Shown here piece by piece: positions 1 to 64,000 of a DNA stretch of 64,000 nucleotides. The stretch is from NCBI RefSeq assembly GCF_021026345.1, contig NZ_JAJNCZ010000005.1:248001-312000 (forward strand). The letters are read 5' to 3'. The translations under genes and the position numbers were made by a program. Every line of letters begins with the position of its first letter. The first letter of the stretch is position 1. The stretch comes from Rhizobium sp. GN54. GTDB taxonomy: Bacteria; Pseudomonadota; Alphaproteobacteria; Rhizobiales; Rhizobiaceae. The notes beneath the pieces are model-generated. The model saw only the letters and a list, made by a program, of their open reading frames with translations. It was not told where the DNA came from and did not search any database.

Positions 1-638
1 CCGACGAGGCCTTCGGGGCCAGTGCCCTTCAGGTCGATCGAAAGGGCGATACCGCCGCCGGACACGTTTGGCGTATCGCTCGCAACCAACGTATCGGTCT
101 TGTGCAGGGCGAGCAATTCCGCATCCGAAAGAAGCGCGTTGCCCTTGCGGAAACGGATCTGCGACAGGCGCGAGCCGCGCCGGACGACGATCGGGAAGGT
201 CCTCGGCGAAATCTCCAGGTAGAGCGGGCCGGAGTAGCCGGCCGGGACCTTGTCAAATTCCTGGGCGCGATCGGTGATGACGCGAGTGAAGATGTCGAGC
301 CGGCCGGTGGAGCTTTTCGGGTTGGTGGAGGCGGACAGTTCCTTCGGCAGGTCGAGGCTTTCCATCAGGGGAACGATATAGACGCACCCCGTCTCGAGCA
401 CGGCACCTTCGGAAAGATCGACGACATGCAGCTTCAGCCGGTCGAGTTTGTCGGCGACGAGGTGGGCGGGGCCTGGAAGGAAGCTCGCACGGACGCGGAA
501 GGCCTTCGAGCCGAGACGCAGGTCCAGGCTCGCAGGCTGCACCTGGTCGGCATCCAGCGCCGCCTCGCTCTTCAGCCTGCCGGCGTCAAACAGCGCGCTG
601 ATGGCGCGGTCGGCCAGTATTCCCGTAGCAGTCGTCAT
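1..638 (-). CDS. dcd: dCTP deaminase, partial (3' end outside window)
   Basis: 2'-deoxycytidine 5'-triphosphate deaminase converts dCTP to dUTP for thymidylate synthesis in the cytosol. The frame is open from the ATG at 638 to the window edge, giving about 212 residues without a stop, so the C-terminal part is missing. Visible family features are the N-terminal segment MTTATGILADRAI, the DLRLGSKAFRVRA strand, the STNPKSSTGRLDIFTRVI stretch and the YLEISPRTFPI stretch. The longer N-terminal spacing suggests the roughly 360-residue alphaproteobacterial form rather than the roughly 190-residue enterobacterial one (inference, because the end is cut). It is divergent from metZ and shares the 639-832 intergenic region. 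Confidence 0.88.
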   Translation of the reverse strand, partial: MTTATGILADRAISALFDAGRLKSEAALDADQVQPASLDLRLGSKAFRVRASFLPGPAHLVADKLDRLKLHVVDLSEGAVLETGCVYIVPLMESLDLPKELSASTNPKSSTGRLDIFTRVITDRAQEFDKVPAGYSGPLYLEISPRTFPIVVRRGSRLSQIRFRKGNALLSDAELLALHKTDTLVASDTPNVSGGGIALSIDLKGTGPEGLV

Positions 639-681
639 AAGCCTATCCTTCACGCTGGCCGACAAAACCAAATGCAGGCAA

Positions 682-710
682 TTGACGCAAGCGCCGCCAC
701 GCAGTATGGA
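682..710 (+). promoter_or_regulatory. Candidate sigma70 promoter of metZ
   Basis: TTGACG at 682-687, a 17-base spacer and TATGGA at 705-710. The predicted start of transcription near 717 falls immediately before the SAM-II aptamer, so the transcript would begin with the riboswitch. This fit supports an otherwise modest -10 match. Confidence 0.5.
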
Positions 711-720
711 CCGGATATCC

Positions 721-778
721 CGTGGTGATTTGGCCGGTCGGCTTGCAGCCACGTTAAACAAGTAGCTAAAAAGGCCGG
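721..778 (+). promoter_or_regulatory. SAM-II riboswitch aptamer
   Basis: The sequence shows the compact SAM-II (metA RNA motif) layout. CGTGG at 721-725 pairs with CCACG at 749-753. GATTT follows the first strand, GCTTGCAG lies in the loop, and the conserved 3' part GTTAAACAA plus GTAGCTAAAAAGG sits at 753-775. SAM-II aptamers are known from alphaproteobacterial methionine genes, and this one lies directly upstream of metZ. S-adenosylmethionine binding to the H-type pseudoknot is expected to lower metZ expression. Confidence 0.9.
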
Positions 779-781
779 GTG

Positions 782-812
782 AAAACCGGCCTGCATTGCG
801 GCCGGTTTTTTT
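782..812 (+). terminator. Rho-independent terminator / riboswitch expression platform
   Basis: A 10-bp stem is formed by AAAACCGGCC (782-791) and GGCCGGTTTT (800-809) with an 8-base loop, followed by a T run to 812. It sits between the SAM-II aptamer and the metZ start, so it is probably the platform that stops transcription when SAM is bound. The GGCCGGG at 774-780 could compete with one stem arm as an anti-terminator (inference). Confidence 0.75.
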
Positions 813-832
813 GTTTGGAAGGCAATGATCCG

Positions 833-2017
833 ATGAGCAAGTCCTGGCGCCCGGCTACCCAACTCGTCCACGGTGGCACCACGCGTTCGCAGCATGCCGA
901 AACCTCCGAAGCAATCTTCCTGACGCAGGGTTTCGTCTATGAGAGTTCCGAGGCCGCCGAAGCGCGCTTCAAGGGCGAGACCGACGGCTTCATCTATGCC
1001 CGATACGGCAGCCCGACCAACGACATGTTCGAGCGCCGCATGTGCCTGCTCGAAGGCGCCGAGGAAGGCCGCGCGATGGCTTCCGGCATGGCCGCCGTCG
1101 CAGCCGCGATCCTCTGCCAGGTCAAGGCCGGTGACCACATCGTCGCCGCGCGTGCGCTGTTCGGTTCCTGCCGCTGGGTGGTCGAGACGCTGGCGCCGCG
1201 CTACGGCGTCGAATGCACGCTCGTCGACGGTCGCAACCTCGCCAACTGGGAAAAGGCGATCCGCAAGAACACCAAGGTGTTCTTCCTCGAAAGCCCGACC
1301 AACCCGACGCTGGAGGTGGTCGACATCGCCGGCGTGGCAAGGCTGGCAAACCAGATCGGCGCCAAGGTGGTGGTCGACAACGTTTTCGCCACCCCGCTCT
1401 ACCAGAAGCCGCTGGAACTCGGCGCCCATGTCGTCGTCTATTCGGCGACCAAGCACATCGACGGCCAGGGTCGCTGCCTCGGCGGCATCGTGCTCTCCGA
1501 CAAGGAGTGGATCGAGGAAAGCCTGCAGGACTATTTCCGCCACACCGGGCCCGCCATGTCGCCGTTCAACGCCTGGACGCTTCTGAAGGGCATCGAGACG
1601 CTGCCGCTGCGCGTCAGGCAGCAGACGGAGAACGCCTCGAAGATCGCCGATTTCCTCGCCGGCCACCCCAAGGTCGATCAGGTGATCTATCCCGGCCGCA
1701 AGGACCATCCGCAGGCCGATATCGTCGCCAAGCAGATGTCGGGCGGCTCGACGCTCGTCTGCCTTCACCTGAAGGGTGGCAAGGAGGCGGCATTCGCGCT
1801 GCAGAACGCGCTGGAGATCGTCGAGATCTCCAACAATCTCGGCGACGCCAAGAGCCTGATCACCCATCCGGGCACCACGACGCACAAGAACCTGACCGAC
1901 GAGGCCCGCACCGAACTCGGCATCTCGCCCGGCACCCTCAGGCTGTCGGCGGGCATCGAGGACGGCGAGGATCTGCTGGCCGACTTCGCCCAGGCCCTGG
2001 AAAAAGTCAGGGGCTGA
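833..2017 (+). CDS. metZ: O-succinylhomoserine sulfhydrylase
   Basis: This 394-residue PLP enzyme of the Cys/Met metabolism family makes homocysteine directly from O-succinylhomoserine and sulfide. The ATG at 833 was chosen because it follows GGAAGG at a normal distance and begins [15 protein letters not shown], the usual start of the family. The PLP lysine is Lys207 in [10 protein letters not shown]; the MASGMAA phosphate-binding turn and the late [10 protein letters not shown] and [13 protein letters not shown] segments are intact. The length is normal. It is controlled by a SAM-II riboswitch and terminator upstream. Paralogues such as metB or metC cannot be fully excluded from sequence alone, but the alphaproteobacterial context with SAM-II favours metZ. 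Confidence 0.9.
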
Positions 2018-2234
2018 TCGCCCGGCCGGGGCACGCAGCGCAGGTCCGCAGCGTGTCCCTCTCCGCCAAAAGGTGGCCGTCCCCACCGGCACAATTAACT
2101 TGATCCGGCCGCGGCAGACGTGGCAACCAATAAGCGGACGTGAATATTCAAAAAGCACATCTGTCCGCTCGCACCTGCCTGCCCGGCATCCTGCGGGGGC
2201 AACGGCAGCAACAGGTTCGAGCCAAGGCATCAGA

Positions 2235-2627
2235 ATGTACAGAGCGCTGACCCGCGATATCGAGGTGACGGTCGAGCCCTACTACCTGGAGGAGCAATCC
2301 GACCCGGACGACAGCCGCTATGTCTGGGGCTACCGGATCGTCATCTCCAACCATTCCGAGATCACCGTCACGCTGATGGCCCGCTACTGGCACATCACCG
2401 ATCAGAACGGCCTGGTCGACGAGGTAAGCGGGCCCGGCGTCGTCGGCGAGCAGCCGACCCTGGAGCCGGGCGACACCTACGAATACTCCTCCGGCTGCCC
2501 GCTCGACACGCCGTCCGGCATGATGTTCGGTCACTACCAGATGCAGACACCGTCCGGCGAAGCGTTCGACGTCGCCATTCCCGCCTTCTCGCTCGACACG
2601 CCCGGGCAATCCCGCACCTTGAACTGA
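2235..2627 (+). CDS. apaG: ApaG family protein
   Basis: A 130-residue single-domain protein of the ApaG/DUF525 fold (fibronectin-III-like beta sandwich). Typical features are the N-terminal [17 protein letters not shown], the WGYRIVISN strand, [37 protein letters not shown] and MFGHYQM. ApaG is linked with nucleotide polyphosphate (Ap4A) metabolism and cobalt/magnesium tolerance in enterobacteria, but its biochemical role remains unclear. The ATG at 2235 gives the standard family length. It follows metZ by 217 bases, and hslO is convergent, as in other Rhizobiaceae. Confidence 0.92.
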
Positions 2628-2685
2628 GGCCGCCGCGGCCCTGTGGTGCGGGAGTGCTGCGGCCGGCCTCTTGCGGGAAACGCGC

Positions 2686-3675
2686 TCAGGCGGGCGCGAC
2701 CTCGGAAACCTCGAAACGATAGGTCGTCGAGCAGAACTCGCACGTCGCCTCGATATGGCCGTCGGTCGCCGTGTGCTCGACCTCTTCCGCCGACAGGCCG
2801 GAAAGCACCGTCTTCAGCTTGTCGCGCGAGCAGGAGCACTGGTCGAGCACCCGCTGCGAGGGATAGACCCTGACACCGCTTTCGTGGAACAGCCTGTACA
2901 GCAGCCGCTCCGTGCCGACGTTCGGATCGGTGAGTTCGTCGGTATCGATGGTCTCGACGAGCGTGCGGGCTTCGGCCCACTTGTCGTCTTCCTCCACCAT
3001 GTGGCCGGCCTCCTCGCCATCGCCGCCCGGAAGGTCGGCCTGGCGCATGCGATCGGGCGCCTCGGGCAGGAACTGCGCGACCATGCCGCCGGCCCGCCAG
3101 CGGTGGCGTGTCTTGCCGTCATCCCCGCGGACGTAGAGTTCGGCCACGCCGAGGCGGACGCGCGTCGGGATCTGTTCCGACTGACGGAAATAGACGCCGG
3201 CGACCTCTTCCAGCGTATGGCCGTCGAGGGCGACGATCCCCTGGTAGCGCTGCGTATGGGCGCCCTGGTCGATCGTGAAGGCGAGGATGCCCTTGCCGAG
3301 CAGTTCGTGCGGCGCGGTGCGGCCCTCGGCGATGGCGACCTGCAGCGCATCGGCGTCGTAGCGGGCATAGGCACGCACATTCTCCGGGCTGGAGAAATCG
3401 GCGACCAGCAGGTCGACTGGACCGTCGCTCTTGGTCTGCAGGATCAGCTTGCCTTCGAACTTCAGCGAGGTGCCGAGCAGGACGGTCAGGACGATCGCCT
3501 CGGCCAGCAGGCGTGCGACCGGCTGCGGATAGTCGTGCCGCTCGAGGATCGCGTCGAGCATCGGGCCGAGCTGGACCGCGCGGCCGCGGACATCGAGGCC
3601 TTCGACCTGAAAGGGCACGACGTGGTCGTCACCGGCAAAATCGAGTTCGCCGAGCTTCGGGGTTGGCTGAGCCAT
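2686..3675 (-). CDS. hslO: Redox-regulated chaperone Hsp33
   Basis: A 329-residue cytosolic holdase activated by oxidation. The C-terminal zinc switch is visible: Cys280 and Cys282 in CSCSRDKL, and Cys312 and Cys315 in CEFCSTTYRF. The N-terminal substrate-binding domain includes GTSLKFEGKLILQTKSDGPVDLLVADF. The start at 3675 (MAQPTPKL) is preferred; an ATG one codon earlier lies too near the AAGGAG ribosome site. The first cysteine pair is CSC rather than the CxC/CxxC variants seen elsewhere, and is compatible with zinc binding. Downstream on the same strand lie argF and argD in other alphaproteobacteria as here, but their stop-to-start gap of about 250 bases argues for a separate transcript. 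Confidence 0.93.
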   Translation of the reverse strand: MAQPTPKLGELDFAGDDHVVPFQVEGLDVRGRAVQLGPMLDAILERHDYPQPVARLLAEAIVLTVLLGTSLKFEGKLILQTKSDGPVDLLVADFSSPENVRAYARYDADALQVAIAEGRTAPHELLGKGILAFTIDQGAHTQRYQGIVALDGHTLEEVAGVYFRQSEQIPTRVRLGVAELYVRGDDGKTRHRWRAGGMVAQFLPEAPDRMRQADLPGGDGEEAGHMVEEDDKWAEARTLVETIDTDELTDPNVGTERLLYRLFHESGVRVYPSQRVLDQCSCSRDKLKTVLSGLSAEEVEHTATDGHIEATCEFCSTTYRFEVSEVAPA

Positions 3676-3921
3676 CATTCGCTCCTTCGACGCAACAGGT
3701 CGACGCGGCCGGACGTTGGTCACATCCGCCTGCGACGGGCTGCGTTCTTCAGTGATTCTGCCTCGTGACCGCCGGAATGATTCCATATCCGGCGGTGCGA
3801 TGCCAGCAAAGGCACCGCGACGACAGCGGGTTGGGCCTTAGATCGTGGCCGATCCCGGCAATTTCAATAGGCGCTGCGGACGTCAGCAGGGTCCCGCGGG
3901 CACCGCTGCCGGGTGGGTCGT

Positions 3922-4839
3922 TCAGATGGCGTTCAGGCACCAGGCCAGGATCGACTTCTGCGCGTGCAGGCGGTTCTCGGCTTCGTCGAAGACGACGGAC
4001 TGCGGTCCGTCGATGACCTCGTCGGTGACCTCCTCGCCGCGATGGGCGGGCAGGCAGTGCATGAAGAGGGCTTCCTTGCCGGCCTTCTGCATCAGCGCCT
4101 CGTTGACCTGGAACGGCTGGAAGATGTTGTGGCCGCGGGCCCGGTGCTCCTGGTTCATCGACACCCAGCAGTCGGTGACGACGACGTCGGCGCAGGCGAC
4201 GGCCCGGTCGGCGTCATGGCAGAGCATGATATCGCCGCCGTTGTTGCGCGCCCAGTTGAGAACCTTGTCCTCCGGCTCTGAGCCGAGCGGAACGGCCATG
4301 TTCATCCGGTAACCGAAGCGGGCGGATCCCTCGACGAAGGAATGCAGCACGTTGTTGCCGTCGCCGGTCCAGGCGATGGTGCGCCCCTTCACCGGGCCGC
4401 GATGTTCCTCGAAGGTCATGATGTCGGCCATGATCTGGCAGGGATGCGTCAGGTCCGTCAGCGCGTTGATCACCGGCACCGTCGCGTGTTCGGCCATCTC
4501 CAGCAGACGGGCATGGTCGGTGGTGCGGATCATGATCGCATCGACATAGCGCGACAGCACCTTTGCGGTGTCGCCGATCGTCTCGGCGCGGCCGAGCTGC
4601 ATTTCGGTACCCGACAGGAACAGCGTCTCGCCGCCGAGCTGGCGCATGCCGACGTCGAAGGAGACGCGGGTGCGCGTCGACGGCTTCTCGAAGATCATCG
4701 CCAGCATCTTGCCGGCGAGCGGCTTGTCGGCCGTTCCCGCCTTGGTGGCGGCCTTGCGCGCCAGCGCGTCGTCCATGATCGTGCGGAGGTCTCCGGCCGT
4801 CATGGCGGAGAGGTCGAGGAAATGTCTGGTGCCTGCCAT
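3922..4839 (-). CDS. argF: Ornithine carbamoyltransferase
   Basis: A 305-residue anabolic ornithine transcarbamylase that joins carbamoyl phosphate and ornithine to citrulline in arginine synthesis. The carbamoyl-phosphate motif STRTR is at residues 54-58 in [15 protein letters not shown]; the HPCQIMAD motif and the ornithine-binding [10 protein letters not shown] segment near residue 262 are both present. The length is standard. It follows argD by 63 bases on the same strand and is probably co-transcribed with it, an argDF operon typical of rhizobia. Confidence 0.96.
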
Positions 4840-4902
4840 GCTCTTTCAATCCTGCTCAATCGCCCGGCTCGCGCCCTAGGCCGCCTTCACTCGGCTCGCG
4901 CC

Positions 4903-6096
4903 TCAGGCCGTCTTCTTCTCTGCACTCAGCTTCTCCGCGGCGCGCTCGATCCGCGCCAGGCCCTCGCGGGCCTCCTCCGCGGTGGTGACCAGCGGCGGCA
5001 GCAGCCGCAGCACGTTCTCGCCCGCCGGGACCAGCAACAGATGCTCGGCGCGAACGGCCTTCAGCAGATCCGCCGACGGCCCCTTCGCCTTGATGCCGAG
5101 CATGAGGCCCTCGCCGCGGACGTCCTCGATGATATCGGGGAAACGGTCCTTCAGCGAGGCCAGGCCCTGGCGCAGCACGAGGGCGACGTCGCGCACGTGC
5201 TCCAGGAAGCCTTCCTGCAGGACGACGTCGAGCACGGCGTTGCCGACGGCCATGGCGAGCGGGTTGCCGCCATAGGTGGAGCCGTGCGTGCCCGGGACCA
5301 TGCCGGAGGCCGCCTCCTCGGTCGCAAGGCAGGCGCCCAGCGGAAAGCCGCCGCCGATGCCCTTGGCGACCGCCATGATATCCGGGGCGACGCCGGACCA
5401 TTCGTAGGCAAAGAGCTTACCCGTCCGGCCGACGCCGGTCTGGACTTCATCGAAGATGAGCAGGAGGCCGTATTCGTCACAGAGCGAACGCAGTTCGCGC
5501 AGGAACTCGTTAGAGACGACGCGGATGCCGCCCTCGCCCTGCACGGGTTCGATCAGGATCGCTGCCGTCTCCTCGGTGATCGCCTCCTTGACGGCGGCGA
5601 TGTCGCCGAAGGGAACCTGGTAGAAGCCCGGCGCCTTCGGACCGAAGCCCTCCAGGTACTTCTCCTGGCCGCCGGCCGCGATCGTGGCCAGCGTGCGGCC
5701 GTGGAAGGCGCCCTCGAAGGTGATGACGTGGAACTTGCCGGGATAGCCCTTGGCATACTGGTAGCGCCGCGCCGTCTTGATCGCGCATTCCAGCGCCTCG
5801 GCGCCGGAATTGGTGAAGAACACCTTGTCGGCGAAGGTGGCCGCAGTCAGGCGCTTGCCGAGCGTCTCCTGCCCGGGGACCTCGTAGAGATTGGACAGGT
5901 GCCAGACCTTGTCGGCCTGCGCCTTGAGGCTCTCGACCAGGTGCGGATGGGCATGGCCGAGCGAATTGACCGCGACGCCGGCTGCGAAATCGAGATAGCG
6001 CGAGCCGTCTTCCGCGATCAGCCAGACGCCCTCGCCGCGCTCGAAGCGCAGCGGCGCACGCAGATAGGTCTCGTAGAGCGGCGTGGCATCAGCCAT
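4903..6096 (-). CDS. argD: Acetylornithine aminotransferase
   Basis: A 397-residue class-III PLP aminotransferase. The PLP lysine is Lys245 in [14 protein letters not shown], with Asp216 in the [12 protein letters not shown] motif and [15 protein letters not shown] at the cofactor phosphate site. It acts on N-acetylornithine in arginine synthesis and may also serve N-succinyl-diaminopimelate in lysine synthesis, as known for the family. It is the first gene of argDF, read from the promoter at 6189-6217. Confidence 0.94.
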
Positions 6097-6519
6097 GGCG
6101 CGTATCTCCCTCGCAGCGGATGCGGAAACGGATCCCGGATCTTTCCAGTGCGGAAAAATCGAAAATGCCGCCTCACGGCGGCGGGCGCACTATCAGCATT
6201 TCAGGGCTTATTGTCAACAAACGGCGAGGCGACGAAATCCGCCTCGATATGCCCTTGCGTGAGGTTTCGGATCGCGCGGAGAAGTGTCGCAAGTGAGTCA
6301 CACCCGGCGAGCAAGTTGGGGAAAACCGGAAAATCGATTCGGGCGGATTCCGGCGACTCTTGTCACAGAGTCCCCCTGTCGGTAGGTTAAAACTCAATTG
6401 CTAGACTGCATGCGGCGGAACTAGTCACCAACAGTATCAGAGCATTTCGTGCTGCGGAGAAATCCGGGCAGCGCCGAGGGATTCTCGGCAACGAACGCTG
6501 AAACGAGGAGATGACGGAG
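6097..6519. other. Intergenic region argD/gcrA with clustered GANTC sites
   Basis: This 423-base divergent region holds no gene. It contains the argD promoter and six GANTC sequences, the recognition site of the cell-cycle methylase CcrM: GAGTC 6295, GATTC 6336, GATTC 6346, GACTC 6355, GAGTC 6368 and GATTC 6480. All lie on the gcrA side. A chance expectation for 190 bases is under one site. Confidence 0.75.
6189..6217 (-). promoter_or_regulatory. Candidate promoter of argD-argF
   Basis: On the minus strand, TTGACA (plus 6212-6217), a 17-base spacer and GATAGT (plus 6189-6194) lie about 95 bases upstream of the argD start. The -35 match is perfect and the spacing ideal. Confidence 0.5.
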
Positions 6520-7038
6520 ATGAACTGGACGGACGAGAGGGTCGAGAAGCTGAAGAAGCTCTGGTCCGAAGGACTGAGCGCCAGCCAGATCGCGGCACAG
6601 CTCGGCGGCGTCAGCCGCAATGCGGTCATCGGCAAGGTCCACCGTCTCGCCCTGCCCGGCCGGGCCAAGTCCGGCGGCGCGCCGACGGCGGCCCGCGCCA
6701 AGCGCCCGGCTTCGGCGCCGCGTCCTGCGAACTTCGCTCCGCGCGTCGCCACCCGCACGATCGCCCGTCCGACGGGTGCCGTCGTCACCAAGGAAGAGGT
6801 CGCCTTCGAGTATGACGAAGAGCCGGTCACCCGGGTCGTCGCCAACGTCGTCGTGCCGATGTCGCGCCGCCTCGAACTGACGCAACTGACCGAGCGCACC
6901 TGCAAGTGGCCGAACGGCGACCCGCTGAAGGACGACTTCCATTTCTGCGGCAACGAGTCCCCGGACAATTCCCCCTACTGCACCTACCACCAGCGGCTCG
7001 CCTACCAGCCCTCGGCAGAGCGCCGGCGGGCACGCTGA
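6520..7038 (+). CDS. gcrA: Cell-cycle transcriptional regulator GcrA
   Basis: A 172-residue homologue of GcrA, the alphaproteobacterial regulator that binds sigma70 holoenzyme and acts at promoters with GANTC sites methylated by CcrM. The N-terminal helix-turn-helix is clear: MNWTDERVEKLKKLWSEGLS and ISAAQLGG-type residues up to NAVIGKVHRL. A basic, proline-rich linker follows, then the C-terminal sigma-binding domain with CKWPNGDP and CGNESPDNSPYCTYHQRLAYQP. The ATG at 6520 sits nine bases after GAGGAG; an ATG at 6511 touches that site and is less likely. It is followed by a shared terminator with phoB. Confidence 0.95.
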   Translation: MNWTDERVEKLKKLWSEGLSASQIAAQLGGVSRNAVIGKVHRLALPGRAKSGGAPTAARAKRPASAPRPANFAPRVATRTIARPTGAVVTKEEVAFEYDEEPVTRVVANVVVPMSRRLELTQLTERTCKWPNGDPLKDDFHFCGNESPDNSPYCTYHQRLAYQPSAERRRAR

Positions 7039-7076
7039 GCGGGGGCTTCGGCCCTTGTCTGCCCCATGATACGGAA

Positions 7077-7115
7077 CAACGAAAAACGGGCCTTCGACGG
7101 GCCCGTTTTTCGTTG
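7077..7115. terminator. Bidirectional terminator between gcrA and phoB
   Basis: A perfect 15-bp inverted repeat, CAACGAAAAACGGGC (7077-7091) and its complement (7101-7115), with a 9-base loop. A/T runs inside the stem provide a T tract for both directions, which suits the convergent gcrA and phoB genes. Confidence 0.85.
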
Positions 7116-7138
7116 TCGCAATGACCGTCCGCCCGATT

Positions 7139-7822
7139 TCAGGCTTCCAGCGAATAGCCTGCGCCACGCACCGTGCGGATGACGTCGTTCATGTTGGAGA
7201 AGTTCAGCGCCTTGCGCAGGCGGCCGACATGGACGTCGACGGTTCGTTCGTCGACATAGATGTCGTGACCCCAGACACCGTCCAGAAGCTGCGAGCGGGA
7301 GAAGACGCGGGCGGGGGAAGACATCAGGAACTCCAGCAGGCGGAACTCCGTCGGCCCCAGCCGCACCTCGCGCGAGCGGCGGTGGACGCGATGGGTCTCG
7401 CGGTCGAGCTCGATATCGCCGCACTTGAGGAGCGTCGAGACGACCTCCGGCCGGGCGCGCCGCAGCATCGCCTTGACCCGCGCCATCAGTTCGGGCGTCG
7501 AGAAGGGCTTGACCACATAGTCGTCCGCGCCGGTGGCGAGCCCGCGGACGCGCTCGCTCTCCTCGCCGCGCGCCGTCAGCATGATGATCGGCAGCCGCTC
7601 GGTCTCCGAGCGCTGGCGCAGACGCCGGCAGAGTTCGATGCCGGAGACGCCGGGCAGCATCCAGTCGAGGATCAGAAGATCGGGCTGGCGCTCCTGCAGG
7701 CGGATCTCCGCCTCGTCGCCGCGCAGGATCGTATCGACCTCGAAGCCTTCGGCCTCGAGGTTGTAGCGCAGGAGGACGCTCAGCGCCTCCTCGTCTTCGA
7801 CCACGGTAATCTTTGGAACCAT
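7139..7822 (-). CDS. phoB: Phosphate regulon response regulator PhoB
   Basis: A 227-residue OmpR/PhoB-type response regulator. The receiver domain has the acidic pocket VEDEEA, phosphoacceptor Asp53 in LLILDWMLPG, the conserved Thr in IIMLTARGEE and Lys in VVKPFSTPELMARV. The C-terminal winged helix carries RLGPTEFRLLEFLMSSPARVFSRSQLLDGVWG and DERTVDVHVGRLRKAL. It binds Pho boxes when phosphorylated by PhoR at low phosphate. It is the last gene of the phoR-pstSCAB-phoU-phoB cluster, 108 bases after phoU. Confidence 0.95.
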   Translation of the reverse strand: MVPKITVVEDEEALSVLLRYNLEAEGFEVDTILRGDEAEIRLQERQPDLLILDWMLPGVSGIELCRRLRQRSETERLPIIMLTARGEESERVRGLATGADDYVVKPFSTPELMARVKAMLRRARPEVVSTLLKCGDIELDRETHRVHRRSREVRLGPTEFRLLEFLMSSPARVFSRSQLLDGVWGHDIYVDERTVDVHVGRLRKALNFSNMNDVIRTVRGAGYSLEA

Positions 7823-7930
7823 GCCTTGCTCACTCCTGGGCCTTGCTCATTCCTGGTCCGAGGGGCCCACCTGCGACCACCCCGGACCGCCATGCGCCCG
7901 CCGCGCCGATCGGCGGGCATTCGACGACCG

Positions 7931-8644
7931 TCATTCCTCGATGGCACCCACAGACGTGGTGTGGTCGTCCTTGGGACGCTCGCCTTCCGGCTGCGAGCCG
8001 GTCGCCATGTAGAAGATCGTCTCGGCGATGTTGGTCGCATGGTCGCCGATGCGCTCGATGTTCTTGGCGCAGAAGAGCAGATGCGTGCAGGGCGTGATGT
8101 TGCGCGGATCTTCCATCATGTAGGTCAAAAGTTCGCGGAACAGCGAGGTGTAGATCGCATCGATCTCGTCGTCGCGCTCGCGGATCTCCTTGGCCTTCTC
8201 GATGTTGCGCGAGGCATAGACGTCGAGGACTTCCTTGAGCTGCATCAGCGCCAGCTCGGCCAGGTGCTCGAGGCCGCGGGCGAGGTTGCGCGGAATGCCG
8301 GAACCCTGCACCGAGACGACGCGCTTGGCCGTGTTCTTGCCGAGATCGCCGACGCGCTCGAGTTCGGCGGCGATGCGGATCGCCCCCATGATCTCGCGCA
8401 GATCGGCCGCCATCGGCTGGCGCTTGGCGATCGTGACGATCGCCTTCTCGTTGATCTGCCGCTCGGCGGTGTCGAGGATGACGTCCTCTGAAATCACCTT
8501 CTGCGCCAGCGCCACGTTGGTGTTGACCAGCGCGCGTACGCTGTCGCCCACCATCTGCTCGGCCGTGCCCCCCATCTCGGAGATGCGGCGGGTGAGATAT
8601 TTCAGCTCTTCATCGTAGATCGAAACGATATGGGTCGGTGTCAT
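7931..8644 (-). CDS. phoU: Phosphate signalling protein PhoU
   Basis: A 237-residue protein of two three-helix bundles that links the Pst transporter to PhoR and prevents signalling at high phosphate. PhoU repeats with the metal-binding E/DxxxD pattern are seen around AIRIAAELERVGDLGKNTAKR and LLFCAKNIERIGDHATNIAE. The length is normal. It lies between pstB (57 bases) and phoB. Confidence 0.95.
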   Translation of the reverse strand: MTPTHIVSIYDEELKYLTRRISEMGGTAEQMVGDSVRALVNTNVALAQKVISEDVILDTAERQINEKAIVTIAKRQPMAADLREIMGAIRIAAELERVGDLGKNTAKRVVSVQGSGIPRNLARGLEHLAELALMQLKEVLDVYASRNIEKAKEIRERDDEIDAIYTSLFRELLTYMMEDPRNITPCTHLLFCAKNIERIGDHATNIAETIFYMATGSQPEGERPKDDHTTSVGAIEE

Positions 8645-8701
8645 GTCTCTTGTTCCTCAACTGGCGCAGGCGCCATGGTCTTTTGCCGGCGACGTCAGGC
8701 G

Positions 8702-9517
8702 TCAGCCGAAGCGACCCATGATGTAGTCCTGCGTACGCTGGTCGTCCGGATTGGTGAACATCTTGTCGGTGTCGTTCTCCTCGACGAGGTTGCCGAGGTG
8801 GAACATGGCGGTGCGCTGCGAGACGCGCGCGGCCTGCTGCATCGAGTGGGTGACGATGACGATCGTGAAGTTCGTCCGCAGTTCGTGGATCAGTTCCTCC
8901 ACTTTGGCGGTGGCGATCGGGTCGAGCGCCGAGCAGGGCTCGTCCATCAGGATCACTTCCGGGCTGACGGCGACGGCGCGGGCGATGCACAGACGCTGCT
9001 GCTGGCCGCCGGACAGGCCCGTGCCGCCCTCCTGCAGGCGATCCTTGACCTCGTTCCAGAGGCCCGCCTTCTGCAGGCTCTGCTCGACCACCTGGTCGAG
9101 TTCGGCCTTGGACTTCGCCAGTCCGTGGATCCGCGGGCCATAGGCCACGTTCTCGTAGATCGACTTCGGGAACGGGTTCGGCTTCTGGAACACCATGCCG
9201 ACGCGAGCGCGCAGTTCGACCACGTCGATCGACGGATCGTAGACGTCTTCGCCGTCCAGCGTGATCATGCCGGTGACGCGGCAGCCGTCGATCGTGTCGT
9301 TCATGCGGTTCAGCGTGCGCAGGAACGTCGACTTGCCGCAACCCGAGGGGCCGATCAGCGCAGTCACCGTGTTCTCGCGGACATTGAGGTTCACGTCGTA
9401 CAGGGCGCGCTTGTCGCCGTAAAAGACGGAGACGTCTTTGCCGACCATCTTCAGGGGAACAGCGTTCATCTTCTTTTCCAAAAGTTCTTCGGTCGCAGCT
9501 TCGGTCATGATGTTCAT
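8702..9517 (-). CDS. pstB: Phosphate ABC transporter ATP-binding protein
   Basis: A 271-residue ABC ATPase that drives high-affinity phosphate import. Walker [10 protein letters not shown] is at residues 56-64, the signature LSGGQQQR, Walker [14 protein letters not shown] and the switch histidine VTHSMQQA all follow in order. [17 protein letters not shown] is the PstB-specific Q-loop segment. pstA ends 13 bases upstream, so the two are translated together. Confidence 0.97.
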
Positions 9518-9530
9518 CTTCTCTACCTCA

Positions 9531-10853
9531 CTACCAGCGGCGTTCGAAACGACGCCTTAACAGGATGGCGCCCAGGTTCATGATGATCAGGAAAACGAGC
9601 AGCACGATGATCGCGCCGGAGGTGCGCTCCACGAAGGCGCGCTCGGCCTCGTTCGCCCACATGTAGATCTGCACCGGCAGCGCCGTCGACGGATCGAGCG
9701 GCGTGGCGGGGATGTTGGCGACGAAGGCGACCATGCCGATCAGAAGCAGCGGCGCGGTCTCGCCGAGCGCGTGCGCCAGGCCGATGATCGTGCCGGTCAG
9801 GATGCCGGGCATGGCGAGCGGCAGGACATGGTGGAACGTCGTCTGCATCTTCGAGGCGCCGAGCCCGAGGGCGGCGGCGCGGATCGAGGGCGGCACGGCG
9901 CGAAGGGCCGCGCGGGTGGCGATGATGATCGTCGGCAGCGTCATCAGCGTCAGCACCAGGCCGCCGACGAGCGGCGCGGAACGCGGCAGGCCGGCAAAGT
10001 TGATGAAGACGGCGAGACCGAGCAGACCGTAGACGATCGAGGGGACGGCCGCGAGATTGTTGATGTTCACCTCGATCAGGTCGGTCAACCGGTTCTTCGG
10101 CGCAAATTCCTCCAGATAGATGGAGGCTGCGACGCCGATCGGCAGCGACAGGACCAGCACGATGCCCATCAGGTAGAGCGAGCCGACCAGCGCCACGCCG
10201 AGGCCGGCGGCTTCCGGGCGGCTCGAATTGCCGTTGACGAACAGGCCCGTATTGAAGCCCGAGGCGAGCACGCCTTCCTCGACGAGCTGGTCCATCCAGG
10301 CGACCTGCCGGTCGGAGACGCGGCGGCTGCTCTCATCGACGGTCATGTCGAACTGGCCCTTGAAGGCGCTGTCGATATTGGCGCTGGCGAGTATCGTCAC
10401 CGGCAGGGTCTTGCCGATGATCGACGGGTCGGACATCACCATGTCGCGCAGTTTCACGCGCGCGCTGTCGGAGAACAGGCCAGATACCTGGCGCAGCGCC
10501 GTCCGGTCGTTCGCGGCGACGCCGAGTTTTTCGGCGAGAGCGTTGCGGACCAGAACCGGATAGTTGGCGGCCTGCAGCACCTTGGGGTCGGTTTCGCGCT
10601 TGTTGTCGGGATCGATGACCTCCTGCGAGAAGGTGATCGGCAGGGTGAGCTCGGTCTGCCAGAAGGCGGTATAGCCCTTGCCGACGACCGACCACAGAAG
10701 CAGGAACAGGAAGACCAGGCCGAAGGCGATCGCTGCCAGTCCGTAGAAGCGGAAGCGGCGTTCGGCGGCGTAGCGGCGGCGGATGCCGATGTCGCGGCGC
10801 ACGGGCGCCGTGGAGATGATCTGGCCGGAAGCCTGTGAGACGATCTCGGTCAT
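9531..10853 (-). CDS. pstA: Phosphate ABC transporter permease PstA
   Basis: A 440-residue inner-membrane permease, longer than the roughly 295-residue enterobacterial PstA because of an N-terminal extension. This extension holds one membrane segment (near residues 35-57) and a periplasmic loop of about 170 residues ([20 protein letters not shown] and so on). The core has five more membrane segments and the EAA-type loop [22 protein letters not shown]. The extended form is usual in Rhizobiales. Its ATG overlaps the pstC stop codon (ATGA), showing translational coupling. Confidence 0.94.
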
Positions 10854-12331
10854 TCGTACTGCTCCCGATACTTGCGGACGATGTAGAGCGCGTAGATGTT
10901 GAGCGCCAGCGTGATGCAGAACAGCGTGATGCCGAGCGCAAAGGCCACGAGCGTCTGCGGGGAGGTGAATTCGAGGTCGCCGGTGAGCTGGTTGACGATC
11001 TTCACCGTCACGGTCGTCATCGGCTCAAACGGGTTGATCTGCATGCGGGCGGCGACGCCGGCGGCGAGCACGACGATCATCGTCTCGCCGATCGCGCGCG
11101 AGGCCGTCATCAGCAGCGCGCCGACGATGCCCGGCAGGGCTGCCGGCAGGATGACGCGCTTGATCGTTTCCGACCGGGTGGCGCCGAGACCGAGCGAGCC
11201 GTCACGCAGCGCGCGCGGCACCGCCGTGATGATGTCGTCGGACAGGGACGAGACGTAGGGGATCAGCATGATGCCCATGACGATACCGGCGGTGATCACG
11301 CTCTGGGCCTGGATGAAGCTCGCATAGTTTCCGGTGACGAGACCGCTCAACTGGGCGGAGATGTCCCGCAGGAACGGGCCGACGGTGACGAGCGCGAAGA
11401 AACCGTAGACGATCGTCGGGATGCCGGCCAGCACCTCCAGCAGCGGCTTTGCCAGGGAACGCATGCGCGGGCTGGCATACTCCGCCATGTAGATCGCCGC
11501 GAACAGGCCGACCGGAACCGCCACGAGCATGGCGACGAAGCCGATGTAGAGGGTGCCTGCGAGCAGCGGGATGAGGCCGAACTGGCCGTTGGAGCTTGCG
11601 CCGGCGCCGGCGAAGCGCGGATCCCAGACGGTGCCGAAGAAGAACTCGTGCGCCGGCACCGCATTGAAGAAGCGCAGAGCCTCGGTCAGCATGGAGGCGA
11701 CGATGCCGACGGTCGTCAGGATGGCGATGGAGGAGGCGAGCAGAAGCGCCCACAGCATGACGCGCTCGACCTGGTTGCGGGCGCGGAACCGGGGCGCGAC
11801 CACGCGCAGGGCGAAGAACGCGCCGACGACCGACAGCGCAATCGCCAGCGCCGACAGCAGCGTGCGGCTCGTCTGCGCCATCGCATTCAGCGTGGCGGCG
11901 GAATCCAGCATGTAGGGCTGCGCTTCGGCGGCGACCGCGACACCCTTGCCCGCAAAGACCGATTGCAGGCTCGAGGGGTCCTGCTTGACGGCGCGCACCT
12001 CGTCTTCCGACAGCCATGGAAGGCCGCGCGCGATGGTCGAGACCATGCCGAAGGCGAGGCTCTGCTGGGCCTGGGACTGTCCCTTCACTTCTTGAGGAAA
12101 GGTGTCGCGGACGGCCGAATTGATGACGAAGGGGCTGACCGCCAGCCAGATGGCGACGAGGATCAGCGGCGGCAGGAAAGCCACCAGCGCCGCGAAGGCG
12201 CCGTAGTAGTTCGGTCGCGAGTGAAGCGCCGAGGACCGCCCTTGCGAAAGGGCCCCCGCCCGCATGCGTCCCAGAATAAAGGCCACCACGGCGATGACCA
12301 GAAGGATGGCAAATAGAAGCGTCGTGCTCAT
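10850..12331 (-). CDS. pstC: Phosphate ABC transporter permease PstC
   Basis: A 493-residue inner-membrane permease. Like PstA it has a long N-terminal addition: a membrane helix at residues 1-22, a second at about 45-70, and a periplasmic stretch before the canonical core. The core carries the EAA loop SLGLGATRSETIKRVILPAALPGIVGALL and the segment YIGFVAMLVAVPVGLFAAIYMAEYASPRMR. The paired extension in both permeases suggests that they contact each other. It starts 82 bases after pstS, with a hairpin between them. Confidence 0.94.
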   Translation of the reverse strand: MSTTLLFAILLVIAVVAFILGRMRAGALSQGRSSALHSRPNYYGAFAALVAFLPPLILVAIWLAVSPFVINSAVRDTFPQEVKGQSQAQQSLAFGMVSTIARGLPWLSEDEVRAVKQDPSSLQSVFAGKGVAVAAEAQPYMLDSAATLNAMAQTSRTLLSALAIALSVVGAFFALRVVAPRFRARNQVERVMLWALLLASSIAILTTVGIVASMLTEALRFFNAVPAHEFFFGTVWDPRFAGAGASSNGQFGLIPLLAGTLYIGFVAMLVAVPVGLFAAIYMAEYASPRMRSLAKPLLEVLAGIPTIVYGFFALVTVGPFLRDISAQLSGLVTGNYASFIQAQSVITAGIVMGIMLIPYVSSLSDDIITAVPRALRDGSLGLGATRSETIKRVILPAALPGIVGALLMTASRAIGETMIVVLAAGVAARMQINPFEPMTTVTVKIVNQLTGDLEFTSPQTLVAFALGITLFCITLALNIYALYIVRKYREQYE

Positions 12332-12373
12332 GCGGATGTCCCAGCCGCCTCATGCGGTATCAGTGCGGAAAGG

Positions 12374-12407
12374 CGGAACCGGCGCAGGATTGTCTGCGCC
12401 GGTTCCG
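12374..12407 (-). terminator. Intercistronic hairpin between pstS and pstC
   Basis: A 13-bp perfect stem (CGGAACCGGCGCA at 12374-12386 with its complement at 12395-12407) and an 8-base loop. No T run follows on the minus strand, so partial termination or 3'-end stabilisation of pstS mRNA is more likely than full termination. It would allow more PstS than permease. Confidence 0.6.
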
Positions 12408-12413
12408 TTTTCA

Positions 12414-13448
12414 TTACATGGTCTTGCCACCTTCGACAGCCGAGCGGATCTCTTCGCGCTCTGCGTCGGGAGCCGAGACGAGGCCGTATTCAGCCAGCGG
12501 GCTGTCGGGGCCGATCATCTGGTCGGATACGAAGAACTCGACATATTCCTTCAGGCCCGGAACGACGCCGATGTGTGCCTTCTTGACGTAGAAGAACAGC
12601 GGGCGCGAGACCGGGTATTCGCCGGACGAGATCGTCTCGACCGAAGGCGTGACGCCGCTGACGGTGGCGACCTTCAGCTTGTCGGCGTTATTTTCGTAGA
12701 AGGACAGGCCGAACACGCCGACGCCGGTCTTGTTGGCGGCGATGCGGGCGAGCGTCTCGGAGTAGTCGCCGTCGATATCGACCGCAACGCCGTCCTTGCG
12801 GACTGCGACGCACTTGGCGTGCTGTTCGTCCTTGTCGGAGACGGCAGCCTTGATCACTTCGGTGGCGCCGGAAGCTTCGCAGCCTTCAGCGAGGACTTTC
12901 TCTTCGAAGACTTCGCGGGTGCCGTGCTTCTCGCCCGGGATGTAGGCAGCGATATCGACGTCCGGAAGCGCCGAATTGACTTCCGACCACTTCTTGTAGG
13001 GGTTGGCGACGAGCTTGCCGTCGACGACGACTTCGGCGGCGAGCGCCTTGTAGATGTCGGCCGGGACGAAGGCGATGTCCGGCAGGCCGGCGTCGGTCGC
13101 GAACACGATGCCGTCATAGCCGATCTTGACTTCCTGGACGTCCGTCACGCCGGCGGCCTTGCAGGCCTCCAGTTCGGATTCCTTGATGGCGCGCGAGGCG
13201 TTGGCGATGTCGATCGTGTCCTCGCCGACGCCCTTGCAGAATTCCTTCAGGCCGGCGCCCGAGCCGCCGGATTCGACGACCGGCGTCTTGAAGTCGCCGA
13301 AGGTCTCGCCGAAGGTCTCGGCAACGATCTTGGCATAGGGCAGAACCGTGGAGGAGCCGGCGATCTGGACCTGGTCGCGCGCAGCGGCAACACCAGCAAA
13401 TGCAACCGAGGCAGCCAGCGCGGCTACGGTGAGGCTAACAGATTTCAT
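12414..13448 (-). CDS. pstS: Phosphate-binding periplasmic protein PstS
   Basis: A 344-residue solute-binding protein. The signal peptide MKSVSLTVAALAASVAFAGVAAA ends near residue 23. Phosphate-site signatures include QIAGSSTVLPYAK (SST loop), ESGGSGAGLKEFC and DIANASRAIKESE. The EKHGTREVFEEK segment matches the PstS of the Rhizobiales rather than that of E. coli. It is first of the transporter genes, with a Pho-box-like region upstream at 13550-13578. Confidence 0.95.
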   Translation of the reverse strand: MKSVSLTVAALAASVAFAGVAAARDQVQIAGSSTVLPYAKIVAETFGETFGDFKTPVVESGGSGAGLKEFCKGVGEDTIDIANASRAIKESELEACKAAGVTDVQEVKIGYDGIVFATDAGLPDIAFVPADIYKALAAEVVVDGKLVANPYKKWSEVNSALPDVDIAAYIPGEKHGTREVFEEKVLAEGCEASGATEVIKAAVSDKDEQHAKCVAVRKDGVAVDIDGDYSETLARIAANKTGVGVFGLSFYENNADKLKVATVSGVTPSVETISSGEYPVSRPLFFYVKKAHIGVVPGLKEYVEFFVSDQMIGPDSPLAEYGLVSAPDAEREEIRSAVEGGKTM

Positions 13449-13549
13449 ATGAATTCTCCCGTTATGGGCTTGTGTGGGTAGGCCGGCGGTCGGCTCATGC
13501 CTGCCGTCGATCAGCGGCCTCTGTCTAGCGCCCGATCGCCATTGCTTTT

Positions 13550-13578
13550 ATGTCAGTTTCGCGAAACATTTATGACAT
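13550..13578 (-). promoter_or_regulatory. Pho-box-like PhoB site upstream of pstS
   Basis: Read on the minus strand, TGTCATAAATG and TGACATAAAAG are separated by one 11-base unit, giving the 11-bp periodicity of Pho boxes. It lies about 100 bases before the pstS start. The middle unit (TTTCGCGAAAC) does not match, so the site is a variant rather than a canonical tandem. Confidence 0.55.
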
Positions 13579-13639
13579 GCCAAGCCGCTGGAAACGCTTA
13601 CTTATTTCCCAGAATGACTGTGGAAGGCCGTCCTTTGTG

Positions 13640-14926
13640 TCAGAACTTGACGACAAAGACCGTGCCCTTGCCGATCTCGGACCTCACCACGAGGCGCGCG
13701 CGGTGGCGGGTGAGGATATGCTTGGCGATGGCAAGGCCGAGACCGGTGCCCTTTTTCGAACGGCTGGCCTCGACATTGACGCGATAGAAACGCTCGGTGA
13801 TGCGCGGTACGTGCTCCGGTGCGATGCCCGGGCCGAAATCGGTGACGGACACCTCGGTGTTGCCGCCCTCGGACGAGGACAGGCGGACCTCGACCCGCTT
13901 GCCTTCCTGCCCGTATTTGCAGGCATTCTCGACGAGGTTCTCGAAGACCTCGATCAGTTCGTCGCGGTCGCCTGTGACCTGTACCGGGTGGGGCGGAAGA
14001 TCCAGGGAAATCTCGACCCCGAGGTCGGCGGCGAACGGCTGCAGGCTGTCGCGCACGTGCCCGAGCAGGGCGCCGAGTTCGACGATCTGATCCGGCGCGA
14101 TGTTGGCCTTGAGCTCCAGCCGCGAAAGCGACAGGAGATCGTCGACCAGCCGGCTCATCCGCGTCGTCTGGTCGTGCATGATGCCGAGAAAGCGCTCGTG
14201 CGCCTTGCGGTCGTCCCTGGCCGGCCCCTGCAGGGTTTCGATGAAGCCCCGGAGCGAGGCCAGCGGCGTGCGCAGTTCATGGCTGGCATTGGCGACGAAG
14301 TCCGACCGCATCCGGTCGATCCGGCGCGCCTGCGAGACGTCGCGGAAGGTGATCAGGATATAGCGCCCGGCGCCGAGACGATGATCGAGCGCCGGCATCG
14401 GCGCCGCGCGGACGATGTAGACCGTCTCTGAGGGCAGCCGTTCGGAGTGTTCGATCTCCTTCGCCTGGCCCGTGGCGATCACGTCGCGCGCCATGTCGAG
14501 AATTCCCGGCGCGCGGATGCGCCCGGCGAGGTCGGCATTGCGCGGGATGGGCCCGAACAGCGCTGTGGCGGCGCGGTTCTGCAGCCGGACCGTCTCGTCG
14601 GCGGTGACGATCAGAACGGGCATGTCGAGGGCGTCGATCAGGGCCGCGATCGCATCGAGCCCGTCGCTCGTCGCCGTCTCCGTGCGCAGGGCCGGAGCGG
14701 TCGCCGGCGGCGACAGCCGCTCCAGGCGTTCGCCGCGTGCAAAGCCCGCGAGCGCCAGCAGCGTGACGACGAAGGCGATCCAGCCGGCCGGGATACCGCC
14801 CATCCACATCAGAAAACCCGTGAAGACGACGGCAGCCAGGAGAACGCGCTCGTCCCAGAGCTGGGCCAAGAGCCACCGGACTGTCGACCCGCGCTCTTCC
14901 ACCAGAATTCCCTTCCTCACCCGCAT
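13640..14926 (-). CDS. phoR: Phosphate regulon sensor histidine kinase PhoR
   Basis: A 428-residue membrane-bound sensor kinase. Two N-terminal membrane helices are at about residues 27-62, and a PAS domain spans about 96-200 (MPVLIVTADETVRLQN onward). The H box has His216 in DFVANASHELRTPLAS; the N box NLVENACKYG, G1 box DFGPGIAPEH and G2 box GTGLGLAIAKHI complete the ATPase domain. PhoR phosphorylates PhoB when Pst flux is low. The gene lies 190 bases upstream of pstS on the same strand and is divergent from ppk2. Confidence 0.94.
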   Translation of the reverse strand: MRVRKGILVEERGSTVRWLLAQLWDERVLLAAVVFTGFLMWMGGIPAGWIAFVVTLLALAGFARGERLERLSPPATAPALRTETATSDGLDAIAALIDALDMPVLIVTADETVRLQNRAATALFGPIPRNADLAGRIRAPGILDMARDVIATGQAKEIEHSERLPSETVYIVRAAPMPALDHRLGAGRYILITFRDVSQARRIDRMRSDFVANASHELRTPLASLRGFIETLQGPARDDRKAHERFLGIMHDQTTRMSRLVDDLLSLSRLELKANIAPDQIVELGALLGHVRDSLQPFAADLGVEISLDLPPHPVQVTGDRDELIEVFENLVENACKYGQEGKRVEVRLSSSEGGNTEVSVTDFGPGIAPEHVPRITERFYRVNVEASRSKKGTGLGLAIAKHILTRHRARLVVRSEIGKGTVFVVKF

Positions 14927-15057
14927 CGGCCTGCTCCGTGATTCTTCGTCAACAGGCAGCCCTACCCTGATTTCATGACATGTTTTTCACGGTGCGCTTG
15001 AAATCGCAATCCGGATGTGGCCTCCTCGCCGCACCGTTGCGCGAAGGAGCCCGGAGT

Positions 15058-15939
15058 ATGGCCATTTTTCCCGACATCAAGCCGGTGGAACTCGAGATCG
15101 GCGGCAAGAAGCGCAGCTTCGACATCGACGACCCGAAACTTCCGGCCTGGGTCGACGACAAGGCATTCTCCTCCGGCGGCTATCCCTATGAGAAGAAACT
15201 CGACAAGGACGAGTACGCGGAAACGCTGGAGCGGCTGCAGATCGAGCTCGTCAAGGCGCAGTACTGGCTGCAGGCGACCGGCAAACGGGTGATCGCAGTC
15301 TACGAGGGGCGAGACGCCGCCGGAAAGGGCGGACTGATCTTCGTCACCCGCGCCTTTCTCAACCCGCGCTCGGCACGGGTGGTGGCGCTCGCCAAGCCCA
15401 CCGAGACCGAGCAGGGCCAATGGTACTACCAGCGCTATGTCTCCCAGTTTCCGACCGCCGGCGAATTCGTGCTGTTCGACCGCTCCTGGTACAACCGGGC
15501 GGGCGTCGAGCCCGTCATGGCCTTCTGCACGCCGGAGCAATACGAGAAATTCCTAGTCGAGACGCCGGATTTCGAACGGATGGTGATCACCGACCGGATC
15601 GTGTTCTTCAAGTTCTGGCTCAACATCGGCCGCGAGATGCAGATCAAGCGTTTCCACGACCGCCGCCACGACCCGCTGAAGACCTGGAAGCTGTCGCCGA
15701 TGGACATCGCGGCGCTGGCCAAGTGGGACGACTACACCGAGAAGCGCGACCGCATGCTCGAGGAGACCCACAAGCCCTGGGCGCCGTGGACGGTCGTGCG
15801 CGCCAACGACAAGCGCCGCGCCCGGATCAACGCCATCCGCTGCATCCTCGACCGCCTCGACTACGACGGCAAGGACAAGAAGGCGATCGGCGAGATCGAC
15901 GACAAGATCATCGGCTCGGGACCGAAATTCCTGAAATAG
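15058..15939 (+). CDS. ppk2: Polyphosphate kinase 2 (single PPK2 domain)
   Basis: A 293-residue cytosolic PPK2 enzyme that transfers phosphate between polyphosphate and nucleotides. Walker [10 protein letters not shown] is at residues 84-92, Walker B-like [12 protein letters not shown] follows, and the lid region contains [19 protein letters not shown]. The ATG at 15058 has GAAGGAG upstream and starts [19 protein letters not shown], matching the family's N-terminus. Its divergent placement from phoR fits a role in phosphate storage. Whether it prefers GDP or ADP cannot be told from the sequence. Confidence 0.93.
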
Positions 15940-15957
15940 GGAACCGCCCTCGCCCGG

Positions 15958-17124
15958 TCACTCGCCCGGCAGGATGCGGACGGCGAAGAGGTTGACGCCC
16001 GCTCCGGCGCCGGTGACGTCGCTGTTGATCAGGAGGCGGCCCGCCGCACTCGGCGAAAGCGACCCCTCGAAGGTGACCTGGAACAAGAGATCGGTGCGGT
16101 CGGCCACGGCGAACCGATGGCGGCCGCAATTGCCGAGCGTGCCGAAATCGCATTCGACGGAGACCTGAACCGGCTTGCCGCTGTCCGGCTCCACGGTGAG
16201 TGCGATCGTCGAGGTCTTTCCGGCCATGGCCTGCAGCACCTCGGGCGCGACGGCGACGGCAACGGCGCCCTCGCGGTCGGCCGATGTCGAGACGAGCCGG
16301 ACCGCGGGTCCCTCGTCCGTGCTGACCTGCTCGAACCGGCCACCGGCCGCCGCCGACAGGGCGCCGGTGTCGGCGGGATCGAAGACCTCGCGCCAGTCGG
16401 CAGAGAAGCTGTTGTGCGTATCGAGCGCCTCGCCGCCCGTCGGGCCTGCCGGGAAATCCTCCCCGCTCACGCTCTGCGGCGGATTGGCGACGCTTCCGTC
16501 GCGCGCGGACGGCGGCAGAAGCAGGCCGCTGCTCCGCACCCACCAGACGGCCGTCCCCAGCACGGCGACAAGGGTCGCAACGACGAGCAGGAAGGAGAAG
16601 AGCCGCCCCCGGCGCCGTGGCGCCTTGGCGACGCGCGGCGAGGCGGCGACGATGGATTCGGCTTCGGGCGCCGGTTGCCGTGTGGCCGGTCTGGGGCCTG
16701 CCGCAGCCGGCCCGAAGCCATCTCCGCGCTCCGGCCGGATTTCGTCGAGCGTGGGCTCGCGGTCTGCCGCCGGGCCAGCCGGCGCCTCGTTCGCCTTGCG
16801 GGGGATTTCCGGAGCGGGGGAACCCACGCCGCCTGTCGGCTGCGGACGCGGGGCGGATTCCGGGCTGCCGGCGACCGATCCACCGGGGACCGGCTCCTGG
16901 CGCGCGGCCTTCAGCGCTGCGCGCTGTTCGGCCTCGATCTGGCGGATCGTCATCTCCAGGCGATGGCGCTGGGCGGCGATCGCTTCGGGATCGTTGATCT
17001 CCTGCTTGCGCAGGCCCGCCTCAAGCGCATTGCGGGCCGACTGATAGATCCGCGCGCGGGTTTCGGGATTGCCGCTTTCGGCACGCGCCAAAGCGCTTCT
17101 GATGGCCTGTTCCAGTCCGCTCAC
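15958..17124 (-). CDS. Unknown single-pass membrane protein with proline-rich cytoplasmic region
   Basis: The product has 388 residues and I do not recognise its function. The N-terminal 70 residues (LEQAIRSALARAES to RHRLEMTIRQIEAEQ) are helical and charged. A Pro/Ala/Arg-rich region of about 100 residues follows, then one membrane helix (GRLFSFLLVVATLVAVLGTAVWW) and a C-terminal domain of about 190 residues that would be periplasmic, with a cysteine pair in VECDFGTLGNC. The start is the GTG at 17124, with AGGGAGG five bases before; earlier codons lack a ribosome site. It has no close operon partner. Confidence 0.8.
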   Translation of the reverse strand: MSGLEQAIRSALARAESGNPETRARIYQSARNALEAGLRKQEINDPEAIAAQRHRLEMTIRQIEAEQRAALKAARQEPVPGGSVAGSPESAPRPQPTGGVGSPAPEIPRKANEAPAGPAADREPTLDEIRPERGDGFGPAAAGPRPATRQPAPEAESIVAASPRVAKAPRRRGRLFSFLLVVATLVAVLGTAVWWVRSSGLLLPPSARDGSVANPPQSVSGEDFPAGPTGGEALDTHNSFSADWREVFDPADTGALSAAAGGRFEQVSTDEGPAVRLVSTSADREGAVAVAVAPEVLQAMAGKTSTIALTVEPDSGKPVQVSVECDFGTLGNCGRHRFAVADRTDLLFQVTFEGSLSPSAAGRLLINSDVTGAGAGVNLFAVRILPGE

Positions 17125-17370
17125 ATTGCCTCCCTGGGGGCCCGCGCACGGCCCGTGCCGCGTAGGCAAACGAGCCCAAGGCGTCTTCGTTGTCGTCTGT
17201 TAAGAATTCGGTAAACGTTGAAGCCACTTTCCGCAAGTCTCGGATGATGCAGGGCAAGTCGCCGCCGGGGATAACGGAAAGGCTGCGGTCTCCCGTCTCC
17301 CGGACCCCAAGGCGGGATCGCGTGGCAGCCTGCGCCACCTTTGCAACGACGGTGAACACTGCTAGGGTCG

Positions 17371-17391
17371 TTGACGTTTTCGTAAACGTAA
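17371..17391 (+). promoter_or_regulatory. LiuR/FadR-like operator upstream of the nitronate monooxygenase-like gene
   Basis: TTGACGTTTTCGTAAACGTAA, 20 bases before the start codon, resembles the TTTACGTNNACGTAAA palindromes known for the MerR-type regulator LiuR of branched-chain amino acid and fatty-acid degradation in proteobacteria. A closely related perfect palindrome stands before fadD at 26387. Confidence 0.4.
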
Positions 17392-17410
17392 TTATAGCCC
17401 GGACCGCGAC

Positions 17411-18373
17411 ATGACCCTGCCTGCCATCCTCCGCGACAAACTCCGTTTGCCCGTCATCGCCTCTCCCCTCTTCATCATATCGCATCCCGAACTGACGCTG
17501 GCGCAGTGCAAGGCGGGCGTCGTCGGCGCCTTTCCGGCGCTGAACGCCCGGCCGGAGGCGCAGCTCGACGAATGGCTGGCGGAGATCACCGAGGCGCTGC
17601 GCGACCACGACGCGCGGCATCCGGATCGCCCGGCCGCACCCTTCGCCGTCAACCAGATCGTCCACAAGTCGAACCGGCGGCTCGAGCACGACCTCATGCT
17701 GTGCGTCAAATACAAGGTGCCGATCGTCATCTCGTCCCTCGGCGCCGTTCCCGAAGTCAACGACGCCATCCATTCCTATGGCGGCATCGTCCTGCATGAC
17801 GTCATCAACAACCGCCACGCCAATTCGGCGATCCGAAAGGGCGCCGACGGGCTGATCGCGGTGGCGGCCGGGGCCGGCGGACATGCCGGCACGCTCTCTC
17901 CCTTCGCTCTCGTCCAGGAGATCCGGGCCTGGTTCGAGGGGCCGCTCATCCTCTCCGGCGCGATCGCCACCGGCGGCGCCATCCTCGCCGCCCAGGCGAT
18001 GGGCGCGGACATGGCCTATATCGGCTCCCCCTTCATCGCCACGACCGAGGCGCGCGCCAGCGATGCCTACAAGGCGGCCATCGTCGAGGCGAAGGCGGCC
18101 GACATCGTCTACTCCAACGCCTTCACCGGCATCCACGGCAACTACCTGCGCTCGTCGATCCGCGCTGCGGGCCTCGACCCCGACAACCTGCCGGAAGCCG
18201 ATCCGACCAAGATGGATTTCGAGAAGGCCGAGACCGGCGCCAAGGCCTGGAAGGACATCTGGGGCTGCGGCCAGGGTATCGGCGCCATCAAGGACATCAC
18301 GAGCACAGAGACCTTCGTGGCGCGACTGGAGGCGGAATACCTGACCGCCCGCCAGCGCCTCGCCACCCTCTGA
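17411..18373 (+). CDS. Nitronate monooxygenase-like flavoprotein
   Basis: The 320-residue TIM-barrel protein belongs to the 2-nitropropane dioxygenase / nitronate monooxygenase family, which oxidises nitronates with FMN. Visible segments are LPVIASPLFIISHPELTLAQCKAGVVGAFPAL at the first strand, VNQIVHK, the FMN-phosphate site GADGLIAVAAGAGGHAG and LSGAIATGGAILAAQAMGADMAYIGS. The HAGT/GGHAG region contains the usual catalytic histidine. The substrate is uncertain, since many members in this family act on other compounds. A LiuR-like operator suggests co-regulation with fatty-acid or branched-chain amino-acid breakdown (inference). Confidence 0.88.
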   Translation: MTLPAILRDKLRLPVIASPLFIISHPELTLAQCKAGVVGAFPALNARPEAQLDEWLAEITEALRDHDARHPDRPAAPFAVNQIVHKSNRRLEHDLMLCVKYKVPIVISSLGAVPEVNDAIHSYGGIVLHDVINNRHANSAIRKGADGLIAVAAGAGGHAGTLSPFALVQEIRAWFEGPLILSGAIATGGAILAAQAMGADMAYIGSPFIATTEARASDAYKAAIVEAKAADIVYSNAFTGIHGNYLRSSIRAAGLDPDNLPEADPTKMDFEKAETGAKAWKDIWGCGQGIGAIKDITSTETFVARLEAEYLTARQRLATL

Positions 18374-18426
18374 AGCCCTTCTCTCCGGATGCCAAGGAGA
18401 AAATTGCCGGTGCGGAAACAGATGAC

Positions 18427-18455
18427 TTGAAATCTTGCCGCAATGCGGCTATCAG
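18427..18455 (+). promoter_or_regulatory. Candidate promoter of tRNA-Thr
   Basis: TTGAAA at 18427-18432, a 17-base spacer and TATCAG at 18450-18455 place the start of transcription near 18462, about 36 bases before the mature tRNA. Confidence 0.4.
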
Positions 18456-18497
18456 CCCCACACATTCCGGCCCACGATGCTTCGAGGCCGGAAGCGG

Positions 18498-18573
18498 GCC
18501 GCTTTAGCTCAGTCGGTAGAGCACATCATTCGTAATGATGGGGTCACGTGTTCGAGTCACGTAAGCGGCACCA
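18498..18573 (+). tRNA. tRNA-Thr (anticodon CGT)
   Basis: A 76-base tRNA with encoded CCA. The acceptor stem pairs GCCGCTT (18498-18504) with AAGCGGC (18563-18569), the discriminator is A, and CCA follows. The D stem/loop is TAGCTCAGTCGGTAGAGCA, the anticodon stem CATCA/TGATG encloses TTCGTAA with anticodon CGT at 18531-18533, and the T arm contains GTTCGAGTC. It reads the ACG threonine codon. Its 3' end is the attachment site of the integrative element that follows. Confidence 0.97.
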
Positions 18574-18575
18574 TT
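18557..18575. repeat. attL: 19-bp core repeat in tRNA-Thr 3' end
   Basis: TCACGTAAGCGGCACCATT occurs here within the T arm, acceptor and CCA end of tRNA-Thr and again identically at 24358-24376. Direct repeats of a tRNA 3' end around an integrase gene mark the borders of an integrated element. Confidence 0.93.
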
Positions 18576-18638
18576 CTCTTTCAAATCAAGGACTTGAGTA
18601 GCGGTTTCCGAAGATGGGACATCCGACAAGGACATTCC

Positions 18639-20261
18639 ATGCTCAATCCTGCCTACCTTGCCAAGTCCAAGAACGGCATTTTCTACCTCCGCTGGCCGAT
18701 ACCGAAGCAGCTTCATCCGCTTAGCAAGGCAACCACGCTCAAGCTGTCACTGCGGACCCGCAACCCGAAAAATGCATTGCGCTTATCCCGTCCGCTAATT
18801 CAGATAGGCGAGAGACTGAATCAGGACGGAATAGTTGGCTGCATGCGGTATGAAGCGCTGAGAGCCTTGCTTACAGAGCATTTTCGCAACCTGCTCGAAC
18901 AGCAGAAGGCCGAGATACAAGCAGAGGGCAGGCTGTCCGCATTCCGCCGCGACGTGATTGCAGGAAGCAAATCCACCGCTGAATTGGCGCTTCAGGAAGA
19001 CAAACCCCTTCAGTTCTGGGAACGCAATGACAACAAGTTGCTTTCGGCATTCATTGAAAAGTATGCAGCCGATGTCCCCGAAGGAAGCAAACAGTACGCA
19101 TGGCTGCAAAGAGACATTAAAAGCGCGTACTTGAGCTATCTGGATGCCGTCCTCGCGTATGACGACTCCTTGGCCCGATTTAATTTGGAACCCCGTACCG
19201 GCATCAGTAGTCCACTGCCGTCACAGGGCTTAAAAGAGAAGGGGATGACCATAGCGGAGCTTGCGAGCAGCTACGTCAAAGAAAAGGAGCTTGGTGAGAA
19301 TTGGGTCGCCCGCACCAAAATGGAGAAGGCCGACCACATAAAGCTACTGCAAGAGATTCTTGGCGAGCAGACAGATATACGATCGATTACGGCAAAAGAA
19401 ACCAAGCAGGTTAAGGATACTCTAAAGGCATACCCAAAGAACCGCTCGAAGAACCGAGAGACTAGAGGCAAGCCTCTGGAAGCCGTTCTGAAAATGCAGG
19501 ATGTAGAAAGAATTCAGCCGCCCACAATCAACAAGTATCTTCAGACTTACAACGACATGTTCGAATGGGCCAGACGAAACAGCCATGTAAATGCCAATCT
19601 CTTTTCAGGCTTGGCGATACGCCAGAACAGGAAGCGTTCCCAAATTGAACGCACCGCTTTCACGAATGAGCAAGTCCGTACGATTTTGAACACGGTTGTC
19701 GAAAATAGTGCTGGCCTAATCCGCAAAGAGTACCAAAAGTGGGGACCGCTTATCGGCTTGTATACCGGTGCACGCCTAAATGAGATTGCGCAGATCGATT
19801 TGACCGACATACGCCAACAGGATGGAGTCTGGTTGTTTGACCTGAACGATGATGGCGAGGGCAAGCAGTTGAAGACAGCAGCCGCGCGGCGTCTGGTACC
19901 TATTCACCACAGGCTGATAGAACTAGGGCTTCTGGAGCATGTAGCGGAACTCCGCAAACAGGGGAAGCACAAGCTATTTCCCGACTTTCCGAACTCCATC
20001 GAGCACGGTCGAGGACGCAACCTAGGCCGATGGTTCAATGAGAAGCTGTTGCCCGAGCTGAACATCAAGAGCAAAGAACTCGTCTTTCACAGCCTACGCC
20101 ACACAGTGGTAACAAGACTGATGCAGGCGAACGTGCCGGAGCCAATTGTGAAAGCAATCGTCGGCCACCAACAGCAAGGCGTGACACAGCAGAACTATTT
20201 CAAGCAGGGCTACACGGTGCAGCAACTGGATTCCGCTCTACAGAAGCTGGACTTTCATTGA
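18639..20261 (+). CDS. Site-specific tyrosine integrase
   Basis: A 540-residue phage-type integrase. The N-terminal YLAKSKNGIFYLRWPIPKQL matches the DUF6538-like domain common in proteobacterial island integrases. A core-binding SAM-like segment (MTIAELASSYVKEKELGENW) follows, then the catalytic domain with Arg379 (TGARLNEIAQ), His484 and Arg487 (FHSLRHT), His510 (IVGHQQQG) and nucleophile Tyr520 (QQNYFKQGY). The catalytic set is complete, so the enzyme is probably active. The ATG at 18639 was chosen because any upstream start would read through the tRNA. Adjacency to attL fits insertion at tRNA-Thr. Confidence 0.95.
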   Translation: MLNPAYLAKSKNGIFYLRWPIPKQLHPLSKATTLKLSLRTRNPKNALRLSRPLIQIGERLNQDGIVGCMRYEALRALLTEHFRNLLEQQKAEIQAEGRLSAFRRDVIAGSKSTAELALQEDKPLQFWERNDNKLLSAFIEKYAADVPEGSKQYAWLQRDIKSAYLSYLDAVLAYDDSLARFNLEPRTGISSPLPSQGLKEKGMTIAELASSYVKEKELGENWVARTKMEKADHIKLLQEILGEQTDIRSITAKETKQVKDTLKAYPKNRSKNRETRGKPLEAVLKMQDVERIQPPTINKYLQTYNDMFEWARRNSHVNANLFSGLAIRQNRKRSQIERTAFTNEQVRTILNTVVENSAGLIRKEYQKWGPLIGLYTGARLNEIAQIDLTDIRQQDGVWLFDLNDDGEGKQLKTAAARRLVPIHHRLIELGLLEHVAELRKQGKHKLFPDFPNSIEHGRGRNLGRWFNEKLLPELNIKSKELVFHSLRHTVVTRLMQANVPEPIVKAIVGHQQQGVTQQNYFKQGYTVQQLDSALQKLDFH

Positions 20262-20319
20262 TGCAAGCATGACAGGACCACACCCAAGCCGCCACTGACG
20301 ACGCCTCACAGGGGGGAGC

Positions 20320-21219
20320 ATGACATTAATTGTATTGGCACTTATCGGATGGGGACTCTACACGTTCTTCAAGTTCAACACGAAACGGGGAGCCGAGACA
20401 GTACGAGCGCATGTCTTCCTTGGCCGCATAGAGGCGGGCGAGCATGCTGAAACTGCCAACAATGCTGCACGTCTCGATGTCTTGAATGCGCCCACTTCGC
20501 TAATTCTAGAAGCCAAAGCCAGAATAGCGGAGCAATTCGACGGCAAGCAAGGACCGATGATTGCAAAATCATATGGACTGGGCATGACTCCCCAAATATC
20601 CCCGTGGCTTAGAACTTTGGCTGGCTTAGCAACTCCGGGCAGCCTCTCGCACAATGAAGTCGTAAACGGAATAGATGAAAAACCAGAATGGGTGACGGGA
20701 TTTATTTCTTACTATGTGGCGAGTGAACTAACATATTCTCCACACAACAGTATGCCGCAGACTGTAAGGAGCCTCGTCACCGGGAGACTTGGCGCCCAAG
20801 AACAGCAGTCCTTGCTTGTATCCTTGGGCAACTACCTCGAACACCGAGAGAAGCGCCCTCGATCCCAACATGATGCTGCAATCGTTGTTTCCTCGGCTCA
20901 AGCGCTACTGAAAGAGGAGGTCACGAAAACGAGAACGCGCACGGGGATCGAAAGATACGTCCATGAGGTGCTGAAGGAAGAAGCCGGAGCAGAGCCAACA
21001 TTTGAGCAAGTGAGAACTCAGGCAGATGAACTTATCTCGATGGCCTCAGAAGGCGTCTCCAATGGAAACAAGCTACGAGACATGATCTTAAAGCACAATA
21101 TGGACACCCTTTGCCTCGCCACCAACAAGAAAACTGCGCGACAACTGGACGAAGAATTTTCATTGGCGTTCGAATCTCCGACATCGAGCTCGCCCGACTT
21201 CGCGCCCTTCAAACAGTAG
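20320..21219 (+). CDS. Unknown protein with N-terminal membrane anchor
   Basis: The 299-residue product has no family I recognise. Residues 1-19 (MTLIVLALIGWGLYTFFKF) form one membrane helix with the rest probably cytoplasmic. The body is helical and polar, with EVTKTRTRTGIERYVHEVLKEEAG and a C-terminal Ser/Pro tail. The start has a G-rich ribosome site (GGGGGGAG) that is unusually close to the ATG. It is 58 bases after the integrase on the same strand and may be co-transcribed. Its codon use is like the rest of the element and unlike the chromosome. Confidence 0.75.
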   Translation: MTLIVLALIGWGLYTFFKFNTKRGAETVRAHVFLGRIEAGEHAETANNAARLDVLNAPTSLILEAKARIAEQFDGKQGPMIAKSYGLGMTPQISPWLRTLAGLATPGSLSHNEVVNGIDEKPEWVTGFISYYVASELTYSPHNSMPQTVRSLVTGRLGAQEQQSLLVSLGNYLEHREKRPRSQHDAAIVVSSAQALLKEEVTKTRTRTGIERYVHEVLKEEAGAEPTFEQVRTQADELISMASEGVSNGNKLRDMILKHNMDTLCLATNKKTARQLDEEFSLAFESPTSSSPDFAPFKQ

Positions 21220-21410
21220 GCTTCAGAGCGCCGAAGGGAGGCCGACGCGCAGCCTCCCGACCGCCGCCGCCGAACGCTGCTTTTTCAGTTTCGGCCACAG
21301 AGAGTCACTGGCGAGCGTTCGCCACCTTGCCTGACCCTTTGGCCGGACGGATCCGCAATCGTCGCCAGCAGGCTTCTGCGTCGATTTTGCACGCCATCGG
21401 CGGGAGCACA

Positions 21411-22046
21411 TCACATCCTCCAGACGGCCAACGCTCTTTCGGCATCCTCCGGGGCGTTCCTTATCCGCAAAATCGTTTGCCGTGTGAGGTTTGTCATCCT
21501 GGCAATGGCTGATGCACCAACCCCCTCAGACAGCAATCTGACGACTAACGAATACTGGCTGCGATCATAGGTCGGCTTTCTACCCTTGTATTTCCCCCGA
21601 TCCGCCATGGCATGATCAATGCCCGCCCGCTGAGCTTCCTTAGTCGCCTCAGCTTGAGCCTGAGCAGTCGCCGCCATGAATGCAATCAGTGCGTCACGTA
21701 CCGCCTCTTGGATGGGGTCTCGCGTAGAGCCATCAAATGTCATGGCGTTTATAACGGTGCGCACAACTACCCCACGCCGCATAAACTCCCTGATGGCATC
21801 GCAAACGTCCCGGTAGTCTCTACCCAATCGATCTACCCAGCGGACAACCAACGTATCGCCTTGCCGAAGCAGATCATACAGACGCCTCCCCTCCGGCCTT
21901 TCTCTCAGTGCGCCTCCAATGCCAGTTTGTCCATGATCCGCAATAACCTGATCAATGCTGAAGCCGGCCTTACGAGCCTGCTGCTCCTGATGCTCAATTG
22001 TCTGATCAAGGGTTGATACACGTGCGTAGAGGATCGTAGCCATCAT
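21411..22046 (-). CDS. Serine recombinase (resolvase/invertase family)
   Basis: A 211-residue small serine recombinase. The N-terminal catalytic domain has Ser11 in LYARVSTLDQT, the EHQEQQARKAG segment, the RPEGRRLYDLLRQGDTLVV region and the DRLGRDYRD arginines. The C-terminal helix-turn-helix is GASAIARMTNLTRQTILRI. All expected catalytic residues are visible. It is the second recombinase on the element, transcribed opposite to the integrase. It may resolve or invert DNA near the AT-rich region, or be left from a nested element. ATGs at 22046 and 22043 are both possible starts. Confidence 0.93.
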   Translation of the reverse strand: MMATILYARVSTLDQTIEHQEQQARKAGFSIDQVIADHGQTGIGGALRERPEGRRLYDLLRQGDTLVVRWVDRLGRDYRDVCDAIREFMRRGVVVRTVINAMTFDGSTRDPIQEAVRDALIAFMAATAQAQAEATKEAQRAGIDHAMADRGKYKGRKPTYDRSQYSLVVRLLSEGVGASAIARMTNLTRQTILRIRNAPEDAERALAVWRM

Positions 22047-22078
22047 TCAATACCATGTCCGTTAGGGTCATGTACACT

Positions 22079-22106
22079 AATCTATCTGTACGTTGATTAA
22101 TGTCAA
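22079..22106 (-). promoter_or_regulatory. Candidate promoter/operator of the serine recombinase
   Basis: On the minus strand TTGACA (plus 22101-22106), a 16-base spacer and TAGATT (plus 22079-22084). The promoter overlaps the inverted repeat GTTGA/TCAAC (22092-22107) and lies among three TGTAC/GTACA words (22071, 22087, 22114). This looks like a binding site for the recombinase itself or a repressor. Confidence 0.45.
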
Positions 22107-22886
22107 CCCTTACGTACACACTGAATGGACTACGCCGCCTTATCCTCTAAGGTATACCCTATCGGACGCTGCAATTGAACGACAGCAGCATGCTGTCGCT
22201 TTCCGTAGCGGCTCATTAAATAGCCCAATTAAAGCCATTCCATATATGGATGTAGGTTTTTAGACTACTTTGCATGAGATCATGATATCCCCGCCCCTCA
22301 ATGCATCATTTTCATTGTATATTATTACAGACTACATGTACTATTTTATGTATACAATAAATTAACACTCTATGTATTATACCATTTTCATATTTGCTTA
22401 TATATAGCGCATATAATGACTTAATATATATCTATATATTGCATCTTTATATATTATGCATCATCAGTTGTATAGGCTAGTTGTATATATGCCATACTAT
22501 AACATAGTGATAAATATGTGTATTATACTATATATTATACTATTATTATCTACCAGCTATACACACTATGCGGCATATATATGTGATTTCTATCTTCGAT
22601 AGATGGAACCGATACCCAAAGCATCGGATTGGCTTTTATTTCCGTATAGCGGCGAGGCACCTAGCAAGCGTACTGATTGGTACAACGATGCTCGGCAGCC
22701 TACCGGAGCTAGCCTTGCGCTCTACCCGAAAGCCCAAGCCTTGAGCTCTCTCCCAAGTGCCATACCCAATCTGCATACATCAATGTCAATGACCGGCAGG
22801 GGGGAATTGCAGGCTTCATCATCATTAAATAGCTCTACGAAAAATTTAGTGAGTTTAAGAATCGAGTACTCTCAGCGTCAGTGTAC
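22107..22886. other. Gene-free stretch containing an extremely AT-rich segment
   Basis: About 780 bases without a supported gene. From 22321 to 22560 only about 22 percent of bases are G or C (54 of 240 by hand count), with long TATA alternation, for example around 22421-22440 and 22521-22550. TGCATCAT recurs near 22302 and 22457. From 22603 onward GC content rises again. The only sizeable open frame (22603-22950 plus) overlaps the next gene, lacks a clear ribosome site and is not convincing. Confidence 0.8.
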
Positions 22887-23384
22887 TCACCCACCGATAG
22901 AGGTCATCCACCCTTGCATCAGCCCCTTCATCTTCGCATCATATGCGTAGCTGAGGACCCAGGAAGTGATGCCGCCGAAGATGAACGTGCCGATCCATAT
23001 AAGGACGGACTGAAGACGTGTCGGCATGCCGAGCATATCCCTTAGCCGGTCTTTTTCCGTTGCGGTCATTTGCGCAAGAAGAGCTCTGTCGGCCGATAGC
23101 CGGTCTCGCTCCCTGCCGATCTCAACGACCGATTTCTGTATGCTTGCCAGCTCCCGCTTATGCTCGTGAGCAGTCGCCTTGATGTCATCAATTGCAGACA
23201 AGGCTTCGAGCAGGTTCTCCCGTGCAGCCTCTATCTTTGCAAGGCGCTTATCTACGTCACCGACTTCTTTCTTTACGATGGCGTCGTACAGATCGACGCC
23301 CACGGTTACGCCTATAGAACCGGATAGGACCTTTAGCGCGACCCGCGCCAAGCGACTGGCGACAACTTCAAATTCAACGCTCAC
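22887..23384 (-). CDS. Coiled-coil protein with C-terminal membrane helix, cassette gene B
   Basis: The product has 165 residues and an unknown function. Residues 1-30 include a weakly hydrophobic segment (VALKVLSGSIGVTVGVDLYDAIV). Residues about 35-110 form a charged coiled coil (KRLAKIEAARENLLEALSAI to DRLSADRALLAQMTATEKDRL). Residues about 124-147 are a strong membrane helix (SVLIWIGTFIFGGITSWVLSYAY), followed by a short tail. The layout resembles DUF1640/Bdr-like coiled-coil membrane proteins, but no homology is claimed. The GTG start at 23384 has its ribosome site GAGGTGAG overlapping the stop of the upstream gene, so the two are translationally coupled. Confidence 0.8.
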   Translation of the reverse strand: MSVEFEVVASRLARVALKVLSGSIGVTVGVDLYDAIVKKEVGDVDKRLAKIEAARENLLEALSAIDDIKATAHEHKRELASIQKSVVEIGRERDRLSADRALLAQMTATEKDRLRDMLGMPTRLQSVLIWIGTFIFGGITSWVLSYAYDAKMKGLMQGWMTSIGG

Positions 23385-23392
23385 AACTCACC

Positions 23393-24091
23393 TCAAAACG
23401 GGATGTCTTCATCCAAGTCGCGGCTGAATGTTGGCTCAACCTTCTTCGGGCCCTCAATGCGCTTGCGCTCGATTGGAGGGGGCAATTTGATGTCGCCTTC
23501 AAGGTCTTTTGCGTGGCCGAGCAACTCATTGATCCGCTTGACGAGTTCGCTGAGAGGATTGAGGCTTTCCCCTACCTTTTTTGCGGCGTCCGCTGCGTCG
23601 ATGATGAAAGCCATCGCATTGTCAAAGCGGGTGCGGCTACGGTCTACATCAGCCTCAAACACATTGAGCTTGGCATAGAGCGAATTGCGCTTGCGCTCTT
23701 CAATGTCGGCCTGTTGAATCACCCGACGGATGGCGGTGATGAGGCCGTGGATGCGTTCTTTCGTTGGTGCATCCAGTAGTACGGTGTAAACCTTGGCCGT
23801 GCGTGCTCGCTTGACTTGAGCTCGTATTACGTAGGCCTTAGTGAAGAGCTTAAAATCGCTGATCTCTTTGTAGGCGTCATTCCATTCAGGGATGCTCCAA
23901 TTGCTGAACTCTACAATTCCAAGCGCACTGGCGGCAGAGAGAACATTGTTCATGAACTCGATACCGACTTGCCGCGTATCCTCGTTGTCCCCGTAGCTTT
24001 TCAGCTCATCCTGATACTGCTCGGTGAATTCCTCGATGTACTGAAGCAACGCTATTTCATCGTCGTCTGGCAAGTTCTCGAAATCGGGCAC
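23393..24091 (-). CDS. Helical protein with SSB-like C-terminal tip, cassette gene A
   Basis: The product has 232 residues and an unknown function. The body is predicted helical and acidic at the N-terminus (MPDFENLPDDDEIALLQYIEE), with a basic middle (RAQVKRARTAKVY, RIHGLITAIRRVIQ) and a long amphipathic stretch (ESLNPLSELVKRINELLGHAKDLEG). A proline- and lysine-rich linker (PPPIERKRIEGPKK) then leads to the end DLDEDIPF. That ending closely matches the C-terminal tip of bacterial SSB, the docking peptide for RecO, RecQ, PriA, exonuclease I and others. No OB-fold is seen. Start is GTG 24091 with AAGGA eight bases before. It is followed by gene B after 8 bases. Confidence 0.82.
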   Translation of the reverse strand: MPDFENLPDDDEIALLQYIEEFTEQYQDELKSYGDNEDTRQVGIEFMNNVLSAASALGIVEFSNWSIPEWNDAYKEISDFKLFTKAYVIRAQVKRARTAKVYTVLLDAPTKERIHGLITAIRRVIQQADIEERKRNSLYAKLNVFEADVDRSRTRFDNAMAFIIDAADAAKKVGESLNPLSELVKRINELLGHAKDLEGDIKLPPPIERKRIEGPKKVEPTFSRDLDEDIPF

Positions 24092-24473
24092 AATTTCTTT
24101 CCTTGTAGGGTTGGCAGACTATGCAACCAAAATAGTAATTGGTTTAGCGGCATACAATCGCCAATCCCACGATATCCCGTTCTTTATTCGTTCCCACAAG
24201 CGCAGGCCGCTGGCCCTGCTCTCACCATACCTATACGGCAATTCCCTATTGTACTGACCAGCGCTCTATGAGACTTAGTACAGACAAGGGGGACATAACG
24301 TCCCTCCCCCATACCTCGGCGCAAGCGAAATCAAATCCTTAGATGAGTGGTCAGCGCTCACGTAAGCGGCACCATTTTTCCCAATTCCAGAATTCTTGCA
24401 CGCGCCATCGGCGCGGAGCGCGATGAGACGGTTCCGGCCCGCCCCGGCCACGAGGTGCCCCCTGCCCGGCAGG
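24092..24473. other. Intergenic region with attR
   Basis: This 382-base stretch has no supported gene. From 24092 to 24357 it should hold the promoter of the two-gene cassette; I see no clear -35/-10 pair. The attR copy is at 24358-24376, and beyond it lies ordinary chromosome up to the permease stop at 24474. The T run just after attR (24375-24379) probably belonged to the original 3' trailer of tRNA-Thr. Confidence 0.7.
24358..24376. repeat. attR: second 19-bp core repeat
   Basis: Identical to 18557-18575 over 19 bases (TCACGTAAGCGGCACCATT). Sequence before it does not continue the tRNA, so it is the distal att copy rather than a second tRNA gene. Confidence 0.93.
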
Positions 24474-25643
24474 TTACTCCGCCGCGGTCTTCTCGGCCGC
24501 CTCCTCGATGACCGGCGGCTCCTCGGTCATCTCGACCTCGCGGACCCATTCGCGCCAGATGGCGACGAGGAGCGCCATCAGCACCGGACCGATGAACAGG
24601 CCGAGGAAGCCCATGGTCTTCACCCCGCCGATGAGGCCGAAGAAGGTGGGCAGGAACGGCAGCTTGATCGGCCCGCCGACCAGCTTCGGGCGCAGCGTCT
24701 TGTCGACGATGAAGAGCTCGATCGAGCCCCAGAGGAAGAGGGCGATGCCGGCGACGGCCGATCCGCTGGCGACGAGGTATATCGACACCAGCGTGAAGGC
24801 GAGCGGCGCACCGCCCGGAAAGAGCGCCATCAGTCCCGTCAGCACGCCGAGGGTGACGGCGGAGGGAACACCGGCGACCCAGTAGGCGATGCCCAGCACG
24901 ATGCCCTCGCCGATCGCGATCAGCGTCATGCCGGTGACGGTGGAGCTGATCGTGGCGGGGACGATGCGCGAGATCCGCTCCCAGCGCATCGGCAGGATGC
25001 GCTCGCCGATGCTGTCCACCTGCGACAGGAAGGTCTCGCCGTCGCGATAGATGAAGAAGAGCGCGATCAGCATGAACAGCATCGTCAGGAGCAGATGGAA
25101 GGCGGCGCCGCCGGCAGCCAGAGCGACGCGATAGATGTTGGCGATATTGGCGCCGCTGATGATCTGCGTCACTTCGCCGATCGCGCCGGGATGGTCGAGA
25201 AGCTGGGTCCAGCGATTGGCCATCCATTCGCCGACGATCGGCAGCGCGCGGATCCATTCCGGCACCGGGGCGCCGGTCTTATTGGTCGCCACGGCCCAGC
25301 CGATCCACTCGCGCACCTCCTGGAAAGCGTAGGTGACGGCGAACATGATCGGCACGATGATGAAGGCGAGGATCAGCAGGATCGCGATCGCGGCCGCGAG
25401 CGTGCGCTGGCCGTTGAGCGCCCGCCGCAGCCGACAGAACAGCGGCCAGCTTGCCGTGGCGATCACCAGCGCGGCAAGGACCGGCACGACGAAACCGTGG
25501 AAGAAATAGACGCCGGCGACGATGACGAGGAACAGCAGCCACCGCGCGGCGGAGATCGAGGAGATCAGGGCGACGCCACTCGTCCGCGCGGCTCCCAGCA
25601 GGCGCGGTTCATGGCGGGTGTTGCGCAGTTCGGGCTGGTGCAC
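24474..25643 (-). CDS. AI-2E family transporter (PerM-type permease)
   Basis: A 389-residue membrane protein of the AI-2E transporter/UPF0118 family. It has paired N-terminal helices (AARWLLFLVIVAGVYFFHGFVVPVLAALVI), a helix AAAIAILLILAFIIVPIMFAV, a middle soluble region, and later helices including LTMLFMLIALFFIYRDGE, the conserved IGEGIVLGIAYWVAGVPS and LTGLMALFPGGAPLAF. The GTG at 25643 was chosen because AGGAGG lies six bases before it, while upstream starts lack a site. Known members export the quorum signal AI-2 or act in sodium/proton exchange; which applies here is not clear. It is the first chromosomal gene after the element. Confidence 0.86.
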   Translation of the reverse strand: MHQPELRNTRHEPRLLGAARTSGVALISSISAARWLLFLVIVAGVYFFHGFVVPVLAALVIATASWPLFCRLRRALNGQRTLAAAIAILLILAFIIVPIMFAVTYAFQEVREWIGWAVATNKTGAPVPEWIRALPIVGEWMANRWTQLLDHPGAIGEVTQIISGANIANIYRVALAAGGAAFHLLLTMLFMLIALFFIYRDGETFLSQVDSIGERILPMRWERISRIVPATISSTVTGMTLIAIGEGIVLGIAYWVAGVPSAVTLGVLTGLMALFPGGAPLAFTLVSIYLVASGSAVAGIALFLWGSIELFIVDKTLRPKLVGGPIKLPFLPTFFGLIGGVKTMGFLGLFIGPVLMALLVAIWREWVREVEMTEEPPVIEEAAEKTAAE

Positions 25644-25867
25644 CGTATTCCTCCTGTTCGATGCGGCTCCGCACGTGACGCAATTCGGGGCGCTTTGCCT
25701 CATATGGTGATACCAGTGTCTGATGTCACGGCAAAGAAAACCTTGACGGTGCGACATTTTTTTGCCCCCGCCGCGATCCAAAGCATGTCGGGCAAAGTGT
25801 GCAGCGGTTTTGCGACGACGACATGCGTAAAATCAAAGGACTAAAATCTGAAAGATCGCGACGCGAT

Positions 25868-26293
25868 CTAGCGCGGCAGGCAGGGTCGGCGCGGCCCGCT
25901 CAGGGGCTGGTAGCTGTTGTCCGAACCCCGGTAGCTCCGGTAGCGGTTGGCGCACCATTGCTGCGGGGTCATCCCATAGACCGGCGCGCCGGGCCCGACG
26001 GTGACGTCGCCGAGCATCTCGCCGGTGCCGAAGGCCCATCGCGGATACCAGTAGCCGTTGCGATGGCGATAGTAGCCGTCGCGGTAGGTCGAGGCGCCGC
26101 GAAGGCCACGGTAGGTCGGAGCGCCGCGCAAACGATCGACGGGATCACGGCGAAGCCCGAGCGCATCCACCGGGTCCTGGCCAACCACGACCGGGCCGTG
26201 GCGAGGGCGCAGGGCATCGATGGCAGGCGCGGGCGCGGCAGCCAGGAAGGCCAGCAGAAGCGTCGAAACCATCCGGCCGGTATGTCTGGCCAT
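25868..26293 (-). CDS. BA14K family envelope protein
   Basis: A 141-residue exported protein. The signal peptide (VSTLLLAFLAAAPAPA) spans about residues 8-25. An Arg/Tyr-rich spacer with the repeated YRGLRGASTYRDGYYRHRNGY pattern follows, then the BA14K C-terminal motif with WCANRYRSYRGSDNSYQPLSG and a final cysteine near the end. BA14K proteins of Brucella and rhizobia are immunoreactive, lectin-like and tied to envelope integrity. The ATG at 26293 has AAGGAGG seven bases before. It is divergent from fadD. Confidence 0.88.
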   Translation of the reverse strand: MARHTGRMVSTLLLAFLAAAPAPAIDALRPRHGPVVVGQDPVDALGLRRDPVDRLRGAPTYRGLRGASTYRDGYYRHRNGYWYPRWAFGTGEMLGDVTVGPGAPVYGMTPQQWCANRYRSYRGSDNSYQPLSGPRRPCLPR

Positions 26294-26386
26294 CCTGTCG
26301 CCTCCTTCCGGCATCCGGCTTTTCCGGCATTCTCCCACGGAACCGACCGGCTTGCCAGCAGGCGGCGGAGACGGGCCGTTTGCTTA

Positions 26387-26402
26387 TTGACGTTTACGTC
26401 AA
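26387..26402 (+). promoter_or_regulatory. Palindromic LiuR/FadR-like operator upstream of fadD
   Basis: TTGACGTTTACGTCAA is a perfect 16-base palindrome about 130 bases before the fadD start. It matches the pattern seen near 17371 and the published style of LiuR sites in proteobacteria (MerR-type regulators of branched-chain and fatty-acid degradation). Confidence 0.5.
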
Positions 26403-26533
26403 GGTTATATAGCGATTGTGCTTGAAGCCGTGGAACAAAGGCATCATGCTGCCGCACCGAGAGGTTGGAGGACCTGCCGGTTGCGCTTATACGGCAGCAA
26501 CGCGACCGGATATACGAGGGAGGATCGGCATAC

Positions 26534-28234
26534 ATGGCAGCAACCGTTCAGGATCGGACCGGACCCTCTTCGGACAGGATCTGGCTCGCCTCCTATCCGC
26601 CCGGTACTCCTGCCGAGATCCCGCCGCTGGCTTATGAATCGATCGGCGACGCACTCGTCCACTATTGCCGCCTATATGCCGATCGCCCGGCCTTCATCAG
26701 CATGGGCAAGGCCCTGAGCTTCCGGGAACTGGAGGCACAATCGGCGCGGATCGGCGCCTGGCTGCAGTCGCGCGGCCTGGCCAAGGGCGGCCGCGTTGCG
26801 GTGATGATGCCCAACATCCTGCAGAATCCGGTCACGGTCTACGGCATCCTGCGCGCCGGGTTCACCGTCGTGAACGTCAATCCGCTCTATACGCCGCGCG
26901 AACTGGAGCACCAGCTCAACGATTCCGGCGCGAAGGTGCTGTTCGTGCTGGAGAATTTCGCCCACACCGTCCAGCAGGCGATCGGCAGGACCGGGGTGAA
27001 GGACGTCGTCGTCTGCAGCATGGGCGACATGCTCGGCCTCAAGGGCCTCGTGGTCAACCTGATCGTGCGCAAGGTGAAGAAGCTCGTGCCGGCCTGGTCG
27101 CTGCCGGGTCACCACCCGTTCTCGTCGGTGATGGCCAAGGCGGCCGGCCTGCCCCTCGGCGCGGCGAAGGTCGCACGCACCGACATCGCCTTCCTGCAAT
27201 ATACCGGCGGCACCACGGGCGTTTCCAAGGGTGCGATGCTGACGCATGCGAACCTGCTTTCCAACATGGAGCAGATGGGCCTCTGGCTGGAGACCGCCTT
27301 CCTCGGCAAGCAGAGACCGGAGCGGCTGGTCTTCCTCTGCGCCCTGCCGCTCTACCACATCTTCGCCCTGACGGTGAATTCGCTCGCAGGGCTTCTCACC
27401 GGCGCCACCAACATCCTGATCGCAAATCCGCGCGACATCCCCGCTCTCGTCAAGGACATGGCGACCTATCGCGTCAACGTCTTTCCCGGCCTCAACACGC
27501 TGTTCAACGCGTTGATGAACAATCCGGAATTCCAGAAGATCGACTTTTCGAACCTGGCGCTGACCTTCGGCGGCGGCATGTCCGTGCAGCGCCCCGTGGC
27601 GGAGCGCTGGCACAAGATGACCGGCTGCCCGATCGCGGAAGGATACGGCCTCTCGGAGACCTCGCCGGTGGCGACGGCGAACCGGCTGGACGCGAGCGAA
27701 TTCACCGGCACGATCGGCATGCCGATCCCCTCCACCGACGTGGATATCCGCGACGACGACGATCGTTCGCTGCCGGTCGGCGACGTCGGCGAGATCTGCA
27801 TCCGCGGCCCGCAGGTGATGGCCGGCTACTGGCAGCGCCCCGACGAGACCGCCCGCGTGATGACCGCCGATGGCTTCTTCCGCACGGGCGACATCGGCTT
27901 CATGGACGAGCGGGGGCTGATCAAGATCGTCGACCGCAAGAAGGACATGATCCTCGTCTCCGGCTTCAACGTCTTCCCCAACGAGGTGGAGGAGGTGGCG
28001 ATGACCATGCCCGGCGTCCTCGAATGCGCCGCGATCGGCATCCCGGACGAACATTCCGGCGAGGCGGTCAAGCTCTTCGTCGTGCGCAGGGACCCCGACC
28101 TCACCGAGGCGGCGGTGAAGGCATACTGTGCCGGCAACCTGACCAACTACAAGCGCCCGCGTTTCATCGAATTCCGCAACGAACTGCCGAAATCCAATGT
28201 CGGCAAGATCCTGCGGCGCGAGCTGCGCAGCTGA
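26534..28234 (+). CDS. fadD: Long-chain-fatty-acid--CoA ligase
   Basis: A 566-residue AMP-forming acyl-CoA synthetase that activates long-chain fatty acids for beta-oxidation or lipid use. The P-loop motif is YTGGTTGVSKGAMLTH, followed by FGGGMSVQ, EGYGLSETSP, the hinge FRTGDIGFMDERG and the C-terminal catalytic lysine in KSNVGKILRREL. The MATVQ-type start at 26534 is preferred with GGGAGG upstream. It stands alone with a perfect 16-bp palindrome upstream, suggesting control by a fatty-acid or branched-chain regulator. Confidence 0.93.
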   Translation: MAATVQDRTGPSSDRIWLASYPPGTPAEIPPLAYESIGDALVHYCRLYADRPAFISMGKALSFRELEAQSARIGAWLQSRGLAKGGRVAVMMPNILQNPVTVYGILRAGFTVVNVNPLYTPRELEHQLNDSGAKVLFVLENFAHTVQQAIGRTGVKDVVVCSMGDMLGLKGLVVNLIVRKVKKLVPAWSLPGHHPFSSVMAKAAGLPLGAAKVARTDIAFLQYTGGTTGVSKGAMLTHANLLSNMEQMGLWLETAFLGKQRPERLVFLCALPLYHIFALTVNSLAGLLTGATNILIANPRDIPALVKDMATYRVNVFPGLNTLFNALMNNPEFQKIDFSNLALTFGGGMSVQRPVAERWHKMTGCPIAEGYGLSETSPVATANRLDASEFTGTIGMPIPSTDVDIRDDDDRSLPVGDVGEICIRGPQVMAGYWQRPDETARVMTADGFFRTGDIGFMDERGLIKIVDRKKDMILVSGFNVFPNEVEEVAMTMPGVLECAAIGIPDEHSGEAVKLFVVRRDPDLTEAAVKAYCAGNLTNYKRPRFIEFRNELPKSNVGKILRRELRS

Positions 28235-28250
28235 CAGAGATGACGGCACA

Positions 28251-28262
28251 TAAATCGATTTA
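28251..28262 (+). promoter_or_regulatory. LacI-type palindrome upstream of pgi
   Basis: TAAATCGATTTA is a perfect 12-base palindrome about 116 bases before the pgi start. A near-identical site precedes the fructokinase gene at 31118-31131. LacI-family repressors of sugar use commonly bind sites centred on CG with AT-rich arms. Confidence 0.45.
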
Positions 28263-28377
28263 AAAACCAGCCTGAAATGCGGTCGCTTTCGCCTGAAAGC
28301 GACTTGGCGCCCTTGATTCGGGTCATGCAAACCGCCTAGGTATCGCACCAGCCATGTTGCGATGCAGGGAGACTGTC

Positions 28378-30003
28378 ATGAACGCGCTCGTCGAAACGCT
28401 GAAAGCCACCGCGAAGGACACCAACGCCACGGACATCCGTGCCGCCTTCGCCGCAGATCCGCAACGCTTCGCCCGTTTCAGCGTGACGCTGGACGACTTC
28501 CTGTTCGACTTTTCCAAATGCGCGGTCAACGCCCGCGTGCTCGACGGGCTCGAGGCGCTGGCGAACGAAGCGGGCGTGGAGAAGAAGCGCGACGCCATGT
28601 TCGCCGGCGAAAAGATCAACATCACGGAAGAGCGCGCGGTGCTGCACACCGCCCTTCGCAACCGCTCGAACACGCCGGTGCTGGTGGATGGACGCGACGT
28701 GATGGCGGACGTGAACGGCGTGCTCGACGCCATGGGCGCCTTTTCCGACGGCATCCGCTCGGGCAGGCTTGCGGGTGCTACCGGCAAGAAGATCACCGAC
28801 GTCGTCAATATCGGCATCGGCGGCTCCGATCTCGGACCGGTGATGGCGACGCTGGCGCTTGCCCCCTACCACGACGGGCCGCGCCTGCATTTCGTCTCCA
28901 ACATCGACGGCGCGCATATCGCCGATACGCTGAAGCTGCTGGAGGCGGAGACGACGCTCTTCATCGTCGCCTCGAAGACCTTCACCACGATCGAGACCAT
29001 GACCAATGCCGCAACCGCGCGCGCCTTCATCGCCGGCAAGCTCGGCGAGGCCGCCGTCGGCCACCACTTCTGTGCCGTCTCCACCGCGCTCGACAAGGTG
29101 GCCGCCTTCGGCATCGCCGCGGAACGGGTGTTCGGCTTCTGGGACTGGGTCGGCGGGCGCTATTCGCTCTGGTCGGCCATCGGCCTGCCGCTGATGATCG
29201 CCATCGGCAAGGAGAAGTTCGGCGAGTTCCTCGCCGGCGGACATGCGATCGACAACCACTTCCGCGCGGCGCCGTTCCGCCAGAACATCCCGATGCTGCT
29301 CGGCCTGATCGGCTACTACAACCGCAACGTCCTCGGCTATCCCTCGCGGGCGATCCTGCCCTACGACCAGCGGCTGTCGCGCTTCCCGGCCTACCTGCAG
29401 CAGCTCGACATGGAATCGAACGGCAAGTCGGTGACGATGGACAGCGCGCCGGTCGAAGGCAAGACCGGGCCGGTGGTCTGGGGCGAACCCGGCACCAATG
29501 GCCAGCACGCCTTCTACCAGCTGATCCACCAGGGCACGGACGTCATCCCGGCCGAGTTCATGATCGCCGCCAACGGCCACGAGAAGAACCTGCGCCACCA
29601 GCACGAACTGCTGATCGCCAACTGCCTGGCGCAGTCGGAGGCGCTGATGAAGGGACGCACGCTCGACGAAGCCAAGGCGCAGCTGACCTCCAAGGGCATG
29701 GACGCGGTAAAGGCCGACAGGATTGCACCGCACCGTGTCTTCTCGGGCAACCGGCCGTCGATCACGATGGTCTATGACGAACTCACCCCGTTTTCGCTCG
29801 GCCGCCTGATCGCCCTCTACGAACACCGCGTCTTCGTCGAGGGGGCGCTGTTCAACATCAACTCGTTCGACCAGTGGGGCGTGGAGCTCGGCAAGGAACT
29901 GGCGACGGGGCTGCTGCCGGTAGTGGAAGGCAAGGAGAGTGCGGCCGGTCACGATTCGTCCACCGCCGGGCTGGTCGCAGCGCTACTGAAGGCGGCGAAG
30001 TAA
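28378..30003 (+). CDS. pgi: Glucose-6-phosphate isomerase
   Basis: A 541-residue enzyme that interconverts glucose-6-phosphate and fructose-6-phosphate. Family motifs are [58 protein letters not shown], the [21 protein letters not shown] segment, and the second signature [18 protein letters not shown]. The ATG at 28378 has GGGAG upstream and starts MNALVETLK. It lies between fadD and a divergently placed fructokinase, and shares a palindrome with that gene. Confidence 0.96.
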
Positions 30004-30023
30004 GCCGCGCTTGCGTAAGAGCT

Positions 30024-30133
30024 GCCCCTCATCCGCCTGCCGGCACCTTCTCCCCGCAAGCGGGGAGAAGGTGGTTGCCGCAGCGTCTCAGTCCCGTCGC
30101 CCCGCTTGCGGGGAGAGGGTGAGGGTGAGGGGC
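30024..30133. repeat. RIME-like intergenic palindromic repeat
   Basis: About 110 bases with inverted termini GCCCCTCA and TGAGGGGC and two internal GC-rich hairpins: CTCCCCGCAAGCGGGGAG near 30051 and CCCCGCTTGCGGGGAG near 30100. This is the form of Rhizobium-specific intergenic mosaic elements, which often occur between convergent genes, as here. Confidence 0.75.
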
Positions 30134-30169
30134 CATTTGCATGGCAGGAAACGAGCGCAAACCTGGTGA

Positions 30170-31096
30170 TTACAGGCCGATTTCGCGGGCCCAGGGCGGG
30201 TTGGCGCCGGCGCGGGAGACGGTGACGGCGGCCGCCTTTGCGGCCAGGGTCAGGGCGTCGCGCAGGCCAGCCTCACCGAGCGAGGCGACCTTCTCCTTCG
30301 TCAGGAGATCGTTGCGCTTCAGCGACGCCAGCACGCCGGCGTCGAAGGTGTCGCCGGCGCCGATCGTATCCACGACGGCGACCCTTTCGCCTGTAACGGA
30401 AACCTTGAAGTCCTTCGTATAGCCGTCGGCGCCGTCGGCGCCCTTGGTGATGACCACGACCTTGGGGCCGCGCTCCAGCCATTGCGCGGCGAGTTCGTCA
30501 TGGCTGCCGTGCATGCCGAACCATTCCAGGTCCTCGTCGGAGAACTTGATGATGTCGGAGCGGGCGGCCATGCGCTCGATGCGCGCCCGGTGGGCCGGCC
30601 CGTCCTTGATGAAGCCGGGGCGGATGTTGGGATCGAGCGAGATGACGCGCTTTTCGTGCTCGCGCATGAGCAGCGCCTCGTAGGTCGAGCCGCAGGGCTC
30701 GGGGATCAGGCTGATCGCGCCGAAGTGCAGCGCCTCGCAATCGTCGCCGAGAACCGGCAGGTTTTCCGTGCCGATCATGCGCCCCGCCGTGTTCTCGTCG
30801 TAGAAGGCATAGGTCGCCTGACCATCGACCAGCTTGACGAAGGCGACCGTGGTCGGGCGGGAGAGAATGGCACAGGGGCTGTCGTCGACATGGCTTGCGG
30901 CAAGCGCCTGGCGCAGCACGTCGCCGAGCATGTCATCCGACAGGCCGGTGAAGAAGGCGGACGGCACGCCGAGACGGCCGAGCGCGATCGCCGTGTTGAA
31001 GATCGCCCCGCCCGCATAGGGCGCGTAGGCATCCTCGCCGAGCGTCGAGGTGCGCGGCAGCATGTCGATCAGCGCTTCGCCACAACACAGGATCAT
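30170..31096 (-). CDS. frk: Fructokinase-like PfkB-family sugar kinase
   Basis: A 308-residue ribokinase-family enzyme that likely phosphorylates fructose in the cytosol. The first signature is GGAIFNTAIALGRLGVPSAFFTGLSDD; the second, with the catalytic Asp, is DTIGAGDTFDAGVLASL. The start at 31096 (MILCCGEALIDML) has GGAGG at a normal distance; the upstream ATG at 31111 has none. Its placement with pgi and a shared palindrome supports fructose entry into central metabolism. Another sugar kinase of this broad family cannot be ruled out by sequence alone. Confidence 0.85.
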   Translation of the reverse strand: MILCCGEALIDMLPRTSTLGEDAYAPYAGGAIFNTAIALGRLGVPSAFFTGLSDDMLGDVLRQALAASHVDDSPCAILSRPTTVAFVKLVDGQATYAFYDENTAGRMIGTENLPVLGDDCEALHFGAISLIPEPCGSTYEALLMREHEKRVISLDPNIRPGFIKDGPAHRARIERMAARSDIIKFSDEDLEWFGMHGSHDELAAQWLERGPKVVVITKGADGADGYTKDFKVSVTGERVAVVDTIGAGDTFDAGVLASLKRNDLLTKEKVASLGEAGLRDALTLAAKAAAVTVSRAGANPPWAREIGL

Positions 31097-31117
31097 GAAC
31101 TCATCCTCCAACGATTT

Positions 31118-31131
31118 TTCAATCGATTTAA
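31118..31131 (-). promoter_or_regulatory. LacI-type near-palindrome upstream of the fructokinase
   Basis: TTCAATCGATTTAA, 22 bases before the fructokinase start, is palindromic except for one pair. Its core AATCGATTTA is shared with the site before pgi. Confidence 0.45.
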
Positions 31132-31178
31132 TGGACGGCGCCGAAAAACGCCAGCAGCTTTTGTCCTGAAGGCCCGGC

Positions 31179-31877
31179 TCAGGACGTCGGCAGCGCGCTC
31201 ACCCCGCCGTGGTCGGCCGACCACAGGAGCGGCGCATTGAGGAAGGCCTCGACGGAGGCGAGCGTCGCCTCGTCGAAGAGTTTCTGCGCGCGGGCGACGG
31301 CGAGCACGCTGCGCCAGGTCGAGACGTGGTGAAGCCTGACCTTGCCGTTGGCGAAACGCGCCTCCGCCTCGGTGAAGATGCCGTAGTAGAACAGCGCCAT
31401 GCCGTGATCGACGACGCCGCCGGCCTCGCGGACGGCGTCGATGAAGGTGAACATCGAACCGCCGGCGGTGGTCAGGTCCTCGATGACGAGCACGCGCGCG
31501 CCCTCGGGCATCACGCCCTCGATCTGCGCATTGCGGCCGTGGCCCTTCGGCTTCTTGCGGACATAGATCATCGGCAGCCCGAGCCGGTCGGCCAGAAGGG
31601 CTGCGAACGGGATCCCGGCCGTCTCGCCGCCGGCGATCATGTCGAACTGCTCGAAGCCGGCGTCACGCAGGAGCGTTGCAGCGGCGAAGTCCATCACGGC
31701 CGAGCGGATCCGGGGGTAGGACAAGAGCTTGCGGCAATCGATATAGACCGGGCTCGCCATGCCGGATGCCAGCTTGTAGGGCTCTTCGGGCCGGAAATGG
31801 ACTGCCTTGATTTCCCACAGCATGCGGGCCAGCAGTTCCGCCATGGTGTCGCGATCCGGAAACGAGTTGGAAAACAT
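31179..31877 (-). CDS. pyrE: Orotate phosphoribosyltransferase
   Basis: A 232-residue enzyme that makes orotidine monophosphate from orotate and PRPP in pyrimidine synthesis. The PRPP loop is [21 protein letters not shown], with the [14 protein letters not shown] active loop and [18 protein letters not shown] near the N-terminus. The length is typical for the alphaproteobacterial subgroup. It is on the same strand as the fructokinase, 82 bases ahead of it. Confidence 0.94.
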
Positions 31878-31964
31878 GGAACCTCTCCTTCGGCGTTTTT
31901 GAGCGCATAGCAGCTAGTGGCCCGCGATGCCAGACGAACCGGCAGGCGACCGCGCCGAAGGGCG

Positions 31965-31997
31965 CAAAAAAGCCTCCCCGGCGGGACCGGGGAGGCT
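31965..31997 (-). terminator. Terminator downstream of doxX-like gene
   Basis: An 11-bp stem (AGCCTCCCCGG at 31971-31981 and its complement at 31987-31997), a 5-base loop and, on the minus strand, a six-T run (plus 31965-31970). Confidence 0.85.
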
Positions 31998-32018
31998 CGT
32001 TCAGGAAAGCCGGGATGC

Positions 32019-32459
32019 TCAGGCGACGAGGGGGGCCGCACCGCGGCGGGCGTCGACCGAGATCGAGCCGGGGCCGAAGGCTGCGAGGACGAGGAAACCG
32101 CCGGCAATCGTCAGGTTCTTCATCATCATCAGGCCGTTGAACATGGTCAGCAGGCCATTTGCGCCTTCCGGGAAATCAGGAACATTGATCGGGCCGCTAT
32201 GGAAGACCAGTGCGGTGAACACGCAGAAGAGGGCGAGGAGATAGGCGGCGATCTTCGTCTGGAAGCCGACGAGGATGAACAGGCCGGCAACGAGTTCGAA
32301 CAGGCCGGTGAGGTAGGCGAGCGCCGTCGCGGCGGGCAGGCCGGCACCGGCGATCATCCCGGCGGTGCCCGACGGGTCGAGCAGCTTGGGATAACCGGCG
32401 AGGATGAACATGGCGGAAAGGAGAATGCGTCCGACGAGGACGACGACGTTCTGAGGCAT
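32019..32459 (-). CDS. DoxX family membrane protein
   Basis: A 146-residue inner-membrane protein with four predicted helices: GRILLSAMFILAGYPKLL, TALAYLTGLFELVAGLFILVGF, IAAYLLALFCVFTALVFH and the C-terminal NLTIAGGFLVLAAFG. The LSAMFILAGYPKL segment is typical of DoxX/YphA proteins. Known relatives act in quinone-linked redox or stress responses; the exact role here is not known. It is monocistronic with its own terminator. Confidence 0.88.
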   Translation of the reverse strand: MPQNVVVLVGRILLSAMFILAGYPKLLDPSGTAGMIAGAGLPAATALAYLTGLFELVAGLFILVGFQTKIAAYLLALFCVFTALVFHSGPINVPDFPEGANGLLTMFNGLMMMKNLTIAGGFLVLAAFGPGSISVDARRGAAPLVA

Positions 32460-32714
32460 GGCAGGCTCCGGCAGTTGGGTTTCGTTGCAGGAATTCTTAC
32501 CAGATCATTGCGTTTACACTAGACCGCCACAACGTGGACACATCGTTCAACATTTCAGAACGACTCGGCGCGCGGCTCGCGAGAAACCATAGATCGCCGC
32601 ACCCGACTTGTCTTGCGGAGTTTTCTGTTGCAAGCAGCAGCCGAGTGCGGGAAGAATTGCGCGCCAATGTAGGGGGACCACCGGGATTTCGCCCGGCAAC
32701 CGGGGACGTCGCAC

Positions 32715-33422
32715 ATGAACGAGGTCACGAGAAGCACTGCATTCTGGCGTTCGTTTCCGATCTTCGAAGGTTTCAACAAGGAAACGATCGCCGACCTCGC
32801 CACGATTGCGAACTATCGCAAGTGGAAGGCGGGGACCGTGCTGTTCCAGCGCGGCGACGAGGGAACCTACCTGATCGTGGTCATCTCCGGCCGCATCAAG
32901 ATCTCGCTTCTGACGCCGCAGGGCAAGGAACTGACGCTCAGGCATCTGGAGGCCGGCTCGATCTTCGGCGAACTGGCGATCCTCGATGGGCAGCCGCGTT
33001 CGGCGGACGCCACGGCCATGATCGCGACCGAGGGATACGTGATCAGCAAGCGCGATTTCCTCGAAGTGCTGACCCGCAACGCGCAATCCTACCAGTCGAT
33101 CATCCACTATCTCTGCACCAAGCTGCGCGAGACGACCGAGCAACTGGAAACGATCGCGCTCTACGACCTGGATTCGCGCGTGGCGCGCTTCTTCCTCGCC
33201 ATGCTGCGCAACATCCACGGCAACGAGCTGCCGGAAAGCGCCAATCTCCAGCTCGCGCTCAGCCAGACGGATATCGCCAGCATCGTCGGCGCGAGCAGGC
33301 CCAAGATCAACCGCTCGATCCTCACGCTGGAGGACGTCGGCGCCATCCGCCGCAACACGGACGGCATCATCTTCTGCCATACCGGCAGGCTGCTTTCGGT
33401 GGCCGAGCCGGAAGACGAGTAG
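32715..33422 (+). CDS. Crp/Fnr family transcriptional regulator
   Basis: A 235-residue regulator with an N-terminal cyclic-nucleotide-binding-like beta barrel (LFQRGDEGTYLIVVISGRIKI, LRHLEAGSIFGELAILDGQPRSADATA) and a C-terminal helix-turn-helix (SQTDIASIVGASRPKINRSILTLEDVGAI). The GSIFGELAILDGQPRSA segment keeps the Gly-Glu and Arg-Ser pattern of cAMP-type pockets. There is no N-terminal cysteine cluster, so it is not an oxygen-sensing Fnr/FixK with iron-sulfur cluster. Its targets are unknown. Confidence 0.9.
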   Translation: MNEVTRSTAFWRSFPIFEGFNKETIADLATIANYRKWKAGTVLFQRGDEGTYLIVVISGRIKISLLTPQGKELTLRHLEAGSIFGELAILDGQPRSADATAMIATEGYVISKRDFLEVLTRNAQSYQSIIHYLCTKLRETTEQLETIALYDLDSRVARFFLAMLRNIHGNELPESANLQLALSQTDIASIVGASRPKINRSILTLEDVGAIRRNTDGIIFCHTGRLLSVAEPEDE

Positions 33423-33639
33423 CGGCGGCGCCCCTGGGCCCGCGATCTGTCGGCGACGCCCTGCTCGCGCGGCCGCGGTAGCGCTCGATTTCATCTTCGG
33501 CAGCAACTGCGACCCGGCCGACCTGACTTCCTGCATGATGAACCTCTTCGCCCTGTGACAAGGATATGGGCCTGTCCCCTCGGGAACAAACTCGCGCTTA
33601 AGCGACGTTTATCCTGCGCACAGGTAAGGGAGACGGATC

Positions 33640-34236
33640 TTGCGTAGCACCAGAACGAGAACGGCCGGGATTGTTTTCTTCATCGCGACAACGTTGATCG
33701 CGACGGTACCTGCCGGTGCATCCGGGCTCTCGATCGAAGACCAATGCGATGCCGCCGCCGCGAGCCGGCACGACAGCAGCCGCAATCCGGCCTTCCCGAC
33801 GGTCGAGGACGGCCAGATCGCAATCGGCGTGGCGCTCTCGGCCTGCCGCGAAGCCTACAATGCCGGCGGCGGCACCCGCATCGCCTTCCAGCTCGCCCGC
33901 GCACTGGAGCAGGGCGGCCAGGGGCTTGCGGCGGAGAACCTCTACCGCGAAGCGGCCGAAGGCGGCCACACGGTCGCCATGGTGCGCTACGGGCAGCTTC
34001 TGCAGAAGAAGGGCGAACTTGCCGCAGCCCATGCACTCTACCGGCGATCGGCGGAGGCCGGCGACCGGCTCGGTGCCTATGCGCTGGGGATGTCCTATCG
34101 CGACGGGATCGGCACGGCTGTGGATGCGGGCAAGGCTGCCCAGTGGCTCGACGCGGCCGCCGCCGGCGGCTACGAGATCGCCGCCCTCGTCGCCGATTTC
34201 CCGCAAGCGGACGCGCCGGCCGACGGCGCACATTGA
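33640..34236 (+). CDS. Secreted Sel1/TPR-repeat protein
   Basis: A 198-residue exported protein that probably starts with TTG at 33640 after GGGAGA. The signal peptide (AGIVFFIATTLIATVPAGA) ends near residue 28. Sel1-like repeats are visible at about residues 95-185 (GLAAENLYREAAEGGHTVAMVRYG, AAAHALYRRSAEAGDRLGAYALGMSYRDGIG, AAQWLDAAAAGGYEIA). Such repeats bind other proteins. Two cysteines near the mature N-terminus (DQCDAAA, SACREAY) could form a disulfide. Its partner is unknown. Confidence 0.82.
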   Translation: MRSTRTRTAGIVFFIATTLIATVPAGASGLSIEDQCDAAAASRHDSSRNPAFPTVEDGQIAIGVALSACREAYNAGGGTRIAFQLARALEQGGQGLAAENLYREAAEGGHTVAMVRYGQLLQKKGELAAAHALYRRSAEAGDRLGAYALGMSYRDGIGTAVDAGKAAQWLDAAAAGGYEIAALVADFPQADAPADGAH

Positions 34237-34292
34237 AAGGGCCAGTGACACGGGGACGTTGACCCCCATGCGGCGGCGGCCCTCGCCCGGCG

Positions 34293-35327
34293 TCAGCCGA
34301 TCTCGCCGGCCTGCGGGCCCCAGGTGTCGGTCATGGCGAAACCGTTCGCCAGCGGGTCTGTGGGGTCCAGCGCCACCTGATGCAGCCCGAACGTCCAGCC
34401 GCGGCCGGTGATCGTCGGGATGATGGCCTTGCGGCCGGCCACCTCTGTCTCCGCCTCCAGGCCCACCTCGAACTGCGAGCCGATGATGGAGCGGGAGCGG
34501 AAGGTGTCGCCCACCTTGACCTTCCCGCGCGCGTGCAGCGTTGCGAGATTGGCGGAATTGCCGGTGCCGCAGGGGGAACGGTCGATTCGGCCGGGCCACA
34601 TCGTGGTCGCCGTGCGGATCGTCCCATCCGCCTCGCGCTCGCGGAACATCACATAGGCGATGCCGCTGATCTCCGGGATCTCAGGATGGACGACCGGCAT
34701 GGCCTTGTTGATCAGGTCCTTCAGCGCCATGCCGGCATCGACCAGCTTGCGCGCATTGGCCTTCTCGATCGTCGTGCCGATCTGCTCGACGTCGACCAGC
34801 GCATAGAAGATGCCGCCATAGCTGATGTCGAAGCGGATCCGCCCCCAGTCGGGCGTATCGATTTCGGCATCGAGTTCCTGGACGAAGGACGGCACCATGG
34901 TGAGCCTGACCTTCTCGCAGCGACCGTCGCGGCAGGTCGCCGTCGCCTTGACGAGACCGGCGGCGGTGTCGAGCACGACCACCGTTTCCGGCTCCTTCAT
35001 CTCCACGATGCCGCTCTCGAGCAGCGCCGTCGTGACGCAGATCGAGTTTGAGCCGGAGGAGGCATGGGCCTGGTCGGCCTGGAGGATGATGAAGCCCGCA
35101 TCGGCCTCGGGGCGTTTGGCCGGCAGAAGCAGGTTCACCGAACCCGTCGCGGCGGCGCGCGGCTCCAGGCAGAGAAACCGGCGCAGGCTGTCGTCCACGG
35201 TGTTGATGTGGTTGAGCTGTTCGGCGATCGAATTGCCGGGGATCTTCGGCACCCCGCCGATCGCGACCTTGCCGATCTCGCCCTCGCAATGAACGTCCAG
35301 AAGCTGGATCGTGCGTTTCCATCTCAT
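34293..35327 (-). CDS. Proline racemase family protein with Ser/Cys catalytic pair
   Basis: A 344-residue member of the proline racemase / hydroxyproline epimerase / trans-3-hydroxyproline dehydratase superfamily. The first catalytic position is Ser91 (ASSGSNSIC) where classical racemases have Cys; the second is Cys253 in SPCGTGNSA. Proteins with Ser or Thr at one site are known as hydroxyproline epimerases or dehydratases, so racemase activity on proline is unlikely. The start at 35327 (MRWKRTIQLL) has a GGAG site and gives normal length. No hydroxyproline catabolic genes adjoin it, so the substrate is uncertain. Confidence 0.9.
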   Translation of the reverse strand: MRWKRTIQLLDVHCEGEIGKVAIGGVPKIPGNSIAEQLNHINTVDDSLRRFLCLEPRAAATGSVNLLLPAKRPEADAGFIILQADQAHASSGSNSICVTTALLESGIVEMKEPETVVVLDTAAGLVKATATCRDGRCEKVRLTMVPSFVQELDAEIDTPDWGRIRFDISYGGIFYALVDVEQIGTTIEKANARKLVDAGMALKDLINKAMPVVHPEIPEISGIAYVMFREREADGTIRTATTMWPGRIDRSPCGTGNSANLATLHARGKVKVGDTFRSRSIIGSQFEVGLEAETEVAGRKAIIPTITGRGWTFGLHQVALDPTDPLANGFAMTDTWGPQAGEIG

Positions 35328-35539
35328 CGCGCCACTCCACTCGCTCTTGTCCCGCGCCGCCGCTGCAGCACGGTCGATCGCCATCCTGCTACATCACGGC
35401 GGGGCGCAATCCAACTGCTTTCATCGCCTGCACCGCTCAGTCCCCCGATCGCCCCATCGATGCCCGGTCACCCTGAGGGCTTGACCGCTGCATCGCCGCC
35501 GGAGACATTTCGCCGCCACCTTTCCTCACGGACCTTTTC

Positions 35540-36343
35540 ATGACCAAGCTCATCGTCTTCACCGACCTGCACATGACGCCCGAAGGCACGACCATCATCG
35601 GCCTCGACCCGTTCGAACGGTTGCGCAAGGGCATCGACCATGTGAACCGCCATCATGCGGATGCCGACCGGGTGATCTTCACCGGTGACCTCACCCACCG
35701 TGCCGATACGGCCTCCTACCACAGGCTCAAGACGCTCCTGTCGACGCTCGTGCCGCCGGCCGCGATCACGATCGGCAACCACGACCATCGCGAGCGCTTC
35801 CTGGACATCTTCGATCACGTCACCCCCGACATGGACGGCTTCGTGCAGCAGGCGATAGACTTCGACGACTGCCGGGTGCTGCTGCTCGACACGCTGTTCG
35901 CCCCGCCTTACGACTATCCGGCCAGCCACGCCGGACTGCTCTGCGACCGGCGCCTCGCCTGGCTGGACCAGAGGCTCGCGGAATCCAGGGCGCCGGTCCT
36001 GCTCTTCATGCACCACCCGCCGCATCGTACCGGCTTCACCGGCATGGACTCGATCCGCCTGACGAACGAGGCGGCGTTCTACGAGGTGGCGTTGCGCCAC
36101 GGAAACGTCCGCCACATCTTCGCCGGGCACGTCCACCGCACGATCGGCGGCTCGCATCGCGGCATTCCCTTCTCCATCTTCAAGAGCCCGGTGCACCAGC
36201 AGCCCATGCCCTTCGACACCCCCAACCCCTCGCTTTCGGTGGACGAACCGGGCGCTTACGGCATCGTCGTGCTGACGCCCGAGGGCCTGCAGGTCCACAC
36301 GGAGGACTTTGAAATCGCGCGGCGCGACAGCGTGATCGCGTAA
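35540..36343 (+). CDS. Metallophosphoesterase (class III cyclic nucleotide / glycerophosphodiester type)
   Basis: A 267-residue calcineurin-like enzyme with a two-metal site. Motifs in order are FTDLHM (D-x-H), FTGDLTHRAD (GD), ITIGNHDHRE (GNHD), LLFMHHPPH and IFAGHVHRTIGG (GHxH). This arrangement fits the class III cyclic-nucleotide phosphodiesterase/GpdQ group. The true substrate could be a glycerophosphodiester, cAMP or another phosphodiester. It stands alone between a racemase-family gene (divergent) and a DUF1236 gene. Confidence 0.9.
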   Translation: MTKLIVFTDLHMTPEGTTIIGLDPFERLRKGIDHVNRHHADADRVIFTGDLTHRADTASYHRLKTLLSTLVPPAAITIGNHDHRERFLDIFDHVTPDMDGFVQQAIDFDDCRVLLLDTLFAPPYDYPASHAGLLCDRRLAWLDQRLAESRAPVLLFMHHPPHRTGFTGMDSIRLTNEAAFYEVALRHGNVRHIFAGHVHRTIGGSHRGIPFSIFKSPVHQQPMPFDTPNPSLSVDEPGAYGIVVLTPEGLQVHTEDFEIARRDSVIA

Positions 36344-36449
36344 CAGTTCGTTACCTGGCCTCCTTTCTGTCACCGGGAACCGTAAGCGCCGCGGCACGTT
36401 CTGTTCGGCGAAGGGACGCGCAGATCCAGGTAATTGGAAGGAGATACCC

Positions 36450-37085
36450 ATGTACAAGATCCTGATGACGGGCGTTGCGCTCGCGATCGCCGGCGCCTCG
36501 ATGGCCCACGCGGAAGAGCGCAAGGAAAACCCGGGCGCGGCAGCAGCAACCGGCGGTGCAGCCGGCGCCCTGACGGGCGCGCTGGTCGGCGGTCCGGTTG
36601 GCGCCGCGATCGGCGGGGTCGCCGGTGCGACGCTCGGTGCCGCTTCGGCCGTTCCGGAGGAAACCCGCGTCTATGTGATGGAGAACCCGGTGGAGCCTGT
36701 CGTGCTCGACGGGCCGGTGACGACCGAGACGCGCCTGCGCGACGACGTCGTGCTGACGCCGATCCCCGACCAGCCTGACTTCTCCTACGTCTATGTCGAG
36801 AACCGACCGGTGATCGTACGGACCGACGACCGCCAGGTGGTCTATGTGGACGAAGTGCAGACCGGCAGCGTCGCTCCGCCGATCCCCGAGACGACGATCA
36901 CCTACATCGAGCGTCACCCGGTCGGCCCGGTGGTTCTCGAAGGACCGGTCGCAGCCGGCACTGTCGTCCCCGAGGACGTCGACATCGTCGCAGTCCCGGA
37001 AAGCCCGGATTACGGCTATATCTATGTGGAAGACCGTCCGGTGCTGGTCGACCGCGGCAGCCGCCAGATCCTCTGGGTGCGCTAA
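36450..37085 (+). CDS. DUF1236 secreted protein with two repeats
   Basis: A 211-residue envelope protein. The signal peptide ends with ASMAHA near residue 22. A glycine/alanine-rich segment (GAAGALTGALVGGPVGAAIGG) follows, as in the glycine-zipper stretch of many outer-membrane-associated proteins. Two DUF1236 copies then appear, each with a P-E-T-x-V-Y/I-Y stretch, a G-P-V core and a final Y-V-E-N/D-R-P-V motif (residues about 70-130 and 148-211). The role is unknown; the family is frequent in Rhizobiales. A strong terminator follows. Confidence 0.86.
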   Translation: MYKILMTGVALAIAGASMAHAEERKENPGAAAATGGAAGALTGALVGGPVGAAIGGVAGATLGAASAVPEETRVYVMENPVEPVVLDGPVTTETRLRDDVVLTPIPDQPDFSYVYVENRPVIVRTDDRQVVYVDEVQTGSVAPPIPETTITYIERHPVGPVVLEGPVAAGTVVPEDVDIVAVPESPDYGYIYVEDRPVLVDRGSRQILWVR

Positions 37086-37108
37086 GCCCAGGTCGACCCG
37101 ACCTGACG

Positions 37109-37135
37109 AACGGCCCGCACGTTGCGGGCCGTTTT
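37109..37135 (+). terminator. Terminator of the DUF1236 gene
   Basis: An 11-bp stem (AACGGCCCGCA at 37109-37119 and complement at 37123-37133) with a 3-base loop and a short T run. Confidence 0.8.
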
Positions 37136-37149
37136 CCGTGGCGGTAGTT

Positions 37150-37812
37150 CTATCGCTGATCGGTCGTGGTCCGCGCCATGAGATCGATCACCTCCCGGTC
37201 GGAAACCTGCTCGAAATCGCGATAGTGGCAACTGACGGCGCGGAAGTCGGCCGGTTGCCTGAGACAGGCGATACGGTCGGCCGAGCGCGCCAGCAGCCGG
37301 AGGGTCTCCGGCGGACCGACCGGCACGGCCAGGGTGATGGAGGCAACCGCCTGCAGCCGCAGCGCCTTCAGCGCCGCCGCCAGCGTCGCGCCGGTCGCAA
37401 CGCCATCGTCGACGACGATGACATCACGGCCCACAAGCGGAACCTCCGGCCTGTCGCCCCGATACGTCCGGCGCTGGCGCTCGATCTCCGCCCGCTGCCT
37501 GGCCGCCTCGGCGTCGATATAGGCAACCGTGGCACCGCTCAAGCCGACGAATTCCTCGTTCAGGACCACCTGCGGCTCGCCACATCCGGCGATCGCCCCG
37601 ATCGCGACCTCGGGGTTTGACGGCGCGCCGATCTTGCGCACGAACAGGAGGTCCAGTTCCGCGCCGAGCGCGGCTGCGATCTCGGCGGCGACGGCGACGC
37701 CGCCACGCGGGATGGCGAGGACGACCGGCTGCCCGATCCTCTCGCCGGCAAGCAACGAGGCCAGTTTTCGCCCCGCATCCGGGCGGTCCTCGAACGGCTG
37801 TCCATCTGGCAT
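37150..37812 (-). CDS. Phosphoribosyltransferase-domain protein
   Basis: A 220-residue type I phosphoribosyltransferase. The PRPP loop is VIVVDDGVATGATLAAAL near residues 129-146; the N-terminal region has VVLAIPRGGVAVAAEIAAALGAELDLLFVRKIGAP, typical of the large group often found fused with or near dienelactone hydrolases. The substrate is not known. It is convergent with the DUF1236 gene and divergent from the chemoreceptor gene. Confidence 0.86.
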   Translation of the reverse strand: MPDGQPFEDRPDAGRKLASLLAGERIGQPVVLAIPRGGVAVAAEIAAALGAELDLLFVRKIGAPSNPEVAIGAIAGCGEPQVVLNEEFVGLSGATVAYIDAEAARQRAEIERQRRTYRGDRPEVPLVGRDVIVVDDGVATGATLAAALKALRLQAVASITLAVPVGPPETLRLLARSADRIACLRQPADFRAVSCHYRDFEQVSDREVIDLMARTTTDQR

Positions 37813-38044
37813 TTCTGCCCTCCCGGAAGGAGGCGCTAGGCTGAAAATCGAGCCGCATCATATCAAGTTCATTAATGACTTGCAGATATTTGAAGTGCTT
37901 GGACGGACAACTGGCGAAACGTCAGTTACGCCCCCCCGGGAGCCGGTCGGCCTGTCCCGTTCTCCATGATGGAGCCATCCCCATTTCGATTGCGTCCCAC
38001 CGCCGCGCACCCGCGCGGCGAACGTCTCAGCTCGTGAGGATTTC

Positions 38045-40393
38045 ATGTTCAACATACGGCCCAAGTCGCTCGCGACGAAGCTGATCGCGGTCACCGGCGG
38101 AACCATCGCCGTCGTCCTGCTTGCATCGAATTTCATCCTGATCTCGCAGTCGAAGGATCGCGTCGAAGCGCTGATCCTCAACGAGGCCAACAGCGAGGCA
38201 CGCGCCATCTCCGAGGACGTCGCCGGCGCCATCGGGGAACTGGCAAGCGCTGCCCGCTCGAACGCAGGCATCATCGCCAAGGGACACGAGGGCCAGTATC
38301 TCGACCGCAAGGCGGTCATCGACATGCTGCGGGTCGGTGTCGAGGCGAACGACTTCGCCTTCGGCAGCTGGTACGCTGCGGAAAAGGACACCTTCGATGG
38401 CAAGGCGTCCGAATATGCAGGAAACAAGGACTTCGCCGGCAGCAAGGACGGCACCTTCAACCCCTACTGGACGAAGAACAAGGAGGGCGGCCTGACCTTC
38501 TCGACCTTCGAGTCCGACTACGAAGGCGGCTGGTACGCGCTCGCGGCCAAGAGCGGCAAGGGCGCCATGAGCCCGCCCTATACCGAGAGCACGACCGGCG
38601 ACAACGTCTCGATGGCGTCCATCGCCTATCCGGTTCTGTCCAACGGCAAGCTGATCGGTGTCAGCGGCGTCGACGTCCGCCTTTCGACGCTGGCCGAGCG
38701 CGTCTCCGCGCTGCGCCCCTTCGGCTCCGGCCGCGTTCTCGTCCTGACACAGACGGGCAAGTGGCTCGTCCCGCCCCAGCCGGACCTTCTGATGAAGGAC
38801 TATGACGGCGCCGGCAGCGACATCGTCAAGGAGGCCCTCGGTGCGCAAAAGCCGGGCTTCATCGACAATCTGTCCCTCGACGGCCAGGAGCCGTTCGATC
38901 GCGTCGTCTATCCGGTCGAATTGCCCGGCGTGAACACCACCTGGGCCGTCCTCGTGGACATCCCGCATTCGGCGGTCGCTGCACCGGTGCGCGCCCAGAC
39001 CGTCATGATGGTTCTCGGCGGCGCGATCGTGCTCGGCGTCGTCCTGCTCGGCCTGTGGCTCGCCGTCCGCCGCTTCGTGCAGAAGCCGCTCGCCAGCCTT
39101 GTTGCCGACGTCGACAGGCTGGGCCACGGGGAATACGCCGAACCCGTCCGTGGCCAGGAGCGCACGGACGAGACCGGCGCGGTGGCAAAAGCGCTCGACG
39201 GTTTCCGCCACCAGCTCGCCGACACCAGACGCCTCGAGGCGGATGCGGAGAACCAGCGGCAGATGACCGAGAGCGAACGCAGCCGGGCCGAATCGGAGCG
39301 CCAGGCCTCCGGCGCCCTGCAGCGCGACATCGTCTCGCGGCTCGCCGAAGGACTTTCGCGGCTCTCCGCCGGCGAACTGTCCTTCCGCCTCTCCGGCGAC
39401 TTTCCGGGCGAATACGAAAAGCTCAAGAGCGACTTCAACTCCGCCATGGGCAGCCTCGAGGAGACGATCGGCACCGTCAACGCGTCGGTCGCCAATATCG
39501 GCAACGGCACCAACGAGATCTCCAACGGCGCCGCCGACCTGTCGCATCGCACCGAGCAGCAGGCCGCAAGCCTGGAAGAAACGGCAGCCGCCCTCGACCA
39601 GTTGACCTCCCAGGTCAATTCCAGCGCCGAGAACGCCCGCGTCGCCGCCCAGTCGGTCGCCTCGGCCAGCGAAGACGCCGGCCGTTCGGGCGAGGTCGTC
39701 CAAAAGGCCATCACGGCCATGAAGGGCATCGAAACGTCCTCCGGCGAGATCTCCAACATCATCGGCGTGATCGACGAGATCGCCTTCCAGACCAACCTTC
39801 TGGCGCTGAACGCCGGCGTCGAGGCGGCGCGGGCGGGCGAGGCCGGCAAGGGCTTCGCCGTCGTCGCCCAGGAAGTGCGGGAACTGGCACAGCGCTCGGC
39901 GAATGCCGCCAAGGAGATCAAGACCCTCATCAACGCCTCGGAAACGCAGGTGCGCGAGGGCGTCGATCTCGTCGGCCGGACCGGCAATGCACTGGAGAAG
40001 ATCGCCCAGCAGGTCATGCAGATCAACGACCTGATCCGACAGATCTCGTCGTCTGCCTCCGAGCAGGCGGTCGGATTGAAGGAGATCAACTCGGCCGTCA
40101 ACCAGATGGACCAGGTGACCCAGCAGAATGCGGCGATGGTGGAGGAAACGACCGCCGCCAGCGTCGCGCTGAACGAGGAGGCGCGCACGCTGCAGTCGCT
40201 CGTCGCCCGCTTCCGCACCGGGCGGGCTCAGGAACCGGCCGTCGCGCGGCCGGCACAACGTCAAGCACAGGCGGCGGCACCTGCCGCAGCGGCGCCCCGC
40301 GCGGCTGCCTACCGTCCTGCTTCTCCTTCCCGCGCGGTCCCGCAGGTCGCCGGCAATACGGCCCTTGCACAGGACGCCTGGGAAGAGTTCTGA
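38045..40393 (+). CDS. Methyl-accepting chemotaxis protein with C-terminal CheR-docking motif
   Basis: A 782-residue chemoreceptor. TM1 is at about residues 10-33; a dCache-type periplasmic sensor follows ([45 protein letters not shown]); TM2 is at about 318-345 ([22 protein letters not shown]). A HAMP domain and the signalling domain with [31 protein letters not shown] come next. The protein ends DAWEEF after an Ala/Pro-rich linker. That fits the NWETF-like pentapeptide that tethers CheR/CheB. The ligand is unknown. It is flanked by a terminator. Confidence 0.94.
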
Positions 40394-40419
40394 GCCCGGA
40401 ACGGAGCATAGGACAAGCG

Positions 40420-40447
40420 AACGGCGCCGCCCCTGCGGCGCCGTTTT
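40420..40447 (+). terminator. Terminator of the chemoreceptor gene
   Basis: An 11-bp stem (AACGGCGCCGC at 40420-40430 and complement at 40435-40445), a 4-base loop and four Ts. It separates the convergent chemoreceptor and nucleoside hydrolase genes. Confidence 0.8.
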
Positions 40448-40452
40448 CCGTA

Positions 40453-41397
40453 TCAGAGACGCGCCACGCGCTCCGTCAGCAGGTCGAAGAAGCCGTCTGC
40501 GTCAACCTCGCGCATGACCGTCGCATTTTGAGGTCGGCCGGTGACGTTCCACCAGTCCACGACGGTCATGCCCGTTGTCAGCGGCGATGCCGTCTCGATT
40601 TCGACATTGCAGGCGCGGCCGGCGAACAGTTCCGGTCGCAGCAGATAGGCGATCACGGTCGGATCGTGCAGCGGCCCGCCGTCGGAACCGTACTTCTCGA
40701 CGTCGAAGCGCTCGAAGAATTCCAGCATGGCGACGAGGGCGCGGGCGGGCGGCGTGCCGATCGCGCGCAGCTTCTCCACCCGGCTTCGATGGGTGAGGAC
40801 CTTGTGGGTAACATCGAGCGGCATCATGACGATCGGGACGCCGGAGCGGAACACCGCATCGGCCGCCTCCGGGTCGACATAGACGTTGAACTCCGCGGCC
40901 GGCGTGATGTTGCCGCCCTCGAAGAAGCCTCCGCCCATCATGACGATCCCGGCGATGCGGCCTGCCAGGTCCGGCGCCTTCTCCAGGGCGAGCGCGACGT
41001 TGGTTAGGGGGCCGAGCGTGCACAGCGTCACCGAACCGGGCGGCTCGCTGCGGATCGTCTCGACGATGAAATCCACCGCGTGCATGTCCTGCAGCACCAT
41101 GGTCGGCTCTTCGAGGTCCGGGCCGTCGAGGCCGGTCTTGCCGTGGACGTGTTCGGCGGTGACGAGGGGACGGCGGAGCGGCGCGTCGGCGCCCGCGAAG
41201 ACCTTGACGTCCGTCCGCCCGCAGAGTTCGCAGAGGATGCGGGCATTGCGCGCGGTCAGGCTCAGGGGAACGTTGCCGGCGACGGTGGTGATGCCCAGCA
41301 CCTCCAATTCATCGACGCTGCCGAAGGCCAGCATGATCGCTGCGGCGTCGTCCTGGCCCGGGTCGGTGTCGATGATGATCTTTCTGGGTTGCGACAT
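40453..41397 (-). CDS. Inosine-uridine preferring nucleoside hydrolase
   Basis: A 314-residue nucleosidase that splits ribonucleosides into base and ribose. The calcium/ribose site is IIIDTDPGQDDAAAIMLAF near the N-terminus; ITTVAGNVPL, LCTLGPLTNVALAL, GIVMMGGGF and EFNVYVDPEAADAVF are further family segments. The C-terminal active-site part includes GGPLHDPTVIAYLL with its His-Asp pair. The exact nucleoside preference cannot be told. It is divergent from the small heat-shock gene. Confidence 0.92.
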   Translation of the reverse strand: MSQPRKIIIDTDPGQDDAAAIMLAFGSVDELEVLGITTVAGNVPLSLTARNARILCELCGRTDVKVFAGADAPLRRPLVTAEHVHGKTGLDGPDLEEPTMVLQDMHAVDFIVETIRSEPPGSVTLCTLGPLTNVALALEKAPDLAGRIAGIVMMGGGFFEGGNITPAAEFNVYVDPEAADAVFRSGVPIVMMPLDVTHKVLTHRSRVEKLRAIGTPPARALVAMLEFFERFDVEKYGSDGGPLHDPTVIAYLLRPELFAGRACNVEIETASPLTTGMTVVDWWNVTGRPQNATVMREVDADGFFDLLTERVARL

Positions 41398-41485
41398 GGG
41401 CCTTCACATCTCCGAATCGTGTTGTCGCGCCGGCAGAACGCGGCGAAACGGCGACTATATTTGCCGGACGTCACTTCGCAAGCGT

Positions 41486-41514
41486 CTTGCACGGGTGCAG
41501 CGCAACACCCATAT
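41486..41514 (+). promoter_or_regulatory. Candidate RpoH (sigma32) promoter of the Hsp20 gene
   Basis: CTTGCA at 41486-41491, a 17-base spacer and CCATAT at 41509-41514 resemble rhizobial heat-shock promoters (CTTGAA and CCATNT-type elements). The predicted start near 41521 gives a 5' leader of about 60 bases. Confidence 0.5.
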
Positions 41515-41520
41515 TGGCTC

Positions 41521-41579
41521 ATGCAGGGATGCCGAATGCGGGTCCCGCAACAAGTCGCTTGAAACCAAGGACTAACGAC
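41521..41579 (+). promoter_or_regulatory. ROSE-like RNA thermometer in the Hsp20 leader
   Basis: The 3' hairpin at 41554-41572 pairs GTCGCTTG with CAAGGAC around AAAC, with one bulged G, and masks the CAAGGA ribosome site. The UYGCU word opposite the ribosome site is the hallmark of ROSE thermometers, common before rhizobial small heat-shock genes. A second hairpin (GGGAT/GTCCC region at 41527-41547) lies upstream. Confidence 0.55.
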
Positions 41580-42011
41580 ATGAGCCGGATTACGCCTTTC
41601 GCCAGCCCACTCCTTCTCGGCTTCGACGCCATGGAGAAAACCCTCGAGCGGATCGCCAAGGGCAATGACGGCTACCCGCCCTACAACATCGAACGCATTC
41701 GCGCCGATGGCGCTTCCGGCTCCCCGGAACGGCTCCGCATCACACTCGCGGTGGCCGGGTTTTCGGAAGAGGAGCTCGAGGTGACGACGGAGGAGAACCA
41801 GCTGATCGTGCGCGGTCGCCAGACCGACACGGATGAGCGGGACTACCTCTACCGGGGCATTGCCGCGCGGCAGTTCCAGCGCATGTTCGTCCTTGCCGAC
41901 GGCATGCGGGTGCTGGGCGCCGAGCTTCGCAACGGCCTTCTCGCCATCGACCTTGCCCGGCCCGAACCTGAACGCATGGTAAGGAAAATTAACATTTCCG
42001 TACCAGACTAG
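41580..42011 (+). CDS. Small heat-shock protein (Hsp20/IbpA type)
   Basis: A 143-residue alpha-crystallin-domain holdase. The start MSRITPFASPLLLGFDAMEKTLER is typical of the rhizobial class A sHsps; the domain contains YNIERI, LRITLAVAGFSEEELEVTTEENQLIVRGRQ and FQRMFVLADGMRVLGAELRNGLLAIDLARP. It protects unfolding proteins in the cytosol. The gene is preceded by a heat-shock promoter-like pair and a ROSE-like leader, and followed by a DUF1150 gene, the usual partner in Rhizobiales. Confidence 0.93.
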   Translation: MSRITPFASPLLLGFDAMEKTLERIAKGNDGYPPYNIERIRADGASGSPERLRITLAVAGFSEEELEVTTEENQLIVRGRQTDTDERDYLYRGIAARQFQRMFVLADGMRVLGAELRNGLLAIDLARPEPERMVRKINISVPD

Positions 42012-42149
42012 GCCAAGTGCCGTTCCTGCGGGAACACCCGCCGGAGCTTCACCCACATACGGATATTTTCCGGATGCACCGACGGGTCATATCGACAGCG
42101 GGCATCCGGCAGGCCGGTAACCAATCCGGCATATTGCCAGGAGGCAAAC

Positions 42150-42407
42150 ATGGGACTGAAAGCCATCACCCCTCAAGTCACCAAGGCGGACCTCGCCCAT
42201 CTGGGCGCGGGCGAAGTGGGCTATATCCGCAAGATGCGCGCCGACGAGGTTTCGCGCTGCTTCCCGGAAGCGCCGGATATCGATCCCAGCCTCGACCTCT
42301 GGGCGCTCTTCGGTGCCGACGGCACGCCCATTCTTCTGACGGACAACCGTTCCAGCACCTTCTACAAGGCGGCCGAGGACGAACTCCGCACCGTCAGCCT
42401 GCACTGA
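42150..42407 (+). CDS. DUF1150 family protein
   Basis: An 85-residue protein of unknown function (MGLKAITPQVTKADLAHLGAGEVGYIRKMRADEV...). Members are regularly found after hsp20 genes in alphaproteobacteria, as here (138 bases after). The GEVGYIRKM segment and LWALFGADGTPILLTDNR are typical. A ribosome site (CAGGAGG) precedes the ATG. A role tied to heat stress is inferred from context only. Confidence 0.88.
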   Translation: MGLKAITPQVTKADLAHLGAGEVGYIRKMRADEVSRCFPEAPDIDPSLDLWALFGADGTPILLTDNRSSTFYKAAEDELRTVSLH

Positions 42408-42425
42408 CCGAGAACCCTGGCGGGC

Positions 42426-43127
42426 TCAGGCCCGCCTGAAGGTCAGATAGGCCGAGCTGCGACCTTCGCGCCTGGCCTTGGCCTCGTAGCGCGTGCCCGG
42501 CCAGCCGGCGAAAGGCGTCAGCCAGTCGGCGGCATTGTCGGCGGTCCATTCGAATGCGGGGTGGGCCGCGCAATGGCCCAGCGTCCAGTTGACGTAGGTG
42601 TCGATGTCGGACGCGAAGCAGAAGAGCCCGCCGGGCTTGAGCACCCTTGCAAAACGATCGAGGCTGGTCGCCGATACGAAGCGACGTTTCCAGTGCTTCT
42701 TCTTCGGCCACGGATCGGGATAGAGCAGGTCGATCTGGTCAATGGAGGCCGGCGGCAGCCAGTCCAGAACCTGCATCGCATCATTGTCGTAAAGGCGGAT
42801 GTTGCGCGCACCGGTCTCCTCGATCCGCCCCACGAGCTTCGCCATGGAATTGACGAAGGGCTCCACGCCGATGAAGCCGGTCTGCGGGTTCTCGAGCGCA
42901 CGATGGATCAGGTGCTCGCCGCCGCCGAAACCGATCTCCAACCGGATCCGCTGCGTGTCGACGGAAAAGAGGCCGGCGAGCCTTTCCGGCGCCGGCTGCG
43001 ACAGGTCGAGAGCCAGCGTCGGCAGAACCTCGTCGAGCCGGCGCGCCTGGGCCTCGCGAAGCGGCTTGCCCTTGCGGCGTCCGAAAAAGGCTTCCGTGGC
43101 GCGGGTCGGGTGCGGCAGTTCTGTCAT
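42426..43127 (-). CDS. trmB: tRNA (guanine-N7)-methyltransferase
   Basis: A 233-residue SAM-dependent enzyme that makes m7G46 in tRNA. Signatures are the SAM site [19 protein letters not shown], and the family-specific [18 protein letters not shown]. The start at 43127 ([21 protein letters not shown]) matches the family. It follows metK, which supplies its cofactor, as in other Rhizobiaceae; a hairpin separates the two. Confidence 0.94.
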
Positions 43128-43144
43128 GGCGGGTCTCTCACGAT

Positions 43145-43180
43145 AAAAGCGGGCGTCTCCCTTGGGAGGCACCCGCTTTA
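43145..43180 (-). terminator. Hairpin between metK and trmB
   Basis: AAAGCGGG (43146-43153) pairs with CCCGCTTT (43172-43179), with further GC pairs possible inside. On the minus strand it ends in TTTTA, so it may terminate metK transcripts and reduce read-through into trmB. Confidence 0.65.
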
Positions 43181-43210
43181 CAGTCTTCGAACAGGGTCCG
43201 TAAAGGCCGA

Positions 43211-44467
<1,257 letters not shown>

Positions 44468-44583
44468 ACGGGATTCCCCTCAATGAAGATGGTTCCGTAT
44501 TAGTCAGTTCGGCGCCGAAAAACAAGCGCAGAACGACATAAACATATCTTTATATGCGATTATTCCTCTTGAGAGCCCACCAA

Positions 44584-44615
44584 AAGAAAACGGCTCCCGA
44601 AGGAGCCGTTTTCTT
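44584..44615 (-). terminator. Terminator downstream of the Xre-type regulator
   Basis: A 14-bp perfect stem (AAGAAAACGGCTCC at 44584-44597 and complement at 44602-44615) with a CGAA loop. The T tract is on the minus strand, downstream of the regulator at 44644. Confidence 0.85.
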
Positions 44616-44643
44616 GCGTAAGTTTTTCCGTCGAGGCGAGCGT

Positions 44644-45060
44644 CTATTCTTCCGCCTCGGCAGCGAGCGCCTTCACGAGATCCACGAGCTTGCGGCGCAC
44701 CTTGGGATCGCTGATCTTGACGAAGGACCGGTTGAGTTGCAGCCCCTCCGAAGAGGAGAGGAAGTCGACCACGTAGTTCGAGCTGGACGCTTCGGCCATT
44801 CCCGGCTGGTTTCCGGTATTTTCCCCCGGCGCATCCTCGAAGAAAAACGAAACCGGCACGTTGAGTATGCTGGAGATGTTCTGCAGGCGGCTCGCGCCGA
44901 CCCGGTTGGTGCCTTTTTCGTATTTCTGGATCTGCTGGAAGGTGATCCCCAAATTTTCGCCCAATTTTTCCTGGCTCATGCCAAGCATGGTCCGGCGAAG
45001 GCGGATCCGGCTACCGACGTGAATGTCGATCGGGTTCGGCTTCTTTTTGTTTTCCATCAT
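44644..45060 (-). CDS. phrR: Xre-family regulator (PhrR/PraR type)
   Basis: A 138-residue regulator with one Cro/C1 helix-turn-helix at about residues 16-72 (IHVGSRIRLRRTMLGMSQEKLGENLGITFQQIQKYEKGTNRVGASRL). The position between lnt and metK and the sequence match PhrR of Sinorhizobium (low-pH-induced, next to actA/lnt) and the related PraR of Rhizobium, which controls biofilm and root attachment. Which name applies depends on species, so function is from context. Confidence 0.85.
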   Translation of the reverse strand: MMENKKKPNPIDIHVGSRIRLRRTMLGMSQEKLGENLGITFQQIQKYEKGTNRVGASRLQNISSILNVPVSFFFEDAPGENTGNQPGMAEASSSNYVVDFLSSSEGLQLNRSFVKISDPKVRRKLVDLVKALAAEAEE

Positions 45061-45206
45061 TGCTGTTGTCCTAACGCACGAAATGGCCCCATTTACCCGG
45101 CATCTATCATAAGCCTTAACGTCACGTTGTATTCGAGACCTTTTCGGACTTTATAATACTTATAAAATGCCGGTATTCGCCACTATGCAATTTTAGGGGT
45201 TTTTGG

Positions 45207-46793
45207 TCAATTCGCATGCCGGATAAAACCAATGCGAGAAAACGCCCCTATTCCGAAAAAAATTGCAACTGCGGACCAAAACCACAGGTTTCGTGACACA
45301 CTGTCATGAATTGCAGGACGTTTTCCCGGTATGGTTGCATCGACAAAGCCTTCCATATTATAAGGAAGCCCTAATACAATCGTGCCTTTTGCGTCCACGA
45401 CGGCTGAAATCCCGGTATTGGCCACCCGTACCAGCGGCAGCCCCGTCTCCACCGAACGCACCTGCGCCTGATGGAAATGCTGGTAGGGCCCCGGGGTGTC
45501 GCCGAACCATGCGTCGTTGGTGACGTTCAGCAGGGCATCGGTCGAATAGGCGGCGGCCTCGATCTCGTCGGGAAAGATCGCCTCGTAGCAGACCATCGGG
45601 TAGAACGAGCGGTTCGACGGCAGCGCCAGCACCTGATGCGCGCGCGCTGCCGAAAAGCCGCCCGGCAGCGAGGCGACGGCGGTGACGCCCCAGGAGTTCA
45701 AGAGTTCCTCGAACGGCATGTATTCGCCGAAGGGCACGAGATGCACCTTGTCGGTCGCGCCCAGGATCTGGCCGGTCCCGTCGATCGCATAGATGGAGTT
45801 GTAGTAGCGCGGCTCCTTGCCGGCGCCCGCGTCCTCGGTCCGCACGGCGCCTGCGATCAGCACCTGATCGTCCTCCAGCACGGCGGCGATCCGCGTCAGC
45901 GCATCGGGATTGTCCGTCAGGATGAAGGGAATGGATGTCTCCGGCCAGATGATGATGTCCGGCCGCTTCTCGCCCGAGGGCGGAGCGCCGCTGAGCGCCA
46001 GGTGCTTTTCGAAGATCGCCACGCGATTGGCGTCGTCCCACTTGCCGGCCTGGTCGATGTTGGGCTGCACGAGGCGGACGGTCACGTCGGTATCGGCAGG
46101 GTCGGGCACTATCCGAAGCGCATAGAAACCGTAGCCTGCCTGCAACGCCAGAAGCAGCCCGGCGATCGACAGTCCGATCCGCTTGCCCCGTCCCGTCCAC
46201 AGGAGCGCCGGGGCTGCGAAGACGAACACCGCCAGCACGTTCATGCCGGCGACGCCTATGATGCGCGCCGGCTGCATCATCAGCGGGATCGGCATGGCGC
46301 CGTAACCGACGGCATTCCAGGGGAAACCCGTAAACAGGAACGAACGCAACCATTCGGCAAGGCCGAAGGCCGCGGCCAGCGCGAGGATGCGCCCGACGCC
46401 GTCCGACCAGAACATCCGCGCCAGTGCGGCGGCAAGGCCGTAGTAGATGGCCAGGACGGCGGGCAGGCCGACCACCGCCAGCGGCAGTGCCCAGGCGAAC
46501 GCCTCCGCATCGACGAGCAGCGCGTTGCCGAGCCACCAGAGGCTTCCCAGGAAATAGCCGAAGCCGAAGCACCAGCCGACGCGGAATGCCGGCGCGAGCC
46601 TGCGGACGAAGCCCGCGTCGGGATCACCGCTGGCGCCGTCGATCAGCCAGACCAGGATAGGAAAGGAAACGAACAGGGCGGCAAAGAAGCCGAAGGGCTG
46701 CAGCGCCAACACGCCGAACAGGCCCGCCAGGAATGCCGTCAGCGCCCGGCTCCAACCGGACAACAGCATCACCCTCCCCGCCAGACGTGTCAT
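45207..46793 (-). CDS. lnt: Apolipoprotein N-acyltransferase
   Basis: A 528-residue inner-membrane enzyme that adds the third acyl chain to lipoproteins. An N-terminal multi-helix region (residues about 15-210) is followed by a nitrilase-like periplasmic domain with the catalytic triad Glu285 (IIWPETSIPF), Lys349 (ATDKVHLVPFGEYMP) and Cys402 (MVCYEAIFPDE). The C-terminal helix (LWFWSAVAIFFGIGAF) completes the family layout. In Sinorhizobium this gene is actA, needed for acid tolerance. It lies between corC and phrR. Confidence 0.94.
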   Translation of the reverse strand: MTRLAGRVMLLSGWSRALTAFLAGLFGVLALQPFGFFAALFVSFPILVWLIDGASGDPDAGFVRRLAPAFRVGWCFGFGYFLGSLWWLGNALLVDAEAFAWALPLAVVGLPAVLAIYYGLAAALARMFWSDGVGRILALAAAFGLAEWLRSFLFTGFPWNAVGYGAMPIPLMMQPARIIGVAGMNVLAVFVFAAPALLWTGRGKRIGLSIAGLLLALQAGYGFYALRIVPDPADTDVTVRLVQPNIDQAGKWDDANRVAIFEKHLALSGAPPSGEKRPDIIIWPETSIPFILTDNPDALTRIAAVLEDDQVLIAGAVRTEDAGAGKEPRYYNSIYAIDGTGQILGATDKVHLVPFGEYMPFEELLNSWGVTAVASLPGGFSAARAHQVLALPSNRSFYPMVCYEAIFPDEIEAAAYSTDALLNVTNDAWFGDTPGPYQHFHQAQVRSVETGLPLVRVANTGISAVVDAKGTIVLGLPYNMEGFVDATIPGKRPAIHDSVSRNLWFWSAVAIFFGIGAFSRIGFIRHAN

Positions 46794-46934
46794 CCCGCCT
46801 CTCTCGAACCATCGCGAATCAGCGTGGCAAGTCTTTCAAAAAAAACAGCGCTTGTCGCGCGCCGTCGGGTGAATGCCGGGGATGTCGAAACGGCACCGGG
46901 AAAGCGCCGGCCACCCGGCCGGCGCCTGCCGCCC

Positions 46935-48149
46935 TCAGGCGTTGCCTTCAGTCTTGCCGTCCTCGGTGAGCACGTGCTCCTGGGGCGGCGGAAGCTGCCC
47001 CTCGCCTTCCGGCCGCGCCAGACGCCTTCGCGTGGGCGACGAGCGCTTGCGGGTGATGCGCACGCGCTTGACGCGCCTGGGATCGGCATCGAGCACGTGG
47101 AACTCGAACCCCGGCAGCGCCTGCACGACCTCGCCGCGCACCGGAATGCGGCCGAGCGAACCGAAGATCAGGCCGCCCAGCGTGTCGGCATCCTCGAGCT
47201 GCTCGCGAATGTCGAAGTCGCGGCCGACCGTCTCGGCAAGCTCCTCGAGTTCGGCACGCGCATCGGCGATGAAGACGTCGTCCGAAACGCGCGTGATCAT
47301 CGCCTGGTCGTCGTCGTGCTCGTCCTCGATGTTGCCCACGACCATCTCGACGATGTCCTCGAGCGAAGCCAGACCGTCGGTGCCGCCGTATTCGTCGATC
47401 ACCAGCGCCATCTGCGTGCGCGTCGCCTGCATCCGTCCCATCAGGTCGGAGGCCAGCATGGAGGGCGGCACGAACAGAACGGGGCGGATGATGCCGGCCT
47501 CGACGACCGTCTTGGTCAGGTCGATCCGGGCAAGGTCAAACTCAGGCTTCGGCGTCTTTGCCGGCTTGTCGCCCGCCACGGCCGCGGCAACGCCGTTCGT
47601 CGCCTTGGCACCGGCTGTCGATTTGCCGCTGATCGCCACCCTGGAGGAGGCGGCGGCCTTCGCGCCGTTGCGCCGCTTGTTGCGCGCCTGCTTGGTGACA
47701 TAGGCGAGAAGGTCGCGGATGTGGACCATGCCGCGCGGATCGTCGAGGCTATCGCAATAGACCGGCATGCGCGAATGGCCGGATTCCTCGAAGATCATCA
47801 TCAACTCGCCGATGGTGATCTCCTGCTCCACCGCCTCGATGTCGGCACGCGGAACCATCACGTCCTCGACCCGGACCTCGCGGAAACGGAGAATGTTGTG
47901 AAGCATCGCCCGTTCCTCGGGCGAGAAGGCAGCATCCCCTTCGGGGGCCGGGGTCCTCAACGCTTCGGCCAGGTCGTGGCGAAGCGACGACGCATCGCTG
48001 CTTCTGAAGAAGCGCATCGCGCGTGACCAGAAATTCCTTGCCGGACTCGCCTGCGGTTCCGGCCTGGGCGTACTGCCCCCGTCGTCCTGTTCCGAGGCGT
48101 CGGCCTCGTTGGTATCAGCCGAAAGCGGCTGTGATCTCAAATCGCTCAT
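46935..48149 (-). CDS. corC: CorC/HlyC-family CBS-domain transporter-associated protein
   Basis: A 404-residue cytosolic protein with two CBS domains and a C-terminal CorC_HlyC domain (DVFIADARAELEELAETVG, DADTLGGLIFGSLGRIPVRGEVV). The first CBS motif is VEDVMVPRADIEAV with HSRMPVYCDSLDD; the second begins IRPVLFVPPSMLASDL with DEYGGTDGLASLEDIVE. Between them is an unusual Ala/Lys-rich insertion at about residues 154-205. It belongs to the conserved ybeY-phoH-corC-lnt block, linked to ribosome maturation and divalent-metal handling. No membrane helix is seen. Confidence 0.93.
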   Translation of the reverse strand: MSDLRSQPLSADTNEADASEQDDGGSTPRPEPQASPARNFWSRAMRFFRSSDASSLRHDLAEALRTPAPEGDAAFSPEERAMLHNILRFREVRVEDVMVPRADIEAVEQEITIGELMMIFEESGHSRMPVYCDSLDDPRGMVHIRDLLAYVTKQARNKRRNGAKAAASSRVAISGKSTAGAKATNGVAAAVAGDKPAKTPKPEFDLARIDLTKTVVEAGIIRPVLFVPPSMLASDLMGRMQATRTQMALVIDEYGGTDGLASLEDIVEMVVGNIEDEHDDDQAMITRVSDDVFIADARAELEELAETVGRDFDIREQLEDADTLGGLIFGSLGRIPVRGEVVQALPGFEFHVLDADPRRVKRVRITRKRSSPTRRRLARPEGEGQLPPPQEHVLTEDGKTEGNA

Positions 48150-48161
48150 CGTTCCAAACTG

Positions 48162-48665
48162 TCAAACCGGGTCGTCCCCGTACGGATCAGATAGGCCAAG
48201 CTCGCCCAAAATGCGAGTCTCCAGCCCTTCCATTTCTTCGGCCTCGTCGGTTTCCATATGATCATAACCGAAGAGGTGCAGAAATCCATGCACCAAAAGA
48301 TGCGTCAGGTGCTCCTCGAACGGCTTGCCCATTTCGGCCGCCTCGCGCACCAGCGTCTCGTGCGCCAGGATGATATCGCCGAGCATCGGGCCCGGCATGT
48401 CGCCCGGCTGGACCGGAAAGGCGGGGAAGGACAGCACGTTGGTCGGCTTGTCCTGCCCGCGCCATTCGGCATTGATCGCGCGGATCGAGGCGTCGTCGGT
48501 GAAGAGCAGCGACAGTTCGGCCGGCGTGTCCGGCAGGGGCTGCCCCTCTTCGCGCGCGAGATGACGCGCGGCTGCGCCGATGACGCGCTCGCTCATGGAG
48601 AGGAGCGTCTTCTCGGCGGGCCAGGGACCCGCCTCGACGCTGATCTGTATCTCGATTTCGCTCAT
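48162..48665 (-). CDS. ybeY: Endoribonuclease YbeY
   Basis: A 167-residue single-strand endoribonuclease needed for 16S rRNA 3' maturation and quality control. The zinc site is [15 protein letters not shown] (three histidines). [10 protein letters not shown] and [14 protein letters not shown] match the family. It overlaps no neighbour; phoH starts upstream and corC follows 12 bases downstream, so translation is likely coupled. In Sinorhizobium it is required for symbiosis. Confidence 0.95.
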
Positions 48666-48686
48666 CGATCCTTGGGCAGGGCCGCC

Positions 48687-49742
48687 TCAGCGGTCCATAT
48701 GCTCGCTTTCGTCCTGAACGGCGCTCTGGGATTCGTAGGCCCGAACGATCCGCGCCACCATCGGATGACGGACGACGTCGACGTCCTTGAACCGCACCAC
48801 CGAAACGCCCTCGACGCCGCGCAGGATCTGCAACGCTTCGACCAAGCCGGATTTCATGCCGCGCGGCAAATCGATCTGGCTCGGGTCGCCGGTGACGATC
48901 ATGCGGCCGTTCTCGCCGAGGCGGGTGAGGAACATCTTCATCTGCATCGAGGTCGTGTTCTGCGCCTCGTCGAGGATGACGGCGGCATTGGCCAGCGTCC
49001 GCCCGCGCATGAAGGCGAGCGGAGCGATCTCGATGACACCGGCGGTGATGGCGCGTTCGACCTTGTCGCCCGGCATCATGTCATAGAGCGCATCGTAGAG
49101 CGGCCGCAGGTAGGGGTCGACCTTCTCCTTCATGTCGCCGGGCAGGAAGCCGAGCCGCTCGCCCGCCTCGACCGCCGGTCGCGACAGCACGATCCGGTCG
49201 ACCGCACCGCGCTCCAGGAGTTGCGCCGCATAGGCGACGGCGAGATAGGTCTTGCCGGTACCGGCGGGCCCGACACCGAAGACGAGCTCGGAGCGCTCCA
49301 TTGCGCGGATATAGGCATCCTGCGTCGGCGTGCGGGCGACGATCGTCTTCTTGCGGGTGGAGATCTGCGACATGGTCAGCTTGGCCTTGCGCTCCATGGT
49401 CGGCAGCAGGAGCTGGTCATCGGCGGCAACGGCCATGCGGATCGCGCCTTCGACGTCGGAGAGCTCAACCGAGCCGCCGCTCTGCAGCCGTCCGTAGAGA
49501 TAGTCGAGCGCGCGGCGGGCCTGGTTGGTCGCCACGATGTCGCCGCTAATGGAGACCGAGTTGCCGCGGGGCCGCGCCTCGACCTGCAGCCGCTGTTCCA
49601 GAAGCTTCAGGTTCTGGTCGAACTGACCGAAGAGTTCGCTTGCGTATCGGTTGTTTTCGAAGGTGAGCACGAAGTGATTTGCGTCTGTCGCAGGCGGTTT
49701 CGACTGGCGCGGCGATGTCGTCATCAATTCGTGTCCGTTCAA
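48687..49742 (-). CDS. phoH: PhoH-like ATPase
   Basis: A 351-residue P-loop protein (YbeZ type). Walker A is GPAGTGKTYLAVAYA, Walker B VILDEAQNTT and the further motif VTGDPSQIDLPRGMKSGL. A KH-like region near the N-terminus (VEARPRGNSVSISGDIVATNQARRALDYLY) suggests RNA binding. It partners with YbeY in rRNA work in other bacteria. The start is uncertain: the TTG at 49742 has GGGAGC before it; the ATG at 49724 is the alternative. Confidence 0.9.
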   Translation of the reverse strand: MNGHELMTTSPRQSKPPATDANHFVLTFENNRYASELFGQFDQNLKLLEQRLQVEARPRGNSVSISGDIVATNQARRALDYLYGRLQSGGSVELSDVEGAIRMAVAADDQLLLPTMERKAKLTMSQISTRKKTIVARTPTQDAYIRAMERSELVFGVGPAGTGKTYLAVAYAAQLLERGAVDRIVLSRPAVEAGERLGFLPGDMKEKVDPYLRPLYDALYDMMPGDKVERAITAGVIEIAPLAFMRGRTLANAAVILDEAQNTTSMQMKMFLTRLGENGRMIVTGDPSQIDLPRGMKSGLVEALQILRGVEGVSVVRFKDVDVVRHPMVARIVRAYESQSAVQDESEHMDR

Positions 49743-49770
49743 GCGGCAACGCTCCCTTGCTGTCCGCCCC

Positions 49771-51171
49771 TCAACCAATCGCCTCGGCGAAAAGGCTGTT
49801 CGGGCCGGCACCGGTGATTCGTACCCTTATAATGTCACCGATTTCGGAGCCGTTTGCATCAACATTAACAGGGTGCAGCCAAGGCGATCGTCCGACGAGC
49901 TGGCCGGGCATCCGGCCCGGTTTTTCGAGCAGAAGATCGATCTCCTTGCCAACGCATCCTGCAGCGAAAGCTCTCTGCTGCTCGAACAGCAGCGCCTGCA
50001 GCCTCTCGAGGCGCTCGGACTTTACACCCTCGGCAACGTGTCCGTCCATCTCCGCACCCGGCGTACCCGGCCGGATCGAGTATTTGAAGGAGAAGGCCTG
50101 CGCATAGCTGACCTTGTGGACAAGTGCCATCGTGTCTTCGAAGTCCTCGTCCGTCTCGCCGGGGAAGCCGACGATGAAGTCGCCGGAAATGGCGAGATCC
50201 GGCTGGACGGCGCGGATGCGTTCGATCAGGGCGACATAGTCGGCGGCCGTATGGCGCCGGTTCATCGCCTTCAGGATCCGATCGGATCCGGACTGCACCG
50301 GCAGGTGCAGGTAGGGCATCAGCTTCGGCAGGTCGCGGTGAGCAGCGATCAGCCCCTCGTCCATGTCGCGCGGATGGCTGGTGGTGTAGCGGATGCGGGC
50401 CAGCCCCTCGATCTCCGACAGGCGGGCCAGGAGGGCACCGAGCCCCATCTCCGCGCCGTCTCCGCCTTCGCCATGCCAGGCGTTGACGTTCTGGCCGAGC
50501 AGCGTGATCTCGCGCACGCCCGCATCGACCAAACGCTCGGCCTCCGCCACGATCTGGGAAAGCGGCCGGGAGACCTCGGAGCCGCGGGTGTAGGGCACGA
50601 CGCAGAAGGTGCAGAACTTGTCGCAGCCTTCCTGCACGGTCAGGAACGCGGCGACGCCGCGGGCACGCGACTGCGCCTTCCTCGGGGCCGGCAGATGCTC
50701 GAACTTGTCCTCGATCGCATAGTCCGTATCGACGACGCGCTCGCCCTCCTTGGCGCGCCTGAGCGCCTCGGGGAGGCGATGATAGGTCTGCGGGCCGATC
50801 ACGAGGTCGACAGCCGGCGCCCGGCGCAGGATCTCGCTGCCCTCGGCCTGGGCGACGCAGCCGGTGACGCCGATCACGAATTCGCGACCGTCCTTGGCCC
50901 GCGCCTTCTTCATGTCGCGCAGGCGCCCGAGTTCGGAGTAGACCTTCTCCGCCGCCTTCTCGCGAATGTGACAGGTGTTGAGGAGCACGAGGTCGGCGTC
51001 CTCCAGCGTCGTCGTCGGCTCGTAGCCGTCCTTCGACAGCGCGTCCGTCATGCGCTCGCTGTCGTAGACGTTCATCTGGCAGCCATAGGTCTTCACGAAC
51101 ACCTTTCGGCTGTTGCGTGAAACAGGTGCCGGCTGCGAGGCCTCGTCGATTGCGGAAATCTGGTCTGTCAT
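49771..51171 (-). CDS. miaB: tRNA-2-methylthio-N6-dimethylallyladenosine synthase
   Basis: A 466-residue radical-SAM methylthiotransferase acting on i6A37 of tRNA. The N-terminal auxiliary-cluster cysteines are in [21 protein letters not shown] and [10 protein letters not shown]; the radical-SAM cluster is [17 protein letters not shown] (CxxxCxxC). A TRAM domain ends the protein. The start at 51171 ([11 protein letters not shown]) follows GACCCGCCC without an obvious strong site but yields the usual length. It precedes phoH by 28 bases in the same operon. Confidence 0.94.
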
Positions 51172-51255
51172 GGGCGGGTCTTTAGTCGAAAAAGCCCGGG
51201 AATTGAAGCCCTGTCGATCGCGCATCGCCGAACGGGCCGGTTTCGGCGGCTCCGC

Positions 51256-52044
51256 TCACCGGGCGCGCAGCCTGTCGCCCAGCATCGCGCGAATGCGCCG
51301 CTCCACCTCGCGGCTCAGCGCCTTGCGATTGCCGGCCGCATCGTAGGGGATCATCTCGCCGAAATCGACGTCGATCTCGAAGGCGCCTTCCTTCAGGATG
51401 CCGAGCAGGTGCGGCAGCATCTCGATGTCGCCGGGCCAGGCGACGATCGGCCGGTGATAGCGCCCCATCGCCATGCCGTGGATCCCGGTATAGGCGATCG
51501 AGAGGGGCTGGATGAAGACCGTCCCGCCCGGCACCTGGGTCGCCGCGGTGGACGCTGCGCCGAACAGCGAGGTCTTGACCTCCAGCAGCCGGTTTCCATC
51601 CGAGGTCGTGCCTTCCGGAAACAGCACCACGATCTCGCCGTCCGCCATCCGCCGGGCGATCTCGCCCACCTGCTCGCCGGTCTTGCGCTTCTCCTCGCGC
51701 ACGACGAAGATCGAGGCCTGCAGGCGCGCCAGCAGGCCGAACACCGGCCAGTCGCGGACCTCGGACTTGGCGATGTAGACGACGTCGGCGATCGCGCCGA
51801 GCACGAGAATGTCCTGCCAGGAAGCGTGGTTCGCAACGAGCATCAGCGGCCGGCGCTTCTCCAGCGCCCCGTGCACGCGCACTTTCAGCCCGAGCAGCGC
51901 GCAAGCCGCGCGATGCCAGAGCCGCGGAATGCGGCGGCGGGGCTTCAGATCGAAGCGGAGGCAGAGAAGCTGGGCCGGCAGCAGGGCCAGCGTCACGATC
52001 GCAAGACAGAGGAGGACAAGGACGATGCGGAGCCAGGCGATCAA
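51256..52044 (-). CDS. olsA: 1-acylglycerol-3-phosphate O-acyltransferase (OlsA/PlsC type)
   Basis: A 262-residue membrane-bound acyltransferase. The N-terminal membrane helix (LRIVLVLLCLAIVTLALLPAQLLCL) is followed by motif I NHASWQD, motif II VVREEKR, motif III FPEGTTSDG and motif IV FIQPLSIAYTG. The position between mur and miaB is that of olsA in Sinorhizobium, where the enzyme acylates lyso-ornithine lipid. A general phosphatidic-acid role is the alternative; the two cannot be told apart from the sequence. Confidence 0.85.
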   Translation of the reverse strand: MIAWLRIVLVLLCLAIVTLALLPAQLLCLRFDLKPRRRIPRLWHRAACALLGLKVRVHGALEKRRPLMLVANHASWQDILVLGAIADVVYIAKSEVRDWPVFGLLARLQASIFVVREEKRKTGEQVGEIARRMADGEIVVLFPEGTTSDGNRLLEVKTSLFGAASTAATQVPGGTVFIQPLSIAYTGIHGMAMGRYHRPIVAWPGDIEMLPHLLGILKEGAFEIDVDFGEMIPYDAAGNRKALSREVERRIRAMLGDRLRAR

Positions 52045-52083
52045 TCAGATCCTGCAAGCAGGCGATGGCATGATGCGACCGCC

Positions 52084-52512
52084 CTACTCGCCCTCCTTCT
52101 TCAGCGGCACGCCGTAGAGCTCGAGGCGGTGATCGACCAGCCGGAAGCCATGCTCGCGGGCGATCTTTTCCTGCAGCGCCTCGATCTCGGGCGAATGGAA
52201 CTCGATGACGGTGCCCGTCTTCAGGTCGATCAGGTGATCGTGATGCTCTTCCGGAACAGTCTCGTAGCGCGAGCGGCCGTCGCGAAAGTCATGGCGCTCG
52301 ATGATACCGGCGTCCTCGAACAGCTTGACGGTGCGGTAGACCGTGGAGATCGAGATGCGCGGATCGACATCGGCGGAGCGGCGATAGAGCTCTTCCACGT
52401 CCGGGTGATCGGCGGAGCTCTCCAGAACGCGGGCGATCACGCGTCGCTGCTCGGTCATGCGCATGCCGCGCTCGACGCAAAGCTCCTCCAGCGTTTTTTC
52501 CACTTCCGTCAT
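52084..52512 (-). CDS. mur: Fur-family regulator (Mur type)
   Basis: A 142-residue metal-dependent repressor. The DNA-binding domain has RMTEQRRVIARVLESSADHPDVEELYRRSADVDPRISISTVYRTVKLFEDAGII; the metal-site HDFRDGRSRYET and EEHHDHLI stretches follow. No CxxC zinc pairs are seen, as in rhizobial Mur proteins, which respond to manganese rather than iron. The start at 52512 (MTEVEKTLEELC) gives the usual length. It is placed upstream of olsA and behind rimI. Confidence 0.9.
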   Translation of the reverse strand: MTEVEKTLEELCVERGMRMTEQRRVIARVLESSADHPDVEELYRRSADVDPRISISTVYRTVKLFEDAGIIERHDFRDGRSRYETVPEEHHDHLIDLKTGTVIEFHSPEIEALQEKIAREHGFRLVDHRLELYGVPLKKEGE

Positions 52513-52580
52513 GTCGTCCCGGTCCCGTCGCAAGCACGTCCAGGGTTCGCAACCGAACATGCGGCCCTGCCAGAAGGGGA

Positions 52581-53075
52581 CTAGCGAAGATCGCGCCGCA
52601 TGACAAGCGCCGTGGACCGGCGACCGGCCTGCTCGTAATAGGCCTTGCGCTCTCCGACCTTGGCAAAGCCGAGCTTCTCGTAGAGCCTGAGCGCTGCAAG
52701 ATTGCCCTCGTCGACCTCGAGGAAGATCTCCTCGGCGCCGCGCATGCGGGCCTCGCGCAGGGCCGCCTGCATCAGCCGCCAGCCGAGCCCGGCACGCTCG
52801 AACCTGACATCGACGCCGATCGTCAGGATCTCCGCCTCGCCGGCCGCCGCGCGCGCCAGCACGAACCCGCCGGAGGGACGGCCGGACGCGTTGGTCTGCC
52901 AGGCGATGAAGCCGAACACGGTGTCCTGCGACAAAAGCGAATGGAACTCACCGTCGCTCCAGGCGCGGGCAAAGCGCGCCTTGTGCAGGCTCGCGATCAC
53001 CCCGCGGTCCTCCGGCTCGATGGGGAAGATCTCGAATTCGGGCGGCCTGCGGAGGAAGAAGTCTGTCAACGACAC
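52581..53075 (-). CDS. rimI: Ribosomal protein S18-alanine N-acetyltransferase (GNAT)
   Basis: A 164-residue GNAT acetyltransferase. The acetyl-CoA binding segment is VDVRFERAGLGWRLMQAALREARMRGAEEIFLEVDEGNLAALRLYEKLGF, with the catalytic-type Glu/Tyr pattern (YEKLGFAKVGERKAYYE). It acetylates the N-terminus of ribosomal protein S18. The GTG start at 53075 lies three bases after the tsaB stop, so the two are co-translated, as is common. Confidence 0.9.
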   Translation of the reverse strand: MSLTDFFLRRPPEFEIFPIEPEDRGVIASLHKARFARAWSDGEFHSLLSQDTVFGFIAWQTNASGRPSGGFVLARAAAGEAEILTIGVDVRFERAGLGWRLMQAALREARMRGAEEIFLEVDEGNLAALRLYEKLGFAKVGERKAYYEQAGRRSTALVMRRDLR

Positions 53076-53078
53076 GGA

Positions 53079-53741
53079 TCACACCCTCGCAATGGCAAAA
53101 CCGGCCTGAGGCTTGGCGTCCGGGCCGCGAAGATAGAGCGGCTTCGGCTTGTCGCCAACGGGATCGGCCAGCGCCCCGAGACGGGCCACCGTCTCGATCG
53201 GGATCGGCCGGGAAGGCTCGATCTCGCCGGCGGTCCCGGCAACGAGCGCTGCCGCCGAGCCGATGACGGTTCCCCGGGAGGCTTCGGCCGCCGAGCGCGC
53301 CTCTTCGAGCGACAGGACCTGCGGTGCCGTGATCGCCGATCCGTCGGCGGCAAAGGCCTGGCAATAGGCCTCGCCGCGCTTGGCGTCGATCGCGACGAAC
53401 ACGGGCGCTGCCGGATGGCCGGAAAGATGGCCGGCTGCGATCGCAGCCAGCGTCGAGACGCCGACGGCCGGCACTCCCAGCGCCAGCGACAGCCCGCGGG
53501 CCGCCGCCACGCCGACACGGATGCCGGTGAAGGAGCCGGGCCCGATGGTCACGGCAATCCGGTCGATCGCAGACAATTCGACGCCGGCGCTATCGAGGGC
53601 GGCGTCGACGAACGCCATCAGCCGCTCGGCATGGCCGCGGCCGATATCCTCCCCGGCGAAGCCGAGCGTGACGTTGCTGTCGCTGTCATGGATGGCCGCG
53701 AAGCAGCCGCTGCCGGACGTATCGATCGCCAGCAGGATCAT
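53079..53741 (-). CDS. tsaB: tRNA threonylcarbamoyladenosine biosynthesis protein TsaB
   Basis: A 220-residue ASKHA-fold partner of TsaD that is needed for t6A37 in tRNA. The N-terminal ILLAIDTSGSGCFAAI, IAVTIGPGSFTGIRVGVAAARGLSLALG and VFVAIDAKRGEAYCQAF segments are diagnostic. The catalytic metal site of TsaD is absent, as usual for TsaB. The ATG at 53741 was preferred to a GTG nine bases earlier; neither has a clear ribosome site. rimI follows in the same operon. Confidence 0.92.
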   Translation of the reverse strand: MILLAIDTSGSGCFAAIHDSDSNVTLGFAGEDIGRGHAERLMAFVDAALDSAGVELSAIDRIAVTIGPGSFTGIRVGVAAARGLSLALGVPAVGVSTLAAIAAGHLSGHPAAPVFVAIDAKRGEAYCQAFAADGSAITAPQVLSLEEARSAAEASRGTVIGSAAALVAGTAGEIEPSRPIPIETVARLGALADPVGDKPKPLYLRGPDAKPQAGFAIARV

Positions 53742-53771
53742 CGGTGGCACCCGCGGGAGGGGTGCCGGGAA

Positions 53772-54341
53772 TTACATAACCGCTTCAACTTCCTGAACTT
53801 CCGGTACGAAATGACGCAACAGATTCTGAACGCCGTGCTTCAAGGTGGCGGTTGACGAGGGGCATCCCGAGCAGGCGCCCTTCATGTTGAGATAGACGCG
53901 ACCGTCGCGATAGCCCTTGAAGGTGATATCGCCGCCGTCCTGGGCGACTGCGGGGCGGACGCGGGTCGCGAGCAGTTCCTTGATCGTCGCGACGATCGCT
54001 TCGTCACCCTCGTCGTAGAACTCGCCTTCCTCGCTGTCGTCGCCGCCGAGCGCGCCGCCGGCCATGATCGGCTGGCCGGACATGAAGTGCTCCATGATCG
54101 TGCCGAGGATCGCCGGCTTCAGGTGCTGCCAGTCGGCATTGTCCTTGGTGACGGTGATGAAGTCGTAGCCGAAGAAGACGCCGGTGACGCCGGGGACGCC
54201 GAACAGGCGGGCGGCCAGCGGCGAAGCCGCCTGTGCCTCGGTCTCGTCGCGGAACTCCGCCGTTCCCTCTTCCAGCACGACCTTGCCGGGAAGGAATTTC
54301 AGGGTTGCCGGGTTCGGCGTTGTCTCGGTCTGGATGAACAT
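53772..54341 (-). CDS. nfuA: Iron-sulfur scaffold protein NfuA-like
   Basis: A 189-residue iron-sulfur carrier. The N-terminal domain (MFIQTETTPNPATLKFLPG...) is Scaffold protein Nfu/NifU N. The C-terminal NifU domain has RPAVAQDGGDITFKGYRDGRVYLNMKGACSGCPSSTATLKHGVQNLL, with the CSGC cluster ligands. It probably delivers 4Fe-4S clusters to enzymes such as MiaB nearby. It is upstream of tsaB by 30 bases on the same strand. Confidence 0.94.
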   Translation of the reverse strand: MFIQTETTPNPATLKFLPGKVVLEEGTAEFRDETEAQAASPLAARLFGVPGVTGVFFGYDFITVTKDNADWQHLKPAILGTIMEHFMSGQPIMAGGALGGDDSEEGEFYDEGDEAIVATIKELLATRVRPAVAQDGGDITFKGYRDGRVYLNMKGACSGCPSSTATLKHGVQNLLRHFVPEVQEVEAVM

Positions 54342-54456
54342 CTTCTCGTCTCCATGCCGTCGGGTTCAAGGCTCCGCGGCGAATGTTTAGAACTATTCAA
54401 AAGAAAATAGGCTTTTCCGACCGCCGCATCAAGGCATGGCCGCAGGAATCGTGACC

Positions 54457-54945
54457 TCAGCTCAGCGCGTCGATCTCCTCGTCGGTCAGGGTCTCCGGAA
54501 TGACGGTAACGGGAATCGGGAAAGCGGCGCGGCCGGCGAGCGACGACACCAGGGGTCCCGGCCCCTCCTTGGCCGAACCGGCCGCCAGGACGAGGATCGC
54601 GATGTCCCGGTCCTCCTCGATCTGGGCATTGATCTCGTCGGCCGCGTTCCCCTCGCGGATGACGATCTCCGGTTCGATGCCGAGGCTTTCGCGCACCGAC
54701 TGGGCCGCCTTGGCGACGATGGCCTCGGCCTCCTCGCGCGCCTCGGCGCGCATGATCTCCTCCACGCCCAGCCATTCACGGAAGTCGCCGGCCAGGATCA
54801 CATAGAGCAGCACGACGCCGCCATTGGAGTTCTTCGCACGCGCCGCCGCATAATGCGTGGCGCGCTGGCACTCCGGCGTCTCGTCGACGATCGCCAGGAA
54901 CTTGCGCCGGTGACCCTCCAGGCGTGACTGTCGTGTCGATACCAT
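54457..54945 (-). CDS. Universal stress protein family protein
   Basis: A 162-residue UspA-fold protein. The first strand FLAIVDETPECQRATHYAAARAKNSNGGVVLLYVI and the EIVIREGNAADEINAQIEEDRDIAILVLAAGS segment match the family. The G-2x-G-9x-G-S/T ATP motif is not clear, so ATP binding is doubtful. The function is unknown; it lies between nfuA and trpS as a single gene. Confidence 0.85.
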   Translation of the reverse strand: MVSTRQSRLEGHRRKFLAIVDETPECQRATHYAAARAKNSNGGVVLLYVILAGDFREWLGVEEIMRAEAREEAEAIVAKAAQSVRESLGIEPEIVIREGNAADEINAQIEEDRDIAILVLAAGSAKEGPGPLVSSLAGRAAFPIPVTVIPETLTDEEIDALS

Positions 54946-55076
54946 GTCTCACTCACCTTCGCCCTGATTCCGCCACAGCTTATACCAAATCCGGGCGATG
55001 GGAATTGGCCAGCGGCACCTCCGCTTCCCTCTTCTCCCCTCGGAAGAAGAGGGCCTGCGGCACCGGCGCCGATGTC

Positions 55077-56141
55077 TCAGCGCAGGAAGCCGATGATGTC
55101 GGAGACCTCGGCGATCGTCTTCTCGGCCCGGGCGCGGGCCCGTTCGCCGCCATTGCGGAGGATGGCGTCGATATGGGCGGTATCGTCCATCAGCCGGCGC
55201 ATTTCGGCGGTGATCGGCGAAAGAACGTTGACGGCGAGATCGACCAGCGCCGGCTTGAAGGTGGAGAACTGCTGGCCGCCGAACTCCGCCAGGACCTCCG
55301 CCTTCGACCTGTCGGACAGGGCAGCATAGATGCCGACGAGGTTTTCCGCCTCCGGCCGGCCCTTCAGTCCCTCGGTCTCGGACGGCAACGCCTCGGGATC
55401 GGTCTTGGCCTTGCGGATCTTCTTCGAGATGGTCTCGGCATCATCCATAAGGTTGATGCGGGACAGATCGGACGGGTCGGACTTCGACATTTTCTTCGTG
55501 CCGTCGCGCAGGCTCATGACGCGCGGCGCCGGACCCTCGATCATCGGCTCGACCATCGGGAAATAGGCGTGCACGGGCTCGTCGCCGACCAGAATGTCGA
55601 CGCCGGTACCGGAAGCGCGGATCTTGTCCCGGAAGTCGAGATTGAACTTCATCGCGATGTCGCGGGCCAGTTCCAGATGCTGCTTCTGGTCGTCGCCGAC
55701 CGGAACGTGAGTGGCGCGGTAGACGAGGATATCGGCGGCCATCAGGCTCGGATAGGCGAGCAGTCCGAGCGAGGCGTTCTCGCGGTCCTTGCCGGCCTTG
55801 TCCTTGAACTGGGTCATCCGGTTCATCCAGCCGATGCGGGCCACGCAGTTGAAGATCCAGGCCAGCTCGGCATGCTGCGGCACGGCCGACTGGTTGAAAA
55901 CGATATGCTTTTCCGGATCGATGCCGGACGCGATGAAGGCGGCCGCAATCGAGCGGATCTGCCCCTTCAGGTCCTCGTGGACAAGCTGGGCGGTGATCGA
56001 ATGCAGGTCGACGACGCAGTAGATGCAGTCGTTGTCCGCCTGCAGCGCGACGAACTTGCGAATGGCGCCGAGATAGTTGCCGAGATGGAGATTGCCCGTC
56101 GGCTGGACGCCGGAAAAGACGAGCGGCTTGAAAGCGGTCAT
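55077..56141 (-). CDS. trpS: Tryptophanyl-tRNA synthetase
   Basis: A 354-residue class I aminoacyl-tRNA synthetase. The HIGH-type motif is [11 protein letters not shown] at residues 16-26, and the KMSKS motif is in [15 protein letters not shown]. The [32 protein letters not shown] segment is typical for TrpRS. The start at 56141 ([17 protein letters not shown]) has GAGGAC upstream and gives the usual length. Its gene neighbours here are usp and an M15-like protein. Confidence 0.96.
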
Positions 56142-56442
56142 GATGTCCTCGTGAGGCTGGTGGAGGGCCCAAGCAGCGGGTGCCGCAACTGGTTCACGGG
56201 CGCGCTTATGCACGGCGGCCGGGGCACAATCAAGCGGGCAATGGCGAGCACGATCCCGACGCGGTGCGGGCAGCGATCGTGGCGTCAAGACGGCACAATC
56301 GCGGCACGCCCTTAATACTCCTTAAGTATTAACTAACATTAGCAATAAAATCCTCACAAAAGCCAATTTTGGGATTTCAGTTCTCTCCGGGGCGGAGGTA
56401 TCCCGGCCAGCTTTGCTGACCGACCTGATCAGGAGAGGTATC
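56142..56442. other. Divergent intergenic region trpS / M15-like gene with inverted repeat
   Basis: No gene is seen in these 301 bases. An 8-bp inverted repeat TTAATACT (56311-56318) and AGTATTAA (56324-56331) lies about 112 bases before the M15-like start, in a local AT-rich patch (56310-56370). The rest is ordinary leader sequence. The TTAA words recur here and could be a repressor or CtrA-like site. Confidence 0.6.
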
Positions 56443-56931
56443 ATGCGGAGAGCATGTTGCATGCTGCTGGCCGGCCTGTTCGCGCTTTCGACTCTCGCCA
56501 TCGACGGCGCGCAGGCGGGCGAGGAGACCAAGCTGAATTTTAAGAAGGACAAGGGACGGATCACGCTCGCCTATGCGACCCAGACGCCACGGGTCCAGCA
56601 TCGCTGTTTCCCGGGGCGGCTGCACGCCGTCCTAGCCCATATTGCGGCACAGACCGGCAGGCGCCCGCTGGTGACCTCCGGCAACCGATCCGGCGGCCGG
56701 CGGGGTTCCTATCATCGCAAGTGCATGGCGGCCGACATCCGCGTGCCCGGCGTTCCGGTCAGTCGCATCGTCGCTGCGGCAAAGACTGCACCCGGCATCG
56801 GCGGCATCGGCACCTATTGCAATGGCATCGTCCATGTCGACGTCGGGCCGAAGCGGCGCTGGAATTACTGCGGGGGGCGCGGTCTCGCCAAGCTGAACAG
56901 ATCGAAATCGAAGGTCGTCGCCATGCGTTGA
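56443..56931 (+). CDS. Secreted peptidase-M15-like (D,D-carboxypeptidase-type) protein
   Basis: A 162-residue exported protein. The signal peptide (CMLLAGLFALSTLAIDGAQA) ends near residue 25. The zinc-site pattern is SYHRKCMAADIRV (H-x6-D) and HVDVG, resembling the M15A/YcbK peptidases that cut peptidoglycan peptides. SGNRSGGRRGSYH is close to the family's SGYRS...SxH motif. A catalytic Glu/His beyond HVDVG is not clear, so activity is likely but not shown. The ATG at 56443 has AGGAG seven bases before. Confidence 0.85.
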   Translation: MRRACCMLLAGLFALSTLAIDGAQAGEETKLNFKKDKGRITLAYATQTPRVQHRCFPGRLHAVLAHIAAQTGRRPLVTSGNRSGGRRGSYHRKCMAADIRVPGVPVSRIVAAAKTAPGIGGIGTYCNGIVHVDVGPKRRWNYCGGRGLAKLNRSKSKVVAMR

Positions 56932-56959
56932 GACGCAGGCGGGACCCATGCGCCGGCAA

Positions 56960-57364
56960 TCAGGACGCCGGCTGCAGCAAGTCCCACCTGTTGCCGAAGG
57001 GATCCTCGAAGACGGCAACGGTGCCGTAGGCCTCCGTGCGCGGCTGCTCCAGGAAACGGACGCCGGCGGCGACGAAGGCGGAAAAGTCGCGCTCGAAATC
57101 GCCGGTATGGAGGAAGAAGCCGACACGGCCGCCCGTCTGCCTGCCGATCGCAGCCACCTGCGCCTCGCCGACGGCCTCCGCCAGGAGCAGCCCCGTGCCG
57201 TCGCCGCCGTTGTCGCCTCCCTTGGGGCGCACGACTACCCAGCGCTTGCCGTCGGGCAGTTGCGTGTCCTCGACGAGGTCGAAGCGCAGCGCCCCGCAAT
57301 AGAAGGCGATCGCGCGGTCGTAGTCCGGCACCACCAGCGTGACGAGCGCAATCCGCCCCTTCAT
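56960..57364 (-). CDS. VOC-family (glyoxalase/bleomycin resistance-like) protein
   Basis: A 134-residue vicinal oxygen chelate protein. It has the usual two beta-alpha-beta-beta-beta units: [33 protein letters not shown] and FFLHTGDFERDFSAFVAAGVRFLEQPR, ending in VFEDPFGNRWDLLQP. The metal ligands of a dioxygenase cannot be identified with certainty, so the substrate is unknown. The ATG overlaps the murJ stop codon (ATGA), so it is translated together with murJ. Confidence 0.86.
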   Translation of the reverse strand: MKGRIALVTLVVPDYDRAIAFYCGALRFDLVEDTQLPDGKRWVVVRPKGGDNGGDGTGLLLAEAVGEAQVAAIGRQTGGRVGFFLHTGDFERDFSAFVAAGVRFLEQPRTEAYGTVAVFEDPFGNRWDLLQPAS

Positions 57365-58947
57365 TCGCCGCTCTCCGGTGCCGGCTTTGCCTTGCGCCTG
57401 ATGTTGCGGCGGATCATGCCGAGGTCGGCACCGCCGATCAGGAAGGCGACGCCGAAATAGATCACCATCGACAGGCCGATCAGGGCGCCGAGCGCGGCCA
57501 CCTGCTCCAAAAGCGAGGCGGTGGAGGCGAGCCGTGCCGCCATCAGCCCCGAGGCGTAGTCGAGGCTTGCGGCCATGACGAGGGCGGCTATCACCAGCCG
57601 TGCCACGCGCCAGGCCAGCGCCCTCTCCAGCGGCCAGTGGCCACGGCGGACGAGCGTGACGAACAGGAAGATCGCCGTCAGCCAGCCCGAGGTCGCCTCG
57701 GCGGTGGCGATGCCGCGTTCGTGGAAATGGGGAAAGAGCGAGACGGCCAGCACGCAATTGACCACCACCGAGAACAGCGTGATGCGCATCGGCGTCTTCG
57801 TATCCTCGCGGGCGAAGAAGCCGGGATTGAGTGCCTTGATCATCACGAAACCCGGCAGGCCGAGGCCGTAGATCGCGAGCGTGCCTGCGACGATGGAAGT
57901 GGTCTCGGGCGAAAACGCGCCGCGCTCGTAAAGGACGCGGACGATCTCGTCGGAGATGACCCAGAGGGCGGCCGCGGCCGGCAGCGTCAGGAACAGCACG
58001 AATTCCAGCGACCGGTTCTGCAGGTTGGCCGCCTCCCGCTCGTGCCCGCCCTTCAGCGCGCGCGCCAGTTCCGGCAGCAGCACGACGCCGACGGCGACGC
58101 CGACGACGCCGAGCGGCAGCTGATAGACGCGATCGGCATATTGCAGGGCCGAGATCGCCCCCTCCCGGGTCGAGGCGATCATCTGGCCGATGATCTGGTT
58201 GATCTGGGTGATGCCTCCGGTGACGGCGGCCGGCAGCGCCAGCCACAGCAGCCGCTTGACGTTCGGCGTCATCCTCGGCCGGCGAAAGCCGATGCGCATG
58301 CCGGCATGCAGGACGCCCGCATAGAGGACCACCATCTGCAGGATGCCGGCAGCCAGCACGCCCCAGGCGAGATACCAGGCCGTATCCAGCGGCGAGGCGC
58401 CGGTGTAGAGCCCGAAGACGAGCGCGCTGATCAGCACGAGATTGAGGAAGATCGGCGCGACGGCGGCGGCGAAATAGTGGTGCAGCGAATTCAGCATGCC
58501 CGAGAGCATCGCCGTCAGCGACATGCACATCAGGTAGGGGAACATGACGATGGCAAGCCTGACCGTCACGTCGAACTTCTCCGGGTCGCCCACGAAACCC
58601 GGCGCGATGACCCAGGCGACGATCAGCGGCATCGCCAGTTCCATGGCGATGGTGATGAGCATCAGCACGGTGAAGAGGACGCCGAAGACCTCCTCGGAAA
58701 AACGCTTGGCGCCGTCGACGCCGCCGGCCTCGATCTCCTTGGCGAAGAGCGGCACGAAGGCGGCGTTGAAGGCTCCCTCGGCAAACAGGCGGCGAAACAG
58801 GTTCGGAAAGCGGAAGGCGGCATAGAAGGCATCCGCCATCGGACCGGTGCCGAGTGCCGCCGCCATCAGCGTTTCGCGGGCGAAGCCCAGGATACGGCTG
58901 CCGAGCGTCGCGCCGCCGACGGTAGCAAATTTCGTGACAAGGCTCAT
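57361..58947 (-). CDS. murJ: Lipid II flippase MurJ
   Basis: A 528-residue MviN-type membrane protein with about 14 helices that moves lipid II across the inner membrane. Family segments include [21 protein letters not shown] at the N-terminus, [22 protein letters not shown], and the later [25 protein letters not shown]. The start at 58947 overlaps the glnD stop by 4 bases (ATGA). The pairing glnD-murJ is conserved in Rhizobiales. A VOC gene follows with a further 4-base overlap. Confidence 0.95.
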
Positions 58948-61784
58948 TCGGCGACCCTGACCCCCGGTTTGGCGCCCACGGGCGCCACGATGCCCGACGG
59001 CATCCGGTCGCGCGCCTCGTCAGCTTCCTCGGCCATCACCGCCTTCAGCCGGGCGATGATGTTGGCCTGGCGGTTCTCGTTGGTGATCTTCTGGCCGAGC
59101 AGGTCGTTGACGTAGAAGGTGTCGATCACCTTCTCGCCGAAGGTGGTGATGTGGGCCGAGGCGATGTCGAGCGACAGGTCCGACAGGACCGCCGTCACCT
59201 CGGACAGGAGACCGGGCCGGTCGAGGCACTCGATTTCGATCACCGTGAACTTGTTGGACAGCGCATTGGAGATCGTTACCGCCGGCGGCACGGTGAAGGT
59301 CTTGGAGCGCTTGCGGCCACGGGTCCGGTTGGCGATCACCTCCGGCAGGCGCTTGCGGCCCGAAAGCACGTCCTCGATCATCTTGCCGATATTGGCCGCG
59401 CGCCGCATCTCGTCGGCATCGTTCGGGAACTCGCGATTGACGAGGATCGTATCCAGGGCGCGACCGTCGGAGGTGGTGTGGATCTGAGCGTCGACGATGT
59501 TGGCGCCGGCGGCCGCACAGGCGCCGGCAATCACCGTCAGGAGTCGCGGATGGTCGGGCGAGAGGACGGTGATCTCGGTGATGGCGTGGAAGCTATCCGT
59601 GCGCACCATGGTCGCGAGCGCCTGCCTGGCCTTGTCGGCGCCGCGGATGAAGTCCGCATGGCGCACCTGCTCCTCCAGCGAGACCGTCAGCAGATAGGGA
59701 TCGTAGTGCAGGCGGGCATAGGCCCTGCGGTCCTTCTGGCTCCAGTCGGCGAGCGCCTCCGACAACGCCTCGCGCGCGGCCTTCGCCCGTTCCTTGCGCG
59801 AGACCTCGGAGAAGCCGCCCGACAGGACGAGTTCGGTCTCGTAGTAGAGCGTTCGCAGCAACTGACCCTTCCAGCCGTTCCAGACGCCCGGGCCGACCGC
59901 GCGGATATCGCAGACGGTCAGCACCAGCAGCATCTTCAGGCGCTCCATCGAGCGCACCTTGTCGGCAAAATCGACGATGGTCTTGCGGTCGTTGAGGTCG
60001 CGCGTCTGCGCCACCATCGACATGACCAGGTGCTCCTCGATCAGCCAGACGACGAGCTCGGTCTGTTTCGGGGTCATGCGGAAGCGCTGGCAGAGCTTGC
60101 GCGCCAGACGGGCGCCGGCGACCGAATGATCCTCCGGCCGGCCCTTGGCCACGTCGTGCAGCAGGACCGCCACATAGAGCGGCAGGCGATCCTCGATGCT
60201 GGGCATGACCTGCATGGCGGCCAGCGGGTGCGCCTCCGTCTCGCGCCCCTGTTCGATGCCGGACAAGACGCCGACGGAGCGGATCAGGTGCTCGTCGACC
60301 GTGTAGTGATGATACATGTTGAACTGCATCATCGCGACGATCTTGCCGAATTCAGGGATGAACCGGCCGAGCACGCCGGATTCGTTCATCCGCCTCAGCA
60401 TCAGGGCCGGATCGCGCGGGGAGGTCAGGATCGACAGGAACAGCCGGTTGGCCTCCTCGTCCTCGCGCAGCGCGTTGTTGATCAGGCGCAGCGACCGGGT
60501 GACCAGTTTCAGGGCGTCGGGATGGAATTCCAGCCCGTTGAGGTCGGCGATGTGGAAGAGCCGGATCAGGTTCACCGGATCGCGCTTGAACACGTCGGGG
60601 CTCGCGATCGTGATGCGGCCGCGGTCCTCGACGAAATCGAGCGAGCCCGGGATCTTGCGGTTGCGGCGGGTGAAGCGGCTGATCACAGCGGTGATGCCCG
60701 GCGCCTCCTTGGCCTGCTGGTCCTCGAGTGCGGCGCAGAAGATGCGCGTCAGGTCGCCGACGTCCTTGGCGACGAGGAAATAGTGCTTCATGAAGCGTTC
60801 GACGGCCGACAGCCCCGGATGCGGCTGATAGCCGAGGCAGGCGGCGATCTCCGACTGCACGTCGAAGGACAGCCGCTCCTCCGCCTTGCCGGTGAGGAAA
60901 TGCAGGTGGCAGCGAACGGCCCAGAGGAAATCGTCGGCCTTCTGGAACAGCTTGAACTCGTGGCGCGACAGGACGCCGAGCTTCACGAGATCCTCCGGAT
61001 CGCGGATGTTGTAGTAGTATTTGGCGATCCAGAAGAGCGTGTGCAGGTCGCGCAAACCTCCCTTGCCCTCCTTGATGTTCGGCTCGACCAGATAGCGCGT
61101 GTCGCCGGCCTTGCGGTGGCGCTCGTCGCGCTCGGCGAGCTTGGCGGCGATGAATTCCGGTCCCGTGCCGAGCATAATCTCGCGCTCGAAGCGGACGGAG
61201 AGCTCGTCGAACAGCGGCCGCGAACCGCACACGTAGCGTGCCTCGAGGATCGCGGTACGGATCGTCATGTCATCCTTGGACAGCGAGATGCAGTCCTCGA
61301 TGCTGCGGGTGGCGTGGCCGACCTTGAAGCCCATGTCCCAGAGCAGGTAGAGCATGAACTCGATCGCCGGCTCGCTCCAGGGCTGCGGCCTGGGCGGCAG
61401 CAGGAACAGAAGGTCGATGTCGGAGCCCGGCGCCAGCGTGCCGCGGCCATAGCCGCCGACGGCAGTCACCGTGATGCGGGCGGCCTCCGGGGCCATCGCC
61501 GCGCTGAAGACATGGTTCAACGCGAAATCGTGGACGACGGAAATCAGCTGGTCCTGCAGCCAGGAGAGGCGGGCGGCGCAGGCAAGACCGCTGCCGTCGG
61601 CAAAGAGCAGTTCCCGCGCCTGCTCGCACCCCAACTGGTATGCCTTCTTGAGCTCGGCCAGCAGCGCCTGGCGCATGCGGTCGCGCTGTTCGGCATTGGC
61701 GCTGGCGATGAATTCGCACTTTGCCCTCAGGGCGGCGACGTCAAGCAGGCCGGAATGGGCCGGTACCGTTACTTTGCTGTCCAT
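58944..61784 (-). CDS. glnD: PII uridylyltransferase / uridylyl-removing enzyme
   Basis: A 946-residue nitrogen sensor that adds UMP to PII proteins at low glutamine and removes it at high glutamine. The nucleotidyltransferase site is [23 protein letters not shown]. The HD domain carries [22 protein letters not shown]. Two C-terminal ACT domains follow ([21 protein letters not shown] and [20 protein letters not shown]), which sense glutamine. The length is typical for alphaproteobacteria. It is the first gene of glnD-murJ-VOC. Confidence 0.96.
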
Positions 61785-61876
61785 GGAATGCGGCCGCCTG
61801 CTGCCTTTCTGCCTGTGGTCACCTCCCGGTGCCGAAGGGCTATAGCCCTTTTTGGACCGCCGCGACAGCCCTGCTT

Positions 61877-64000
61877 CTAGCGATCGCCGGCTTCCTTCTT
61901 GAGTGCGTAGAGCGCCTCCAGCGCCTCCCGCGGCGACATGTCGTCCGGGCTCAGGCCCTTCAGCATCTCGTCGATCTTGGCGTTGCCAGCGGCCTTACCC
62001 GCCTCCTCGCGCCGGACCGCCACCTGGAACAGCGGCAGGTCATCAATCAGTTGGCTTGCCGGGTTCTTGCGATCGGCGTCCTCCAGCTTGGCGAGCACGT
62101 CCTTTGCCCGCGCGACGACGGATGCAGGGAGCCCGGCGAGCCGCGCCACCTGGATGCCGTAGGAGCGGTCGGCGGCACCGGGGCCGACCTCGTGCAGGAA
62201 GATCACCTCGCCGTCCCACTCCTTCACCCGCATCGTGGCATTGGAAAGGCGGCCGAGCTTTTCGGAAAGCACCGTGAGCTCGTGGAAATGGGTGGCGAAC
62301 AGGCCGCGGCAGCGATTGGCCTCGTGCAGGTGCTCGACCGCCGCCCAGGCGATCGACAGGCCGTCGAAGGTCGCGGTCCCGCGGCCGATCTCGTCCAGGA
62401 TCACCAGCGAATGCTCGGTCGCCTGGTTGAGGATCGCCGCCGTCTCGACCATCTCGACCATGAAGGTCGAGCGGCCCCGCGCCAGGTCGTCCGAGGCGCC
62501 GACGCGCGAAAACAGGCGATCGACGATGCCGATATGGGCACTCTCGGCCGGCACATAGGAGCCCATCTGCGCCAGAATGGCGATCAGCGCGTTCTGCCGC
62601 AGGAAGGTCGACTTACCGCCCATGTTCGGGCCGGTCAGGAGCCAGATCGCGCCGTCTCCCTTGCCGCCTACCGGAGAGAGGTCGCAGGCATTGGCGACGA
62701 AGGGATTGCCCGCCTGCCGGCGCAGCGCCTGCTCGACGACCGGATGGCGGCCGCCCGCGATCGCAAACATCTTCGAGCGGTCGACGACCGGACGGCAATA
62801 GGCCTGTTCCTCGGCTAGGACCGCAAGCCCCTGCGAGACATCGACGACGGACAAGGCGCGCGCGGCGGCCTTGACCGCATCGGCCTGCGCGACCACCGCC
62901 TCCGTCAGCACCTCGAACGCTGCAAGCTCGATCGCCAGCGCGCGGTCGGCGGCATTGGCGATCTTCGTTTCCAGCTCCGACAGCACGGTGGTGGTGAAGC
63001 GCATCGCGCCCGCCATGGTCTGGCGATGGATGAAGCGCGCCTTGGCCTCGTCGCCCTCGGTCAGCGCCGAGGCGTTCCCGGCCGAGACCTCGATGAAATA
63101 GCCGAGCACGTTGTTGTGCTTGATCTTCAGAGACTTGACGCCGGTCTCCTCGGCATATTGCAGCTGCAGGCCGGCGATGACCCGGCGCGACTGGTCGCGC
63201 AGCGCCCGCATCTCGTCGAGTTCGGCGTCCGCACCCTCGCGGATGAAGCCGCCGTCGCGCTTCAGGAGCGGCAGTTCGTCGCCGAGCATCGAGGCGAGCC
63301 GTTCGACCAGGTCCGCCGGCAGTGCCTCGATATCCCTGCGGGCAGCGGCCAGTTCGCCTTCCAGATCCTGCGCCGCCATCATGCCGGCGACCGCCGAGGC
63401 CGCCCGCAGGCCCTGCAGCAGGGCGCCGAGATCGCGCGGGCCGCCGCGGCCGAGCGCCAACCGGGAAAGCGCGCGCGGCATGTCCGGTAGAAGCTTCAGC
63501 GCATCGCGCAGATCGGAGGCGAAGGACGGCCAGGCGGCAAGGGCGGCAATCGAATCCAGGCGCTCGTTGACCGGCTCCGGATCGGTCAGCGGCGACATCA
63601 GCCGCTCGGCCAGAAGCCGCGCGCCGCCGCCCGTCACCGTCCGGTCGATCGCCTTCAGCAGCGTGCCGCTCTTCTCGCCGGAAAGCGTGCGCACCAGTTC
63701 GAGGTTGGCGCGCGTCGCCGGATCGATGAACAGGGTCGAGGCCGCGCTCTCGCGCTCGGGCAGCCCGAGCGGCGGGCGCTCGGCGATCTGCGTCTTCTCC
63801 ACATAGGCGATCGCGGCCGAAGCCGCCGAGAGCTCGGCGCGCGAGAAGGTGCCGAAGCCGTCGAGCGTGCCGACGTCGAAGTAGCGGGCAATCCGGCCCT
63901 CCGCCGTCGCGCTGTCGAACAGCACCGCCGGCTGGGGAACGACGACCCTGCCCAGAACGTCGACGACGGGGCGGAACTCGGGATCGTGGAACAGCGTGTC
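61877..64000 (-). CDS. mutS: DNA mismatch repair protein MutS, partial (N-terminal part outside window)
   Basis: The frame is open from the window edge through 707 residues to the stop at 61877, so the N-terminal mismatch-binding domain is missing. Visible parts are the connector/lever region, the clamp, and the ATPase with Walker [15 protein letters not shown], Walker [16 protein letters not shown] and the ATHFHELT signature. The C-terminal end [31 protein letters not shown] includes the dimer/tetramer helix. It lies 92 bases before glnD. Confidence 0.97.

What the first reader, a model, noticed from the sequence alone, without database searches (positions are those of the whole stretch)
23393..24091. 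Protein in the tRNA-Thr element ends in an SSB-like C-terminal tip
The last eight residues are DLDEDIPF; the last codons before TGA at 23393 read Asp-Glu-Asp-Ile-Pro-Phe. Bacterial SSB ends in a nearly identical acidic tip (for example DFDDDIPF in E. coli) that docks about a dozen repair and replication proteins. The rest of this protein looks helical and shows no OB-fold, and the tip follows a Pro/Lys-rich disordered linker as in SSB. This could be a decoy or recruiter for SSB partners such as RecO, RecQ, PriA, RecG or exonuclease I, carried by a mobile element. That would allow the element to sense forks, divert repair or attract host machinery. I know of no such family.
Basis: partly seen in the sequence, partly recalled or inferred. 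Interest (0 to 1): 0.85.

Follow-up and report, generated by a model that had tools for sequence, protein, structure and literature searches.

The report
Mobile-element protein mimics host SSB tail
A small mobile element carries a helical, non-SSB protein whose last residues copy the tail by which the cell's single-stranded-DNA-binding protein recruits repair enzymes, and related proteins elsewhere match the tail of their own host, which suggests that such elements plug into the host's DNA-repair hub.

Summary
The 232-aa ORF at 23393-24091(-) ends FSRDLDEDIPF; the one SSB found in the host genome ends FSRDMDDDIPF. These two are the only matches to the [DE][DE]IPF-stop DNA pattern in the 5.57 Mb genome. 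The gene is cargo of a 5.8-kb, low-GC element integrated in tRNA-Thr (19-bp att repeats).

The protein belongs to a family without a match in Pfam, NCBIfam, PHROGs or PADLOC, found here only in Alphaproteobacteria. It is predicted almost wholly helical, not OB-fold, with a Pro/Lys-rich tail. Of 35 full-length members read, 24 end in a Pro-Phe tip although their bodies are about 24% identical (median); 11 lack it. Some relatives lie on plasmids or beside defence genes.

The strongest evidence: the residue before IPF is Asp or Glu and equals that of the host's own SSB in 18 of 18 scorable genomes (one further has Lys; one of the 18 is ambiguous). None of 27 other D/E columns tracks it comparably, and codon differences argue against DNA copying. 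Best read as protein-level mimicry of the SSB tip.

Most likely mechanism: an adaptor that docks host SSB-interacting proteins. Partner, and recruiting versus blocking, are untested. My paper searches listed no such family.

The parts
23393..24091 (-). Gene of the tip-bearing protein, 232 aa, GTG start, TGA stop
   Evidence: family alignments; the only family member found in its genome
23492..24091 (-). Helical body, residues 1-200 (helices 11-33, 39-56, 70-101, 108-127, 132-150, 156-200)
   Evidence: AlphaFold2 model; net charge -11
23420..23491 (-). Pro/Lys-rich linker, residues 201-224, with the family consensus LPxPExxKxLxPP; predicted without secondary structure
23396..23419 (-). SSB-like C-terminal tip DLDEDIPF, residues 225-232
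22887..23384 (-). Downstream gene (8 bp after the stop, same strand, probably co-transcribed): 165-aa protein with helical, coiled-coil-like weak matches and a hydrophobic stretch at about residues 126-145
   Evidence: no family above a curated cut-off
21411..22046 (-). Serine resolvase/invertase of the element
   Evidence: PF00239 3.7e-24; phrog_125
20320..21219 (+). 299-aa protein with hydrophobic N-terminus; a similar-looking protein follows a related integrase in L181
18639..20261 (+). Tyrosine integrase of the element (first in-frame ATG beyond the tRNA gene, counted by hand; the true start is not tested)
   Evidence: PF00589 3.5e-15; phrog_1; (all searched from 18621)
18498..18573 (+). 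tRNA-Thr (CGT), integration site
18557..18575 (+). attachment repeat at the tRNA end of the element
   Evidence: exact 19-bp repeat
24358..24376 (+). attachment repeat at the far end of the element
   Evidence: exact 19-bp repeat; G+C falls from about 0.65 outside to about 0.5 inside

Best explanation
The protein is the cargo of a tRNA-Thr integrative element and belongs to an undescribed family of helical proteins carrying a mimic of the host's SSB C-terminal tip. Proposed mechanism: the helical body has its own partner or site (here possibly the 165-aa protein of the next gene, which has a hydrophobic stretch). The linker lets the tip reach out, and the free C-terminal Phe enters the SSB-tip pocket of one or more host SSB-interacting proteins (SIPs, such as RecO, RecG, PriA, RecQ or the polymerase chi subunit). 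That brings a host repair or replication enzyme to the body, and at high level would also compete with SSB. Shown by sequence: the tip, its conservation in most members read, the non-SSB body, the mobile location, and Asp/Glu matching with the host SSB. Inferred: binding to SIPs, adaptor rather than blocker, and the benefit (element maintenance, or defence against other elements). My estimates: about 0.85 that the tip is a functional SSB-tip mimic, about 0.5 adaptor and about 0.3 decoy or blocker.
For: Tip and host SSB tail are near-identical and are the only two matches to the [DE][DE]IPF-stop pattern in the genome. 24 of 35 full-length members end in PF; among these the body identity median is 24% and that of the last six residues 83% (P and F are fixed there by the selection). 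The ligand-side features of SSB-tip docking described in PMC10164576 (passages read) are present: terminal Phe, free C-terminus right after it, acidic residues before it. Position -4 equals the host SSB's in 18 of 18 cases with Asp or Glu (11 Glu/Glu, 7 Asp/Asp; Fisher 3.1e-5, 0.018 after multiplying by the 566 partitions scanned); of the other 27 D/E-variable columns the best has p 0.048; shuffling within family clades gives 0.0012. Position -4 belongs to the DIPF segment resolved in the ExoI crystal (PMC10143822, passages read). Among 125 residues identical between tip and host ssb 64 use the same codon, so a recent DNA copy is unlikely. The body is kept without the tip in 11 of 35, which fits a modular adaptor.
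Against: No binding data. 11 of 35 members have no tip. The host-matching test was made after I noticed the pattern, rests on 18 genomes that are not independent, and leaves out one member with Lys (L025). G1107 has three SSBs, two with Glu and one with Asp at -4; without it 17 of 17 match. The Ile position is matched less well: it differs from the main host SSB in G927, G418, G583 and G1107. What the body binds is unknown; only one column of A3 is invariant, and it lies in the linker.
Confidence: 0.6

Rival explanations
1. Pure decoy: the protein exists to occupy SSB-tip pockets and so to blunt host recombination, fork restart or nuclease action on the element (or on an invading phage that uses host SIPs).
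For: Tip matched to the host SSB; mobile location; peptides and small mimics of the tip compete for SIPs in vitro (PMC10143822, passages).
Against: The body is retained in 11 of 35 members without the tip, so the body has a role of its own; one tip per chain with micromolar affinity (value for the E. coli peptide) is a weak competitor unless the protein is oligomeric or abundant.
Confidence: 0.3
2. Defence or sensing component: the tip tethers the protein to SIPs at forks or invading DNA, and the body signals or helps a neighbouring effector (type IIG enzyme, RT-Toprim, PIN nuclease).
For: In three methylotroph plasmids (L018, L151, L152) the gene lies directly upstream of a 2,814-bp gene annotated DNA methyltransferase and a gene annotated phospholipase D family; the one I scanned (L018) has MmeI domains and matches type IIG models. 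In L152 type I-E CRISPR genes follow. In L062 the gene lies about 430 bp upstream of an RT-Toprim-like gene, in L063 next to a PIN_12 gene.
Against: The copy in L151 has lost the tip. In most tip-bearing loci I recognised no defence gene beside it, but this was by eye, with only 10 neighbours scanned; clustering of neighbours gave no recurrent partner next to tip-bearing members; the two unknown genes of the window's element gave nothing or only weak matches, E 0.0055 or above, in PADLOC.
Confidence: 0.3
3. Self-docking: the acidic tip folds back on a basic part of the body or of an oligomer partner, as an autoregulatory acidic tail, and its likeness to SSB reflects only general requirements.
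For: Acidic C-terminal tails autoregulate Hfq (PMC5606850, title and start of abstract in the listing).
Against: The body has net charge -11; autoregulation does not explain matching of position -4 to the host SSB or the terminal Pro-Phe.
Confidence: 0.1
4. Chance or inherited likeness: the tip is neutral or copied from ssb.
For: Tips occur in a few unrelated proteins of sampled genomes, absent in the few relatives of two of them that I checked.
Against: Kept across members with about 24% body identity; codons differ from host ssb; only two pattern matches in the genome.
Confidence: 0.05

Closest known systems
Bacterial SSB (PF00436), C-terminal tip (SSB-Ct)
   Same: Tip sequence at the very C-terminus after a linker predicted disordered; residue -4 equal to the host SSB's in 18 of 18 scorable genomes
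   Different: No SSB profile match; helical body; accessory, mobile gene instead of an essential core gene
SSB-interacting proteins (RecO, RecG, PriA, ExoI, DinG)
   Same: Same proposed interface
   Different: They own the pocket; this protein owns the peptide
Man-made SSB-tip mimics and the PriB-SSBc chimera (PMC10143822 passages; PMC8509808 seen only as title and start of abstract in a listing)
   Same: An SSB tip or its mimic presented outside SSB
   Different: Artificial; here natural, on an unrelated fold, and host-matched
PsiB, Ocr and similar mobile-element proteins that interfere with host DNA metabolism (recalled, not tested)
   Same: Mobile-element protein acting on host DNA-repair or restriction machinery
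   Different: No sequence relation was tested; none recalled to carry an SSB tip

Membership tests
SSB (PF00436) | OB-fold ssDNA-binding domain with SSB profile match | tested here: not met
   no SSB match at E up to 5; helical model, pLDDT 88.2; the one SSB match in the genome is another gene
SSB (PF00436) | conserved acidic C-terminal tip ending Ile-Pro-Phe | tested here: met
SSB-Ct-type docking peptide | terminal Phe with free carboxylate, preceded by Pro and by acidic residues | tested here: met
   met by this protein and by 24 of 35 members; requirements as stated in PMC10164576 (passages)
SSB-Ct-type docking peptide | binds the SSB-tip pocket of a host SIP | not testable with these tools
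   no complex prediction or binding assay available
SSB-Ct-type docking peptide | co-varies with the host's own SSB tip | tested here: met
   18 of 18 at position -4; one Lys left out; G1107 ambiguous; test made after the pattern was seen
Known anti-phage defence proteins (PADLOC 2.0.0) | profile match of the 232-aa protein | tested here: not met
   0 families at E up to 5
Known phage protein families (PHROGs) and Pfam/NCBIfam | significant profile match | tested here: not met
   for this protein best E 0.11 (Pfam), 0.032 (PHROGs), 0.051 (NCBIfam); no Pfam or NCBIfam family shared by two of the 14 members scanned
Tyrosine-integrase element in a tRNA gene | integrase next to the tRNA gene, flanking att repeats, foreign composition, variable site in relatives | tested here: met
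Any solved fold | structural match of the body | tested here: inconclusive

The most novel reading that the evidence does not exclude
Mobile elements of Alphaproteobacteria carry a widespread family of adaptor proteins that plug into the host's SSB interaction hub by molecular mimicry, and the mimic is tuned to the exact SSB tip of its current host, so that the host's own repair and replication enzymes are handed over to the element or to neighbouring defence systems.
Probability: 0.5. Interest if true: 0.9.

Novelty: categorically new. Interest (0 to 1): 0.8.

Why it matters
The SSB tip is the address label by which bacterial repair and replication enzymes find single-stranded DNA. A mobile gene family that carries the same label on an unrelated fold, and adjusts it to each host, would be a natural mimic of that hub. 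It would give a tool to steer or block SSB partners in cells, a new handle on how mobile elements and defence loci couple to replication forks, and a natural experiment on which tip residues SSB partners actually read.

Tried and rejected
Ordinary SSB: rejected (no SSB profile match, helical model). Chance tip: disfavoured. Recent DNA copy of the ssb 3' end: disfavoured (last 39 nt: 29 identical to host ssb, with codon differences; 64 of 125 identical residues share the codon over 19 pairs). Known fold: none convincing in the PDB or viral libraries (absence is not evidence of a new fold); no PDB sequence relative with E below 0.08. Viral relatives: none by tblastn in 50,697 phage records for two queries, none confirmed in viral contigs for two single-protein queries, which reach close relatives only. 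Named genomes: the window protein gave no confirmed relative, L040 gave three. Fusions of the C-terminal half to other domains: profile A4 in 240 genomes matched 11; by my reading these are family members, fragments, one distant relative (L141) and coiled-coil chance hits (L143-L146). Recurrent partner gene: clusters present in three or more of 33 loci were the family itself, suf-like and ABC genes, an HTH gene in four loci and a ligase-like gene in three, none of them next to tip-bearing members as a rule. The idea that SSB tips are a general habit of defence proteins: of 29 places that I fetched (13 genomes with more than one match, plus G365) 16 are SSB, 7 non-SSB, 1 unclear, 2 too short and 3 not stops; other single-match genomes were not read. 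For HerA two relatives (L186, L187) and for DUF736 one relative (L189) lack the tip; L188 was cut by the fetched end; a query with the DUF736 protein of L133 found nothing. So this stays a lead.

False or weak hits dropped before counts, by my reading: L015 (like glyceraldehyde-3-phosphate dehydrogenase), L016 (like a sugar isomerase), L030, L031, L039 (long unrelated frames), L143-L146. Family rows left out of the 35: L014 (one in-frame stop, no tip), L022/L032 (frameshift-split, tip present), L029/L033 (fragments), L046 (no tip), L141 (distant, no tip); L148 and L150 duplicate L021 and L003.

Limits of the host-matching test: position chosen after seeing the table; 566 residue partitions were scanned (smallest p 3.1e-5); clades for the shuffle were picked by hand from the tree; plasmid-borne rows (L017, L018, L152, L153) and L149 were left out because their host SSB was not fetched; the best SSB match per genome was used, and further copies were read later: second copies end DDEIPF plus an extension in G189 and DDEIGF in G631, those of G636 and G027 have no tip, and the third of G1107 ends DDDDIPF.

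Full report
1. Observation. The ORF at 23393-24091 (minus strand, GTG, 232 aa) ends ...ERKRIEGPKKVEPTFSRDLDEDIPF. The host genome has one SSB match, and that protein ends SQSFSRDMDDDIPF. The pattern GAN-GAN-Ile-Pro-Phe-stop occurs twice in the whole genome, at these two genes; read backwards it occurs 0 times. In 96 genomes of the class 81 have a match, 67 of them exactly one, and the reversed control hits in 6.

2. Element. The gene lies between exact 19-bp repeats (18557-18575 and 24358-24376), the first of which overlaps the 3' end of tRNA-Thr. G+C inside is 0.509 against 0.642 for the window (profile). It holds a tyrosine integrase, a 299-aa protein, a serine resolvase, a 165-aa protein and the tip protein. 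In all 7 genomes of the genus that were searched (own included) both flanks are found. In G263 they lie about 250 bp apart, in G145 about 670 bp, in G1330 about 1.6 kb, and in G209, G054 and G1331 they enclose about 7, 11.5 and 49 kb, so the site is variable; G263 is close to an empty site but not an exact junction. A related integrase in G019 (42% identity) is followed by a protein that looks like the start of the 299-aa one and, further on, by a resolvase-like and other genes. The host is inferred to be in the GTDB family that holds Ensifer sp. LC11, because the contig of G154 (same family as the window) has the length of the LC11 contig of L150 and the same family protein.

3. Family. No Pfam, NCBIfam, PHROGs or PADLOC family matches the protein near a cut-off; Pfam and NCBIfam scans of the 14 members of A1 gave no family matched by more than one of them. 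Relatives, own genome included: 14 of 297 genomes of the family matched, of which I judge 13 real; 13 of 385 of the class, 11 real; 6 of 398 of the phylum, 5 real, all of them in the class (the output does not say how many of the 398 lie outside it); 9 of 347 of the order, all taken as real. The searches overlap in genomes. Plasmid relatives: 3 records for the window protein, 2 for L040, 4 for L020, overlapping. Phage records: none. In its own genome the family has this one member.

4. Tip conservation. Of 35 full-length members (31 plus L149, L151, L152, L153), 24 end in Pro-Phe: 21 Ile-Pro-Phe, 2 Val-Pro-Phe and 1 Asn-Pro-Phe; 11 do not. Among the 24, pairwise body identity has median 24% and the last six residues 83%; Pro and Phe are fixed by the selection, the rest is not. 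On a tree of 31 bodies the tip needs 6 changes, at least 4 on well-supported branches, so it was lost or gained several times. Four tip-less members form a supported clade and sit near suf-like genes (gene names by my reading); another tip-less one sits between ruvA- and ruvB-like genes (by my reading). L043 has a stop right before Ile-Pro-Phe, and the copy on pCMU01 (L151) has a different end.

6. Host matching. SSB was sought in 28 further genomes with a family member and found in 27. The main copies read end Ile-Pro-Phe or Val-Pro-Phe, also where the family member has no tip; one second copy (G534) was not resolved by my script. At position -4 the family member has the same residue as its host's SSB in 18 of 18 cases with Asp or Glu: Glu/Glu in 11 (G1193, G1107, G260, G206, G410, G041, G189, G256, G027, G583, G418) and Asp/Asp in 7 (G755, G927, G1114, G154, G1026, G636 and the window's G000). 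One member (L025) has Lys with a Glu host. Fisher p = 3.1e-5. Of 28 columns of the family alignment that vary between Asp and Glu this one tracks the host; the next has p = 0.048. Among 566 residue partitions the next p is 0.013. Shuffling host labels inside family clades reaches 18 with frequency 0.0012. Relatives differ in step with their hosts: window Asp against L041 Glu; L040 Glu against L003, L021 and L037 Asp; L020 Glu against L036 and L038 Asp. In G1026 both SSB and family member end DDDVPF; in G189 both end FSRDLDDEIPF. The Ile position is matched less well (it differs in G927, G418, G583 and from the first SSB of G1107). Extra SSB copies: G1107 has a third ending DDDDIPF, so it is ambiguous; without it 17 of 17 match. 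One genome per host family and state leaves 11 of 11 (10 of 10 without G1107), counted by hand. Codons: 125 identical residues, 64 identical codons over 19 pairs, which argues for selection at protein level over recent DNA transfer.

7. Context. On three methylotroph plasmids the gene precedes a gene annotated DNA methyltransferase and one annotated phospholipase D family; the one scanned, of L018, has MmeI domains and matches type IIG models. The family copy of L151 has lost the tip. In L062 an RT-Toprim-like gene follows; in L063 a PIN_12 gene is adjacent and in L051 a HipA-like gene lies about 2 kb away. Serine resolvases lie close in the window, in L017 (annotated) and, by my reading, in L056 and L149. 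Phage-like genes are near in L052 and L066 by my reading. tRNA genes lie in the fetched stretch of 10 of 33 loci, of which 7 hold tip-bearing members; this alone does not show integration there. Several copies stand alone between housekeeping-like genes.

8. What it does. What is known of the SSB tip fits: the terminal Phe goes into a hydrophobic pocket, its carboxylate onto a basic lip, the Asp residues onto a basic ridge, and deletion of Phe eliminates binding in vitro (PMC10164576, passages); the DIPF part is the segment resolved in the ExoI crystal (PMC10143822, passages). The tip-bearing members keep the terminal Phe and acidic residues before it, and match the host at the residue that corresponds to the D of DIPF. 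I therefore commit to a host-SIP-docking adaptor; decoy and defence readings are the main rivals. The step from tip to binding is inference.

9. Novelty. Eight paper searches for SSB mimics, SSB-like tails, DDDIPF, DIPF/IPF motif and mobile-element combinations listed no title or abstract start that describes a natural non-SSB family with such a tip. I read passages of three papers only (PMC10164576, PMC11981726, PMC10143822), and only open-licence PMC papers were searched.

Noticed in passing
L107, L111, L121, L122, L124, L133, L134: Seven other non-SSB frames in sampled alphaproteobacterial genomes end in an SSB-like tip: two DUF736, one Abi_C/AbiJ-like, one DarT, one HerA-like, one MvaI/BcnI enzyme, one unknown. 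The tip is absent in the HerA (2) and DUF736 (1) relatives whose ends I could read.
   Followed up: partly
L049, L050, L053, L054 (homologues L005, L006, L009, L010): Four tip-less family members form one clade and lie near suf-like genes (names by reading), overlapping a neighbour in three.
   Followed up: partly
L073:9690-10409 (L026): A tip-less member lies between ruvA- and ruvB-like genes (names by reading), overlapping the former by 4 nt, with an acidic end lacking Ile-Pro-Phe.
   Followed up: no
window 18498-24376 and relatives L182-L185: The tRNA-Thr (CGT) site is variable in the genus: flanks lie from about 250 bp to 49 kb apart.
   Followed up: partly
window 20320-21219 and L181:3055-3354: The 299-aa protein with a hydrophobic N-terminus seems to travel with this type of integrase (two cases).
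   Followed up: partly
window 22887-23384; L149:304-1035; L075:3478-4107: Different proteins with hydrophobic and coiled-coil-like stretches (by reading) lie directly beside the family gene in three loci.
   Followed up: no
L057 and L058: The family gene and the convergent neighbouring gene overlap by their stop codons (4 nt).
   Followed up: no
L069:9218-9925 (L043): A member with a stop codon directly before the codons for Ile-Pro-Phe; its host SSB has an ordinary tip.
   Followed up: no
window residues 203-217 and the same region of relatives: A second linear motif in the tail, consensus LPxPExxKxLxPP, is seen in loose form also in tip-less members; its partner is unknown.
   Followed up: no
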